A DNA stretch of 64,000 bases. Origin: Vishniacozyma victoriae (lineage: Eukaryota; Basidiomycota; Tremellomycetes; Tremellales; Bulleribasidiaceae). Shown here piece after piece: positions 1 to 64,000 of the stretch (positions within the stretch are counted from its first letter, which is position 1; each line of letters starts with the position of its first letter). The translations under genes were made by a program, and so were the position numbers. Location: contig JADPYG010000088.1 in the NCBI GenBank assembly GCA_017654735.1, forward strand, positions 1,178,001 through 1,242,000. The letters are read 5' to 3'. The notes under the pieces are model-generated. The model made no database searches and had not been told where the DNA came from. It saw nothing but the letters and a program-made list of their open reading frames with translations.

Positions 1-3000
1 ACCCCATTCGGCGGTCTCGATAGTCAGCTAGCACAGAACAATCAACCGAAACCATTCCTTGATGCTTTGACTTCCGACAATCTCGCATTTGCAGTGGCTA
101 TATGTGAAGTCTGCCCATTACCGGAAGTTGACGAGATGCTAGCTTTGCTGTTTAGGAGCATGGAGGCGAAAGGGACCTTGATGAATTTGGTCAAAGTCAT
201 GATTGAGAAGGAAGTGGCGCAGACTCGTAAGTCTTGTGTTACGGTGCTGGACAATGCTGATCTATAGAACACGAGTCGGAGTTGTTCCGAGCCAATTCGA
301 TGACGACCAAGATGTTGACGGTCTTTGGAAAGAGCTTCGGCTAGTAAGCTGTTCAATTGTGTTGAGGCTGGACCTAGCTGATACTATTAGCAATTACGTC
401 CGAGCAACTTTGAATCCTCTTATTCATAATATGGTGGAGAAACCTGCAGCCTGTTCCTTCGAGCTGGATCCATCGAAAGCTGGGCCCCATGAAGATATCG
501 AAAAGAATGCCGACCACCTTCGATTGATGTGCCAAGCGCTGCTGGACATGATCTGCACTTCCGCTACGCGGGTTCCAGTGTAGGTCTTCTCATTATTAGT
601 ATCACCCCAAAGCTGATGTCTAGCATGTTCCGGGCGTTATGTCACCAGATCTGGGAGATTGTCGAAGACCGTTTCCCGGAAGCTCGACATTCTGCAATTG
701 GATCATTCATCTTCCTCCGATTCTTCTGCCCCGCCATCGTGTCGCCCGAAGGTGTCGATCTCGACATCCCCTCTGAATCAAGAGAGATCAGACGAGCTTT
801 ACTGCTCATCACCAAGGTCATTCAGAATTTGGCCAATAATGTGAAATTCAAGGAAACGCATATGCAGATCCTCAATTCGTTCCTTGCCGAGAACATCAAG
901 CAGGTCACTAGGTTCCTGAGTGATATCGCCGTAAGCTCCCCCCTGATGCTGTGAATGTAAGCTGATGAGTAGATGCGACCTAGGAGCTGGGAACTGGCAC
1001 AGGCGGTGAAGCAGTACTCGGATGAAACGGAGAAATCACAAGATAGGGATGTTGATAACGAGATTCTGTAAGTCATACCACGTTTCCGTCCAGTAGTTGC
1101 TGACGATCAGTCATTGCTTCGTGTACAAGCATTACTCGAAACTCCAACCCGTCCTGGAAAACATGCCGCCATCCTATCGACGATCTATAACCCCTCGTTC
1201 AGCTCGTGCGGATATCGATGGCTCGGCGGCGTTGAAGGTCATCATCGATTTGATGAGGACTACTGGCGAGCCGATTGAAGCTGTTGCTCTGAATCCTACG
1301 GCGAGAGTTGGGGCGTATGACGAGTGAGCTTATCGAGCTATTCGGTGACGTCAGCTAACACGTAGTCTCATGCGACAGAATGCGGGGAGAGATACTAGTA
1401 GTGTCAAGTCTGTATTCTGTGAAGGGCCGTTGAGTCAGGTAAGCTTATCTAGTCGGAAGCTCATGGATACGCTGACATCGATAGAACGGAAGAAGGATTT
1501 TTTATTTCATCTTCAGTGCACTCAACCTGGTGGATTATGATCTTCTGGCCTACCATATCTACTCGGTCAGTCCCTGTCTACAAGACTCTGACATCCACTG
1601 ACGACACAGACCATGGAGGAGGTCACGGAATCCTTCGACTTCGTCTTTGATTTCACGGGATACTCCCCAGCGGTGGATCTACCCAAATACTGGATTCAGA
1701 GAATCGCTCAGCTATGCCCACCTCGTCTATTACAGATGGTCAACGTAAGTCTTCGGTCCTTTTCAATGGGTTATCGCTGATGGGCAGGTCCTCGCACTGT
1801 ATAATGTCAATACCTATGCTACAAAACGCATAAGGCGCATTGTCGGGGTTCTCTTACCAATCTGTTCGTCATCGACTCCATGCTTTGCGAGTGGGTACTG
1901 ACTACCAGGTGGTCCAGTGGGCAAGTCGGTCATTACTGCTTGTAGTCCATCCGAATTGGGCGAGACGGTCCCATTCACTAATCTCAACCTACCGGACTTC
2001 ACCATGAACTTGGCTTTCGAGGCTGATCATGTCTTTACCAACCTCCTCAAGGTATCGACTCATGAAGCTCAGATGCCGGTGATAGTCAAGCTCGGTATCA
2101 CTTGCTTGCAGATCGCTTCGGTGGGTCCCCCAATCTTATTCGGGCACACATTTGCTGATGTCTAGTGGGGCAAATTCCCTTTGACATCGAGCTTGAAAGC
2201 CTATGTGGTCGATACTATCAAGCTACACGAGATCGATGATCTAGTCACTGGCTCGGGCGAGACAGAGGATCACCTCACCGTTACGTACCGCCAAACCCAC
2301 ACGGTCACTTTCGTTTCCAAAAGTAAGTCTTCAACTAAAGGTCCCGCTGACTTGTACAGAAAGGAACGAGATGGCGCACCTCATCCGTACCGCCCGATCC
2401 AGGCTTCGCGATACGCCTTCAGAAGAGCGGGCTCTTCGACCACGAGACGTGCCGGGGACATTACTCAATATCGCACTCCTCAACTTGTCTGCTTCAGATG
2501 AGATCCTTCGTACTGGGGCTTATAACCTCTTCAACGATCTTGGCAAGTTTTACGATTACGACATGTTTCAAGGAGTTCGCAAAGTCACTGGTATGTCCAT
2601 GCCTCGTGGGAAAGACTGATGTTCAGCTGGCATGACGTTGCCTGCCAACTCTCTTGCCTTTGTTCATAACCTCAGTGAAACATTGGCTAAGAACGCGCCA
2701 TACCTCACCCTCGAGTTCCTCAAGGAGTGGACCATTGGATTTGGAAGAGCGGATGTAGCGCAGAAAACTGCTTGTTTACAGTATGTCGGTCCGTGGATTT
2801 CGAACTTGGAAGCGTTCGCTTCGCCATCCAGGGACGATGCGGAAGAGTCGACCAAGCAGGTTGCAGAGATTATCAGGTCCTTGATCTCCATTACTGGTAC
2901 TGAGCGAAAGGTGGGTGACCAAGAGTGATGTGAGCTGATGAAAAGCGATTACAGCCTGTCATTCAGGAACATATCTGGTCAAGACTTGCTGAGAAGAATG

Positions 3001-5052
3001 AACATCTTACTGACGTCGTTCTTGCCGAATTGATGGATGCGGCGATGGGTGGTGGTATGGGTTCCGAGAGGGCAGAATGCGTTGCGGAGATCTTGCATGC
3101 GATCTCGACCACTGCTATCAGGGGACAACTCATTGCTCGACTTCGAAAGGTAAGCAGATGAGGAGGAATATACATGTGCTAATGTACAGACTATTGCTCA
3201 AACATACCTCAAACCTTCTGCTATGCTGGATCAGAACCCTGCCTGGAACGAAATTTGCGTTCTCGCTCGAATCAACTTGATGTTATCATTCACTCCCGCC
3301 AATCCGCTCGGAGCACAACTCTTCCTTCCGGAGTTGATTCACATCATCACCCTCCTGGTCGGTATCGGACCAACTCTTGTCCGACAAACGATTTATGGAA
3401 TTTTCATCAACCTCCTCCAGTCCATGGCTTCTTCGAAAGCGACGGATGAAATGAACGCTACTACTCTCCAACAAGCTCTTGATAAAGCTCAAAAGCCGGT
3501 GATCATGAGATGCTTTGGGTTGGTACAGCTTGGTAGCGGATTGGAGAGTCTTGATGAGGGAACTAGTAAAGAAGACGTGGAGAATAGTCGATTGGATAGG
3601 GTCGAGACGCTTGCTAAATTTATGGGGGAGATACTTGTTGCTGCGGCACCCAGTCCAGGTAAGTCAAGCGGAACTTGCCGAGGTGTAGAGCTGATGCCAG
3701 ATTGTGCAAACGCATGGCGAGCGAGGTGGATGGGTCTGGTAGTTGGCACTTGCTTCCAGCATAATCCCGCTACCCAACCTCAAGCATTTACGATTCTCGG
3801 GTACCTCGCTTCTGATGAGGTCGACGACGACTTGGTCTATCAAGTCCTTGTTGCAATGTCTACGACCCTATCTCACCTGTCCGACACCGATACTGTTCTC
3901 CTTACTTCGATGCTACGATGTCTATCCAGAATCATTCCTGGCCTCTTACCGGATAGTCGATACGCCACAAGCCTGTTTTGGCTCGCATTCGCCGTTGCTG
4001 AAATGGGATATATCCCCCTATTCGGCACTGCCCTCGAGCTCATGCATACCGCATTGAAAGCTCTTGATGGGGACGAACGAGTCGATAGGGTCATGGATCA
4101 CCTTCTCGAATTCCGACATTCCATGGGCGAACCCGCTCGCAAGATCGACCAAATTGCCGGTATTTCCTTCGAGCAGGAACCATCCTTTGGAATCATTGGG
4201 ATCTTGTTCAAGGGATTCAGGCATCCGTCGACCCGTAAAGCCGCTATTGATGTTGCACTCGAATTGCTCAGATTGACGACCCATAATACCGGACCTGTAC
4301 CGGAGGACGAAGCGGCGCTTATCCCCAAGAGCAGTGTCGCGTACTTTGTGGCGCTGTTACCGGTACTTGCTGGTGATGTCGATGAATTGAAGAATTTGTT
4401 CATTGCTGCTGGGCTTGAAGTCAAGGATGAGTCGTTGTTGGATCTCGGTACTCTTTCTGTATTGAGTGTTCTCTCCATCCCGTAAGTATCTTCACGTCCT
4501 GATTGTACCGTTGCTGATGTACAGCGACAACTCCTCGGCCATATTTGTGGTGACCATCATTGTCACTATTCTCAATTCCGCACCATCCGATGCCGAACGA
4601 CTCATCCTATATCGACTTCTCGCCGATGCCTCCTCCGAAATGCCGGAAGTCCTGTCGATGGCATACGACAGCTTGATCCCACGCCTCTCGACTACAATCA
4701 ACACCTCCTCACACCCTGCCCTTATCCATAATGCCACTATCGTCCTATCCCGAGCATTGGCCGATACGGCATATACATTCCCGTCGAATAGCTCTCATGC
4801 GAATGATAGTCAGACCAGCCTACAGCAGAGTTTCAAGGGAAGTATCAGTAGTCTCAATGGAGGTGGAGGTGGGGGCGCCATGATTGCTGTGTTGGATGAT
4901 TTGGGGATGAAGGGGCTTAGTGAAGGTGGATTTGCGCCAGTAAAGATGGACAGGTAAGTTTCAGCTCTGTTTGGAAATGGCCAGGAGCTGATGATAGACT
5001 TGCAATGTTGGCGAAATGGGTGGCTGCTTTGATCGATTCCTTTACGCTTTAA
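1..5052 (+). CDS. IRA1: Neurofibromin/IRA-type Ras GTPase-activating protein, 5' partial
   Basis: This is the C-terminal part of a large Ras-GAP of the NF1/Ira family, which stimulates GTP hydrolysis by Ras and so damps Ras-cAMP signalling. The frame is open at base 1, so the N-terminal half lies outside the window. After splicing, the GAP domain reads ESELFRANSMTTKMLTVFG. The Arg in LFRANS (codon 288-290) matches the catalytic arginine finger and is intact. The Ras-GAP signature FLRFFCPAIVSPEGVDL follows near 712-762. A Sec14/CRAL-TRIO-like region (RRIFYFIFSALNLVDYDLLAYHIYS, split by an intron, then VFDFTGYSP) lies at about 1490-1870, as in neurofibromin. A long helical-repeat C-terminus follows, including a 1.2-kb exon around 3220-4480. 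The final exon ends AALIDSFTL with TAA at 5050-5052. It has many 40-60 nt introns. It converges on MOB1, with 220 bp between the stops. Confidence 0.9.
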
Positions 5053-5272
5053 TAACGATTCATACCTTACAAAATGTTGTGTTTATAGGTTTCTTGCATA
5101 TATATCTAGATGATTACATGATTTTCGGGGATTAGTGGATGTGATAATGAGTGATCACGGATGAAATCTATGCGATTCGAAAGACGTAGGGCCATGACAT
5201 TGTACGGTCGTCATTCATTAGGGTCATCAACGCCTACAACACGCTACACCTCCTCTGCTAACATTCACCTAT

Positions 5273-6156
5273 CTATCCCTCGAGGATACCCATGTCCCGC
5301 CACTTGTCTGCCAATAGCACTACACCTTCTCCCATCCCTTGTTGAGTCATTAAATCCTTCATGACCAACAAATCAAATTCTTTTCCAAAAGCCAAGAAAT
5401 GGGCGAAAAGGGAATTGAAATGAGCCTCGATACTGAGGTGTAGAACCTGTTCAAAGTGTGCGTGATAGAGATGCGCAAAGATCCTGAATAGATGTTTGTA
5501 AATATGTTTGGCGGTGTATGCGAATGATGATGGGAAATCACGTCCTGATTTGGTAGGGAAGACTTGTTCGTCCTCCATCAACTTTTGGAGCCAGGACATT
5601 ACGAAATCGATATATGTCGGGGCTGCTAGGGATACCATACGTTGAGTCTGGTCTGGCCATAGGAAGTTGAGTCTAGGCGTTAGCTTGGTCTAGATGATAT
5701 TTTAGATAGCTTACGTTGGACCTGCCGACATGGTAGGACAGTTTTGAAGAGTACAGAACTCGGTCAATGCGCCATAGAAGTGGTTCAAGTTATGGTAGAA
5801 GTCGAACACTGCGGCTTGAGCTTCCCATATCGCAAGATAAGTGTAAGCTTACAGTTGACAGCGACCCATTCATTGACATCAACGTATTTAGGCGGGGCAA
5901 CGATAGTCTTGAAACTTCCTTTGACAAGGGCGGCCTTTACGAACGGCTGACATAGATATAATGGTTTCTTTCCCGGATTGGATTGACCAGAAGGGGAAGT
6001 AGTCTCAACACCAGGAGATGGGAGAGGGTCGAAGTAATTCTGAGTGGGCGTCGCGCCAGGCGAGCGCTTAGGGGCACGTAGACGGCTGACGATGTCAGCT
6101 GTGACATGGGAGTTGAGGTACATAGCTTACCCAATGGAGTTTAAAAATCCAGACAT
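5273..6156 (-). CDS. MOB1: MOB1 kinase activator
   Basis: Mob1 binds and activates NDR/LATS-type kinases (Dbf2 or Sid2) in the mitotic exit and septation network. The spliced start reads MSGFLNSIGRLRAPKRS, with the first intron directly after codon 9. The middle contains VNEWVAVN and FYHNLNHFYG, then the zinc-ligand pair CTLQNC. The last exon has the second ligand pair in HLYHAHFEQVLHL and ends KWRDMGILEG, all typical of Mob1/phocein. The ATG at 6154-6156 was chosen because it gives the conserved N-terminus and is followed by a good GTAAGC donor. The length fits the family. It is divergent from SRP9 across an 819-bp gap and convergent with the Ras-GAP gene. Confidence 0.93.
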
Positions 6157-6975
6157 GTTTGTTGTTCGTTATTCAGCACAGCTGATTGGGGCGTAGAGTT
6201 TCGAGATGTGTATGTGGATGTGTCTAGCACTAACAGGATGGTGAATGCAAGTGGGGTGAGTGAGTGAGAGTGAGATCGACAGTCAAGTCGCGTCGCGTGA
6301 TTGGATTGACACGTCATAATGGGCACTCTACGAGTATATGCTTCGATTGTCCTGCATGCATTGGAATCAAGAATTACTTGTACTAGGACTACGGAGGAAG
6401 CGCTACGGGCTCACATAACCACGCAATCAGGCTGACGAGCTTTGATGTCCGCCGCTTCCCTACCCGATCAGTCATTAACGAGTATTTCGTGGATCCCTCC
6501 CACTCGTGCGAAGTGCGCGTTTCTAGATCTTGAAATGTCCTGATTCTCCCATGATGCTGAACACAATGCTCATCGCATACTTCTCTAGAAGGTCTGGGGA
6601 TTGGAAGGGCTTCGGTGATCTTCATGGCTACGAATGGGCCGCAAAAGAACAGCAAGGCTGACCCCGGGATCTTGGCGTTATGCGACATGCTTAATGTGTC
6701 CTGCCGGGGATCTCCAATACTCGTGTCCAAATTGTTTTCCTTGTAGCGTTGTTGCGCTGAACGTTCGAGTGAGAGATCATGCATGCCCATAGTTCCCATT
6801 GTTTAGCTGTTGCTTATTGTTCTCTAGCCCTAACCTTAAGCCTCTATCTACTCTCTCAACCTGAAAGGATCACGCGAGTTATTCGATCCTACCTTTAATT
6901 GGAGATTCAACTTGGATACTCTAGATGCTGGATGAATGACAGCAAGCACGCACATCTACCCATACGCAATCAGCA
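6157..6975. other. Intergenic region between MOB1 and SRP9
   Basis: This 819-bp stretch separates two divergent genes and must hold both promoters. It contains an ATG-initiated 136-codon ORF on the minus strand (6389-6799). That ORF shows no recognisable domain and no splice or composition evidence, so I do not call it a gene. I see no RNA gene or repeat here. Confidence 0.6.
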
Positions 6976-7522
6976 ATGGGCTACATAAAAAGCTGGACAG
7001 ACTACGAGACGGTAAGTAGATTCATCAGAGCACAAGGCATTTTCAAAGCTAACGTTCAGGCTGCAACGCAGCTGTATGCCAAATCCCCAAATCAAGTTAG
7101 TAGACCGTCTAAACTATCCTCAATTTGCTAATGATCAGGTGCGCTATTGCGTCAAGTTCAAACCCAAAACAGGTCAACTAGTCTTACGTTTAACGGACGA
7201 CACAACAGTGAGCAGACCACATACCCATGTAATAAGTATTAACAAACAGTGTATAATGTACAAGACCTTTTCAGCAATCATCTTGAACCGATTCGAAATG
7301 CTAAATACCCGCCTATTATCACAAGTCGCAAACGTCAAGCCAAAACCAAGAGAAGTACTAGCTGTACCAACAACAGAGGCTAGAGCAGGAACACCAGCAG
7401 GAGAAGGAGCAGCGGGTGGGGATGATCCTATGAATGGCACTGGAGCTGCGACGACGGCAGAGGGCAAGAAGGACGAGAAGAAAGCTGGTGGAGGAAAGAA
7501 GAAGAAGAAGGGAAAGAAGTAG
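6976..7522 (+). CDS. SRP9: Signal recognition particle 9 kDa subunit-like protein
   Basis: SRP9 is the Alu-domain subunit of the signal recognition particle and takes part in elongation arrest in the cytosol. Four exons splice to a 137-aa protein beginning MGYIKSWTDYETAATQLY. This aligns with the SRP9 opening (tryptophan plus acidic residues, then a helix). It continues with VRYCVKFKPKTGQLVLRLTDD and CIMYKTF, matching the family's pattern of basic beta strands (RY-x-K-Y, LVLKVTD, C-x-x-F-K-T). The first two exons are only 36 nt each. The C-terminus extends beyond the usual SRP9 core into an Ala/Gly-rich tail ending in a lysine run, as in some fungal homologues. Confidence 0.85.
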
Positions 7523-7897
7523 GAGCCAGGTGGGACTACGTTGTACAACACTCTTGGATGGAAGGCATTGGGACATGAACACATTAATGCATAATTTCTT
7601 CGCGTAAAGCTCGCTATTTATTCTGGGTGAGGTATCCGGCAAGCGTGCAGACCAGGGACTACCTGAGCCTTAAGGTCTGATAACGCCCGAACTCGCGTCA
7701 TAGGCAACTTTCCATCACTTTCTCTGCCGCAACCTGTAACGTCCTGCCTTGCCGAAAGCTGTTGTCGAGCCGAGTTCTACTTGAGAGGATTTGGTGGGCT
7801 GAGTCGACTTGCGATTTTCCCAGACATTGCCGATCTATTCATCAGCGCCATGTCACTCAGGCTTTGAGCAAGACGTACGGCTAGATGATGAGCCACA
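7523..7897. other. Intergenic region, no gene seen
   Basis: The 375 bp between the convergent stops of SRP9 and the 110-aa minus-strand gene presumably hold both 3' untranslated regions. I find no ORF with supporting features, no RNA gene and no repeat. Confidence 0.6.
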
Positions 7898-8230
7898 TCA
7901 CACCTTGACCTCCGTCAACGCCTCTGATATCCCCTCCGCTTTCCCCCTAATAGCATCCAGCTTATTACCTAGCTCCTCATTGGCTCCTCCATCTATTCCC
8001 AGGACTTCATTCCGCATTGATTTGATGTATGCCTTTGTGAGAGGCTGTGTTTCGTCGGGGGTACTGGTGTTGATAGAGACAGTCTCGAGAGCTTCAACGG
8101 CACCTTTGGTTGTAGTTGGATTTGTGTTGTTTAGAGAGAGGTTGTTGAGTTTGGCTGGTGGCATGGACCGCATTAGATCGATGTCTTTCGACAGTCCTGC
8201 GCGTGTGACCGTTGGGGCTTTGGTAGACAT
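7898..8230 (-). CDS. Hypothetical 110-aa protein
   Basis: An uninterrupted 110-codon ORF starting at an ATG (8228-8230), with no recognisable family. The sequence begins MSTKAPTVTRAGLSKDIDLM. It is Ser/Thr/Asn-rich in the first half. The second half is strongly helical and charged (KAYIKSMRNEVLGIDGG, then NKLDAIRGKAEGISEAL), which would suit a short coiled coil. No signal peptide or membrane segment is visible. It is divergent from ACC1 across 402 bp. Its position in a gap otherwise too long for ACC1 alone, and its amphipathic C-terminus, make it a plausible small gene. Confidence 0.55.
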   Translation of the reverse strand: MSTKAPTVTRAGLSKDIDLMRSMPPAKLNNLSLNNTNPTTTKGAVEALETVSINTSTPDETQPLTKAYIKSMRNEVLGIDGGANEELGNKLDAIRGKAEGISEALTEVKV

Positions 8231-8632
8231 GATAGCAAATAGGGACAGGCGGTACTGAGCAATGACAGACAGAGGTAGGGTAGGTGCACATCCATCAGAA
8301 AGGGGAGGAGTGGAGGGATATTGAATGAGCTTACGTAATTACCCGGTGACTTGGGGATCTATCCGAACACCCCTCTCCCCCAGACTTTCGGTACAGAGTA
8401 TAGATACACTATTCTCTCTTTCTCTACCTACCTCATCCTTGTCTTTGTCTTTCCATTCTTATCATATAAATCAGGAGGGGTGAACACTACACTACTCCTC
8501 TGATTATTCAAAGCCATCCTCTGGTCAATACAGAACACGGCTTTTCTCACGACCTCACGACACTCGATCGCGGCTCACCTCCACCGCGTAGTTATCCCCT
8601 TCGAAACCGTCGCGTAAAACACATCTTTCGCG
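8231..8632. promoter_or_regulatory. Shared upstream region of ACC1 and the 110-aa gene
   Basis: This 402-bp intergenic region lies between two divergent starts. On the plus strand a TATAAA sequence occurs at 8465-8470, about 165 bp before the ACC1 ATG. It is followed by a pyrimidine-rich leader. The TATA call rests only on sequence match. Confidence 0.4.
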
Positions 8633-11600
8633 ATGGCTACGGCTACTGCTAGTGGGACCTCGGGTCTTTATGGTCCTCCCGACCAGTATCATCACTCCAA
8701 GGTCGCTCAATTTATCGGTACGTCTTTGTGTTGCTCTCTTACTTCCCCCACTCTCTAGCCTGTGCAGAACATACTCCTTTTGAACAAACAACACTCGGCA
8801 GAAACCCATGGAATCTTTCGTGCCATAGTCTCGAGTCCTTTCCCATGCTGACTTGCAGGTGCCAACTCTTTGGAGAAGGCTTCCGCAGGCAGAGTCACGG
8901 ACTTTGTCAAGGCTAACGGTGGTCACTCCGTCATCACCAAAGTGAGTCCACCCTCCTATTGTCATTCACAGCGATCTGTCACTAATGACCAGATCCTGAT
9001 CGCAAACAACGGTATCGCCGCCGTCAAGGAGATTCGATCTATCCGAAAATGGTCCTACGAGACTTTCGGTGCCGAACGTGCAGTCGAATTCACCGTCATG
9101 GCCACGCCCGAGGATTTGCGAATTAACGCCGAATACATCAGGATGGCTGATAGATATGTTGAAGTTCCCGGTGGATCCAACAACAACAATTATGCCAATG
9201 TCGACTTTATTGTCGATGTTGCTCAGCGTGCAGGCGTCCACGCCGTTTGGGCTGGATGGTCAGTCTTGCATTCCAAATAGAGAGTGTGTGCTGATATTAG
9301 GGGTCACGCTTCCGAGAACCCACGTCTACCCGAGACACTTGCTGAATCCCAAATCATCTTTATCGGTCCCCCAGGTTCGGCGATGCGATCATTAGGAGAC
9401 AAGATCTCTTCCACTATTGTCGCCCAACACGCCGAAGTGCCATGTATGCCCTGGTCAGGTACCGGAATCGCCGACACTGTCCTCTCTCCCCAAGGTTACG
9501 TTACCGTTCCCGACAAGGCTTACCAAGAGGCTTGTATTCACTCTTGGGAAGAGGGATTAGCCAAGGCAGAGCAAATTGGATGGCCCGTCATGATCAAGGC
9601 TAGTGAAGGTGGTGGAGGAAAGGGTATTAGAAAGGTTGACGATGGAGAAAAGTTCAAGACGGCTTTCCAGGCCGTTGCCGGTGAAGTTCCAGGTAAGTCA
9701 AAGCTGACCTGGCTTGGATAAATCTGATGGACAGGTTCCCCCATCTTCGTCATGAAGCTAGCTGGATCTGCTCGACATCTCGAAGTCCAACTCATTGCCG
9801 ATCAGTACGGAAACGCCATCTCGCTCTTTGGACGAGATTGTTCCGTTCAGCGACGTCATCAGAAGATCATTGAAGAGGCTCCCGTCACTATTGCTCGACC
9901 CGAAAAGTTCGAAGAAATGGAAAAGGCAGCTGTCCGACTAGCCAAGCTCGTCGGATACGTCTCGGCAGGAACAGTCGAGTACCTCTATTCGCACTCGGAC
10001 GACTCTTTCTACTTCCTCGAGCTCAACCCTCGTCTACAAGTCGAGCACCCTACCACCGAGATGGTTTCCGGATGTAACATTCCCGCTATCCAGCTTCAAA
10101 TCGCAATGGGTGTACCCCTCCACCGAATCCGAGATATCCGAACTCTGTACGGCATGGACCCCCACGGTGTTACCGAGATTGACTTCTACGGAACCAACCC
10201 CGAATCAGTCAACACTCAGCGAAAACCCCAGCCAAAGGGTCACGTTGTCGCTTGCCGAATCACTGGTGAGAACCCCGATGCGGGATTCAAGCCTTCTTCC
10301 GGAAACTTGACCGAACTCAACTTCCGATCCAACTCGAATGTCTGGGGTTATTTCTCGGTTTCCTCCGCTGGTGGTCTTCACGAATACGCTGATTCGCAAT
10401 TCGGTCATATCTTTGCCTACGGTATGGAGAGGTCCGAAGCTAGGAAGTCAATGGTCGTCGCACTCAAGGAACTCTCTATTCGAGGAGAATTCCGTACGAC
10501 AGTCGAATACCTCATCAAGTTGCTTGAAAAGCCTGAGTTCGAGAACAACACTCTTACGACACAATGGCTCGACAGTCTTATCGCCGAGGGAATGACCTCT
10601 GAGCGACCCGATCCCGTCATCTCTGTCGTATGCGGTGCCGTCGTCAAGGCTCACGTTGCCCACGAGGCCTCCATGAGTCGATACAAGTCGATTCTCGACA
10701 AGGGTCAGGTCCCAGCCAAGGACACGCTCCAGACCTTCTTCAAGACCGAGTTCATCTACGAAAGTGTTCGATACTCTTTCGCCATGGCCAAGGCTTCCTT
10801 ACACTCTTACACGCTATACCTCAACGGTGGTCGAGTCTTTGTCGGATGCCGAATCCTCAGTGACGGTGGTCTCTTGATTTCTCTTGAAGGCGCTTCGCAT
10901 ACCGTCTATTGGAGAGAGGAAGTTGGAGGAATGATTATTTCCATCGATTCCAAGACCACCATGATTGAGGATGAACAGGATCCTACCCAGCTCCGAAGTC
11001 CAAGTCCCGGTAAACTCGTCCGATACCTCATCGACTCCGGTGATCACGTCGACGCTGGAGAGGCATACGCCGAGATTGAAGTCATGAAGATGATCATGCC
11101 CGTCACTGCCAGCGAGAGCGGTATTGCTCAATTTATGAAGCAGCCCGGTCAGACCCTCGCTCCAGGAGAATTACTTGGTATCCTCACTCTCGACGATCCT
11201 ACCAAGGTCAAATTCGCCAAGCCATTCGAGGGCATGCTCCCCAGCTTTGAGCTCAAGAACGGTCGATATGGTACCAAGCCCCATCAGCGACTACGAGAAC
11301 ACCTCGAAGTCTTGTACGACAACTTGGAAGGTTTCGACAACAGTGCCGCTGTCCCCGCATCATTGCGAATTGTCCAGGCCGCTCTTCAAGATGTCGATCT
11401 ACCATTCTCGAATGCTCAGGATGTCTTGTCTACCCTCAGTGGACGAATCCCCGCCAAATTGGAAGAGGAAGTCAGGGCTATTGTCGACTCTGCTCGAGCT
11501 CGAAAGACCGAGTTCCCAAGTCTCCGACTCCGAGCCACCATCAACACCTTCATTACCAACAATGTCATTCCCAAGGAACGACCTCAGGTTGTTGCGGCAA

Positions 11601-14600
11601 TCAGTCCCTTGACTGCCGTTATCGACAGCTTTGCCTACGGTCTCAAGGTATTCGAGTGGCAGACATGGGCTGCACTATTGGATTACTTTGCCGATATCGA
11701 AGAGCCATTTGCTGAACAGCACATGACTCAGGAGAGCATCATTCTCCGACTCCGAGAAGAGAACAAGGAACTCGACACTGTGGTCCGATCCGTCCTTTCG
11801 CACAGCAAGATTGCCCTCAAGACCAAGTTGATCTTGATGCTTCTCGACTTGATCAAGGCCGATTGTCCACGAGCTTCGACTACCCCCGAGAGCGGTGTTC
11901 ACAACTCTCTTGCTCGACTCGCCGAGCTCGACAGCCGACCTACCGCCAAGGTCGCTCTTAAAGCCAAGGAGGTTATGATTGTTGGATCCCTCCCATCTTA
12001 CGAGGAACGACACAACCAGCTCGAGCAGATTCTCAAGGCCGCCACTACTACCAGCTACTATGGCGAATCTGGCAAGGGACACCGATTCCCTTCATCCGAT
12101 ATGCTCAAGGAAGTCACCGACTCTCGATACACTGTGTACGATGTCTTGACTACCTTCTTTGATCATCCCGATAACTGGATCGTTCTCGCTGCTTTGGAGG
12201 TCTACGTTCGACGAGCATACCGAGTCTACAACATCATGGCTCTCGAGTACGATGTTGCCGAACACCCCGGACAGCAGAACGTTGTTACTTGGCGATTCAA
12301 GCTTGGCAAGCCTTCTTCCGAGGCTAGCACTCCCCGAGTCGACTCTTCGCGAGACTTTACCCGAATCGCCAGTATGAGCGACCTCAGCTACATTGTCCAG
12401 AGCAAGATCGAGCCTGTACGATTCGGTTTGATGACTTCGTACAACGACTTGGCCGAGCTCGAGCAAGACTACAGCCGACTCTTGGACATGTACCCCGTCT
12501 TTGATCACAAGGAACATCTCGACCGATTCGGCGCCGACGCTCGAAACCCCAACGTCATGAATGTCGCTTTGCGTCAGTACGAGGAGGGAGGCCTTACCGA
12601 TGACGAACTCAACCAGCGATTCCAGTCACTTGTCAACCAGTGGGGCGCCAAGGTCAACGACAAGGGTATCCGACGAGTCACTTTCCTAGTCTGCCGAAAG
12701 GACGAGTACCCATCCTACTTTACCGTCCGAGAGTCTGGTGATGGATCTTGGCGAGAGGAAGAGTCAATTAGGAACATCGAACCTGCTTTGGCTTACCAGC
12801 TCGAATTGAACCGATTGTCCAACTTCAAGATCACTCCTCTACCTTCATCCAACAGGCAGATTCACGTCTACCAGGCTGTCGGTCGAGAAGTCACTTCCGA
12901 CACTCGATTCTTCGTTCGAGCTCTACTCCGACCTGGTCGATTTATCGGCAACATGAAGCAGACCGAGTACTTGATCTCCGAGACCGACAGGCTTGTTGGT
13001 GATATCCTCGACACCCTCGAGGTCGTCAGCTCTCAGCATCGACAGGCTGATTGTAACCACATCATGGTCAACTGCGTCTACAGTCTCAATGTTACTTTCG
13101 ATGATGTTCAAGCTGCTCTTGCTGGTTTCATCGAGCGACACGGAAAACGACTATGGCGACTACGAGTCACTCAGGCCGAGATCCGAGTTGTCATCGAGGA
13201 TGACGAGGGTCACCACTTGCCCATCCGAGCCTTTATCGAGAATGTTTCCGGTTTCGTCGTCAAGTTTGATGCCTACCAGGAAATCACCGACAGCAAGGGT
13301 AAAGCCACTCTCAAGACTATCGGCGAACAGGGTCAATTCCATCTCCAACCCGTCAACTTCCCCTACGCTACCAAGGAGTCTTTGCAACCTCGACGATACC
13401 AGGCTCACATCATCGGTACCACCTACGTTTACGATTTCCCTGATCTCTTCCGACAAGCCGTCGAGAGAGTTTGGAAATCCCAGAAATCGGCTGGGCCCAA
13501 ACCCAAGACTCCTTCCGATGTTCTCGTCGCTACCGAACTTGTTTTGGACGAACATGGAGAGATGATTGAAGTCAGCCGACCTCCTGGACTGAACACTTGT
13601 GGTATGGTCGCTTGGGTATACACCATGAAGACTCCCGAGTACCCCCAGGGTCGACGTGTCGTTGCCATCTCGAACGATATCACTTACCAGATCGGTTCAT
13701 TCGGTCCTATCGAAGACGAATACTTCTACAAGGCAACCTTGTACGCACGAAAGTTCGGAATTCCCCGAATCTACTTGTCTGCCAACTCGGGTGCTCGAAT
13801 CGGTCTCGCCGACGAAGTCATGGCTCTCTTTGATGTTGCTTGGAAGGCACCTTCTCGACCTGAGAAGGGTTTCGAATATCTCTATCTCACTCCCCAGAAC
13901 CTCGACAAGCTCAACGAGCTCGGTGAGGGAAGTGTCATTACCAACGAGATCCAGGTCGATGGCGAGTCTCGACATCAATTGGTTTCCGTCATTGGTCTCA
14001 AGGATGGTCTCGGTGTCGAATGTCTACGTGGATCTGGTTTGATTGCTGGTGAAACCTCGAGGGCTTACGACGATATCTTTACCATTTCCATGGTCACTGC
14101 TCGATCTGTCGGTATTGGTGCTTATCTCGTTCGATTGGGTCAACGTGTTGTCCAGGTCGAGGGTCAGCCCATTATCCTCACTGGTGCTCCTGCCATCAAC
14201 AAGGTCCTTGGTAAAGAGGTCTACACAAGTAACATCCAGCTCGGTGGTCCCCAGGTAAGTTATGATCATATCACTAAACATGACCAAAACTGACATGCCA
14301 GATCATGTACAAGAACGGTATCTCTCACATCACTACCGCCAGCGATCTCGATGGTGCATTGGCAATCATCAACTACCTCAGCTTCATCCCCGACCACAAG
14401 CTCGGAGGTATCCCTGTCTTGTCTTCGGGCGATACTTGGGACCGAACCGTCGACTGGAAGCCTACCAAGGCTGCTTACGATCCTCGAAACTTCCTTGCTG
14501 GTGTCAATGAGGATGTCGAAGGTGTTTCCACCTACAAGTCTGGTATCCTTGATCAGGGTTCTTTCTTCGAGACCATGGGTATGTTTCCCCCCTGTTCTCT

Positions 14601-15864
14601 GTAACCGCATGCTAATGATTAGGTGGATGGGCTCAGACTATCGTTTCTGGTCGAGGTCGAGTTGGAGGTATCCCCGTCGCCGTCATTGCTGCCGAGACTC
14701 GATCCATCGAGCGAATCGACCCTGCCGACCCCGCCAACGAGAACTCTACCGAGAACCGAGTTTCTCTCGCTGGAACAGTCTGGTTCCCCGACAGTTCGCG
14801 TAAAACAGCAACCGCCATCGAGGATGCCAACCGAGAAGGACTACCTCTGCTCATCTTTGCCAACTTCCGAGGATTCTCGGGAGGTATGTCAGACATGTTG
14901 CAGTCGATCCTCAAGGAGGGAGCCAAGATTGTCGATGGTCTAAGTAGTTATAGGCATCCCGTCATTGTCTACTTGGTACCCAATGGTGAATTACGTGGTG
15001 GTGCTTGGGTCGTTTTGGACCCAAGTATCAACCCCGAGCAAATGACCATGTACGTCGACAACGAGTCTCGAGGTGGTGTCTTGGAGCCCGAGGGTATTGT
15101 CGAGGGTGAGTAGTCTTTTGTCACTAGTCAAGAAACAAGCTTATGATCTAGTCAAGTACCGAAAGCCAAAGGTCCAAGCTACCATGGCCCGACTAGACGA
15201 AGAGTACCGATCCCTCAAAGCTGCCGCCGAGGACACGAGCAAGACACCCGAGGAAAAGACTGCTGCTACCGCCAAGCTTGAAGCAAGGGAGAAGCACTTG
15301 TGGCCTGCGTACCAATCTGTCGCACTCGAGTTTGCCGATCTCCACGATAGGTCTGGTCGAATGAAGGCTAAGGCCGATTGTATCCCTTGTGATTGGGATA
15401 ACTCGAGGAGAACGATATACTGGGCTCTCAGGAAGAAGGTCCAGGAGAACGTAAGCTACATTCTGCCCGTCGTAATGAGAATAAGCTGACGAGTAGCGAT
15501 TCATGAAGAAGCTCGCTTTGGCCAACCCAGAGTTGACATTCCCCGAACGTAAAGAGCACATGGAGAAGTTCTTGCCTGATCACATCCGATCTGAATCAGA
15601 GATTGCCGAGTACTTTGAGAATGGAGAGGATGTCATTGCGGCATACATCCAGCAGGTCAAGGACCAGGCATGTGCCAACCAGATCTACCGATGGGCGTAA
15701 GTCTTCTTCCACTCTCACTTGTACATCAAGCTGATGAATCTAGCGAGACCAACCAAGCTGGTGTCTTCCAGGGATTCCAAAAGATCCTCGATACCCTATC
15801 CGGAGAAGAGAAACGTGCACTACTCCAGTCTCTCACTGCTGGAGGTGAGGAGGACGAGGCATGA
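8633..15864 (+). CDS. ACC1: Acetyl-CoA carboxylase (cytosolic, multidomain)
   Basis: Carboxylates acetyl-CoA to malonyl-CoA, the committed step of fatty-acid synthesis. Ten exons join exactly in frame to 2241 aa: 8633-8717, 8859-8941, 8993-9258, 9301-9692, 9735-14254, 14302-14578, 14623-15105, 15152-15450, 15497-15696 and 15744-15864. Biotin carboxylase comes first: [19 protein letters not shown]-grasp loop [13 protein letters not shown], and [13 protein letters not shown]. The biotin attachment site EVMKMIMP is near base 11080. The long central region follows, then the carboxyltransferase halves ([12 protein letters not shown] and [10 protein letters not shown]). [10 protein letters not shown] near 12366-12400 corresponds to the Snf1/AMPK-phosphorylated serine region of yeast Acc1. 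Arg codons are almost all CGA, consistent with high expression. Length fits the family (about 2230 aa). Confidence 0.98.
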
Positions 15865-16191
15865 GTAAAGGGAGTCGTAGCATAATGATCATGTGTATAA
15901 TTAGTTTCTATCCCTTCTTTCCACTTTCTCCTCTTCCGTTTCATTTCTCAATACAGTAGACGTCTCTCTTTATACACTACATACATACAAGATTGGATAT
16001 ATCCCTTTTCTATGCAGTGTTGACACGTACATTTGCGGAGAGATTGGTGAATAGACTGATTCTGACGGGTGGCGGTGATCCTTTGTCAGTGATCGGCACT
16101 TTCCATTGTCCCCCATCACAGCATCACAATATCACGAGTGTGGATATAGTCTGACAGATGCAGTCATCCACATCGTACCCATCAACTGAAC
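15865..16191. other. Intergenic region, no gene seen
   Basis: These 327 bp hold the ACC1 3' end and the start region of the Sur7-like gene. The first part is CT-rich and AT-rich, as expected of a 3' UTR. Nothing else is recognisable. Confidence 0.6.
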
Positions 16192-17009
16192 ATGGGCATC
16201 GCAAGCAAGATATCTCTCCCTTCACCAGGTTGGTGGAAATTAAACGCAATCTACCTATTCAACCTAATCCTAATCCTCCTCTTCCTAATCCTCCCAGCAA
16301 TCACCGGCCCAGCAACGAGTCTATGGTGGATGACAATCACCTACTCTACGCCTGGCGTGAAAGGTGAAGCTGGGGGAAGTAGTTGGAGAATGGGTGGATT
16401 GGGGGTATGTAAGTCCGGAGAGGAATGTACGGGGGCGGGAAGTTCGATGGCGCCTGCTATTTCGGGGCAAATCAAGTCGGTGTTGATGTATCATTTCGCT
16501 GGTATGTCCCTTCCAGTTCGTGTTTGGTATGTTTAGGAGAAAGAAGCTCACGAGTAGTGTTTGCGATGGTGTTCCTCATTGCGGTAGCGCAACTTATCCT
16601 TATCCCCCGACAAAAGGCATCAGCATGGAAAGGATGGACGACTTTCTTCTTACCTATCTTTGCCACCCTCCTTGTTATCTCAGTGATGGGAGTCGACTTG
16701 ATTGTCCGCGCTCATCTGTCGAAAGATAAGAGTATCGGGCAGGTACAGACTGAAGGGGTGTTTTGGTTGCAAGCCCCATGACAGTTGGTGATACTATAGT
16801 TGATAAGTAGGTCAGTATCAGCTGCGATCTCTTCTCTCTTTTGGTCATACTCCGCTCTACGATTTAGACAAGTCAAATATAATGAGACGGGCGAGGAATT
16901 TAAAGCCAAAAAGGTCAGGGAGGCGGAAAAGCAAAGTGGGAGGAAGGCAAACGAGGATGATCCCGAGAAGCAGACTTTGTTTCAATGGCTTTCGCCGTGG
17001 AAATGGTAG
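16192..17009 (+). CDS. Sur7/PalI-like four-pass membrane protein
   Basis: A small integral membrane protein with the layout of the Sur7/PalI(Rim9) group, which act in cortical domains and pH sensing. TM1 is NAIYLFNLILILLFLILPA. An extracellular loop with GLGVCKSGEEC carries two Cys in the family-like position. TM2 is VFAMVFLIAVAQLILI, TM3 FFLPIFATLLVISVMGVDLI and TM4 SAAISSLFWSYSAL. A charged cytosolic tail ends FQWLSPWKW. Between TM3 and TM4 no GT donor keeps both TMs in frame. A GC-AG intron at 16769-16810 (GCAAGC...AAGTAG) does, giving GVFWLSVSAAISSL. The exact subfamily (Sur7 versus Rim9) is not resolved. Confidence 0.72.
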
Positions 17010-17096
17010 TACGCGATTGTATTGATATTTCAGACAGACGTAATGTGACATGACATTGCTTGCTTACTTGTACAACTTTTATTGTCCCTATCGGCA

Positions 17097-18443
17097 TTAT
17101 CGTAATGGCTCAATACCAAGCCCTTCGACCGCTGATCTAATCTCCATCTCCCAAAACAACCCTAGGTCAAAGCCACCTCCTCTGACTTTCCCTTCTTTAT
17201 CCTCCTTGATCGCCCACACACCTTCTCTTCCATCCACATAATCTTCCTTGAGGTTATACCAATTCGCCCATGTCGCAGTAGTAGGATCATCATATGGGAA
17301 AGCGACGTATGGACCATTGTAATCTGCTGATAATGGATCGGGGTGGTCTTCTTCCGTTGCTGGCATTAAATTCGTGAGAGACGCGGGGACGGCTCGAGCG
17401 AGCGCTTCTGCCCTGGCTGCTTTCTCTCGATCTGCCCGCTCTCGTATTTCCTTCGCTCGAATTTGATCACCGCGCATCTGTCATCAGCTCCGCAATATGA
17501 CAACGACATGGCTGGACATGGACATACAAGAGCTTCTCCAATCTGCCCCCTTGCCCGCTCTTCCTGTTCTCGATCCATGCGCTCGGCATTAGCGACCATT
17601 TCCATCCTCTCTTCCCTCGCTCTTTTTTCAAGCTCATCCCGCTCCTGTTGACCCAGCGCTTCTATTATTGCATTCTGCTTGTTTGACGCTATGATTCCTG
17701 CATTTTGTTTTTGGAATTGAGCTATACGAGCTTCTGTTTTGGGGATGTCGATATCGTTGAGTAGGTTGAATGCTGGATATCAGCTTGACATACCACGGAA
17801 TGTCGACTGCTTACTTAAATCCTCCACTTCTTCCAGGTAATCGTCATGTTCTCTATCACTTTTGAAGTCCGCACGGCGTTTATTGAAACTGGAGGATGAG
17901 CTTGGTACACACCAAGAGCGGAGGACAGCTCACAAATCAGCCATCCGCCGACGAACCGAAACCTCCTTCTCGACCTTTAAATCCTCAAATGTCTGATGGG
18001 CGAAGTTGACTTTACGCAATACACGTCCACATTGGGGACAAGGTTCTGGACCCAGAGTGAATAGACGATCTATGCATGATTCACACCTGTCTTGTCAGTC
18101 TTGCATGCACTGGGGAGGTAGGAGACGTACATCTTGTGATAACATGGCGAGACTAGTAATCTTAGGTTCTTGTTGAATTGTCTATCCGTATGACAAACGG
18201 GACAAACGTCATTTTCTGCCTATTGCATCAGTATGGCCTGAAGATGGTATGGTGGAGACATACCCTGAACTCTGACACTCGCTGACTGGCATCCCTTACC
18301 CCCGCGACGTAAAGATACCCCTCATCCGCCGGTCTTGCATTCGTACCAGCTCGAGAGCCAGCCACTGGTTTCCTAACAGCATTTGAGCTCCCTGCGATAG
18401 GTCTCCTAGGACCAGCGATAGGTCTACGTATTGGTTTCGACAT
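17097..18443 (-). CDS. TFB3: TFIIH subunit / CDK-activating kinase assembly factor MAT1
   Basis: Tfb3/MAT1 tethers the Cdk7-cyclin H kinase to core TFIIH, acting in transcription initiation and nucleotide excision repair. The N-terminus is basic and Pro/Gly-rich (MSKPIRRPIAGPRRPIAG). A C3HC4 RING follows: CPVCHTDRQFNKNLRLLVSP, then CYHKMCESCIDRL and EPCPQCGRVLRK, which is diagnostic. Next comes the MAT1 helical region (FAHQTFEDLKVEKEVSVRRR), then a long Arg/Glu coiled coil (REERMEMVANAERMDREQEE). The C-terminus ends LGIEPLR. Several introns interrupt it. The start ATG at 18441-18443 is 122 bp from the divergent RAD10 start. Confidence 0.9.
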
Positions 18444-18565
18444 GTATACTATAGTATTTAGTTGTATGAACGATATAGAGAGACAGAAAGTAAAGTCAAC
18501 TGAAATGTCATTTTGATGAGTCATCAATCGTCATGATCGTCAACTACTCTTCATTCACTTGTACC
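18444..18565. promoter_or_regulatory. Compact bidirectional promoter TFB3 / RAD10
   Basis: Only 122 bp separate the start codons of two divergent genes that both act in nucleotide excision repair, so their promoters must overlap. No specific factor site was identified. Confidence 0.55.
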
Positions 18566-19963
18566 ATGGACGAACCACAAAGACCCCCAGTACCGGGGTT
18601 CCAGCCGGCTTCAGCGCTGCCTAGGACACAGCATCTGCCATCTGCTTCATCACATCGGAATGCTACCAATGCACTACCTCCCGTTCCGGCACCGGCTCCG
18701 GTAGAAACAGAAAAGGAGAAGGAGAAAGATGAGCCTGTTGCTGGACCTAGTAAACCGGTTCAGAGATCTACAGCTAGGAAGAATGCTATCATATTCAATG
18801 CTGTGCAGGTCTGTACTCTTAGTTATGGACTTGCACTTGACTGATGAACAAGAGACGTAATCCTGTTCGAGCAGCTATTAAAGGCGTATCATCTGAAATT
18901 GGGGATATCCCAGCCGATTTCCAAGTTGGAACACATAATGGAGTGCTCTTCCTCAGGTAAGCTATCTTGAGAAGAGAAAGAGCTGAAGATAGCTTGAAAT
19001 ATCATCGACTACATCCTGAATATATTCATCAACGTATTGAAAAAATGAAGAATATGTACAAGTTGAGAATCATCTTGGTCTTTTGTGATATCGTAAGCTC
19101 TCCACCAAGGCTCTTGTAGATCCTACTGATGGGCAGAACGAACATCAGCAATCATTACGGGAAATCATGAAGATCGCCATCATCAACGAGTTCACCGTCT
19201 TTGTCGCTTGGTCGTGAGTCCCACTTTCGTTCTTTGCGTCACTCACAAACAGGAATGAGGAGGTAGCCCAATACCTGGTCTCGTTCAAACAGCAAGAAAC
19301 CTCATCAGCACACATTTTGAAGGAGAAGATTCACCAGTCGTACCACAACCAGTTCTCACACGCTTTGACAAGTGGGAAAAAGGTCAATAAGACGGACGCT
19401 GATAACTTGGCTTCTCAATTCGGAGTAAGTCTCCCTCTTGAACAGAGATGTGATACTGATCAGTCAAGTCATTCCACAATCTCGTCAAACAGCCTTCGAA
19501 AGTCCTTTCTGGGGTGAAAGGTCTAGGAGCTACGAAAGTCAATTCGTTAGTTGACGCATTCAATAAACCGTTCATGGTGGGTGGACTTAAGCGAGCGGAT
19601 GGGACAGTCAGGCCTGCATCCGATTTGACAGCCTCAAAAGAAGTTTCAACAAGCGATCGCGTGGATCAGCAGGGAGCGGAAGCGGGTCCTAGTACAAGCG
19701 GGAGTGGGAATGGGAACGGGAATGAGAATGGACAAGCAGATGCCGACGAGGTGGTAGGTAGTCCGAACTGGCCGTCGGATGTGGAGGAGAACGAAGAAGC
19801 AGAGAGACCAGTAGGGAGAGGGAGAGAAGCTGTTCCAAGTCGTTCACCGCCACCTGTAGCGAATGAGGATGTGGTATGGCATGATCCGCTAGACGAAAAC
19901 GAAGACGATGAAGACGGCGATGTGGCCGATGGACCTCCGGCGAAGCGTCGGCGCGATTCATGA
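18566..19963 (+). CDS. RAD10: ERCC1/Rad10 DNA repair endonuclease subunit
   Basis: Rad10/ERCC1 is the non-catalytic partner of XPF/Rad1, which makes the 5' incision in nucleotide excision repair. The ATG at 18566 has a good context (ACCATGG) and gives MDEPQRPPVPG. An earlier in-frame ATG at 18533 is less likely. After a Pro/Ser-rich N-terminus the core reads NPVRAAIKGVSSEIGDIPAD, then LFLSLKYHRLHPEYIHQRI and LRIILVFCDI. Then come EHQQSLREIMKIAIINEFTV and FVAWS, the ERCC1 nuclease-like domain. A helix-hairpin-helix segment follows (VLSGVKGLGATKVNSLVDAF). The tail is long, acidic and low-complexity, ending PPAKRRRDS, and looks like a nuclear localisation signal. Six exons. Confidence 0.93.
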
Positions 19964-21973
19964 ATGACACATGCATTTATGGTACATGCTGTCATGGAGT
20001 CATTAACCGATAAGGATAGCTTAGTTGTAACTTACAAGCTTCCAGGAATCGGCCACTAGTCTCGAGCCGCCCTGTCCCGTACGGGAAGGAGAAGGTTCGA
20101 GGGCGGTGGTTCGAATGGTGATTAATGACCGAGGAAATACCCGATAACCGAGGTTTGAGTTTGAGCTTAATGAAATGGGGAAATGGGATTGACGAGGTAG
20201 TGAAGTCTTACGACCGTGCGCATCAGATTCACCAATAGATATTGCGTCCGGGCCATGACGAAGAGCTGTGCTGTTGGGTCAATCCCATGGCGGAGGTATC
20301 ATGAGATGAAACCCAATCTCGACCCCATTTCCCCCGCTTCAATAATGATCCGGGCCTTTGGTCCTCTACAAAAGCACACTATACACCATCCTCAGAAGAC
20401 AATCGTGCGTTCTTTGTCATTTCTCCGGATCGGCGATGAATCCATCCGCCACGCCCAGCTGTTTGTCCTTATCTCAGTCTGTATGACGAGATCAACGACA
20501 CACAGGTCTTTCTTTATTCCCAGAAGGGGAAGTGGGTTAGTGAACGAACGTTCAGACCGAGATGATTGCTGTGCTTCTATCTCGTTTCAGAACTGGATTG
20601 AGGTACCGGAACATGAGGTCTTGTTAGATCTAATTTGAACTATCGTAAGACCGGATAGGAGGTGTTGAAACGTCAAAGAACTGTCCGAGCGCCTGTAATC
20701 CGCAACTCTGATAGCACCGTTTGAAAGTCAAATGGGAACAGGTACCAGTAAAGGACCGCAGAGTAGTGCCTAGTAGCATGCATACATGAGTAGATGGTAT
20801 GCATTGGTATTTGAAACGCCGATTGATTAGGACCCCAGAAAGATTATCACGAATAGAAGGAACGAAAGAGGAATGACGCGCCTAAACACGTTGTTGTTTT
20901 ATTGTACCCACCACCTTCTTTTGTCTACCTTTCCTCTTACCTCTCAGCTGACATTGTTACCATATTACATAACGCCGACTATGCCGTAGGGCGTGTATAG
21001 AACAACGAACATGCTTCTTGTCGCTACATAGGCTTCGGCTTCGGACTACAATCAATGTAAACAGGGGATACTGGTCCAAGCTCATCCAGGGACGATTGAT
21101 AGATGACCGAGGAGGGCGTTGATCAAGGTGTGTATATCGTTGTCAAACAGTACACAGAGTAACACAGACAACTTCACGGGGTAATCAAGTTTAAGAATGC
21201 CTCGCCTCCTCCTGACGCTATGGCTTACTACGCCCCTACTCCCTCTCTTCTCCTACCTCTAACCCTAATTATCAAACACTTCACCAGCTGATCAAGACTA
21301 CCTTTCGATGTCAACAACGCCCCCAATGACTTAAAAAACTTCACTTTGAATCACTGTTTGTCTGTTGTGTTTCTTACTCTTATACACTGACTATCAAAGA
21401 GGACACATTGTTTTCTTGTTCTTTTTACAATCGTCGATACACTACACAATAGTATACAATACGACTCCCCAACTCTACTAGTTACTCCTTTCCGAGACAC
21501 CACACATCCTCTCACACAATCTACTATCCGGAGTTCTATCTATTGTCAACCCTCTCTCGAGATACCTGGATACCGGCACCGAGTCCCGATCGAAGCATCC
21601 ATCATCACGCACTGGCGTCAAGATCACACAATCTGGTTTTCCCTTGATATCTCATATAAACCGTCACCACACATCAATCATCCCCACCATCTCCCCAAAC
21701 TCCTCGAGCACACGAACGGAAGTCATCAGCTGTGCACCTACACTTGTTCTCTTCTTTCCCCACCCACCCAACCAAGCTCTTTTCGATAAACAGCTTTCTT
21801 CACTGCCTCCCCCTTCGCTCCACACATCCTCCTCTACCCAGCCTTTATCGCCTGCCTTCCCGGTACTTGTATAGACATACAACCCGACCTTACGATCAAC
21901 ATCTACCTTTCACTTAGACGCAATCTAGCTTTGAAACGTGTCCTCGTAAGCTCCTATCTACACAGAAGAAGCG
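19964..21973. other. Long intergenic region upstream of the forkhead gene
   Basis: About 2 kb without a supportable gene. The last ~750 bp (from about 21230) is very CT-rich and lacks ORF support, consistent with a long transcribed leader of the forkhead gene. Short upstream ORFs occur there (for example an ATG at 21644). A 140-codon ORF at 20216-20638 shows no domain. A nested inverted repeat lies at 20067-20106. I saw no transposon or tRNA. Confidence 0.55.
20067..20106. repeat. Nested inverted repeat (potential hairpin)
   Basis: Seven-base arms CCGCCCT (20067-20073) and AGGGCGG (20100-20106) enclose a perfect 12-bp palindrome TCCCGTACGGGA (20075-20086). It sits just downstream of RAD10 in a gene-free area. 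It may be a terminator-like or protein-binding structure, or chance. Confidence 0.5.
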
Positions 21974-24102
21974 ATGTCGAGTTTGTTTAGCGTTCCCACC
22001 ACTCCATCGAGCCAAGTTAGGTCATCTCGCTCGAGGTATAATAGTGATACTGGATCGACACATTCCCACTCTTATCCTTCCAACATTGATACCAATCACA
22101 CTCAAACTCCCACTCCTACCCATACTCAACCGCGACACCACACCAACTCTGTCTCGTCTGCTCGTTCTCAAAAGACTCCAAAGGGTATCATCGACTACGG
22201 ACACCATCAAAACAACAATCTTACTGGTTCGCCATTGTCTGCTTCGCCCATTCACGACAGTCGTACTCCTTTCGTTCAACCAGCTCTACCTCCTTCTCCT
22301 CGACAATCTCCTACACAGATGCCTGCCTACCATCCTTCCCCATCTCCTACGGCTACGTACGGGATCAACGGAGGTCTTATTGTTAGTGGTAACGCGTCAA
22401 CAATGTAAGTCCTTTGGTCTTTTGTCTCTTCCATATCATCTCCAACTCGATCGTTTCATCATCTATTGTTCACCTCCACTCTCTGTTGTCCAAACAAAAA
22501 GATCGGCGCTGATCCCCTAGATCTTCCGGAAATGGTCCAGAATGCCAACCCCTCCTTCCGAATCAACCGGATGTCTTTATGAATGGCAAGACAGGTCGAC
22601 CTGTTCTTCGACCTACTCTTTCCCACAACACTGTCCTCACTCCTACCAGTGTCAACTGGAATCGACGTTCAGGTGCAGAAGATACCAACTCTGGTCATCG
22701 ACCCAGTACTACCGAGTCGGGGTTAGTCTACAACACGACTCAATCAGGTACCAATCATCATCAACACGAGGCGTCCGCACCTTATACACAGCACTCGGTC
22801 GCCACTCACTCGTCATACCCGCCCGCTCCTCCTCCTCCTCCTTCTTCCCATCCTCACTCATCCTCCCACACTCAGTCTATGTCAATCAACTCTGGTAATC
22901 CATACTCTGATCCAGAGGTATCTTATCAGAACGCTTCATACTCTGGTTCATACGATTCATCTTTCGGTTCCCAATCACCTTGGACCGCTTCACGACAACT
23001 CGAAGGTTCCTACTCGCAGTCTTATTACTCTCAGATGCCTGTCGGTCGAGTCGATGAGCCTATCTTGGCTCCTGGAGAAGTCCCCGCTCCTCGACCACCA
23101 GTGTCGTATGCGGCATTGATCGGAGAGGCATTGCTACTAGCTCCTCCTCCTCATCAATTGTATGTTTCGGAGATCTCGGAGTCCATCAAGAGGCGATATG
23201 TCTGTGAGTACCTCACACACACACGTACTTTCGATTACTAATCAACAGATTACCGACAGAACCCTACCAAGGTCTACAATGGTGTTCGACATCAAACATC
23301 AATGTGTAAAGCATTCGTCAAGCTATCTCGACCTTTCGGTGATCAATCAGGTGGTGCTCGAAAATGGGCAATCCGAGCCGGTTGCGAAACATGGTTTGCC
23401 AATGGTGGATGTCGACAACCTACTGCTTCCGATAAACGAATGTCAATCTCTCCACCTCCAGGTAACAAGGCAGGTAAAGCCAAAGCTACTGCTCGAGCTA
23501 AACAACTCGCTATCGGTACTGGTGGGTATCATCAACGATCGCCAAAAATGCACAAGGTCAAGCAGGAACCGTATACCAGTCTTGCTGGTGGTCCTTCTGT
23601 CGGTCCCGCTTTCGATGGCACGAGCCGACCAACCTACGCTCCTCAGTATCACTACGGGTACCCTAGTCAACAACATCAGTCTTACCCACCTGGATATCAC
23701 TACTTCCCAATCCAACACAATGCTCCCCATTCCCATCCCCAATCTCATCCAATGATGCAGTCGTACCCTTATCAACAGAATGGCGGATATCAAGTTCAAC
23801 CTCCTTTGGGATCTCCTTCCGAGGACGCTTCGCCTCTCATGACTCCTGCTCATTCGGCTCATTCGTACCCTCAATACCCTTATTCCCAACCAGGTCCTCA
23901 ACAGTATTGGAACGCTCCTCCTGGTGATCACAACAAGCCTTCTTATGCTAGTATGCCCCCTCCACCCGCTCACGCCTACAATCAAAGCGACGAAAGGAAT
24001 AGTCAACCCGATCATCACAGTCCGAGAAGTTACGATAATCGACATAGTCCAGATGGTACAAGGGGACGAGATGAGGATCATTCTCTCTCCCCACAGCAGT
24101 AG
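21974..24102 (+). CDS. Divergent forkhead transcription factor
   Basis: A putative nuclear DNA-binding protein with three exons. The N-terminal ~370 residues are Ser/Pro/His/Tyr-rich low complexity. The forkhead domain begins RPPVSYAALIGEALLLAPP and LYVSEISESIKRRY, matching helix 1 and helix 2 of the family (PPYSYA, LSEIYEFI). It is split by an intron (GTGAGT...CAACAG) and continues YYRQNPTKVYNGVRHQTSMC, then KAFVKLSRPFGDQSGGARKW. The recognition helix is NGVRHQTS rather than the usual NSIRHNLS, keeping the Asn, Arg and His contacts. A further Pro/Tyr/Gln-rich tail follows the domain. Which fungal forkhead class it belongs to (Fkh, Hcm1, Fhl1 or other) cannot be assigned by eye. It converges on the sterol acyltransferase gene. 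Confidence 0.82.
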
Positions 24103-24527
24103 TCGGAGTAAAGAGGGAGGTGGGGAGGTGGATATACTGGGTGACTTATCTTGGATGTGACATGTTGTTATCTGGTTATTGGACTTCGTGAGTATTATTT
24201 TCAGCAGGTCTGAAGTTTTATCTTACATCTATAATCAAATCGTCTTGTAACATCACCTCTCGTAGTGGAATTCATTGTCTATAGATGATTATTACTCTTT
24301 CTTGATCTTGGTAGTGGTGGTGTTAGTGAAACATTAGATATCAATAGGCTTATACGTATGAATTGGGATTTTGGTTATTTGTCGCAGCGTCTGAGTTGGA
24401 TCTATACCTCCTTTTCCATGCTTTTCCAGGGTCGCTCTTGGGTTTTGTTTAGTAAGATCAACTTCCATGCATGCCCCCGGACCGCCATGCAATACTCTAT
24501 ACTATTCTATTTCGTCAAACTCGTTAT
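24103..24527. other. Intergenic region between convergent genes
   Basis: The 425 bp between the stops of the forkhead and acyltransferase genes are AT-rich, with T- and TTA-rich tracts typical of 3' UTRs. No gene, RNA or repeat is apparent. Confidence 0.6.
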
Positions 24528-26972
24528 TTAGAATCGTAGATAACAGACAGCCCTATTCATCAGCTCCTGTTTTCGAAGTATATTGCGATGTTCGGAAGCG
24601 AGAATAGGAAACTCACAAGAAAGGGAAACCCATCATCAACCCAATCCAGAAAAACAGATTCCCAACGGTCTTATTCCGCCTCATCACAGGCATCCGTCCA
24701 ACAGCAATCATAGGTAGTTGAACCATCTATTGTCAGCTCTTACCAGCCGTGTGCGGATTGACCAGCTTACCTGCATCAAGAAAAGATATGGCCTGATCTT
24801 CTTAGATACCACCGCCATCACCAATTCATGACAACATGCAGAAAGGAGGAACGTGACGAAAGTAGCTGATGTCCTGGAAAGTTGGAGACCGTCCATGGTG
24901 GAAGCGTAGACATGTCGAAGGAGGAAAGTCTGGATGTCAGCGTGAGTTCTCTGTCGTCCTAGAAGGAGTTGCTGACGTGAACTGGTTTATTCCATTTTCG
25001 GGAGAATTGGTCCCATGATGTCGAGTTCCACCAATCCTGGTAGAATTCTCGATCGGCGAAGCTAAATGTTAGCTTGATTGATTGGAAGGCTCTGTAAGCT
25101 CACTAGGATAACTCTGCGAAACCAGTGCAGACACATTCAAAGATGATACTGATTGTCAGCTGTCATCCGGAGGATCGCGTCAGGTACATACTAGAAAATC
25201 CTGTAACATCAGCTACAGCTCCACTTTGCAAGGAAACAAGCCAGCTTACAGTAGATAATTAACCATCATTGGCAGCGCGAGGTTGAAGAAACTGATCAAG
25301 ATTGATTCTCCAGGCTTAGGCGTATATGGCATAATGTAGTGCTCGGTGATTGTGTAGATAAGGGAGAACGTTCCGAAAGTAGCGGCAATCTTCTCCAATA
25401 CCACCAAAGGTCTCCTCCTAGATTATCAGTCACGAATCAGGAGAAGAGAGATCACTTACGTTTCCGTCCTTGGGTATTCAAGCTGATAGACCAAAGTAGG
25501 GAAAAACATGTAATCAAAGTAATTCCTATACGTTACATTCTGTGGCCAAACCAATCCGTTAGATCCATTACTCCTAAGCTCATCTTCCATCATATCGATA
25601 TTCCTAGCTAGGACCGCAATTTTCTCATCGGAAGAGTAGGACAAAACATTTGGTTCCCTGGGTGAATGAGGCATGGAGTTGTGTGATGGTTCGAGTGATG
25701 TACCATGTGGGAGATCTGGGTCGGGTTGGGGCATACCGCTTCCCTTTCTCTTTGGAGTGGAGGAAGTAGCGGCTTTCATGATTGATCGTCGTCTCAATCC
25801 CTGGGATCGCTCGGGTGAGGAATCTTTACTGGCGGACGATCCACTATCACTGTTGCCGCTCTCCTTTTTAGTTTTCACAGGCTCGATGTAACCAGCGGCC
25901 CCATCGCCGGGAGTGACGAAGTTGACAGTTTGAGTCTGAGTAGCGGGCGTTCCAATAGGTGTTCCGGGTCCGGGTGTTCCAACTGGAGTGTTGTTGTCTG
26001 CGTATACTGCTCTTCGGGAGGTCGCTTCCTCCATGACGGCCTCGCGTCCACCTGGAGCGTTCGATAGAGCTTGTTCGAGGTCTACTTTCTCTCGCTTGAG
26101 TCGGAAGTAGACTGTGGCCAGCATACCATTATGGGCCATGTACGAGTGCATCTGTCTGTCAGCCTCCCATTTCGTGGGACGGGTGGTGTATTTACCTTCA
26201 TCATGTTCGATAGACAATCTGACGAGTCAGTTAAGAACGAGGTACCAAGATTAGACAGCTTACGAAGAACCAAGAATCCAGCCTGGACCCAATACCACTG
26301 CCGATGTACTCCAATCCAGATCGCTACACCCAAATAAAGGGTCTGGTAGGTATGTTGGATCACAAGTCCAACCCAATAATACTTATATCCCCTCCCAATC
26401 AACCCTTTAACAAAAGGTACACAAAAGAATTGTCCAATCGTCATGAGTCCGTCCGCGAGTGCCAAGACTAGTGCGTCACCCGTAATGAGTTTTCCAAATT
26501 TCCAACTTAATGGTGTCCTATTTGCTTCCCATGACCTCAAGGAAGTTTGGATGAATAATAATCCAAGGCCTGTCATCAGCGACGACACATGGGAGAGGAC
26601 GAAGGGACGTACCGATCCAGAAAAGAACAAAGAATCCCCTAAATTCATCACTTTGAGATTTGACATTATGCCTGTCCAAACTCGATACCCTAGGTGTGAA
26701 GCTCAAAACAGCTTTCAACTGGGCATTGGAAGATGACCTATAAGGGCGAACTTTGACTTGACCAGAGGGTGTATCGATAATATTTTCCTTGGTTCGGGAG
26801 AGTTCGGTAGTGGTATCGCCCATATTATCAGAGAGGCGGATGACTGCAGGCTCGGTCTCGGTCTTGCTTTCAGCGGGTGGGGGAGGAGTCTCGACCGCTC
26901 GGGACATTGATCTGAGGCTTAGCTTCCGTTCTTTCAAGTCATTGCTTGAGCTCACCTTCTTGTGGAGACCAT
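24528..26972 (-). CDS. ARE2: Sterol O-acyltransferase (MBOAT, Are1/Are2 type)
   Basis: Esterifies sterols with acyl-CoA for storage in lipid droplets; an ER multi-pass membrane enzyme. Diagnostic motifs are [19 protein letters not shown] (family FYxDWWN) and [12 protein letters not shown] with the MBOAT active histidine. Upstream, hydrophobic helices ([40 protein letters not shown]) and the cytosolic KYYLW-like [20 protein letters not shown] segment fit the family. The middle carries a long variable Thr/Pro/Gly-rich insert. The likely start is ATG 26970-26972, a 17-nt coding exon joined over a 44-nt intron (26912-26955) to give [13 protein letters not shown]. The ATG at 26907 is the alternative. 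The end GFPFLAVCYLRF assumes acceptor use after a CTGATGAATAG motif. Confidence 0.88.
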
Positions 26973-27369
26973 TCTGTTTATTCGAATAACTATATAGATG
27001 AGATATGTAGTCCAAGTCGAAGCGACGTCGCTTGTCTTCCGCGGAAGTCCCGATGGATGTCGGGGGGAGCGGTTTTGTGTGGCTGAAGCTGTGTCGCGAG
27101 CTTTTGCGCTAGTCTGCTCGTGTGCTAAGTGATATTAAGCAGTACCGGAGTCGAGGTATGCTATGTAGAATGCAGTATATACAGCTGTGTAATAATGGTG
27201 TTTCAGTCGCGCTAGTTAATTCCACCACTCACTCACTGACTTTTGACCGAAGGGATGACGTGGTGATTTTGATTCCGGGATTTAAGCATTTGAGCATTCT
27301 TGATTTGAAGGGAGAAGAGTAGATTCACTGACTCATTCGCCATCAACCCCATCAAATCAAAGATCAAAG
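26973..27369. promoter_or_regulatory. Shared upstream region ARE2 / NCE101
   Basis: About 400 bp between divergent genes. It contains a 66-codon ORF (27122-27322) with no supporting evidence. I identify no specific motif. Confidence 0.45.
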
Positions 27370-27627
27370 ATGCCACCCAAAGTGTTCCTACTATCAAGAA
27401 CCCTAGACCCACTCCTAGGCGTATTCACAGGACTCCTAGCGTTCCATCTACACGAGACAAACCCCCGATCAGCACCTCCACCGGGACATACACTTTCCGA
27501 ATTGGTTCAGTGGAAATGGAGTACTGCCAAGGCTCAGAGGGCGATAGCGGAGGCCGGAGAGGGGGATCTGGCCTGGGAGAGTGTTCAGAAAGAGTTGATG
27601 GCTGCCAGTGAGGGGAAGAAGGCTTAG
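27370..27627 (+). CDS. NCE101: Nce101-like small membrane protein
   Basis: An 85-aa protein resembling yeast Nce101, implicated in non-classical export of leaderless proteins. The signature is the N-terminal hydrophobic segment LSRTLDPLLGVFTGLLAFHL, corresponding to FSDPLLAIMVGCLSYY in yeast. It is followed by an Arg/Pro-containing linker and a helical LSELVQWKWSTAK (yeast LHELIKKRW). There is no intron. It is longer than the 53-aa yeast protein by a charged C-terminal tail. It is convergent with mS41. Confidence 0.8.
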   Translation: MPPKVFLLSRTLDPLLGVFTGLLAFHLHETNPRSAPPPGHTLSELVQWKWSTAKAQRAIAEAGEGDLAWESVQKELMAASEGKKA

Positions 27628-27927
27628 ACTGGAGATGGAAGCGATTGAAGACTCAGCTATGGGTATGTTCCGCTCACATTTCATCTCAAGGTGTGGAAAA
27701 TGCTGATGTACAGTCTAAGATCGCAACAAAAGCATAATCATGTGCATTGTACTATAGAACATATCAACGAACTCGAACACCCTGTTGTACTTTTGGACCC
27801 CATCTATATATCGAAAAGGCGATTATGGGAGTAGGATAGACAAGATGGAACGGGGCGGGAATGGAAATGAATACGAGCACGAGAAAATCATGATCAGCAT
27901 GAATTCTTCTGTACTTCGCAAATGGGC

Positions 27928-28420
27928 TCACCCTCTGAACTTCTTTGCTGGTTTTGCAGGCTCGATGAAATCCGATGGTGAATCACCTTGCGAGAATCGG
28001 GAAAGTGCCCATAAGACATATCTGGATGTCAGCTTACTATCCGGTACCCCGCTTCCCCAGTCTGCCAAGCAAGCTACACCAGAGGCAAGAGATCAAATTA
28101 CATACCTTCGATCCTTGACGCCCAACCCAGAATCCTTGATCCCAGCCCGTCCCCTGACCCACATAGCATTCAACGCATCCCAACTTTCAGCCTGAGGAGC
28201 TAGTCTCTTTTCAGCTCCTCTTCCAATGATATTGAACAGATCTGTAGGTGTAGGGATATCCTCTATACCAGTCAGCTCTACAATCCTCTCTCTCGGGTGT
28301 AGGGGTTCACATACTAGTCGGACGGAGTGGTGCTTTTGCAAGTGCTCTCGGTGTCGATGAGAATGAACGAGTAGCTGTGTACACTAGCCTTGACGATGAT
28401 GCTTGTAAGTTGAGTAGCAT
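27928..28420 (-). CDS. FYV4: Mitochondrial small ribosomal subunit protein mS41 (Fyv4-like)
   Basis: A mitoribosomal protein of the Fyv4/mS41 family. Three exons. The ATG at 28418-28420 opens a mitochondrial presequence rich in Ser/Arg without acids (SSSRLVYTATRSFSSTPRAL). The conserved SAM-like domain follows: DIPTPTDLFNIIGRGAEKRL, SWDALNAMWVRGRAGIKDSG and GVKDRRYVLWALSRF. This matches the family pattern of IPTP...FLxxIGR and KxxGIxxxxRRYIL. The last exon ends PAKPAKKFRG. The upstream in-frame ORF extension lacks presequence character, so I start at 28420. It is divergent from CSM1 across 212 bp. Confidence 0.85.
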
Positions 28421-28632
28421 TGTGTCGGTATCTGTGTAGGTGTGGATATGAGTGTGGTATAGGAGACAGATGATAGAATGAGGATATCCATAAAATACTG
28501 CCACTAACGGATATTTCCGAATACACAATAACATAAATACATCCGTCGTTATCTCACTTTGACGCGACTGTCTTTTGATGTCAAGGGCGTAAACAACTAT
28601 ACAATACTGTATATATCAGATTCTATAATACA

Positions 28633-30057
28633 ATGGCAGGAGCAGTAAAGGGAAAGAAGGTAAGCTAAGAAGTACAGATCCTTTGAGTGTAGCTGATGTG
28701 TAGATCGGCAAGGAGAATGCACCACCTAAATCTAAAGTCACAGAAGAGGACGCAGACACTTCGATAGGAGGTAGCTCCTTTATGCCGGTTTGGGTCCCAC
28801 AAGCTAAATGATCAGATATGTCATTAGTCGAAGAGACAACGCTGGTCAAATCTAGTGAAAAAGCCGCGGGCAAAGCCACCAAGAGCAAGAAGGACGCAGG
28901 AGACGAGGAAGACGAACGTCCAGTCGAGAAGAAATCAAGCTCGGACCCTTCGAAGAAGATCGCATTTGTATGCCCAGCTACCTCCTGCATGAAAGAAGCT
29001 GATGAATAGTTGACATCCGAAAACGACCGTTTGAGGAAACAGAGGGATACATACTCCAAGCAATTCGATGAACTCTCAAGAATACGAAATACGGATTCGG
29101 AAAAGCTTTTCGACAAGTACAAACAAAATGTCGAGGTACAGACCAAAGGTCAGCTCCTGCCTTTCGCTTTGCCTTGGAGCGCCAGCTGATGCTGTAGCTC
29201 AAAATGAGGTAATCGAGACAATGACGAAATTGAATGAAAAGCAATCTACCCGAATCGCAGCTCTTGAGAAATCGTTGGCGGCAGCTCAGAAAGCTGCCGA
29301 GGCCGCTGCTTCCGCTCCTGCCTCGTTGGCCAAGCCTGAGACTGCTCCTGTTGCATCAACCTCGACTCTTGGAAAATCGGATTCGAAGGATCTGAAAGCT
29401 CTACGAGAGGAAGTCGCTGGTTTACGCAAAGGAGTCAAGGAGAAGGATCAGAAGAGTAAGCCAATTGAGCCGCTGAAGTCTGTCAAGGAGAAAGCTAATA
29501 TCCAGTCACGCAATTAGAGAAAGAGTACAAGGCCGAAGTGGAGCAATCACGCACATTACAAGCTTCCACGCGCGGTGCTCCCAATCTAGCAGCTTCGACT
29601 TCGATCCCGCCTCTCACAGAGGAAGCAGAGAAAGACGCAGTCTGCCTCTCATTATACGAAGATATGACGGAACTTCAAATCATCAATGTGAAACTAAGGC
29701 GAGACCCCAAGATCGGCAAGGAAGCTATCCTCAACTGCCTACATACGAGCCATGAACAGAAACGGTGTAAGCTGCCCCTCACCATGCATTCGTCGGAGCT
29801 GACATCCAGCTCTACACTTTAAACTACGTACATTCCAAGAACTATCGCAAGAACTGGTGGCCCAAAAGGCAGAGAATCCATGGGTTCGAATGATCCACTA
29901 CCAACCCGAAAACCTAGCTATGGAGACCGACAAGGAATTCGTCAGTCGGCTAGAAGCGTTCGGGGGTGAATTTACCATCGAAAGGAAACAGCTTGGGGGA
30001 ATGTGGGAGGAATTACGGGCTAAAGTTGCTGGTGATGAAGATGAGGATGAGGAGTAG
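28633..30057 (+). CDS. CSM1: Monopolin/kinetochore protein Csm1/Pcs1
   Basis: Csm1 (S. pombe Pcs1) forms V-shaped dimers that clamp kinetochore and rDNA chromatin during chromosome segregation. A charged, disordered N-terminus (MAGAVKGKKIGKEN) is followed by a long coiled coil (ENDRLRKQRDTY-like, IETMTKLNEKQSTRIAALEK). The C-terminal globular domain reads SLYEDMTELQIINVKL, then, over an intron, HEQKRSLHFKLRTFQELSQE, consistent with the family's LYExLTGL and LHFKL motifs. The donor GTAAGC after CGGT is required to keep this frame. The protein ends in an acidic DEDEDEE stretch. Several short introns. Confidence 0.85.
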
Positions 30058-30319
30058 GTTGTTTGTTAATCCTGGATCTTGAGGCGTGTTGCTGGATGGA
30101 CATTGTTGTGGGTTTTGGATTTTATTGTGTATAATGCTCTACAACTGTATGAATCGTATCTCTGGCCAGCAGATCCGATATAATTCAATCTCTGCGTCAA
30201 TACAAGACAACAGCAGAGCCCAGTGCGTATGGCCAGTCCCCCATCCATCGGCGTCGGTGCACCTGTCCCCTTCTACTTTGTCACTACCTGACTCGGCACC
30301 ATGCCCTATGTCGACTACA

Positions 30320-31352
30320 CTACCCAATCTCCTCCTGCCTAACAAACTCGGTAAATACCCTCTCATCATCATCTTCATCCACCTCTTCTTCATCCACAAC
30401 TCCAGAATTCTGTCCAACAACCAGTCCGGTCCCTGTCCCAGGTGGCGGCGGTACCCCTGACCCCGTCGCTGAACCCGATCCATCGTCTCGTGGTATTATA
30501 TCGATTAAAAAATCAAACATGTCGGAAGCTGCTATTGCATTGGCTACATCTGCTTTTTGGAGTGTACGTCGTTTATTGATTTCGGCGATTAACCATGCTC
30601 GGCATGTTAGTTCGGATATGAAGACTGTTGGTGATAATAGGGCGTTTGATGGAGTGTAGATGATAGTTTAATTGTTTGTGAGAGTTTGAGACGGAGGAGA
30701 GGAGATATGATCAGCTTTATCATCTCTCGATATCGGGTGTAGACGTACTCTCGCATGCTTTCGAGAACATTATAGGCACTATATGAATCAGCTCCACTAC
30801 TCATACACGGATGGCCACATGGATCATTGACCGAAGAGACTAGCGTACCTTCAGCAGAAATCATCTGTCCATTAGCACGATCCCGACTTTTCGTATCAAC
30901 GAATCATTCGCTCCGCGAACGATTCTATTTGGACCCACCTTAACGTCCTCATCACTCTTCATAACCTTCTTAATCCTAGCAAGAGGTAATGGATAAGTTT
31001 TAAAATCCGGATTATCCCTTTCAACAACAGCCATCTGTCTAGTCCAAAAAGTCTCCAAGAACGAATCCAGATCCTGATGAGGTTCAACTAATGGAGCTGA
31101 ATTATCCAATTCGATCTCTCCTATTTGATCATCTTCCTCTACATTCGTATTGTTATTGCCATTATTATTATTATTATTGTTGTTGTTGTTGTTATTATTA
31201 TTGTAGTGGAGGTCGAGATCTGTCATCATGGGGTATGAAGGGAATTGGGGGGATTGAGTTGATGGGGTTGTTGATGATCCGGATTGATTCGAATATTGAT
31301 TAGGATCGTATGGCCGTGAAGAAGGGCCAGGGATTGTATTGTAGTAATCCAT
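30320..31352 (-). CDS. HAP5: CCAAT-binding factor subunit HAP5/NF-YC
   Basis: The histone-fold subunit of the CCAAT-binding HAP/NF-Y complex, a nuclear regulator of respiration and iron genes. The core is [71 protein letters not shown] and [20 protein letters not shown]. It is reassembled over three introns and is nearly identical to the NF-YC fold. The first ATG in frame is 31350-31352 (MDYYNTIPG). The N-terminal region carries a polyasparagine tract encoded by the AAT/AAC repeat at 31161-31205. The C-terminus is Gly/Pro- and Asp/Glu-rich. Confidence 0.93.
31161..31205. repeat. Trinucleotide repeat (ATT/GTT) coding for polyAsn
   Basis: Runs of ATT and GTT on the plus strand encode 14 consecutive Asn in the HAP5 N-terminus on the minus strand. 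Mixed AAT and AAC codons are seen, so the tract is interrupted rather than a pure repeat. Length polymorphism between strains is likely. Confidence 0.85.
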
Positions 31353-31532
31353 ACTTGCTGTAGTTGGAGTGTATGATGAGTTGAGTGTAATAATCAACAG
31401 AATTGATGATTGATAGTTAAGGTGATCGGGGTTATTTCGACCGAAACCTTAATTTGAAGATCTTCTGCATTTACATATGTATACAATCTTGCCATCGTAA
31501 AAAGCAAGTCTACATAACGACAATCGATTCCC

Positions 31533-33807
31533 CTACTGACCATGCACACGCATCCCACCCATCTGCTGTGTCACACTATCAACCGACCCTTGCTGCTGGG
31601 GCACATTTCCATGTCCATAACTACTAGATCTCTGACCTTGTTGCTGTTGAGGTGGGTAGGGCGAAGTACCATATTCAGTCGGGTACTCAGCTTGCCCTTG
31701 TTGAGGGGCCTGATGCCCTTGTTCAGCTTGTTGTCGATAATAAGCTTCCCAAGCTGCTGATTGATCTCCAGCACCCATGCCCGCTGCTCCAGGTTCGGTA
31801 GTCTGTCGATGGGGTTCATTAGGTGGGTAACTAGGTGCTCCGGATGGGATTCGGTCGATACCTGGACGCGAGACGTTCTGGTGTTGAGCATAGAACGGTT
31901 GACCGGGTGCGTTCTCAGCAGGGTGATGGGGTGCATGAGCAGGGTTTGCTTGAGGGAATGGGGTGGCTTGGTATTCGGGTGCGGCGGGGCCCGGTTGCTG
32001 GCCTTGGTATGGATCCTGTGCGGGGTACGCCTGCTGAGGGACCTGTCCCTGGGAGTGATGCTGTTGCGCTTGGGGTGGGTGTTGCTGGGTGTACTGCTGA
32101 TCGTACCCTGGCGCAGACGCTGGTGGGACATATCCATCTGATAGTCAGCTTGGAACCTGATTGTCCGTTGTAAAGCTTACATTGCTGAGGCATCTGCGGG
32201 GGAGCTGTACGCATCTCTTCATACTGCCTCATCGCTCTGTTGAAATTGGCATTCATATGTTCCAGCTCGGCTACAGGTCAGCTAAGTGGACAAACTGACT
32301 GCGATAGCTCACCCTTTTGATCCGAATACTTCTTAATCAGAGCGTTAATCTGCCCTTGTAGCTTGACACTATCTTGGTACATGGCCTTTCTGTCAGCTTT
32401 TGCAAGAGGCCATGCGCTATAGCTCACCTCGACTTCTGGCTTATCGTCCAGTCTATCTCCCCTCGCTGGGTCGATCTCCTTCAAGGTTTGTAGCAGCTGG
32501 TCCACCAGGCCTGAGAGTCAGCTTGGGAGCTTTCATTCATGTATCACAGCGTACCAAGAGAAGCAAAGACCTGAGCCTCCTCCTGAGCCTCCCTCTGCAA
32601 TTCGGCAGTAGTAGGCTCAGGTAATGGCTCGACATACGTAACAGGGAAGATCTACCATCAGCCTCCGATCCCATATTTGAAGAGGTAACTTACTCCAATC
32701 TTGCCATTGCAAGCTCCCCTCCACCATTCCTGGAAACCCCTATCAAGCACCTTGATCATATCGCCCCTCTCGAAATTCAATTCCCCAACTTCATTACTTG
32801 AGAACGTATATAAAGCCCGAACACGAGTAGCGGTATTAATATCCAATGGAGCTGGTTCGGGTTCAGGAGGAGCGTATTGTTGTGGTTTAGGTAACGAGCG
32901 TTGAGGTTGTGGCTGAGACTGGGATAAGGGTTGAGCTTGAGCAACAGGCTTCGCGGAGGATGCGGATGATCCACCTCCGAATCCTGGTTGATTTCGACCT
33001 CCTCGATCTTGTTTTGATAATTCCAGTACGCGCTGCAGTTCATCATCCTCGGCTTCTTGACGCGTGCGGGCCTTCTATTAGCAGCCACACATTGTTACCA
33101 CACTAAAAACATACTCGGTCCTCAGGCACAGGCTCAGGCTCATCAAAGGTATGATCTAACAGTCAGCTTGGACCCCTGATGGCTAGTTAGGCGAGCTCAC
33201 TCTTGGATCGTAATTGATCATACAATTCACCCATTAATCCAAGATTACTATCCCCAGTCTCTTCAAATTGTTTAGCCCAAGCTTTGATATACCCAAGAGC
33301 CTTCTTCTTCACTGGTGCACTAGTCGCCTACTCATCAGCTTCGACACGGATCAGGTACGACAAGCTTACACGATCATTAACGAGACGATCTAGCGCTTGG
33401 GTCCAATTCCGAGATGCTAATTCTTCCATCATTGGTTTCCCGCAGTTCTGGGCTAGGGTGTTTGCTAGCTTATTCATCAGCTTCTCCTTGTGGTGAGATC
33501 GAATTAGCTTACCTCTAGAGCGTACAGCTGGACATTCGGATTCCTGTGGCTTAATCTCTTCTGGAGTGATGCGACTGCGTTCCTCGCACTATCCTTTAGC
33601 TTTGCGCACGCCCTTGGCAGATTTAGCCTACCCATTCGACCCATCGCCAGTGACCTTATCGCATACTTCGATATTCAGAGCCCAGTCCTCACTCGCCAAG
33701 TTCTCATCCGTCGCTTTGACTGTTTTGTCAGCTTGGGCCTTCTAGGGTCTGTAAGGTTGAGACTAACCGATTATATCATCATATGGGTTTGCTGCGCCTC
33801 CAAACAT
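31533..33807 (-). CDS. HSE1: ESCRT-0 subunit Hse1 (STAM-like)
   Basis: Hse1 pairs with Vps27 on endosomes to sort ubiquitinated membrane proteins. Domain order: a VHS domain at the N-terminus (MFGGAANPYDDIIVKATDEN, EDWALNIEVCDKV); a UIM (EDDELQRVLELSKQD); an SH3 domain (RVRALYTFSSNEVGELNFER, then EWWRGACNGKIGIFPVTYVE split by an intron); a GAT-like coiled coil (VDQLLQTLKEIDPARGDRL, MYQDSVKLQGQINALIKKY); and a long Gln/Pro/Tyr-rich tail. This is exactly the Hse1/STAM layout. Start ATG at 33805-33807. About eight introns. Confidence 0.94.
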
Positions 33808-34074
33808 TGTATGTGCAGTATGTTCTTTGGCTATGCTATAGGATATCTATGTATATGAACACAGTATACAGACAGATAGTGGTATATAGTGTACAGAGTG
33901 GAGACGATGACGGAGGGATAAGGGACGGAATCAAATTCAAGGTGGGTAAGTGGAGTGGCAAGATGCAAGATGCGGTGTATTTATCGACTGTGCATTCTTT
34001 GCACTTGGGCTCTAAAGAGTCCTTTTTTTCTATGGCATATCTATCTCGTGCCTCTCTCCTCTCTTGCCTGGCGG

Positions 34075-36490
34075 CTACTTGCGTTTGAGCAAGCAGTACT
34101 CTCCATATACCCTTCCCTTATCTAGCAATCCCTGAGGGAGCCAGGGGATCCAGACTAGCCTAGCCCACCATTTCGAACTGGCACCGTCTAGGAAGGTTGT
34201 ACAGTATTCCTTTTCGAATGATGGGTCGTGGATGTAGTCTTGCTCGATATCGGTATGTGGCTGAGAAGGTAGGTTGAGCGAGACTAGGTAGTTGCACTGT
34301 TCTACCGGTACCTTCTTATTAGCTGGAACCAAGCTATGAAAGGACCATACTTACGAAAGTACCAGGCTCGACAGAAGCCTTGTTCATTCCATTGAATCGA
34401 CCATCACGGACGACCCTAGTCTCTGGCCTAGGCCATGCACCAGTAGTATTACTGACAGCACTACTCTCCCATCGCCTAGGCATCATTCCATCGAAATCAG
34501 TCTTGACCCATCGAACATCAATTCCCTCGGGAATCATATAACTACTAGGGTATCGATGCCATTCGCTAGCGTAACATAGTGAGATAGGAGGGTCGAGTGT
34601 CATCAATGGTGTATAATCCCATTCTGGGACAATCACTTCATCTGGGGTGTATGGGCTGTAGTTCTTTGGTGCTGGTTTGGGACCGTGTCCGAGTGAAGTG
34701 AGGATATGTGGGATAGTAGTGTATTGGAAGTGATAGGCGATATCGAGTGGGGCGTGGTAGAATTTGAAGATGGCCACGATCCTGAAAATCGAAATGAATG
34801 CCGGGATCATGATACAGGCCAGAGTAAAGTTGGAGAACATGGGGGTCTTGCTTGCCTGACCATCAATGTTGAGTTCAGATGTATTATGCAAAGACTTACT
34901 AGCCAAGGGGACTTGGTGACCTTGATGTACCCGGCCTCGAACCACCCTTTTGCCAAAAAGACAGTAACAGCAGCATTAAAGCATAATAGCGGATAAGCAG
35001 GGAAGAAGAACCTCTCTTCCTTATGTGCCTGTGCACTCAAGATGCCCAACCAGATATAGAATGGCGCCATTCGGGCAACCATGAGGGTATAAGGACTAGT
35101 CTGTCCAGGAACAGGTTTCTGTTGAGATTTACCCAATCGCTTGTAATCGAAAACGTAGGTGATTGCGAGTGCTGGTAGGGAGATGAGTGCCATGGGAAGG
35201 AGGAAGTTGAAGTTGAGGAATAGATTCTGGAGGTAGTATGTTGCTGGAGAGGTACCGTATAATTCTGGACCACCTAGCGGGGATAGGAGGTTGTACCAGA
35301 GGATGTTGAGGGTTGGGAATGTGTTTCGGCCGTATACCCATGAATCAATGAGGTAGACGGGGATCTGCCATCAGCTCACTCTTGACAATTTAAAAGATCA
35401 CTCACAGAGATACTGGCCCCGATAGCAATAGCTTTCAACATAGTATCCCATCTCTTTATCGTCAAACTCTGCTTTTCTTGCCCAGTAGCAATCTCTCCCC
35501 CAGTCGTGAACAGTTGTTCAATCACAAATGGAATAGCGAGAGCAGCACTAAATGGCCAACCGACAATGGCACCAAGAGCGAATAGGATAGTAGCCTTGTA
35601 AGCTCGTGCGGTACCGGTAGGGGTCGAAGTGGCAGGGTGGAACCAAAAGGCATTGGCGAGTAGGGTAGTGTACATTGTGAATGACGATGGGAGGAATGCT
35701 GCCAATCAGTCCTCGAACCACATCTTGACAGAGCACGTACCGACACTAGCAGAAGACATTCCCGCACTGAAGATCATGCTGAATAGCATATACCTACCGA
35801 CCCTCTCATTGACAGCATCAACGACAGCTCGGTAAAATTTGGCTTCGCACAAAGTCGAGACGAAGCCCAACAACATTCGAAGAGCAAAGAATTGTTGTCG
35901 CTACTCTATCAGCTTGCCCCAGGTTTCGTCAAATATAGCTGACCTTGCCGAGACTTAGGAGTCTAGGAATAGCAGCTGCCAAAGGCCAATGAAGGAGGAC
36001 GTAGGACCATGACCGGATTGCGAATTGAGGTGATAGTTCCCAAGTCTGGAATCCCTCGCCATGCTGGAAGTAATGTAGTGGCTCGAAAAAGTTGAAAACT
36101 GCCTAGTCAGCAGCGGTCTTTTCAAAAAGAGGAGGAATTTAGTTTCTACTAACCTTCGTCGCAGTCGGAAATAATATTGTACATTGCCCCAGCAGCTCGA
36201 ATGAGGAGTAATATCCTCACAGCAACCGAGAAACTAGGTACCATAGGTCCAGCCGACTGTCTAAGATCATTAGCTACTATCACATCCTCGACAAAGCTAC
36301 TATCACATCCTCGACAAAACACAACTTACCGTCCAACTAAATCCTGGAGGATACCCTGATGTCTCCTCTTCCATCCTTGAGGTGCCATGGACCCAAACTC
36401 ATCTTTCTTGATTTCCTTAGGCTTCACAGCATTCGGGCCAGTGGTAGGCCGCCTGAAACGGACTTGCTCAGTCCCTGGTATAGTTGCCAT
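34075..36490 (-). CDS. ALG9: Dolichol-linked alpha-1,2-mannosyltransferase Alg9 (GT22)
   Basis: Adds alpha-1,2-mannoses to the lipid-linked N-glycan precursor in the ER lumen. The N-terminus is cytosolic (MATIPGTEQVRFRRPTTGPN), followed by many hydrophobic helices. GT22 features include DEVFNFWEPLHY-like CDE...FNFFEPLHYFQHGEGFQTWE, MLLGFVSTLCEAKFYRAV, HKEERFFFPAYPLLCFNAAV (family HKEERFL.P.YP) and CYASEWHRYPSSY. The latter two are typical of Alg9. It ends GRVYGEYCLLKRK. An intron (about 36263-36325) carries a 23-bp tandem duplication. It is divergent from the EMI1-like gene across 166 bp. Confidence 0.92.
36272..36317. repeat. Perfect 23-bp tandem duplication in an ALG9 intron
   Basis: Two adjacent identical 23-bp copies (36272-36294 and 36295-36317), each starting AGCTACTATCACATCCTC. 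They lie inside the intron after the first ALG9 coding exon. The intron's splice sites are intact. Confidence 0.95.
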
Positions 36491-36656
36491 TGTATATATA
36501 ATGGCAATTGACCTTTAATAAGTCAGGTGTTGTTGGGTTGTCACCCCTTTGTTACCTCGGTTCGGGCATCTTCCTTTTCGGATATACCCGAGAGACGCGT
36601 TTCGACTTTTTGGCTGTCACTCTACATCTCTTTCGGTCTCTCTCAAAGTAGTGATT

Positions 36657-37275
36657 ATGAGGTGGAATATTTTGGGTACACCCAACGCAGAAGCTGGTCC
36701 ATCGACTTCGAGAGTAGGAGCTGGGGGAGAGAAGATAGTCGTACCAACTGTAAATCGATATGAGGGGATGTTGAAGGATGAAGAGAAGTATCAAGCGGCA
36801 CAGTATCAAACGACGGAAGAAGTACCAGGATGTATGACTTTATTGTAAGCCCCCATCTACGGTCTGAACTGAAGGAGCGAGCTGATAAGATAGTGATGAT
36901 TTCATGATGTGCTATGGTAGATCGTCACATCCTGCCGAGGGTTAACACTGACTCTCCAGCACTCGTACCACAACTCCGATCATTCTACCGCCATGGGGAA
37001 TTTAGGGATTGTACCTGGAAATTCCAAGATTTTAAGTACTGTTTATCCCTAAAATCAGAAGATCCAGAGGTCAAGAGGCAACTCTGGGTAAAGAGGAAGG
37101 CGGAATGGTGGGCTGCGAGGAGGGTCAGTGGGAGTAGTGAGGATGTTTGGGATGTCAGGACGTAAGTCTGTTTCCTCTCCGGGATGAGTGAGAGGGAACT
37201 AATGGTAGGGAACCTCTTGAGAATTTCCCGCCTTTACATCAGGAGGAGATTCCGATCGAAGAGACTGCCACGTAG
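36657..37275 (+). CDS. Emi1-like DUF3128 protein
   Basis: Resembles the fungal DUF3128 family (yeast Emi1, required for early meiotic gene induction), with a paired-Cys helical hairpin. Four exons splice to MRWNILGTPNAEAGPSTSR, GCMTLFDDFMMCYALVPQLR, then SFYRHGEFRDCTWKFQDFKY and CLSLKSEDPEVKRQLWVKR. AEWWAARRVSGSSEDVWDVR follows. The motifs F-D-D-F-x-x-C, Y-R-x-G-x-x-x-x-C, DFKFCLxLK and SSEDVWxxR are characteristic. The final exon gives EPLENFPPLHQEEIP and the stop TAG at 37273-37275. Exact function is not established. It converges on the small basic gene, 95 bp between stops. Confidence 0.82.
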
Positions 37276-37370
37276 TACCATGCAATCCATAACTACTCTC
37301 ATCACACTCGAGTACATCATTCACTGTCCACTTCACAGTATACAGTCGCAAGCTATGAGAGCTAGACAAC

Positions 37371-37631
37371 TCAGTTCTTTGTCTCTCCCTCTCCTCCCAC
37401 GATTTGGGCCGCTTCTTCATTGCTGCCCCTGGACCCCTTGTTCTTCTTGTTCGCGCCCTTCTTCCCAGTGTTCTTGGCCTCGGCAGCAAGCCTGTTCCTC
37501 TCTTTTCTCTCCCTCTCCGCCCTCTGTTTATTTGTTTCTCTTGGGGTTTCGCCCTTATCGTCAGCTTCATTGGTTATCATGAGACACTGTATATATGACT
37601 CGGAGCTAGGACTCACGTGATCTTTGCCCAT
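37371..37631 (-). CDS. Hypothetical 65-aa highly basic protein
   Basis: Two exons: MGKDH, then a 63-nt intron (GTGAGT ... GCTGACGATAAG), then GETPRETNKQRAERERKER and a Lys/Gly/Asn-rich stretch ending GGEGETKN. The intron has good consensus and removes a segment unlike the rest, supporting a real gene. Composition (about one third Lys/Arg/Glu, a charged helix) suggests a small nucleic-acid-associated or disordered protein. I do not recognise the family. Confidence 0.6.
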   Translation of the reverse strand: MGKDHVSPSSESYIQCLMITNEADDKGETPRETNKQRAERERKERNRLAAEAKNTGKKGANKKNKGSRGSNEEAAQIVGGEGETKN

Positions 37632-38100
37632 TATGTGTGATTGTAAGAGGTAAATTTAACCTTGTAGTAGTGAATTGGTTGGTAAAGGGGGAAGTGGTAG
37701 GTTATCGAGTTGTAAAGATGAGAGTTGGAAGGTGGATGGGAAGGTAGAGAGACCGATTTATCAGCATACTTATATCTTATCGCTCCAGGGGCCGAGACAC
37801 ATAAGCCGCCGGGCAACAACAAAGGGCCCTCTCCTACCCCTAGCCCCTCCTTTCATTAGGTGGAACCATCCATCCAGCTGGACTCCTGATGTCACGTCAT
37901 TCATTGTCTCGTGGAGTCATTTGTGAATGGGTCAATAGGGCTTCTCACACCTTCCAGCGTGGGTCAATGGGCAGATCAGGAGTCGAGACAGTTCGCAGCA
38001 CAGCATCCATATTTCCTTTCATTCCAACGTAGTTTCTAGCATTTTCGCCCCCGTCAGCCCTATTTCTTAGGCTGCTGCTCCACGAGACAGACACTCAAGC
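37632..38100. other. Intergenic region, no gene seen
   Basis: The 469 bp between the basic-protein start and the ARC40 stop contain a GC-rich block (about 37790-37850) but no convincing ORF, RNA gene or repeat. An 83-codon plus-strand ORF here lacks support. Confidence 0.55.
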
Positions 38101-39539
38101 CTACTTCTTGGTAACGTTCCAGATGACGAGTTTACCATCTCGGCCGGCGGTCGAGACCTTGGCTACCTCTCCGTTACTTCCCCACTCGTAGGCGTCAATC
38201 CAGGTGATACTGTTCTGGTGAACAGTCAACAACAAGCCATCAGCTCCAACAGCAGCCATGCCAGCGGAGGAAGGGGTGTTGCCTCCAGACGAAGGTCGGG
38301 ATACACCCCTGGTATCAGCTTGCTTGAAGAGGTTGAAGGCGTCATTGTTGAGTCGACCGGGACCGGCGGAAGGAGCTCGGCTACCGGTAGCGGTCGGGGT
38401 GAGACCCTTGGAGGCAGCGTTGGATGGGTCGTCGAGCGAGTGAGAGAAAGACCAGCCGGAAGATGATCCAGTAAAGATTACGGGTTGACAGTCGTGACCT
38501 GCGGCAACGATTGTGGACTCGGAAGCGAAAGTCAAAACGAGGTATGGGAGCGATGGGCATCGGACTGAGATGTGGGCTGCAGGAGGTTCGCCGGGTCCGG
38601 CGGGATATACGACACTGATGGCAGAGTCGTGACCTATTCATCAGCATGATGTTGCTATCCTGTGGTCTGAATGTACTCACTGACATAGGCGAGCGAGTCA
38701 CCGGAAGGCGAGAATGCGACATCATGTACCCATCCTCCATTGGGAGTTCCAAAGTCTCCACAGATGGTACCGAAAGGTAGCCTATCTCCCCAGACATTAG
38801 GCTCGGGTCTGCTAGTCAGCTTCGGCGTATTCAGATACGTAAGCTGACCTACTTTTGATCGATACCCTTGATGAACGCCGAGAAGACATATGCTTTAGCG
38901 TCTGCAGTTCCTGCAGCGAGCAAAATGTTGTTGGGGTGCCAGTCGATGGACAACACAGTCGACCTAATAGGCTTCTTGACGTGCTTGGACACCCACCAGT
39001 TGTTCTCTTCGTCGAAAGAGCAGACAGCAATGGTCCTGAACTGATAAGCTGGTTTCCATCATTCGAGCTGAAGGCGCAGCTCACCTGGCACCACTTCCAA
39101 CAGCAAACTTGTCCTCCTTGGGACTCCATTTTACACAGGTTGCGGCTCTGTTGATCCTGAGCAAGACTAGTGCTGGCTTCCATCCGTTCTCGGTAGGTGT
39201 CCAGACGTATGCGTTCCTATCCTGAGAGCAGGTGACGATTCGGTTGGTCTGGGGAGCCCACGAGATGGCGGTAATGAGCTTGTCGTGCTGCTTATCAGCT
39301 CCATGCCTGAGCAAGTAGATCAGTACACACCTCGGCCAATGCTTGGACGAAACTCCACCCGTCATTGCTCTTGCTATAGATGTGCGCTTCAGCGTTGTTG
39401 GGCGAAACGGCGACCTCTGTAGAATGTCAGCAGGGTCAACGGACAAAGTGGACAGATTGGACATACGGGTACGGTCAGGACCGAACGCAACTCCAGTGAG
39501 TGGTCCGAGGGAGAGTTGATGGGCTTCTGGCTGGGACAT
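38101..39539 (-). CDS. ARC40: Arp2/3 complex subunit 1 (ARPC1/Arc40)
   Basis: The WD40 beta-propeller subunit of the Arp2/3 actin-nucleating complex at endocytic patches. Repeats visible in order: [20 protein letters not shown] with [48 protein letters not shown] with [40 protein letters not shown]; and the C-terminal [13 protein letters not shown]. The FAVGSGAR and [16 protein letters not shown] segments are characteristic of ARPC1. A Gly/Ser/Pro-rich insert lies between the last two blades. The ATG (39537-39539) gives [19 protein letters not shown]. Confidence 0.93.
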
Positions 39540-39743
39540 GATGTATGTTATGAGATAGGGCAGGTAGAGAGGACTCTAGCAGTCTACTACTCTGTGTTAT
39601 AGTTAGATGATAGGTAGTATAGAGAGCAGGGATGTGACAGAGTGGGTGAACGGTGACGTTGTGATAGACCCTGAATCGTGGCGGTCTGGCTAATTCATGT
39701 TATATGGGCATGCTGTGATGCATACAACAATCTATGATTCTAT

Positions 39744-41474
39744 CTATGCAAGACGTATACTCCCCATAAAATCCTTCTCCACTACAGTCCATTCATCGGT
39801 ATTCCATTTTTCAGCTTGATCGACCCACTGTCGCTTCAAAGCCCGTTCCCACAGCTTCCAAGGCTCACGACCTTCAACGAATGTGGCGCCTAGCAAACCC
39901 ATGATCCGCTCTTCGGCCACATCCGCGAAGTAGGCCAGGCATACAACGATCATAATCCTGAGCTGATCGGCGCGGGAGGAAGATGTGATGAAGTGCTTCT
40001 TGTCGAAAGGGAATAGATCCGGCGTGGCGGGCAGAGCGGAATGGGCCATGAAGAAGAGGAAGAATCGCTCCCGGGTCGTCGAGGTCATGCGCTCGACCGT
40101 AAATAGATCGGGTACAGAATTCGTAGATGATTCCATCAGATGGACAAACGATTCCGGATCTTCGATGGTGGTTAGCCGCTCCGGAGTCAGGATCGCAAAG
40201 TGACGAGGCGAAGGGGAGATTAGGAGGTGGGAGAAGAATTTGGGATCTGCCGTCTTGATTGGGCATACTTGTTTCTCGCTAGACGAGCTCTGCGCCGACA
40301 AGACGAGGTTTTCTCTCTGATCCAGGAATTCGATATGCAGGCTGATACCAGTCTGAGCGACTCGGGACCGACAAAATGTCTCGACGATCCTCCTCGCGGT
40401 TCTCTCGCTCCATCCTGGTGATTGCCAGGCGATCGGTAATCCCACTCCCTCCACGTCATCCTGAGGTGCATTCCAAGCGTCTTTGGCTGCTTCACTACTA
40501 GGCTCCGGACGAGGATAGACAGCAAGTCGTTTTTCGTAGTGTAGTCGATAGGCCTGATACATGATTCGTGGTGTCGTGAGGAGGAGTGAAAGGGGGTATC
40601 GGAGTAGTGTTCCAAGTATTTCAAAAGAGCGGCTCGGATCTAGGTCGATACTGGGTCGAGAGGGGCTGGAAGCGAGGAGAGCTTGTAATTTGCATTCTTT
40701 CGATGGTGTAAGTAAGCGTAAGAATACTTTGATTTCCGGGACGGCACCTGAAGAAGGGGATACGAATGGATCGATAATGTCGAGACGGTAGTAACCGTTT
40801 CGAGAATTGAATGGTGAAACGTGGAATGACCGAGGGAATGTCCAGGAATGGTGATACCCCTCGGCAGTCTCAACGAGATGTTGCGAGTCACGTTTGAGTA
40901 CATATGCGTGTCTGTTCGTCAGTACATCTCTTATCCAGGCTCCATGAACTCACTTTTCACCAAAAGTGTTATGCACTTCCAGGATGACGCAAGTCAATTC
41001 ACGCTTCTCCGAGTAGATATACCAGACCGAGAGAGGATTGATGCCCTCGAAACCTATGAAGCTAGGCATCGTGACCAGCCACATATGAGCCATATCCGCC
41101 TCTCCTAACCCTTGCTCCGTCAACAGACGCTCCGCCTTCTCTCGTAAGCTCTCCAGCCCAGGCCGGAGGTAACCGTCCGTCCTTAGTCCTAAGCATTTTG
41201 TCCACGGTCTTCCGCCGTATCTTAGTATCCTGCCTGGTAGATCCAGTTGTCCGTTTTCCAGAGCATCAACATCTACACCGAGGTATAAGAGCGGGTAGGA
41301 GAATGCGTGCCGGGAAGGTTTGGGTAGGTGTCTGGCGTGGGAGGTATAAGCTGGTATGATGATCGATCGAAGTCCATTCGAGGGTGTTTTTCGTTTCTTG
41401 CCTGTTGAGAGTGATATGAACCAGGTCCCGACTATCGTGAGGGCTCCTACTAGGAGCGGAATGGTTACTGTCAT
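39744..41474 (-). CDS. DUF1365 family protein
   Basis: A membrane-anchored DUF1365 protein of unknown function; in bacteria the family is often found beside cyclopropane-fatty-acid synthase genes. The N-terminus is a probable signal anchor (TVTIPLLVGALTIVGTWFIS). The domain contains HAFSYPLLYLGVDVDALENG, FIGFEGINPLSVWYIYSEK and LTCVILEVHNTFGEK joined over an intron to HAYVLKRD. It continues SWTFPRSFHVSPFNSRNGYY, which match the family's NPLSVWY, EVNNTFGE and KxFHVSPF motifs. A C-terminal region (39744-40560) follows without a recognised fold. It is divergent from RAI1 across 117 bp. Confidence 0.85.
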
Positions 41475-41591
41475 CTTCTCATGTTACGACGATATAAGTT
41501 GCAGTTGACAAGAGTTGGTTCGTCATTTCCAGGCACTCAGCACCAAAAGTTAGTCCAGTCTACCAAAACACCTCCGACTTTCTAAACGATC

Positions 41592-43057
41592 ATGGCCCCG
41601 CCAGCAACGCATACGTATCTCCCACTGCCTCCCAGAGGGTTGAGAGAACCTCCACCAGTATATCGCAAACCTATCCTAGTCTCGACGTACTCACATCAAC
41701 CAGACAGGTCAATCAGGCATGATGATAGTTCCATGATGTATTACCGGGAAGCCCCGGTCGGTGTCGACCTGAATTACCGATTTGATGAGCGTACTGAGCG
41801 CGGAGAAGATGAGGATGAGCATTTAGATGGGATCTGTGAGGCATTGCAGAATGTGCTGGAAAAGGGAGAACAGGGAGAGAGGAAAGGGGGTATAATCACC
41901 TGGAGAGGGATGATCACCAGGTGTGTCTCCTTGCCTTTGGATGTATCAAGCTGATGGGCAGAATAATGACAGCTCCATTCGAACATAGAGACGAAGAGAA
42001 ATGGGAAATGACAGCCATAGCCCTAGACGGATCAGTATATGTGGAACTACACGACCCTCCCGACGTCCGGAAAGAGAGGAGAAATAGGCAATCTGCCCAT
42101 GCGATTCAATCCTACATGGGATACTCTTACGAGTCTTTCTCGACAGTGGCAGCTCCTGATAAAGTGGAAGAGAAGTTTGAGGGACAACATGAAAGCTGGT
42201 CGGGGGACGTAAATACGAATGTTCAAGTATGTCCATCTATTTCTTGTTATGGTCAAAGCTGATTGCCAAGTGGTGCAAGTACGTTCGACATTGCCTCATT
42301 TGCTGATCGAAGTCTAGTACGGTCTGCCATAGGAGACGTGCCCTTGTTCCTTGGCGGTGAAGTGGACTGCGTAGAGGGTACGGATCCCTTATTTGATTGA
42401 GGTGTACAAATTTGACGTCTAGCTGAGCCGGGAGCACCACACCCTGGTTTGGAGGGTTGTGTTGAGCTCAAGACGAATATGCTGATACGAAATGACAGGC
42501 ATCAGAAGACGTTCGAGAGGTAAAGAGATTCATCCTGAAGACATCATATTGCTAATCGAATAGGAAATTGCTCAAACATTGGGCGCAATCTTGGTTATTG
42601 GGAGTACCAGTGAGTCTGGTCATTTCATATACCAGTGCGTATGCTGATATCCTAGACGGTGGAAGTCGGCTTCAGAGATGAGGAGGGAATTGTGCATACA
42701 CATCAAAAGTTCAGAACGGAAGACATACCGCCAATGTGAGTGCTTGATGCCTCTAAGGCGATGCTCATCTACAGGATCGCAACACTCCCAAACCCACCCT
42801 GGAATCCAGCACACAGTCTACACTTCCTACACGGAGTCCTATCACTCGTCCTCTCGCATGTCCTACCCTCAGACCCGACCCCCGAAGGTGGTCTCTCGCC
42901 AGATCAACCCCTACCTCCGGCAAAAGTATGGCGATTCAGCTTCATCCCACGCAGAGGATGTGAACTTTGGTTTGTCGGTGATATTGGATCGGAAGATGGG
43001 CGATGGGGAGGTGTCTTGAAGGATGAGTATGTTAGATGGCGGATGTCTCGACCATGA
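41592..43057 (+). CDS. RAI1: Rai1/DXO-family RNA 5'-end decapping nuclease
   Basis: Removes incomplete or NAD caps from RNA 5' ends and partners the 5'-3' exonuclease Rat1 in the nucleus. The spliced protein has ITRIMTAPFEHRDEEKWEM, GYSYESFSTV, VNTNVQWCNLVRSAIGDV, FLGGEVDCVEG (acidic metal site), CVELKTN (ELK catalytic motif), [20 protein letters not shown] RDEEG and HTHQKFRTEDIPP. All are Rai1 landmarks in order. Keeping this frame requires an 8-nt exon (42271-42278) between two introns, the second only 34 nt (42279-42312). The start ATG 41592 gives MAPPATHTYLPLPPRGLREP. It ends EYVRWRMSRP. Confidence 0.93.
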
Positions 43058-43381
43058 GAAACACGGGGATTTGATTCCCTGTTCATGCATCGTCATGAGA
43101 CGGTTATGAAACCAGTTGAATGCGCTGTGGGAGCAAAGGAGGGATCAAGGGTACTCACAAAGGTACCGCAGGGGTGACGATCCTACTCCCTGGTCTCTCT
43201 GACTCACTCAAGAACTGCTAGTCAGACATAAGTCTGACATATTTCTCTTGCTCCCAAATAACCACTATCACGATAAAAGACCAAGAGGTGAGTCGTAATG
43301 GGTAGTATCATCGCTGACATCAGTCCATATAAAACAATAATTTCGAACGAAAACATCGTATCTCGACAACCAGCAGACCAG
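43058..43381. other. Intergenic region with likely 5' UTR intron
   Basis: The 324 bp upstream of the tail-anchored-like gene. A probable untranslated intron runs from the GTGAGT at about 43288 to the acceptor CTGACATCAG near 43328. It would remove the ATG at 43298. GCAAAGGA, the heptamer seen 5' of the nearby secreted-protein genes plus one base, occurs at 43133-43140. Confidence 0.45.
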
Positions 43382-43945
43382 ATGGCCGACTTATCCCTAT
43401 CCCCAGCTCCAAGTGCCGCAGCTCCGGCAGCCGCACCAGCACCAGTAGCCTCACGACCAGCACCCGAACCACTCAAAGCCGAGACAGCCGATCCCGCCGA
43501 AGCTAAAGATGAAGCCGAAACCCCTACACGAGTAGCTCCCGCCGTCCCCAAAGCGACAGTAGCCGGTGCAGCCTCGTCTAATGAAGGTCTTGGAGGCTTG
43601 ATTCCAGACATGTTTTCCGACGGCACAGATGAAGCGTCTTCTGCCGTCTCGACAGGTCGTGCGCTCCAACCGCAATCGACGTTGTCAAAAGCTGGACCAG
43701 TGCAGACAGATACAGAATCACCACTTTTCCAAGGCGTTACGGACGTAGGTGAAAACTGCCCCTCTACCGATACGAGCTGTGAGAAAGCCTTCAACAAGAC
43801 TGTGCCCATTGCTTTAAGTACCATCAGTAAGTCCTTCATTCTCTGTGGTAGACTTCGACTGAGATCAGTCGGTGGAGGGGTACTCCTCGCTGTGATTTTG
43901 TTATTGTTGAGAAGGCGACGCCGACGCCGACAGTCGGACGAGTGA
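43382..43945 (+). CDS. Ala/Pro-rich protein with a C-terminal membrane anchor
   Basis: I do not recognise this family. The chosen ATG (43382) gives MADLSLSPAPSAAAPAAAPA. The upstream in-frame ATG at 43298 lies in a probable 5' UTR intron. A 42-nt intron (GTAAGTCC ... GACTGAGATCAG) near the 3' end is in frame either way; removing it yields ALSTIIGGGVLLAVILLLL followed by seven Arg. The result is 173 aa with a disordered Ala/Pro/Glu-rich N-terminus and a single C-terminal hydrophobic segment, like a tail-anchored protein. Cys pair in ENCPSTDTSCEKAF. The membrane topology is inference. Confidence 0.6.
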   Translation: MADLSLSPAPSAAAPAAAPAPVASRPAPEPLKAETADPAEAKDEAETPTRVAPAVPKATVAGAASSNEGLGGLIPDMFSDGTDEASSAVSTGRALQPQSTLSKAGPVQTDTESPLFQGVTDVGENCPSTDTSCEKAFNKTVPIALSTISKSFILCGRLRLRSVGGGVLLAVILLLLRRRRRRRQSDE

Positions 43946-44139
43946 GAAGGAAAGGCTCTTGTTTAGCTATATTTGTGTAATAGTCCACATGTACCAGCAA
44001 AGACAGTACAACCCATACGACTTTTAGTACTTGCACTACCACTTCTACTCACCAGCCTCGTAGCAGCAGTGGTGTCTCAAATGGGAAGAGGTGTTGATTG
44101 CGTACGATCGATGGGTGAAGCAGCAACGCTAACTATGCA

Positions 44140-44674
44140 TTATGGTGCTTTCGTGCAGACGATATACAACCCCTCCAGCTGCTGAAACTCATTGATGGTG
44201 CTATCAGCATCTAATCCCCAATCTGCCCAGGTGTACCAGTCTAGTCGAGGAACTTTGGGATCGTGGTTCAAGCGAACCGTACACTAATATCAGCCGGTGA
44301 TCCCAATGTGTGCAACTGTGATAGTGCACCTTTATCCCTGAATCTTTATCTTTCTCCTTGTCGTGGAGCCACAGGGTCCTCTCTTTATCTGATGGACGGG
44401 ACCAAGCCATGTAGTTCACTCGCCAATTGCCCTGCCCCTCCGGCGTTTTCGTCCCCAACGCCCAATCCTTGTTCTCCTTGTCCTCGTGCTTTCCTGGCCA
44501 GAACACACCGTCCTCGCCTTCGACGGTGGCCATATCCCGATCAGGGAAGCCAACTATGATCATCAATCGAAATTCGGTCTCGAACAGGGTATCGTCCTCC
44601 TTGGCGAGTGTCTGACGAGCTTGTAGAAGAAAGTTGAGGGCTAAAATGCCAAAAGAGTGTTTGAAAAACAACAT
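44140..44674 (-). CDS. Small secreted protein, array member A (most diverged)
   Basis: A 162-aa member of an unrecognised five-gene family. A signal-peptide-like N-terminus (MLFFKHSFGILALNFLLQAR) is followed by charged sequence, DWALGTK, WRVNYMAWSRPSDKERTLWL and a Lys/Asp stretch. A 46-nt phase-0 intron (GTGCAC ... CGGCTGATATTAG) follows SGIK and the second exon opens CTVRLNHDPK, exactly as in the other members. Family resemblance lies mostly around the ERTLWL motif and the intron-CTV junction. The second Cys is displaced (GLYIVCTKAP) instead of being in a W-L-x-C motif. The donor GTGCAC is weak. It is the last gene of the array; its promoter has a 23-24 bp inverted repeat. Confidence 0.75.
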
Positions 44675-45094
44675 GATAGATGTCGATTGAGTGCTTGCTA
44701 ATGGATACAATGGATGGATACGAGTCTGGGCCTGCCTACATAAATCACCGATGATCTCGGTGATCATCTTCCCTTCCTTTGCTGATCTGTTACGCCGCAA
44801 AATCGATAAGGGATGTCACCTCCTGTAGCTCCTTTCGGCCTTGCCCCTGTTCAAGAGGGATTGAGGGGACAATAGGCGATATCCCTGCTTCAACTGCAGG
44901 GGCAAGACATCAAAGGAGCTCGGGCGTGGCGGCCTCCTTGATCTGGGTGGCTCTATTTAGCTGAGGGGTGCTGCATGCTTTCCCAGTAGAGATGGCCACA
45001 GCTGCTAAGCCTGATGTGACGATGACCTTGGAAGAAACCGAATCTTGCCGTGCTTCCGGTAATTGAGCTACCTCTCATGCTTTTCACTCATGTA
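44675..45094. promoter_or_regulatory. Upstream region of array member A
   Basis: 420 bp holding an imperfect inverted repeat (44827-44920), several CCCCT/AGGGG (stress-response-element-like) motifs, and CAAAGGA at 44911-44917 and, inverted, at 44775-44781. No ORF of note. Confidence 0.45.
44827..44920. repeat. Imperfect inverted repeat upstream of member A
   Basis: Left arm 44827-44849 (AGCTCCTTT, 4 differing bases, CTTGCCCCTG) and right arm 44897-44920 (CAGGGGCAAG, 5 bases, AAAGGAGCT) are reverse complements except for the 4-5 nt centre of each arm. A 47-nt loop separates them. It could be a regulatory element or a remnant of a small inverted-repeat element. Confidence 0.85.
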
Positions 45095-45654
45095 CTAATC
45101 TCTATTCCATACCCGCAACAGGTACCTCAACAAGTCTGTATCACTACAGTCAAGCCAGTTGGGATCTTTGACTATCTGCCCTTCCCACATTGAAGTCCCT
45201 CCCTTCGAAGCTAAAAATAGCAAGAGCTCTGAATCGACTTCCAGGCTGGTTTTAGAGGTGAATGTTGCCGTACACTACAAAGCACATCAGCATTTTTCGA
45301 CTACGCAGGATGAAGACTACTGACACTGGTCATCCCCCTAGTTGGACTATCTTTATCCCCTTGCCTGATCCAGAATCGCACCGCTTTGGGCAAGACATCG
45401 TCAAAAGCCAAGAATCCCGCCTGAGAGAAATCGGTTTCTAGACGATTCTCCTTAACGTAATCCCATTTATCTTCGATCTTGACTCTGTAATCTTTCGCAT
45501 TGGTGTGAGGGAGTGTCCAATCTTCTCGAAGGACAGTAAGTGTCATTATATTGTCGTCTGTGGGAGTTGGCAGCCAGATTGATACTTGTGATGCAAAAGC
45601 GGACAGGCCGAGATATAAGATAGACAGCGAGGTGAAGGTGGTAGAAGTTCGCAT
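45095..45654 (-). CDS. Small secreted protein, array member B
   Basis: A 169-aa family member. The signal peptide MRTSTTFTSLSILYLGLSAF ends at AFASQ. The mature part has VSIWLPTPTDD, VLREDWTLPHT (the EDWT motif) and KAVRFWIRQGDK (equivalent of KRAFWV). A 50-nt phase-0 intron (GTCAGT ... AATGCTGATG TGCTTTGTAG) separates RGMTS from CTATFTSKTS. Exon 2 has LLLFLASKGG and NWLDCSDTD with the second family Cys. Exon lengths sum to exactly 170 codons. It has a Ser rather than Lys before the intron. Unlike C, D and E, it ends soon after the second Cys, in YLLRVWNRD. Confidence 0.85.
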
Positions 45655-45984
45655 TGTGCTGATTGATGATTGAGTGGGTCAGCAGTGAGCTGAATCTACA
45701 AAGTGTTAGAATAATGGGGTGCTTTGAGAGGCACGAAACATCTGAGCGACAGGATCCATTCATCTCCCAAAATTCCCACCTGAAACAAGTTTTGGATTGT
45801 TTGCCACTCATTCCTTTGATTTGCCCAACGTCAATCTGTAGAACAATTTCATACCGTTTTGCTGAGTAAACGTTCTTGGTTGCCCGGTGCATCGATGATC
45901 AGCATCCAAGAGAGTAAGATACAGAGTCGGCAGTCGTGTCATGATAAGAATGCGATGTAAATTGATACGACGCGATTCATAAAA
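45655..45984. promoter_or_regulatory. Upstream region of array member B
   Basis: 330 bp between members B and C. The family-associated heptamer is present in inverse orientation (TCCTTTG at 45812-45818). I see no other feature and no ORF with support. Confidence 0.4.
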
Positions 45985-46568
45985 CTAAGACCAAGTATCG
46001 TCTGGTTTTGCAAAAAACATATCGTCCCAATCCCCATTTCCGCCCGCACAGTGAAGCCAGTTCCTCTCCGGCATATCGTCCTTATCTTTCCACGTCCAAG
46101 ACGGGTCCTCTTCGTTATCCATGTGTGATAAGAAGACCCAGACATCCTTCTTCAGCAATTTGAGAGATTTGACGGTACACTGCAATAGTCAGCAGGCCAT
46201 CACTACTATCACTGGTCCATTGAGCTACTCACTTTATGCCACTGCCTAATTATTCCATCCTTCAGGTAGGGCTCCTCTGCATCGCTCACCCAAAAGGCAC
46301 GTTTCCCATCGGACCAATCACTGTCCCACTTCATGACTCCTGAAACCTCAAACATCGTGTCTTTTCCCCCCGGTATTTTCATTGGCTCGAATCCATAGTC
46401 ATTTAGGTATTGCTGCTTGGTTGTTTTGTCGAGCGTCCAGTCTGATCTGAGAGTGATCATGGTAAGAGGGGTCTCGGCTTTTACCTCGGTATAGGTGATG
46501 AGCTTGGCGGCCGCAACCCCAAGTTCAAGGAATGAGGTCATGGCCACAATCAAGTGAAATGGTCTCAT
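45985..46568 (-). CDS. Small secreted protein, array member C
   Basis: A 176-aa family member. The hydrophobic start MRPFHLIVAMTSFLELGVAA fits a signal peptide with cleavage near AAA-KL. Mature landmarks: LITYTEVK, LRSDWTLDKTT, GVMKWDSDW, DGKRAFWVSDA and IIRQWHK. A 53-nt phase-0 intron with canonical GTGAGT donor and CTGACTATTGCAG end precedes CTVKSLKLLKKDVWVFLSHM. The second Cys sits in RNWLHCAGG and the end is MFFAKPDDTWS. The upstream longer reading (to 46619) is not used because it would bury the signal peptide. It resembles D and E most. Confidence 0.88.
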
Positions 46569-46853
46569 TGTGACTGGTATATCTGGTTGTGATAATTGAG
46601 AAGGATTTGAGCACTGCAAATAGAATTCGAATTGAAGTTCATATCTACTGGGCGGTAGCTAACCTGATTTCCCCCCTAGCTTCCCTTTCACCCCGCCGAT
46701 CTGACCGCGCTTGACCATCCCTTCCCCTAAGTGGCAAAGGAGCGCGAAGGATTGATGAGGTGTATGGGATTGTCACCCTTACAGAAGACTGGGGAGAGGA
46801 CAGGAAGAGAGCTAAGTAGAGTGCATGGATCAAGCTACGTGATTCACAATAAC
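46569..46853. promoter_or_regulatory. Upstream region of array member C
   Basis: 285 bp, containing GCAAAGGAGCG at 46734-46744 (heptamer 46735-46741) and a CCCCT motif just before it. The same 11-mer is found upstream of member D. Confidence 0.45.
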
Positions 46854-47463
46854 CTAAGTGCTGCCGTCTGGCATCTTAAAGTAATCCCCAATTCTCTTTC
46901 CCTTTGGGGGATAGCACTTCAGCCAGTGATCATCCAGATGCTCTTTCTTCGCCGTGTCTGCCCACGAAACCTCCCCGGGCATGTTTTCTGGAACCAGATA
47001 CACGTAGACATCTTTTTTTAAGCGTTGTGTAGAACGGACGGTACACTAATCGAAATCAGTACCGAAACACTTGCCACCATGAATAGTGGACATGGCGTAC
47101 CTTGAGCCAGTCTCTGACAACACCCTGAGAGGGCGAGTAGGGATCGGCTTTGAAGGGATCGCCTACAAAGTCCGCAGTGGTAACCCAAAAAGCCCTTTTC
47201 TCACTAAAGTTCTCAGTCTTCCACTCCATCAACCCCGTGACTGCGAAAAAGTTGTCGCCGCCACCAGGTTGTTGTATATGTCCGAAAGCTGTGTCCGGAT
47301 TGCGGAGGAAATCGTTTTTGGTCCTCCTGTCGAATGTCCATTCTGCTGTTAAGGTGACAATCGTCAGATTCCGTTGGACAGGTGTGTAGATCCTAAAAGC
47401 GACAGCGGAGACATGGAGTCCGAGGGTCGCCATCATCCCAATGATCATGTATATTCCTCGCAT
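46854..47463 (-). CDS. Small secreted protein, array member D
   Basis: A 184-aa family member. The signal peptide is MRGIYMIIGMMATLGLHVSA. Mature landmarks: FRIYTPVQRN, LTAEWTFDRRTK, GLMEWKTENF, SEKRAFWVTTADF and VVRDWLK. A 55-nt phase-0 intron (GTACGC ... GTACTGATTTCGATTAG) precedes CTVRSTQRLKKDVYVYLVPE. The second Cys lies in DDHWLKCYPP, and the end is YFKMPDGST. The exon lengths total 185 codons exactly. I do not use the longer upstream reading to 47742, which has no signal-peptide logic. Confidence 0.88.
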
Positions 47464-47872
47464 CTTGTGTTGACGAACTACTTCTGATGTTTGCTTCGAA
47501 GTTGTATAGCATACAGTCCAGGGCCAAGGTATGATACAGTAGGTCTGAAGGCTTCCTTTCTTGACGTCGATCGGATCGGCACTAGCCTCCGTTGCCCCAC
47601 GACTGCAAAGGAGCGAGTGGGCAGAGGTTTCACTGGATCCCAAGGTCCTGCACCCAGCCAGGTATGGCAGATCCCTAGTCTGGTGGATGCCCTTCGAATT
47701 ACGAATCATAGTCGATCCATGCCACGACTCCGGGGTCAACATGGAAGAGACGGTCGGTCTATGTAGACTAGCCGGTGGATCTGGCGACCTTTCGCATGCT
47801 GCGTTGATGCACCAAACGGTCTACAAAGGTCTTCTATGGATGCGTTCAGCCTTGATCGATCGTATAGGTCAT
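47464..47872. promoter_or_regulatory. Upstream region of array member D
   Basis: 409 bp between members D and E. GCAAAGGAGCG occurs at 47605-47615 (heptamer 47606-47612), identical to the site upstream of member C. Plus-strand ORFs here (to 143 codons) have no supporting features. Confidence 0.45.
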
Positions 47873-48507
47873 CTACGGCGAACAAATTGTCAACGGATCA
47901 TCGTCACCTTCCCTATACCCCACCCCATCACTCAGATCCATATCATCTGGCTTGACAAAGTACTTGTCGTTCCAGCCACCTCCTTCTCGTAGACACCTCA
48001 GCCATCCCGCCTGTAGTGAGTCTGCATAGGTTTTATAAGTGTATGACCATTTCCCTCCGAGGAAAAGCCAAATGTCACCACTCTGCCAGGATCGAGGAGA
48101 AACAGTACACTGATAGCATCAGTTCTGATCCAGCATTTGGAATCTCTTCCCCTCCAAGGACTGACCTTTAGTAACCCTCGCGTTTCTACGTTCGGATCTC
48201 CCTTGCCCACCCAAAACGCCCTTTTCCTGACAGGTGTTATGTCCGACAAGGGCTCAGTCCAGTTGAGCTGTCCGCCAACTGCATACTTCGCTTCTGGATG
48301 ATACGGGATTCCTCTCTCCGCATCATTCAAGAAACTGAAATAGCTTTTGTCGTGACTATCGATTGTCCAGTCCTCGGCGAGAGTCTTAATATGAAAGTCG
48401 TCATCGACCGGTGTGTAGATTCTTAGACTAAAGGGTTTGTCATCGGCAGCGAAAGCGCTCAGGGCATGTACGATAAGGGATGCTGATAGATATTGCTTGG
48501 CTCGCAT
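47873..48507 (-). CDS. Small secreted protein, array member E
   Basis: A 192-aa family member, first in transcriptional order. The signal peptide is MRAKQYLSASLIVHALSAFA. Mature landmarks: FSLRIYTPVDDD (same IYTPV as D), LAEDWTIDSH, QLNWTEPLSD, RKRAFWVGKGD and TRGLLK. A 56-nt phase-0 intron (GTCAGT ... AACTGATGCTATCAG) precedes CTVSPRSWQSGDIWLFLGGK. The second Cys lies in AGWLRCLREG. Its C-terminus is the longest of the family (KPDDMDLSDGVGYREGDDD, then a further Cys in LTICSP). The exon lengths total 193 codons exactly. Confidence 0.88.
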
Positions 48508-48846
48508 GTTGCCAAGTGATGTGGTTGCTGGTTGAAACCGCTATATCGCAGTAATCTTGGCGTTTAGACGGGGTTATCCGTGATCTGCATCACCAAGGGA
48601 GGTTCGAAATATTTCTACTCCCTCCCTTTCATCCCCCAGCGCCGGTCCTCCCCATCTAGCTCGGTCTCCTATTGTGTCAGACTATCAGTATAGCTTTCAC
48701 ATGAATGGGAGGTCAGATTCAAAACGTGGATCGTCAGTTTCAAAACACAGATTACATATAATATACAAGGTTTATGAAGACAACAGATTTACCAGACAGC
48801 AATTCAATACAAAGGACATTAAAGACGTGAAACAACAAATCCCAAC
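48508..48846. other. Region between KHA1 and array member E
   Basis: The 339 bp hold the promoter of member E and the 3' end of KHA1. CAAAGGA occurs at 48810-48816, about 300 bp from the E start, so it might belong to the KHA1 3' UTR instead. Confidence 0.4.
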
Positions 48847-51791
48847 CTACTTTCCAGATTCAAGGACCAGGAAACTGGCAGCCGCCGGCGACCCACCACC
48901 GAGCATCATGGCGGTTCCCACATCCCCGACCGTTTTCCTGAGTTCGGCACCGACGCTGGGATCCCTACCCTTTTCTGCCAAGATGGTAGCAATTTCATTC
49001 TCGTGATTGACGACCGCACCCTTCCTTCCACGCCCAGCGACGATGAGCATGGATCGCCAGACTTGAGTCGGATTGGCGTTCATGGACTGACACGCTGCTT
49101 CGGCATAGTGATGAGCTTGAGTGAGGGGTGAGGCGGACTTAGTGGTTCCAAACGTGATTCGATGCAAAGCGGCGGTGGTGAGGGCACTACGAGGAGGCGA
49201 GACATTGGATGATGTAAAGTGGGCCCAGGCAATATCGTCTGCTGAATCGAAGTTGAATCGACCTGGGTTCTCCTTGTTCTGTGGATCAGTAAAGGTACAA
49301 AGTAGGGATTGATAATGACTCACGGCTGCAGACGATGGTCCCATGCTGAGTTGGTTCGAATGTAAAGCCGCCTGATGAGCTTGGACCGACTCGCTTAAGA
49401 CCTCCTTTTCGGTAGTCGACTCGTTGTCGGAAGTCTGAATCTGGTGGTAGACGATAGTAGCAGTGACATTGGGATGGTGACACAATTGTACCACGAATCG
49501 AAGTGCAAGTCGATCATCTCGACCACCAAAGAAGGGCAAGAAGATATGCTGGTTGACACCTGGAGTAAAGGTGGAACCGAATCCTCGATCGACAAACAAG
49601 GCGGTATCAATCTTGGCTTCATTGAAGACTCTTCGGACAAAGTGGGTGTAGATAGGCGAACCAGCTTGAGATGCGAAAATGTTGTCGAATGGAGTGACTC
49701 CCTCGGCTTGAATCTCGGCATCCTCGATATGGGAGGGGACAGTCCAAGGGATGAGAACGAGTTCAGAGCCAAGTTCAGAAGAGTACTGCGATACGGATTC
49801 GGGATACTGGACTTCCTCAACAACAGCGATATGTGGCGTAACTTCAAGACCTCGGAGTCGACCGAATTGCTTGAAGAGCTGTAAAGTATCGTCGGTTCGG
49901 AGGATCTCTTCCTTTTCGGCAGACTGCATGACAGAGTGCATACGACCAGTCAGCTCGAGCAGCTTGAGGGCATCGATATGGACGGGTAGCGATTCAGAAC
50001 CGGCGTCATGCTGAGCGTGGTACTGGGAGGGGACATTGCTGGGTACAGTCTTGAGAGATTCATCCGAAATATCGCCGTCATCCGTTTTCTTGTTCTTGAT
50101 GACTGATCGAAGAGTGTCGACAGGTGGTTTGGCCTGATGAGTGGGGAGGGGTTCAAGCATTTGCGCGAGGAGCATGACGGGAGCGAGGTGTTCAATCTTT
50201 TGCAAGATGACCAAGATGCGGGAAGTGTGTTCTCGGCCACCTGATCCACCCATAGTTGGAGGACCGGAAGTCTCGACATCTCGAGCACCATCAGTGTCCT
50301 TGACACGGAATCGTTCCGGGTAGAATAGGAGGGTGAATGGTGTAGTTATGAACGTCAAGACGAGGGCGACCACGACAAAGGCAGAGAACAGCTCTTCGTT
50401 GATGATACCGGCGGAGAGACCGACATTGAGGACAATGATTTCGACAAGACTGATATCAGCACACTTCTCTGAGATAGGCTTACCCTTTGCACGACATCAA
50501 CATTCCAATGGCACCACTTTCTCTCCATGAGTAACCGAGCCAGTAGGCGACTCCACCACATCCAATGAATTTTCCAGCCCAACCGACGACAATAAGGAGA
50601 ATGGTGTATCCCCAGATCACGCCCGTGTTGAGAAGACCCATGTTGGTGTTGAGTCCGGAAAGCACAAAGTACTGTAGATCAGCCAGGACTTGAACAGGGG
50701 TGTGAGCGACTTACAACGGGCAAAAACAAAAAGGTGACGATATCGTCAATCTTTTCGACAAGCGATATAGCGAAACCACCTTGATGAGGGACAACTAGAC
50801 CGGCAAGGAATCCACCAAAGATAGGGTGTACACCTGTGAGTCAGTGATGAATGGCAGTATGTGGCTGCAGAAACTCACCGATGATACCGGTAAAGAAGGC
50901 TGAAGAGAAGATCATGACAAAGGTAGCCACCATCATGAGCGGACTAGGCCCATTATGACTACCAGTCTTGTTGACCAACCACCTGAATCCCATTTTGACG
51001 GGCCACAACATGAAGATCGACCAGCCGACAGCGGCGAGAAGAATGTAAACTGCCGAAGCGCCGGATTTGGAGTTGACGAGAGCAAGGGTAAGAGCGAGCA
51101 AGACCCATCCGACGACGTCGTTCCCTACACCGGCTGCGAGGACAATGACTCCCACTCGATTCTCGAGAAGCTTGGTGGCGGTGAGGATTCGACACAAGAC
51201 TGGGAAAGCGGTAATGGCCATGGCGACACCGACAAAGAGTAGGAAATGGCCGAACGAGGTAGTCTCATGGTCGACGTATCGGTTGTAGAGGGGTACTGCG
51301 ACTGCTGTTCCAAGTCCAAAAGGCAAGATCATTCCAATCACGGAGATCAGGGCTGCATTTCGACCATTCTTCTTCATCGTCTTGGGGTCGACTTCGACAC
51401 CAATGAGGAATAGAAACAGGATGAGACCGATATTGGCGACGAGACTGAGGTTGGCCATGGATGGTTTGGGAAATATCGAGGCGGAGAAGTTGGGTATGCG
51501 TCCCATGACAGTTGGACCGAGGATGACACCACCGACGACCTCTGCAATGACCTTGGGTTGTCTTGCGAACGAAAAGAGATATCCCAATCCTTGAGTAAAG
51601 AGCAGGATGATGACGATTTGAATGATGAATACGGTGATGGGCTGGCATCAGTAGATGATCACAGGATGGTGACTCACGTTGGTGGCATCATATTCAACGG
51701 GATTGAGACCAGTAATTACACTTTCGTTGACTCCTGCTCGTTTGGCGAGAGCACTGACCGAATCTGCCGCTCTATTGAGTAGCGCGTACAT
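48847..51791 (-). CDS. KHA1: K+/H+ antiporter Kha1 (CPA2 family)
   Basis: An intracellular monovalent cation/proton antiporter. The N-terminal half is the Na/H exchanger fold with about 12 TMs: VFIIQIVIILLFTQGLGYLF, RQPKVIAEVVGGVILGPTVM, GLILFLFLIGVEVD, GVAMAITAFPVLCRILTATK and LAAGVGNDVVGWVLLALTLA (CPA2 ND motif intact). HPIFGGFLAGLVVP, LYFVLSGLNTNMGLL and MLMSCKGLVEIIVLNVGLSA follow. The cytosolic C-terminal half (VTPHIAVVEEVQYPE, VDRGFGSTFTPG, HIFLPFFGGRDDRLALRFVV) matches Kha1 regulatory regions. It ends AAASFLVLESGK. Start ATG 51789-51791 gives MYALLNRAADSVSALAKRAG. Introns are few for its length. Confidence 0.93.
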
Positions 51792-52565
51792 GGTGGCGAG
51801 AGGTGGAGAAAAGAGACAAAGGGTATATGGTCTAAAGATGATCAGCACCGGTATATATAATGCTAGAGCTCGGACTTACTTGTTATGTAATGATGGAGAT
51901 GAGACGTGTGTAATCAGGAGTCGATCACGGAGAAGTGTCTGAAGATCAGCCCGACGTTCTAGACTCGATTGGATGGTGCCGAGCGATTGAATAATGGTGA
52001 CGAGATGACTTACAAGCACAACGGAATGAAGAAGAAAGCGAGATGATCCTCCAAGATGGACCGCTTAAGTATCTGTATTCCAAACGTTGAATCCTTTGTT
52101 CACGGCTTCCAGGCCGATCGGGTCAGTTTAAACACGGGGGTGGTGTGTACAAGTCTTGGCGTCCGAGGAGAGGTTTGAAAGGTTTAAAAGAGTCCCGCGC
52201 TATCTAAGTTGAAGGGATGAGGATTCGCGTAGCGGTTGTATCGGAAGTTGAGGGACTAGATGGTGGCGTGTTTGTTATCGGCCTGGGAATTCGAAAGAAC
52301 GTGTGTAGGTTTGGGTGCGGGAGTTCCGACAATTATTATTGTAAGAGGATAGGTGGGGGATCGAAGACGGAGATGGAATGTATACTTCTCATGATCTAGT
52401 TAATGGACGACAAAGCAAGATGTAGGACCCAGCTCCTTTTTAGATTGCGTATGCATGCTGTGAATCTACAATTTACATCTAGAATGAATAACCCTGAATA
52501 AGAGATCGACAATTCTTGGCATCACTCCCATGACATCTTGAATTACTATTACACTCTGAAAATGG
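51792..52565. other. Intergenic region upstream of KHA1
   Basis: 774 bp between the KHA1 start and the NSE3 stop. TATATATAA near 51849-51857 lies about 60 bp upstream of the KHA1 ATG, and splice-like motifs suggest a spliced 5' UTR. A 60-codon ORF at 52217-52399 is not supported. No RNA gene or repeat is seen. Confidence 0.5.
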
Positions 52566-53967
52566 CTACAAATCTCCAGTAAGAGGCCCTCCCGCTGCTT
52601 TCACTATATCTCCTTTGATTCTATTCGCTTTCTGAGCACGTTCGTCTCGTCTAGCTCGCCTCCTCTCTACTGCTCTTCGATCACGTGGATGCTCATCTTC
52701 ATCATCATCGTCGTCGTCCGCTTCACCGGCCAACCTGTTGGGGTCAGCATGCCCTCAGATCTTTTAACAAGACTTACAATCGAGTCATCCATTCCTGAAC
52801 CGCTTTCTCAGAGTACTCTGCCTCTCGACTGCCCCATCTCCATTCAAATTGAGCCGCTTCCCCATTCCCTACTTGACTAACCACCTTGACCTTTTCGAGG
52901 TATTGCTGCTTGTAGAGTAGGTCGAGGTACTTGTCCAGAGTTATGGTCACGTCTTTGCCGTCAGGCGAGGTGTATGGGAGGATGGTATCTCGATACAGGT
53001 GAAGTCGCTTGAGCAGAGAGTGAAGGTGGTCTGCGGATCAGCAACAAAATGAGGGGATAGACTCACCATCTGCAATGACTCTGCCCATACACATGACCAG
53101 CGAGAGGATGACGGTCCTGATACCAAGAAGCTGTATACTACCTGAAGGAGTTCCATCGGCCTTGTCGAGAGGTAGTAACGCCCCCGAATCTACATAGTCG
53201 TCGTCCTTGTCGCCCCTTTCATCGGCTGGTGTATTGAGGGGATAAGGTGTCGTCATCATCTCTCTGATTTCGGGAGATAGAACTGATCTGACGATATATG
53301 TCTTTGAACCAGGTTCTGACCATCAGCTTTGGTTGCTCCGATATATAGAAACTCACGCTTGACGACTGTAGCTGCTTGTGGCTCCTCTGCCTCTTCTTCT
53401 TCATCCTCTTCCTCCTCCTCTTCCTCAATGACATCCAGTCGACTTGGCCTTGGCTGTTTCTTCTTTTGCTTCTGCGGCTGTGTCTGAGCTTGTGTTTGCG
53501 TTTCCACCCCATCAGGTCCCACTGCACCAGCACCTTTCCCTCTCGCTCTCAACTCGTACAGCTCCATTCCGAAGTTTTGCCTGAGTATAGTTTGAGCACG
53601 AGCAAAGATGATGTTGAATGCGCTCTTGGAGTTTGGAGGGATCACTTTCTGTTAGCTACCCTCTACGACGACAGGCTTACCTTTTTGAAAGATCAAATCT
53701 CGTCTGATGACTTTTCGTTGGTACTCGTGAAAGAGAGCCAGCCTGACTAGCTGAGAGGCGCATTGTTTGATTTGCTGGACGATCAGCAGTGGGACAAATT
53801 ATGTGACCTACGCTCCCACTCAGACCCCCTCGACCACCTCCATCACCTTGAGAACCTGGCATTACTGCCTCGTCGCCTGCAGCCGATTCCTCCGACTCGC
53901 TCGATGGCTCTCTTCTCCTTCTCGAAGGTCCACTGCTTGATCCTACCGAGTTTCTCTGCGAAGGCAT
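52566..53967 (-). CDS. NSE3: Smc5-Smc6 complex subunit Nse3 (MAGE domain)
   Basis: Nse3 is the MAGE-family subunit of the Smc5/6 DNA-repair complex, where it binds Nse1 and Nse4. A Ser/Gly/Arg-rich N-terminus (MPSQRNSVGSSSGPSRRRRE) precedes the MAGE domain: QCASQLVRLALFHEYQRKVI, RRDLIFQK, SKSAFNIIFARAQTILRQNF, GMELYELRARG. The second winged helix follows (LLGIRTVILSLVMCMGRVIA; HSLLKRLHLYRDT; LDKYLDLLYKQQYLEKVKVV; QFEWRWGSREAEYS). An acidic/Gln linker is inserted in the middle. The C-terminus is basic and ends AAGGPLTGDL. It is divergent from RRP42 over 155 bp. Confidence 0.85.
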
Positions 53968-54122
53968 TGCTATTACTTGCAAATATACTTGAGGGAGGAA
54001 GAGAAATCTCATATCGCGTCGCGTCAGCTCATGTATATACTTTCTCACGGTATTTAGATCGCTTGACGCAATTTCAGCTCTTACATCAACCATCATTGAA
54101 ATCATTATCCACCAATACCAAT

Positions 54123-55260
54123 ATGGCCATCTCAGTACTATCCCCAGCAGAACGAGACTTTGTGGTCACAGGACTAGCTCAAACACCTCCAAGCCGACTC
54201 GACGGTCGAGATTTATTGACACCACGCCCGATCTCGATTAGTTATGCCGAAGCACCTCAAGCGTCAGGTAGTTCTCGAGTTCTGATCGGTGGGACACAGG
54301 TCGTTGCTGGTATCCGATTGGAAGTTGGGGATGTGGATCCTTCCGCACCAAAAGGCAAGGAGGGCTGGAGGGGTAAAGTCGAAGTTGATGTGTATGTCCA
54401 GTCTACAGTGATATGATTCGTGCTGATGATCAGAACACCTCAAGCCTATCCAGCCATGAGCTCTTCGAACTTGTCGACTCTATCTACGCAACTGGCAAAT
54501 GCTATCGCGGAACACTTTATGCCTTCTGTACCCGCGATACCCATCCTAGCGCCCACAAAGTGCGTCTCGCCTTCTCAGTAGAAGACAAATGCTGATTAGT
54601 AGATACTTCATTCCCAATCTCCACCTAACTCTTCTCTCCAGTTCCGGATCGCCTTTGACCGCACTCGTTCTAGCTGCCCGTGCGGCATTCATGGATCTGC
54701 GAATACCATCCACAAAACGTATAGGATGGGAAGAAAGCGAGACCATCTCCTACGACGGGATGAAGGATAGTGACTTGAGCGGAATCAAGTCGGCAGTGAA
54801 AGCTGGAAGAATAGGTGGAAAGGGCAAAGGCAAAGCTGCTGTCAAGGGGGATGAATGGGATTTGGACTTGACTACTGCCGGAGGAAGGGGAGTCGAGTGG
54901 ATGGTAGGGAGGGAGAATCTGCCAGTATTGGTTACTCTTCACCTTGTACGTCTTACCATTACTCGCAGATCGTACTAACCTGCGCAGGTCCCAAAGAGTC
55001 AAGTCGTATTCCTCGATGCAGTCAGTCAAGAGGAATCAGCCTGTCCAGATCGAGTACACTGTTTCTTCACCGGCGAAGGGAAATTATGCGGAATGAGGAT
55101 GGAGGGGGGAGAGGGTATTGATTCTGCCCGAATCAAGCCTTTGTTCTTGGTACGTCCTGTCCACTATGGAATGGCTCGTGGCTGATGTCTTCAGGAGGGA
55201 AAGAGGATAGCGATTGAATTGATCCAATCTCTAAATAGCGAGATTCCTCAGCAGTTGTGA
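54123..55260 (+). CDS. RRP42: Exosome core subunit Rrp42 (EXOSC7-like)
   Basis: A catalytically inactive RNase-PH-fold subunit of the nine-subunit RNA exosome ring. The start MAISVLSPAERDFVVTGLAQ, with RLDGRDLLTPRPISISY, is typical of Rrp42/Rrp45 proteins (LSxxExxFI and RxDGR). It continues GGTQVVAGIRLEVGD, RYFIPNLHLTLLSSSGSPL, ALVLAARAAFMDLRIPSTKR and NLPVLVTLHLVPKSQVVFLD with ERKRI-like EGKRIAIELIQSLNSEI. The insert GKGKGKAAVKGDEWDLD is unusual. Five exons, stop TGA 55258-55260. Confidence 0.88.
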
Positions 55261-56725
55261 TGCATGGCGACCAGCCTTTGCCTCGCACTATGGTAATCTA
55301 TAGGAACCAATTTGATCATGTCTGAAGCCAGAAATCGTCGCTCTCATCTGACCGTTCTGATCTGGCCCATCCCCACATCTTCATGGCCATCACTCTTATC
55401 GTACACCTGAAATGATCCCCACCTGAGGAGAATGCTCATCAGCCTGGCCTCGAGGCACATCCTCGCACAGGTAAGGGGGATTCTACCACGTCCATGACTT
55501 GCCCAAGGTCTTCACCGGGGTCACCGGAATGTATTTGGGGTCAACCCAGAGATCGGTAGGACATCACCATGCGACAGATGTAGATTCCCTCAGATCACCA
55601 TGATCGAAGGCCTTAGTTTCCACTGATGGTAGGCTCGTATTCGCCTGCCCAAAAGATGGAAGGCTCGACAGAGTCGGATATCCGTAAGGTATCATTCGGC
55701 TTTTCAGGCGATGATCATCTTCAGGTATGGGTGGTGCATTTTTTACAGCGCGTATACGAAGACAACCTCGACCGTTGTCATGGGGATCTCGTTGTCTTCC
55801 GGCGGGTAGATCCGCATAGCAGATGGGCGCAACCTCATGCTCGACTAGCGTTCTCCAGCTTAGTGAAATCAACTGCCGCACAAAGCATCCGAGTGGGGAG
55901 ATCTGTAGGAGGCCCTGTGAGCTGTGATCGGAATTTGAGGCGGAATTCAGGGTTCGGGGACATTGTAATCTCAGGAAATAAATAAGCTGTGGCTTCTATC
56001 GGCATAAGCATGCATTTGGGTAAAATGAAGATATCGGGGTGGGATAAGGAACGGGCTGGTCCGCCGACAACGTATCCCGTGCTTGAAAGACATGATTCCG
56101 AGGGCTGCCGTGCCCTGAGTAGCAACTGTGGGGTTCTCGTTACCATGTCTGTGAGATGGAGATGTGGTCAGCATGTACTCGCTCAGATGGCGGTGTGCAG
56201 TGCATAGAAACGGTTCAGGCAGGTGTCTAGTTTGGGCAGTGTAAGCAGTGCATGTATCCCCCTCTCTTCTGGCCGCTTGACCGAGTCCATAGACTAGGGC
56301 CAAGTATCTCGCAATAATAGCATGACATGAGGATATTAAAGATGTACGTCATCCGTATTTGCGAAACATTTCAGCCACACAAAGTTCGGTCTAATATAGG
56401 CAGCATCTTGAATCCATCTTTACACCTTTTGACTACGCTTTACTGCGCCCGTAGTTCTGCCATCAACAGTCTAGACTACGGTTACTGCCTCCCAGAAAGA
56501 AGGCAATCAACAGGGATCAGTCATCTACCATCATTCGAGAAGCTACACAGCCAAGCCGAAACAGTCCTTTAAGGTCACATGCCAAGCCAAAGGGGTTTCA
56601 CGCGACATCACCGAGATATCACTGGACGATTCTAAACGGTCATTCGAAGGAGAATCATCATCTAGATTGTCTAAAGGACGGTGCCGGTCTTTGACAGACT
56701 TCTCGGAAAGAACGACTTTCTAAAG
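55261..56725. other. 1.46-kb intergenic region without a supported gene
   Basis: Six-frame reading gives only ORFs up to about 119 codons (for example plus 55626-55985, minus 55564-55881). They lack signal peptides, domains or splice support. Given the gene density elsewhere, a degenerate or multi-exon gene or an RNA gene could be hidden, but nothing here supports a call. Confidence 0.5.
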
Positions 56726-58572
56726 ATGGTAACACATGACACGCACACCCTCGGTCATGCGGTCGATAACCAAGTTCACTATCCTACACAACGTGTATCT
56801 CAACGGCGCTCATCCTCTTCTTCCTCCGGTAGTCAGACTGGACAGACGATGGCTCCGCTCCGGCCACATGCGCCTAGTCACCCACCCGTCAGCTTTTACA
56901 GCGTAACGAACGGAACGACAGAGATGCCCGCCCCTCAACTCCACCAGAACAACGTGCCCATATCTTCAGTCTTGAAGGGCAAACAGAAAGAGTCTGCTCC
57001 CATGGATAGACCGGCTAGTTTCCATACAGGGGAGGGAGGGAAGAGAGAGCTCCGGTCGACGTGGATAGTTGATGAGGAAAGCAGCATGACCGGAGCGGAC
57101 GCTTGGGTAGAAAGGGATCGAGTTGTGCTTGTGCTAGGACGTGAGTTGCACGTCCACCTCGAGACCCCCTTACTGATGATACAGGTCCTACAGCCGACTC
57201 TTTGAGTCCTTTGCTGTATAATCCTCAATACGCTTCAACCCTCATCCTTATCGCCTTGTCTTCCCCCTCTGCCGCCTTTACTCAACTCGCCGCACAGACC
57301 ACATCAGAAAGGACCACATACCCGATTGTACAACTGGTCGACCTCAAATCCATAGCTGCCAGTAATCCCGCTCATCCACTACCGTCCCTACTCGAAAAGG
57401 CCGCCAAGATTGCTACGCAATGGCGAGCATCGCTAAGCGGACCCTCAACTCCTAGGATGTCCTGGATGGGTGCTGGGTCCAGGACGAGCTCGGCCGAGTC
57501 GATCTCTTCGGGTCGATATATACCACCACCGAGCAGTAATCGATCAAGCATGGCACCTCCATCTGCATACCGTCGGTCAAGCGAGATCAGCACCGAGTCA
57601 ACATACGACAGCCGACGCATGTCTGCCCCTGTTTCAAGAAGTCGACCTGAACCTTCAAGTCGTAAATCGTCCTTCTTTGGCCTAGGCAAGACTTCGGAAA
57701 CCAAAGCTCCACCTCCAGCTTCCCCCTTTGACGCCGTCTTGCATTTCATTCCTCCAGCTTCCGAGTTTTCGCCAAATCGAGCTCTGCAAGAAATGCTGCA
57801 ACGAAGTATACTGCTTACCTCGACTGTCATCCCAACTCTTGCCAAGCGGGACATGTCGAGCTCGAAGGATGTCGCTGTCGATTCGATTCCTGTATCGCTA
57901 GTCCATATCTTACCTGCCAACCCTCCCGCTGCTTTACCGGCCGTCATCGAAAATTTTGTTTTATCGCTCCTATCAGGTTTCCAGTCGCAATCCGAACGAC
58001 CCCTCACGAGTGTGGTCATAAACGAAGCGGCATGGCTACATCCCGCCGAGAGGGATATCATGAGTGGGAGCGATCTCGTATTGTTCGGGGGAGCCAAAGT
58101 CCGCCCAACAGAGCTTCCGGATGGTACCACTCGAATCAAATCTCGAGCATTTATTCCCTTTTGGCCACATCAAGGTCCGCCTATGGCTGTTGCGCCAAAC
58201 CCAGATTTCACCCGACCCGATTACTCTACCCTCGTACCTGTTCCCCCGACGGCTGACAAACCAATCTCCCCTCGCCGTGTCCAGCGGTCTCCACCCTCAT
58301 CTCGTCCAGGTACGAGGCACCATCGGTCAGGCTTGTCGCAAGTCCTGCTTCCCTCGGATCTGGAGGACATCTCCACACTAGATGCGCCTGAACTTGACCA
58401 TGCGCCAAGCTCTGCTTCTAGCCAATCACATGAAGCGACGACACCAATGACATCGACTTATGGGAGTGAATTGGGAGCTCCATCTTTGAATGAAGCAGTT
58501 GGAATTAAAGTAGATACCGGTAGAAAGAGCGGATTCGGGTCTTTTGTAAGGAGGTTTGGAAAGAAGAAGTAA
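56726..58572 (+). CDS. Hypothetical 600-aa Ser/Pro-rich protein
   Basis: Not recognised. Two exons (56726-57140 and 57185-58572) sum to exactly 601 codons. The first carries a low-complexity start (TQRVSQRRSSSSSSGSQTGQ) and STWIVDEESSMTGADAWVER; VVLVLGRPTADSLSPLLYN spans the intron. Next is an alpha/beta-like stretch (YASTLILIALSSPSAAFTQL, TYPIVQLVDLKSIAAS). A Ser-rich linker follows, then a second folded-looking part (FVLSLLSGFQSQSERPLTSV, INEAAWLHPAERDIMSGSDL, FIPFWPHQGPP). The tail is Pro/Ser-rich and ends with a basic GSFVRRFGKKK. No signal peptide or TM. The start ATG was chosen because the upstream frame has no ATG. Confidence 0.7.
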
Positions 58573-58706
58573 GCGTTACAGGAGGCGTACATATAATTGC
58601 TTGAATTGCAGGACACGGACATTGTAGCTACAAATCTAATTTACATGCACACAAAGTAATCACTTCGGAGCCTATTTACTCGGTACCGAGCAAACACCTC
58701 AGGATA

Positions 58707-59057
58707 TCAGAAGCTCGAAGATAGGGATAAGAATGCGTGGCGGAGCGAAGCGCGTTGCATCTCAGGGGTAGGTGGTTGGCAGAAGATCTCTTTCAGCGGG
58801 GCCGTGCCAACGGGCGAGGTTTGGGGTTCCTTCGGATCGGTAGGTGAAGTGGGGGAGGAGGCGGCTGTGCGTTGAGCTTCTCTGACCCAGATGGGGCCGA
58901 ACTGGAGGCCGGTGCTCGGGAGAGGAGCAGCCTGTGGTTTGGTGGGGACGGTGTCTAGGGAGATGGGTTTGATGCTCTCCGCTGGGTCGGTAAGTTGTGG
59001 GGTGGAAGTGTTGATGGCGAGTCTCATGAGGGTATTGGCGTTTGCGAGATTGAGCAT
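58707..59057 (-). CDS. Hypothetical 116-aa protein
   Basis: An intronless 116-codon ORF from ATG 59055-59057 (MLNLANANTLMRLAINTSTP) to a stop at 58707. It is Pro/Thr/Ser-rich in the middle, with LQFGPIWVREAQR and a C-terminal RASLRHAFLSLSSSF. No domain is recognised. It lies between the stops of the 600-aa gene and GPI15. An N-terminal extension by splicing from upstream cannot be excluded. Confidence 0.4.
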   Translation of the reverse strand: MLNLANANTLMRLAINTSTPQLTDPAESIKPISLDTVPTKPQAAPLPSTGLQFGPIWVREAQRTAASSPTSPTDPKEPQTSPVGTAPLKEIFCQPPTPEMQRASLRHAFLSLSSSF

Positions 59058-59326
59058 GTATGATGATGGGGAGATGAGTTAGTGGTGGGGTTTAAAGCTG
59101 TCTTTGTAAGAACCATGAGAACCTGGCTTTGCGAATGAAAGGATTCTTAGGGACTAGTGGATAAATGCTGAAAGGATGGACGTTGAGCGTTGTCAGATAA
59201 TTTAGCAAGCATCCGGCCAGCTCATCCGCTTTACTCGGGCCCTCCGTAGCAAACACGGACTTGTCAGGTTTCGGATTGCATTTCCCTTGTCCAGGGTCAA
59301 AAAACGACTTCGTCTGGCAGAGACAT

Positions 59327-60219
59327 TCATTCGTCAAATTCGTCAAACAATGTTTCCCTGAGTCCATGATATACCTCCCGAAGTACCGCAATAGGTGGTC
59401 GAATATGCTAGACAGTCAGAACGGACTGCTTGATCCTTTGGAAGACCTACTGAAAAGCCAACGCTGATTCCTGATCCAGAACGTTTGATGATCGCAAGGT
59501 AATATTCCACCCTCCACCGTCTTAGTCCCTCGTGTATGACGATAGTAGAAATCTGGTCTAGCGGTATAAAGGCTTTAGACGTTGAAAGTGGGATTTGTAT
59601 GCGGTGGGTGTCTGAGGAGCCTATGAAGGGGAGTGAGAGGGAAATGCCTCGAGTCGTTTCGAGTTGTACACCGAGTTTTGGGGTTGCAATCATGGATTCT
59701 ACATGTCAGCTCTTGATCATGATCTTGACATCGATTCATAGCTTACCGTGCAGCACAGTCCGTGTCTTTCGTGACAGGAAGAAGACGAGAAGTATGACCC
59801 ATAGGAAGAGAGGCGCCTGTGTTGTAAGCACTACATTCTTGAGCTTTGACCTCACGCACCGAGAGGCTTTTTTCCAGTAGCATTGTACGAGCCTGCAGGC
59901 TCAAACCAAAGATCCACCAGTACAGTTCTAGACTGATTACCCAAGACAGGTCGAACCAGCTGAATCCATCTCCCCTCACAATCGTCCCATTCCTCTGCCG
60001 CTTGTAATTATAGACTCGGTATTCGACGACCGAATCTTTGGTTTCGGCAGAGAGCTGCGAGCGAATTATCTCCAGCTGAGGATGTCCCTGTAGAGGTCGT
60101 ACATGACCTCGCATGCCATGTAAGCCTATGAGCGAATGCTGACCAGGGTATATGATATGACGTTCAAAAGAAGTGGCCGTGGATTTCTCGGGGATCAACT
60201 TTGGATTTATCCGGAGCAT
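59327..60219 (-). CDS. GPI15: GPI-GlcNAc transferase subunit PIG-H/Gpi15
   Basis: A subunit of the ER enzyme complex that starts GPI-anchor synthesis by transferring GlcNAc to phosphatidylinositol. Four exons splice to MLRINPKLIPEKSTATSFER; then a cytosolic region; then a hairpin membrane segment (APLFLWVILLVFFLSRKTRT over the first intron); then the PIG-H domain: LGVQLETTRGISLSLPF, KAFIPLDQISTIVIHEGLRR, WRVEYYLAIIKRSG. The final exon reads HIRPPIAVLREVYHGLRETL FDEFDE, which is diagnostic and fixes the last acceptor frame. An alternative frame through that exon (59092-59391) was rejected. The start codon is 104 bp from the next, divergent gene. Confidence 0.88.
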
Positions 60220-60323
60220 CTACATGGCCGTATTTTGTCATTGTTATTCTCACCCTCAGCTACGAGTACCACAAGACACGGAATGCCGATATAGGACGGA
60301 GTAGCACGACAGCTCGAACTACG
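60220..60323. promoter_or_regulatory. Compact bidirectional promoter
   Basis: Only 104 bp between the GPI15 start and the start of the divergent cysteine-rich gene. The plus-strand frame is open here but has no ATG, so I treat it as non-coding. Confidence 0.5.
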
Positions 60324-63098
60324 ATGAACGTCAATTCAATGAATCGTCAGGCTGGAAGCTCAGCTCAAAGGACGGGCGAACCCCAAGTCTGGCCAAATAT
60401 GTATTTGCCGAATGGTCAACAGCTTCAGCCACAGGGAGTCGAGCAACAACGGGTCGCGCAGCCATACGCCAACCAGATGGACACCAGCTCGGGCTGGGGA
60501 AGCGGCGCTTCGGGATCATATCCCAATCCAACATCGAATCAGACCAGCATCCCACACAATAACACTGCGAGTGCCCAAGCGAACGATTCGGTCTCAGGCT
60601 TCATGCAGACGATGCCGACCAAGAATGAAGATTCAAGCCAGCATGCGCTATGGACTGAGCTGGTGCGAATGAAGACACGAACTCTTGAATTACAGATCGC
60701 CCAAGCAAGGGCAAAGGAGAGGGAGGCAGAGGCGGAATTGCTCAAGCTCAGGCGGATGTATAGTCAAAAAGGTGGAGTGGAAGACCTTAGCAATACAACA
60801 GGAAGTGCAGGACAGGATGTTTTTGGAAGTCTGCCAATGAGTGCGAGTGGAAGTGGGCAGTATGGACAAGATTCCGGAATTGGCGTGTATGGACAACACA
60901 ACCGGAACGGTTCAACGAGTTTTGGCGAAGTCGACAGTTTCGCTGGTATCAATACAGGAGTTACTCCTGCGCCCTCGGACCCTCAGCAAGCCATGACGAC
61001 TTTCGACCTGGAAGCAATGATGCAGCACAACAATCTCGATAATCTCTTTTCGTGGCTACCCGACTTTGGAGAAACACCCCAGGCGAATCGCGTCCAGCCT
61101 CCGGGCCAGATACAGGGTGTCGACCCAAATGATCTCTTTGGCCTAGGCAATACGCAGTCGAACGTAGTCTTTCAACCATCTGTGACCGACACGCCAAGAT
61201 CTGTCAAGCCAAACATCACATCCCCAATCAATCGTCGATCTCATACGCCTGATGAGGACGAGCCTGCCAACAAGAAAGCCAAGCGACCAGAGAAGAAGAT
61301 TGTCGTGGAACAAAATTCGGAATGTATCGTCTGCTCCAAACCTTTGGCCAAGATCATGGTACGGGCGCCGAAATCCAACATTCCAGATCAAATCGTCGCT
61401 CAATTCGCTTGCCCAGACTGTAGGCCTGTGGCCCCACCTCCCAGTCTCTCTGATATGTACGGTAGTAGCAGTGGTCACGGGATTGGAACGGTAGATACTC
61501 GAAAACGACTACGAACCGCGATGGAAGCGGAAGACGAGGACAAGGAGACCGACTGTAGAAGAGTGTTTTGTGATGTGTGTCAGAGGGTCTTTGGGTCGGG
61601 AATGGTCTATGGCGGGCATGCCAGGGAGAACATGGCTGCTATATCCGAATTTGTCTGTACCGGTTGTGAGAGCAAGTATTCAAGGTAAGTCCCCTTGACA
61701 CTTCGTTTCACTTGCTGACGAATAGATGTACAGATGTAAGTCACATGTGTGTATACGAGGAAGTGCTGACCTACAGTGCGGTGGCGGAGGTGGTGGCCGA
61801 GTCGGAATTGGTAAATGGCGAATGAAGCAAGTGTTCCAACCTGGACGCAAGACATGCAGTCTCTCGCATACTAGGTGAGTCCAGTCTGGCAAATATAGCT
61901 GACAACAGACTCGGAGATAGACCTAGGGAGATTGGTGTCCATGTGACACCTACGGACTTTACAACTGAAGAGCTCAAGGAGGTCTTGGCGAGGTGCAAGC
62001 AACTGTGGAATGAAAAGACTCTGGCGCGACTGGCTGTTCCGGAAATGCTAGAGTAAGTCTACCTGCCTGACGAATCTGACAATCCAGAATCGATCTGCCA
62101 TCCCAAATGACCAACCCCATTCGGAACTATGCCGATGTGGAAGATATCGTCACCCAGAATTGGCCAAACCGGGAAAGCATGATTCGAGCGGAAGGAGCCG
62201 ACCCTAATCGATTCAAGCGGCTCTTGGGACTTGTTGTCAGTCGCTATTTGATCTGAAGGATTGAGCTGACGTGTAGTGGGCACACTCTAAATCCAGGAGA
62301 GGAACTCGGACTGTCGACATTGAGGAGGAATGGCAGAAAAAGGGCGATGGTGAGGTGGACGATATGAGTACTGTATTGGAGAATGTCAAGCGGAGTAAGT
62401 CATTCTGTTTCCTCCTGAGCTGACGTTCAGCCAATTTAGCGATTCCAGGTGGATCAGAGCTAATTGGGATGTGGGGAGGCGAGTGGGACATGAAGCGTAG
62501 GTTTCATCGAATTCTACGACTGACAGATAGATGGGTCTCTACTGGTCTCCACATTCATACCATTCGAGGGAACCGATGGAGAAGATTCGACAGCCCTATC
62601 TGTCGGCGAGATGATCACAAAGGTCCAGATGATGCGGCAATCGATGAATCAAGAGAGGAGGGAGATAGCAGCCAAGCAGGGAATAGAGCCTGATCTGGTA
62701 CCGCAATGCGAGCACCTTTGGGTCGTTTCAGGCGTAGGTCCCTTTTGTTGGCTGAGCTGATACCAGGGTGCTATGCCGTTGGTCAGAGAACGCATTGCCG
62801 ATATTCTTGTTCGCAAACGATCATTCGTGCATGTCGACGAATACCTCACTCGTCATCCCGACTTTGCAAATGCCCTGAGCGCCAGGCCAGGTGAGTAATC
62901 TCGCTGTTATCAGCTGACATGGTAGTCGGCCTTCATCCAGATGTATTGCGACCATCGCCATCCTCTTCCGAATCGAAACCACCTCCCCTCATCCTGGTCA
63001 GATGGCTCGGAAAGGATTTCGATGCCCAAAAGATCTTGGAAATCAAGCAGGCCGAATTTGGGGGCAAGAGCAAATTGAAAAAGAAGATCAAAAAGTGA
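60324..63098 (+). CDS. Cysteine-rich, probably nuclear protein of unknown family
   Basis: Not recognised. The ATG at 60324 (MNVNSMNRQAGSSAQRTGEP) begins a long Gln/Asn/Ser/Gly-rich region with one amphipathic coiled coil (WTELVRMKTRTLELQIAQAR, AKEREAEAELLKLRRMY). A bipartite basic patch (NKKAKRPEKK) looks like a nuclear signal. Paired Cys follow: ECIVCSKPL, FACPDCRP, RRVFCDVCQRVFGSGM, FVCTGCESKYSRCTDCGGGG, then GKWRMKQVFQPGRKTCSLSH. A 10-nt exon (61726-61735) supplies part of the CTDC motif. The C-terminal half (VTPTDFTTEELKEVLARCK, AMPLVRERIADILVRKRSFV, LILVRWLGKDFDAQKILEI) is helical, ending with Lys. Zinc binding and regulatory function are inferred. Confidence 0.75.
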
Positions 63099-63160
63099 TG
63101 CGACTCCTGTCCAACCCGTAATCAGAAATGTATGATGTAGTGCATGTAATGTCGTCCCAA

Positions 63161-64000
63161 CTACCAGATGATCTCTGCCCGTACCAAGAACTTCTCCCCA
63201 AAGTAGTTCTTGTTCCAATATTGCTTGTTCAATTTGCGCACAAGTCGACAAGCGTTGTTGACAGAGTCGGTCGTTACGACCCATGTGGATGTGAAACTTC
63301 CAGCCGAGCTGAAATGTCAACCATGTTCACAGCACTGGACTCACCTAGGCAATCGCTTGACATCTTCCTTCTCTTCAATCTGCGTAGGCTCGACTCCATA
63401 GTCCGCGCCCGCCTGTCTTATACGAAACTCGGGAGTCATTCCCGGCAATCCCCTCAGCAGCACCCTTCGCCCTTTATTTCGGATATCCATACACCACTCG
63501 ACTGAAGGAATCTCGATCGGCCTTGATGTTGCATCGGTCTTCCATCCACCTTCGGGTCGGTCGGAGGACCTCGAAGAATCGACTCCAGTGCGCTCAAGAC
63601 TACGTAGTTGACCATCAACCCACTTGTACGCAGTAAATCGACTTGGATAGGCGGGGAGATTGGGTCTCATACCTAGATTCGAAGCTGGTCGAGGTCCTTG
63701 GATCCACGATGAAGTTTCGGGGAATAATGGTCTACCCACTACGGCTTTGATAGCATGATGTGCCTGCTCGTAATCGACATCTTCTAATGTGAGGTGGACG
63801 TTTTTCGTCTGCATAGGTCCGCGTGGGCAAGATGGTGGGGGCATAGTGACTGGAGATGAGCACAAGATTTGTCATATACCTACGATTTGAAACTGGGAAA
63901 TCCTTTTTGACGATATTATTCTGCTTCAGAGCACGAAGCACATCCTGCGAAGTGGCCGATTTGGGAATCTCGGCGAGTACAATATGGTGGGTACGCTCAT
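63161..64000 (-). CDS. RRM-like domain protein, 5' partial
   Basis: The 3' part of a gene whose start lies beyond base 64000. The frame at the edge reads HHIVLAEIPKSATSQDVLRA LKQNN, an RNP-2-like strand and helix of an RNA recognition motif. A 34-nt intron (63850-63883) joins DFPVSNL to TMPPPSCPRGPMQ. Then come KNVHLTLEDVDYEQAHHAIK AVVG, IEIPSVEWCMDIRNKGRRVL LRGLPGMTPEFRIRQ and, over a further intron, STWVVTTDSVNNACRLVRKL NKQYWN ending FLVRAEIIW. The repeated strand-helix pattern suggests two RRM-like folds. Family and role are not identified; a mitochondrial or translation role is possible but unproven. Confidence 0.65.

Follow-up and report, generated by a model that had tools for sequence, protein, structure and literature searches.

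Gene organization of the array

The window analysed here is a stretch of 64,000 nucleotides (C11:1178001-1242000 of a 17-contig, 11.58 Mb assembly). A preliminary description placed five adjacent minus-strand genes at 44140-48507, and all five models were recovered with unchanged coordinates and lengths:

44140-44674, minus strand: gene A, 162 aa; exon 1 44330-44674, intron 44284-44329, exon 2 44140-44283
45095-45654, minus strand: gene B, 169 aa; exon 1 45325-45654, intron 45275-45324, exon 2 45095-45274
45985-46568, minus strand: gene C, 176 aa; exon 1 46233-46568, intron 46180-46232, exon 2 45985-46179
46854-47463, minus strand: gene D, 184 aa; exon 1 47101-47463, intron 47046-47100, exon 2 46854-47045
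47873-48507, minus strand: gene E, 192 aa; exon 1 48166-48507, intron 48110-48165, exon 2 47873-48109

Each gene contains one phase-0 GT-AG intron directly before Cys-Thr codons, and these open exon 2 in all five genes, in agreement with the common intron position and exon 2 opening proposed earlier. The introns measure 46, 50, 53, 55 and 56 nt in genes A to E, and a CTGAY branch-point-like motif precedes the intron 3' end in every case. For B, C and E the chosen splice gives the longest product among the open GT-AG options, and for D and A the second-longest and sixth-longest, respectively; other GT-AG options are open in both D and A, and the splice was selected because it yields the site common to the array. 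Exon 2 of gene A is backed by the database relative P0043, which retains an in-frame intron and then reads CTVVLNHDPKVPRLDWY, and that of gene B by P0020, which also keeps an in-frame intron. Comparison of the five upstream regions (350 bases each) for shared promoter words gave no 8-mer and one 7-mer present in at least four of them.

Genomic context

When A-E and three relatives were used as queries against the assembly, all matches listed were exons of this array; the assembly may be incomplete, and the searches score only candidates passing a loose first look. A degenerate KRAFWV pattern matched exactly C, D and E in the assembly, and its reversed control gave none. In the array spacers, blastn returned nothing significant, nor did tblastx among the ten matches listed. 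The spacer between C and D holds one candidate remnant:

46768-46808, plus strand: candidate relic of an inverted exon 1 copy, reading IVTLTEDW

It is 76% complementary to 47322-47362 of gene D over 41 nt. Its exon 1 profile score is 9.2 bits; in a post hoc test with 300 dinucleotide shuffles of six spacers, one shuffle scored as high.

The array is bordered by the following frames:

39744-41483, on the other side of the array, beyond A: DUF1365 frames
41586-41954, on the same side, beyond A: RAI1-like frame
50841-51647, upstream of E: sodium/hydrogen exchanger frame (PF00999)

A 549-aa frame ending at 48847 is without a Pfam match and is probably the C-terminal part of the sodium/hydrogen exchanger gene. 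The flanking genes suggest no pathway for the array.

Protein anatomy and probable export

An N-terminal signal peptide had been described in all five proteins. B, C, D and E pass a simple rule made for this analysis, which bars Asn and Gln from the hydrophobic stretch, and A fails it; gene A nevertheless likely carries a signal peptide. Of 205 mechanical window ORFs, 21 satisfy the same rule, with B, C and E accounting for three of them. Hydropathy showed no further strongly hydrophobic segment, the highest 11-residue mean past residue 35 being 0.57-1.40, and the last 25 residues of A-E contain no strongly hydrophobic C-terminus (top 9-residue mean 1.43, in A). Soluble export is favoured over a GPI anchor because the C-termini are not strongly hydrophobic. 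Small secreted proteins (SSPs) are defined as secreted and under 300 aa (PMC8355462); the array proteins, at 162-192 aa, all lie below that size, and hydropathy alone places no transmembrane segment after the signal.

The proteins contain 2, 2, 2, 2 and 3 cysteines in A to E, with a conserved pair spaced 38-43 residues apart in all five and the third cysteine confined to E. Tryptophan makes up 40 of 775 mature residues (5.2%), compared with 1.5% in mechanical window ORFs of at least 150 aa. The motifs thought to unite the array hold to differing extents: DWT/EWT is present in four of the five proteins (B-E) and absent from A, the KRAFWV-like motif reads KRAFWV in C, D and E, VRFWI in B and ERTLWL in A, and the YTPV/YTEV start is found in C, D and E as described. 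In C numbering, the exon 1 residues L40, W44, R90 and F92 are invariant in 34 of 34 B-E-type rows of the alignment, and W93 is kept in 33 of 33. An in-house secondary-structure propensity plot gave strand and helix mixed and does not decide the fold.

Relatedness within the array and the place of gene A

After removal of the signal regions, each of the six pairings within B-E outscores 500 of 500 shuffles (z 5.4-42.8), and array members are 23-37% identical to E or C; descent of B-E from one ancestor is demonstrated at the level of sequence comparison. An exon 1 profile, for which B-E themselves supplied some of the rows, was run across 1578 window frames; it recovers these four at E 1.5e-33 or better, and A only at E 2.7, below two non-gene frames.

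Gene A requires separate consideration, since it could be an unrelated secreted gene adjoining by chance a family composed of B-E only. The four pairs with A do not rise above shuffles (z -0.7 to 1.6, with 36 to 394 of 500 shuffles reaching the score), and the profiles do not convincingly exceed them either: the untrimmed profile-profile comparison of A-type with B-E-type gives a probability of 3.3% and P 0.013, and 49 of 200 column shuffles reach the trimmed score. Exon 2 of A and P0043 does not stand out either (225 of 500 shuffles). Genome searches with the two types never find each other: A and P0043 as queries find none of B-E even at E 10, and A is not found by B, D, E, P0028 or P0017 up to E 10, nor by C at E 1. 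Against chance adjacency, the best local match between the A-type and B-E-type profiles, M.W..SD..R..W, is collinear, and exon 1 of A beats 495 of 500 shuffles, though P0043 beats 482 (reached by 18 of 500) and P0033 only 365 (reached by 135). A further has the single phase-0 intron directly before Cys-Thr, in which P0043 agrees, shares KCTV at the exon junction with C, D and E, and has a Cys spacing of 42, the same as B. A-type and C-type database relatives also have longest contigs of equal size in two cases. Gene A is retained because an intron site with KCTV and a Cys spacing in common with the others would be improbable in a chance neighbour; what joins it to them is anatomy (intron site, KCTV junction, Cys spacing and array position), not convincing sequence scores. 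We consider A, with good confidence, a probable distant member of the B-E family, and an unrelated neighbour unlikely.

Relatives in sequence databases

Three database searches, with 29, 16 (one new) and 13 matches, yielded 43 distinct relatives from public environmental sequence data. None of the 43 has a precomputed Pfam domain, and each is labelled 'hypothetical protein' or unnamed. An exon 1 tree of 34 rows (four window genes and 30 relatives, leaving out A and its 13 relatives) assigns 5 relatives to the B type, 12 to the E type and 13 to the C/D type, and the further 13 were found by the A search; the sequence of one tree row, P0019, stops early. Support for the C/D group is 93/96, under the starred level, and the E-type rows, which are those remaining outside the B and C/D groups, do not form a supported clade. 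Gene D sits on a long branch inside the C/D group, with no clear ortholog among the matches. The nearest relative of gene C in exon 1 is P0001, 92% identical in one search and 94% in another. Identity to relatives runs from 94% down to 56% for the C type and from 92% down to 42% for the A type.

Many relatives stop soon past the intron start and are mostly exon 1 pieces; they look like reading frames called by intron-free gene callers, an origin that we infer. Three pairs of different types come from the same source and have longest contigs of equal size (P0019/P0035, 13903; P0029/P0032, 4193; P0010/P0011, 2834). Because the paired matches agree in both contig size and source, these pairs suggest that array members lie together in the relatives and that the array is retained there. 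A search for relatives in viral contigs confirmed none.

Comparison with known families

The family had been described as unrecognised, and it remains so: Pfam, NCBIfam and the PDB sequences offer no convincing match to the proteins. In Pfam, 29 B-E-type and 15 A-type aligned rows, many of which are exon pieces scanned with filters that remove most matches above about 0.1, gave no convincing match (best E 0.0045). The matches listed are taken as chance. They comprise Myosin_N in C (E 0.029; 14.6 bits, where the cut-off is 27); four Pfam families in one row each of the 29 B-E-type rows (best E 0.057); and, in the A-type set of 15 rows, DUF1923 (two rows, best E 0.0045), GH59 (three rows, 0.018) and tRNA_m1G_MT (one row, 0.14). 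Three NCBIfam families appeared in one or two of 14 rows each (best E 0.049), and the PDB entries 3l9a (E 0.34) and 8s83 (E 0.73) are treated likewise; the A type gave no match in the PDB sequence search. No account of the A-E protein family was found among the literature matches listed.

A C-type lectin-like identity was considered from struthiocalcin-1 (PDB 4uww), which matched the exon 1 profile at only E 0.032 and was the sole such chain of two listed up to E 10. No cysteine occupies the positions aligned to the 4uww cysteines, and only about 23 residues separate the likely signal cleavage from the aligned DWT, too few ahead of the match for the first half of the C-type lectin-like fold. 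Up to E 10, Pfam listed no lectin family for any of the B-E-type (29) or A-type (15) rows, and this identity was rejected. Kre9/KNH-like Ig domains, ML domains and lytic polysaccharide monooxygenases were also dropped: Pfam lists none of them, and the predicted mature N-termini of B-E do not start with His. Cysteine-rich SSPs such as hydrophobins, cerato-platanins and similar proteins have four or more conserved cysteines; A-E have 2-3 cysteines per protein, and no such Pfam family was listed. A-E resemble fungal SSPs in tandem arrays in their probable signal peptide, small size, lack of a recognised domain and tandem paralogs, and differ in having only two conserved cysteines, a high tryptophan content and no convincing Pfam, NCBIfam or PDB match.

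Proposed function and alternatives

The array is likely a genuine secreted tandem family. The proposal of tandem duplication in an unrecognised, probably secreted family is upheld: B-E are homologous, A shares their gene anatomy, no library names the proteins, and within the assembly searches family members occur only in this array. That the family is lineage-specific (taxon-restricted) is plausible.

The proteins would be exported via the secretory pathway, with an N-terminal signal of about 20-25 residues removed. One disulfide could form between the exon-2-opening cysteine and the second conserved cysteine (WLxC in B-E), and the mature protein would be a compact, soluble, Trp-rich domain, possibly of a beta-rich fold. 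Binding outside the cell is proposed as the simplest role for exported, soluble, Trp-rich domains with one disulfide. The mature proteins may bind a ligand through their conserved aromatic residues, most simply a glycan or other surface molecule, from the fungus's own wall or from neighbouring organisms, and duplication and divergence of the array would diversify this binding. Surface or glycan ligand binding, read from tryptophan content, is the mechanism that we favour, tentatively and with low confidence; Pfam scans of the proteins and rows recognised no lectin or carbohydrate-binding family.

The proteins might alternatively be effector-like, acting on another organism (plant, alga, fungus or animal) and not on the fungus's own surface. 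Many fungal effector arrays consist of small, exported, unrecognised, tandem and divergent proteins, traits matched here by small, probably exported, unrecognised and tandem members with 23-37% identity to E or C. The identity ranges among the C-type and A-type relatives, taken without species distances, carry no information on the rate of change, and effector-like action seems rather unlikely.

A second alternative concerns maturation of the C, D and E types by Kex2, with the dibasic pair before AFWV cut in the Golgi. Such a cut would free an 86-96-residue C-terminal protein carrying both conserved cysteines, together with a Cys-free N-terminal piece. The residues immediately before AF are KR or RR in all 28 C/D/E-type rows (27 KR, one RR), and this pair is the sole KR/RR pair in C and E, with two more in D. 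The usual fungal KEX2 site is KR/RR (PMC6339444). KR/RR before AF is nevertheless absent from all six B-type and all 14 A-type rows, and the arginine by itself is retained in all 34 B-E-type rows, with an arginine at the matching place in 14 of 14 A-type rows, a pattern that fits a structural arginine. Kex2 maturation is regarded as improbable.

KEX2-processed repeat proteins (KEPs) are described as carrying three or more repeats of a motif with KEX2 sites between them (PMC6339444). A-E are similar to KEPs in being probably exported and in the conserved KR/RR pair of the C/D/E types; they are unlike them in that these types have one conserved site and no repeats between sites, and the site is missing in the A and B types. 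With one KR/RR pair in C, one in E, three in D and none in A or B, the sites are too few for three repeats, save in D in principle, where no repeats were seen by eye; a KEP identity was rejected.

Effector-like action and Kex2 maturation need not exclude ligand binding. A further reading, which we regard as very improbable, would have a secreted family of undescribed fold whose one intron-marked gene plan has split into four or more ancient types, maintained together in related fungi, the C/D/E types being Kex2-cut into Cys-free and disulfide-bonded Trp-rich pieces that act in surface recognition or antagonism.

Significance

The sequence family is new to the libraries searched, and tandem small secreted proteins are a known, ordinary kind in fungi. 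The array is one of many such arrays and by itself leaves the view of fungal secretion as before. The family is unnamed, probably secreted and well bounded; its exact gene models, four recognisable types and environmental relatives would allow a family model to be built and then sought in fungal genomes and secretomes.

Relatives spanning both exons

In the database relatives P0043 and P0020, the intron is by chance in frame, so that exons 1 and 2 are retained together in a single predicted protein, which aids the reading of exon 2 of genes A and B respectively.

Flanks and spacers of the array

Features bordering and within the array
48847-51647, minus strand: gene for a sodium/hydrogen exchanger, the immediate upstream neighbour of gene E (PF00999 in 50841-51647)
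43222-43962, minus strand: long open frame beside gene A
43292-43945, plus strand: long open frame beside gene A, overlapping the preceding one
46768-46808, plus strand: possible inverted exon 1 relic in the C-D spacer, reading IVTLTEDW

The exchanger is probably KHA1-like. Neither open frame beside gene A matched Pfam at E 0.01; the plus-strand frame is rich in Ala and Pro, ending in a hydrophobic stretch and an Arg run. The exon 1 profile score of the candidate relic, computed after it was first noticed, was equalled by one of 300 dinucleotide shuffles of six spacers, and the candidate hints at gene birth and loss within the array.
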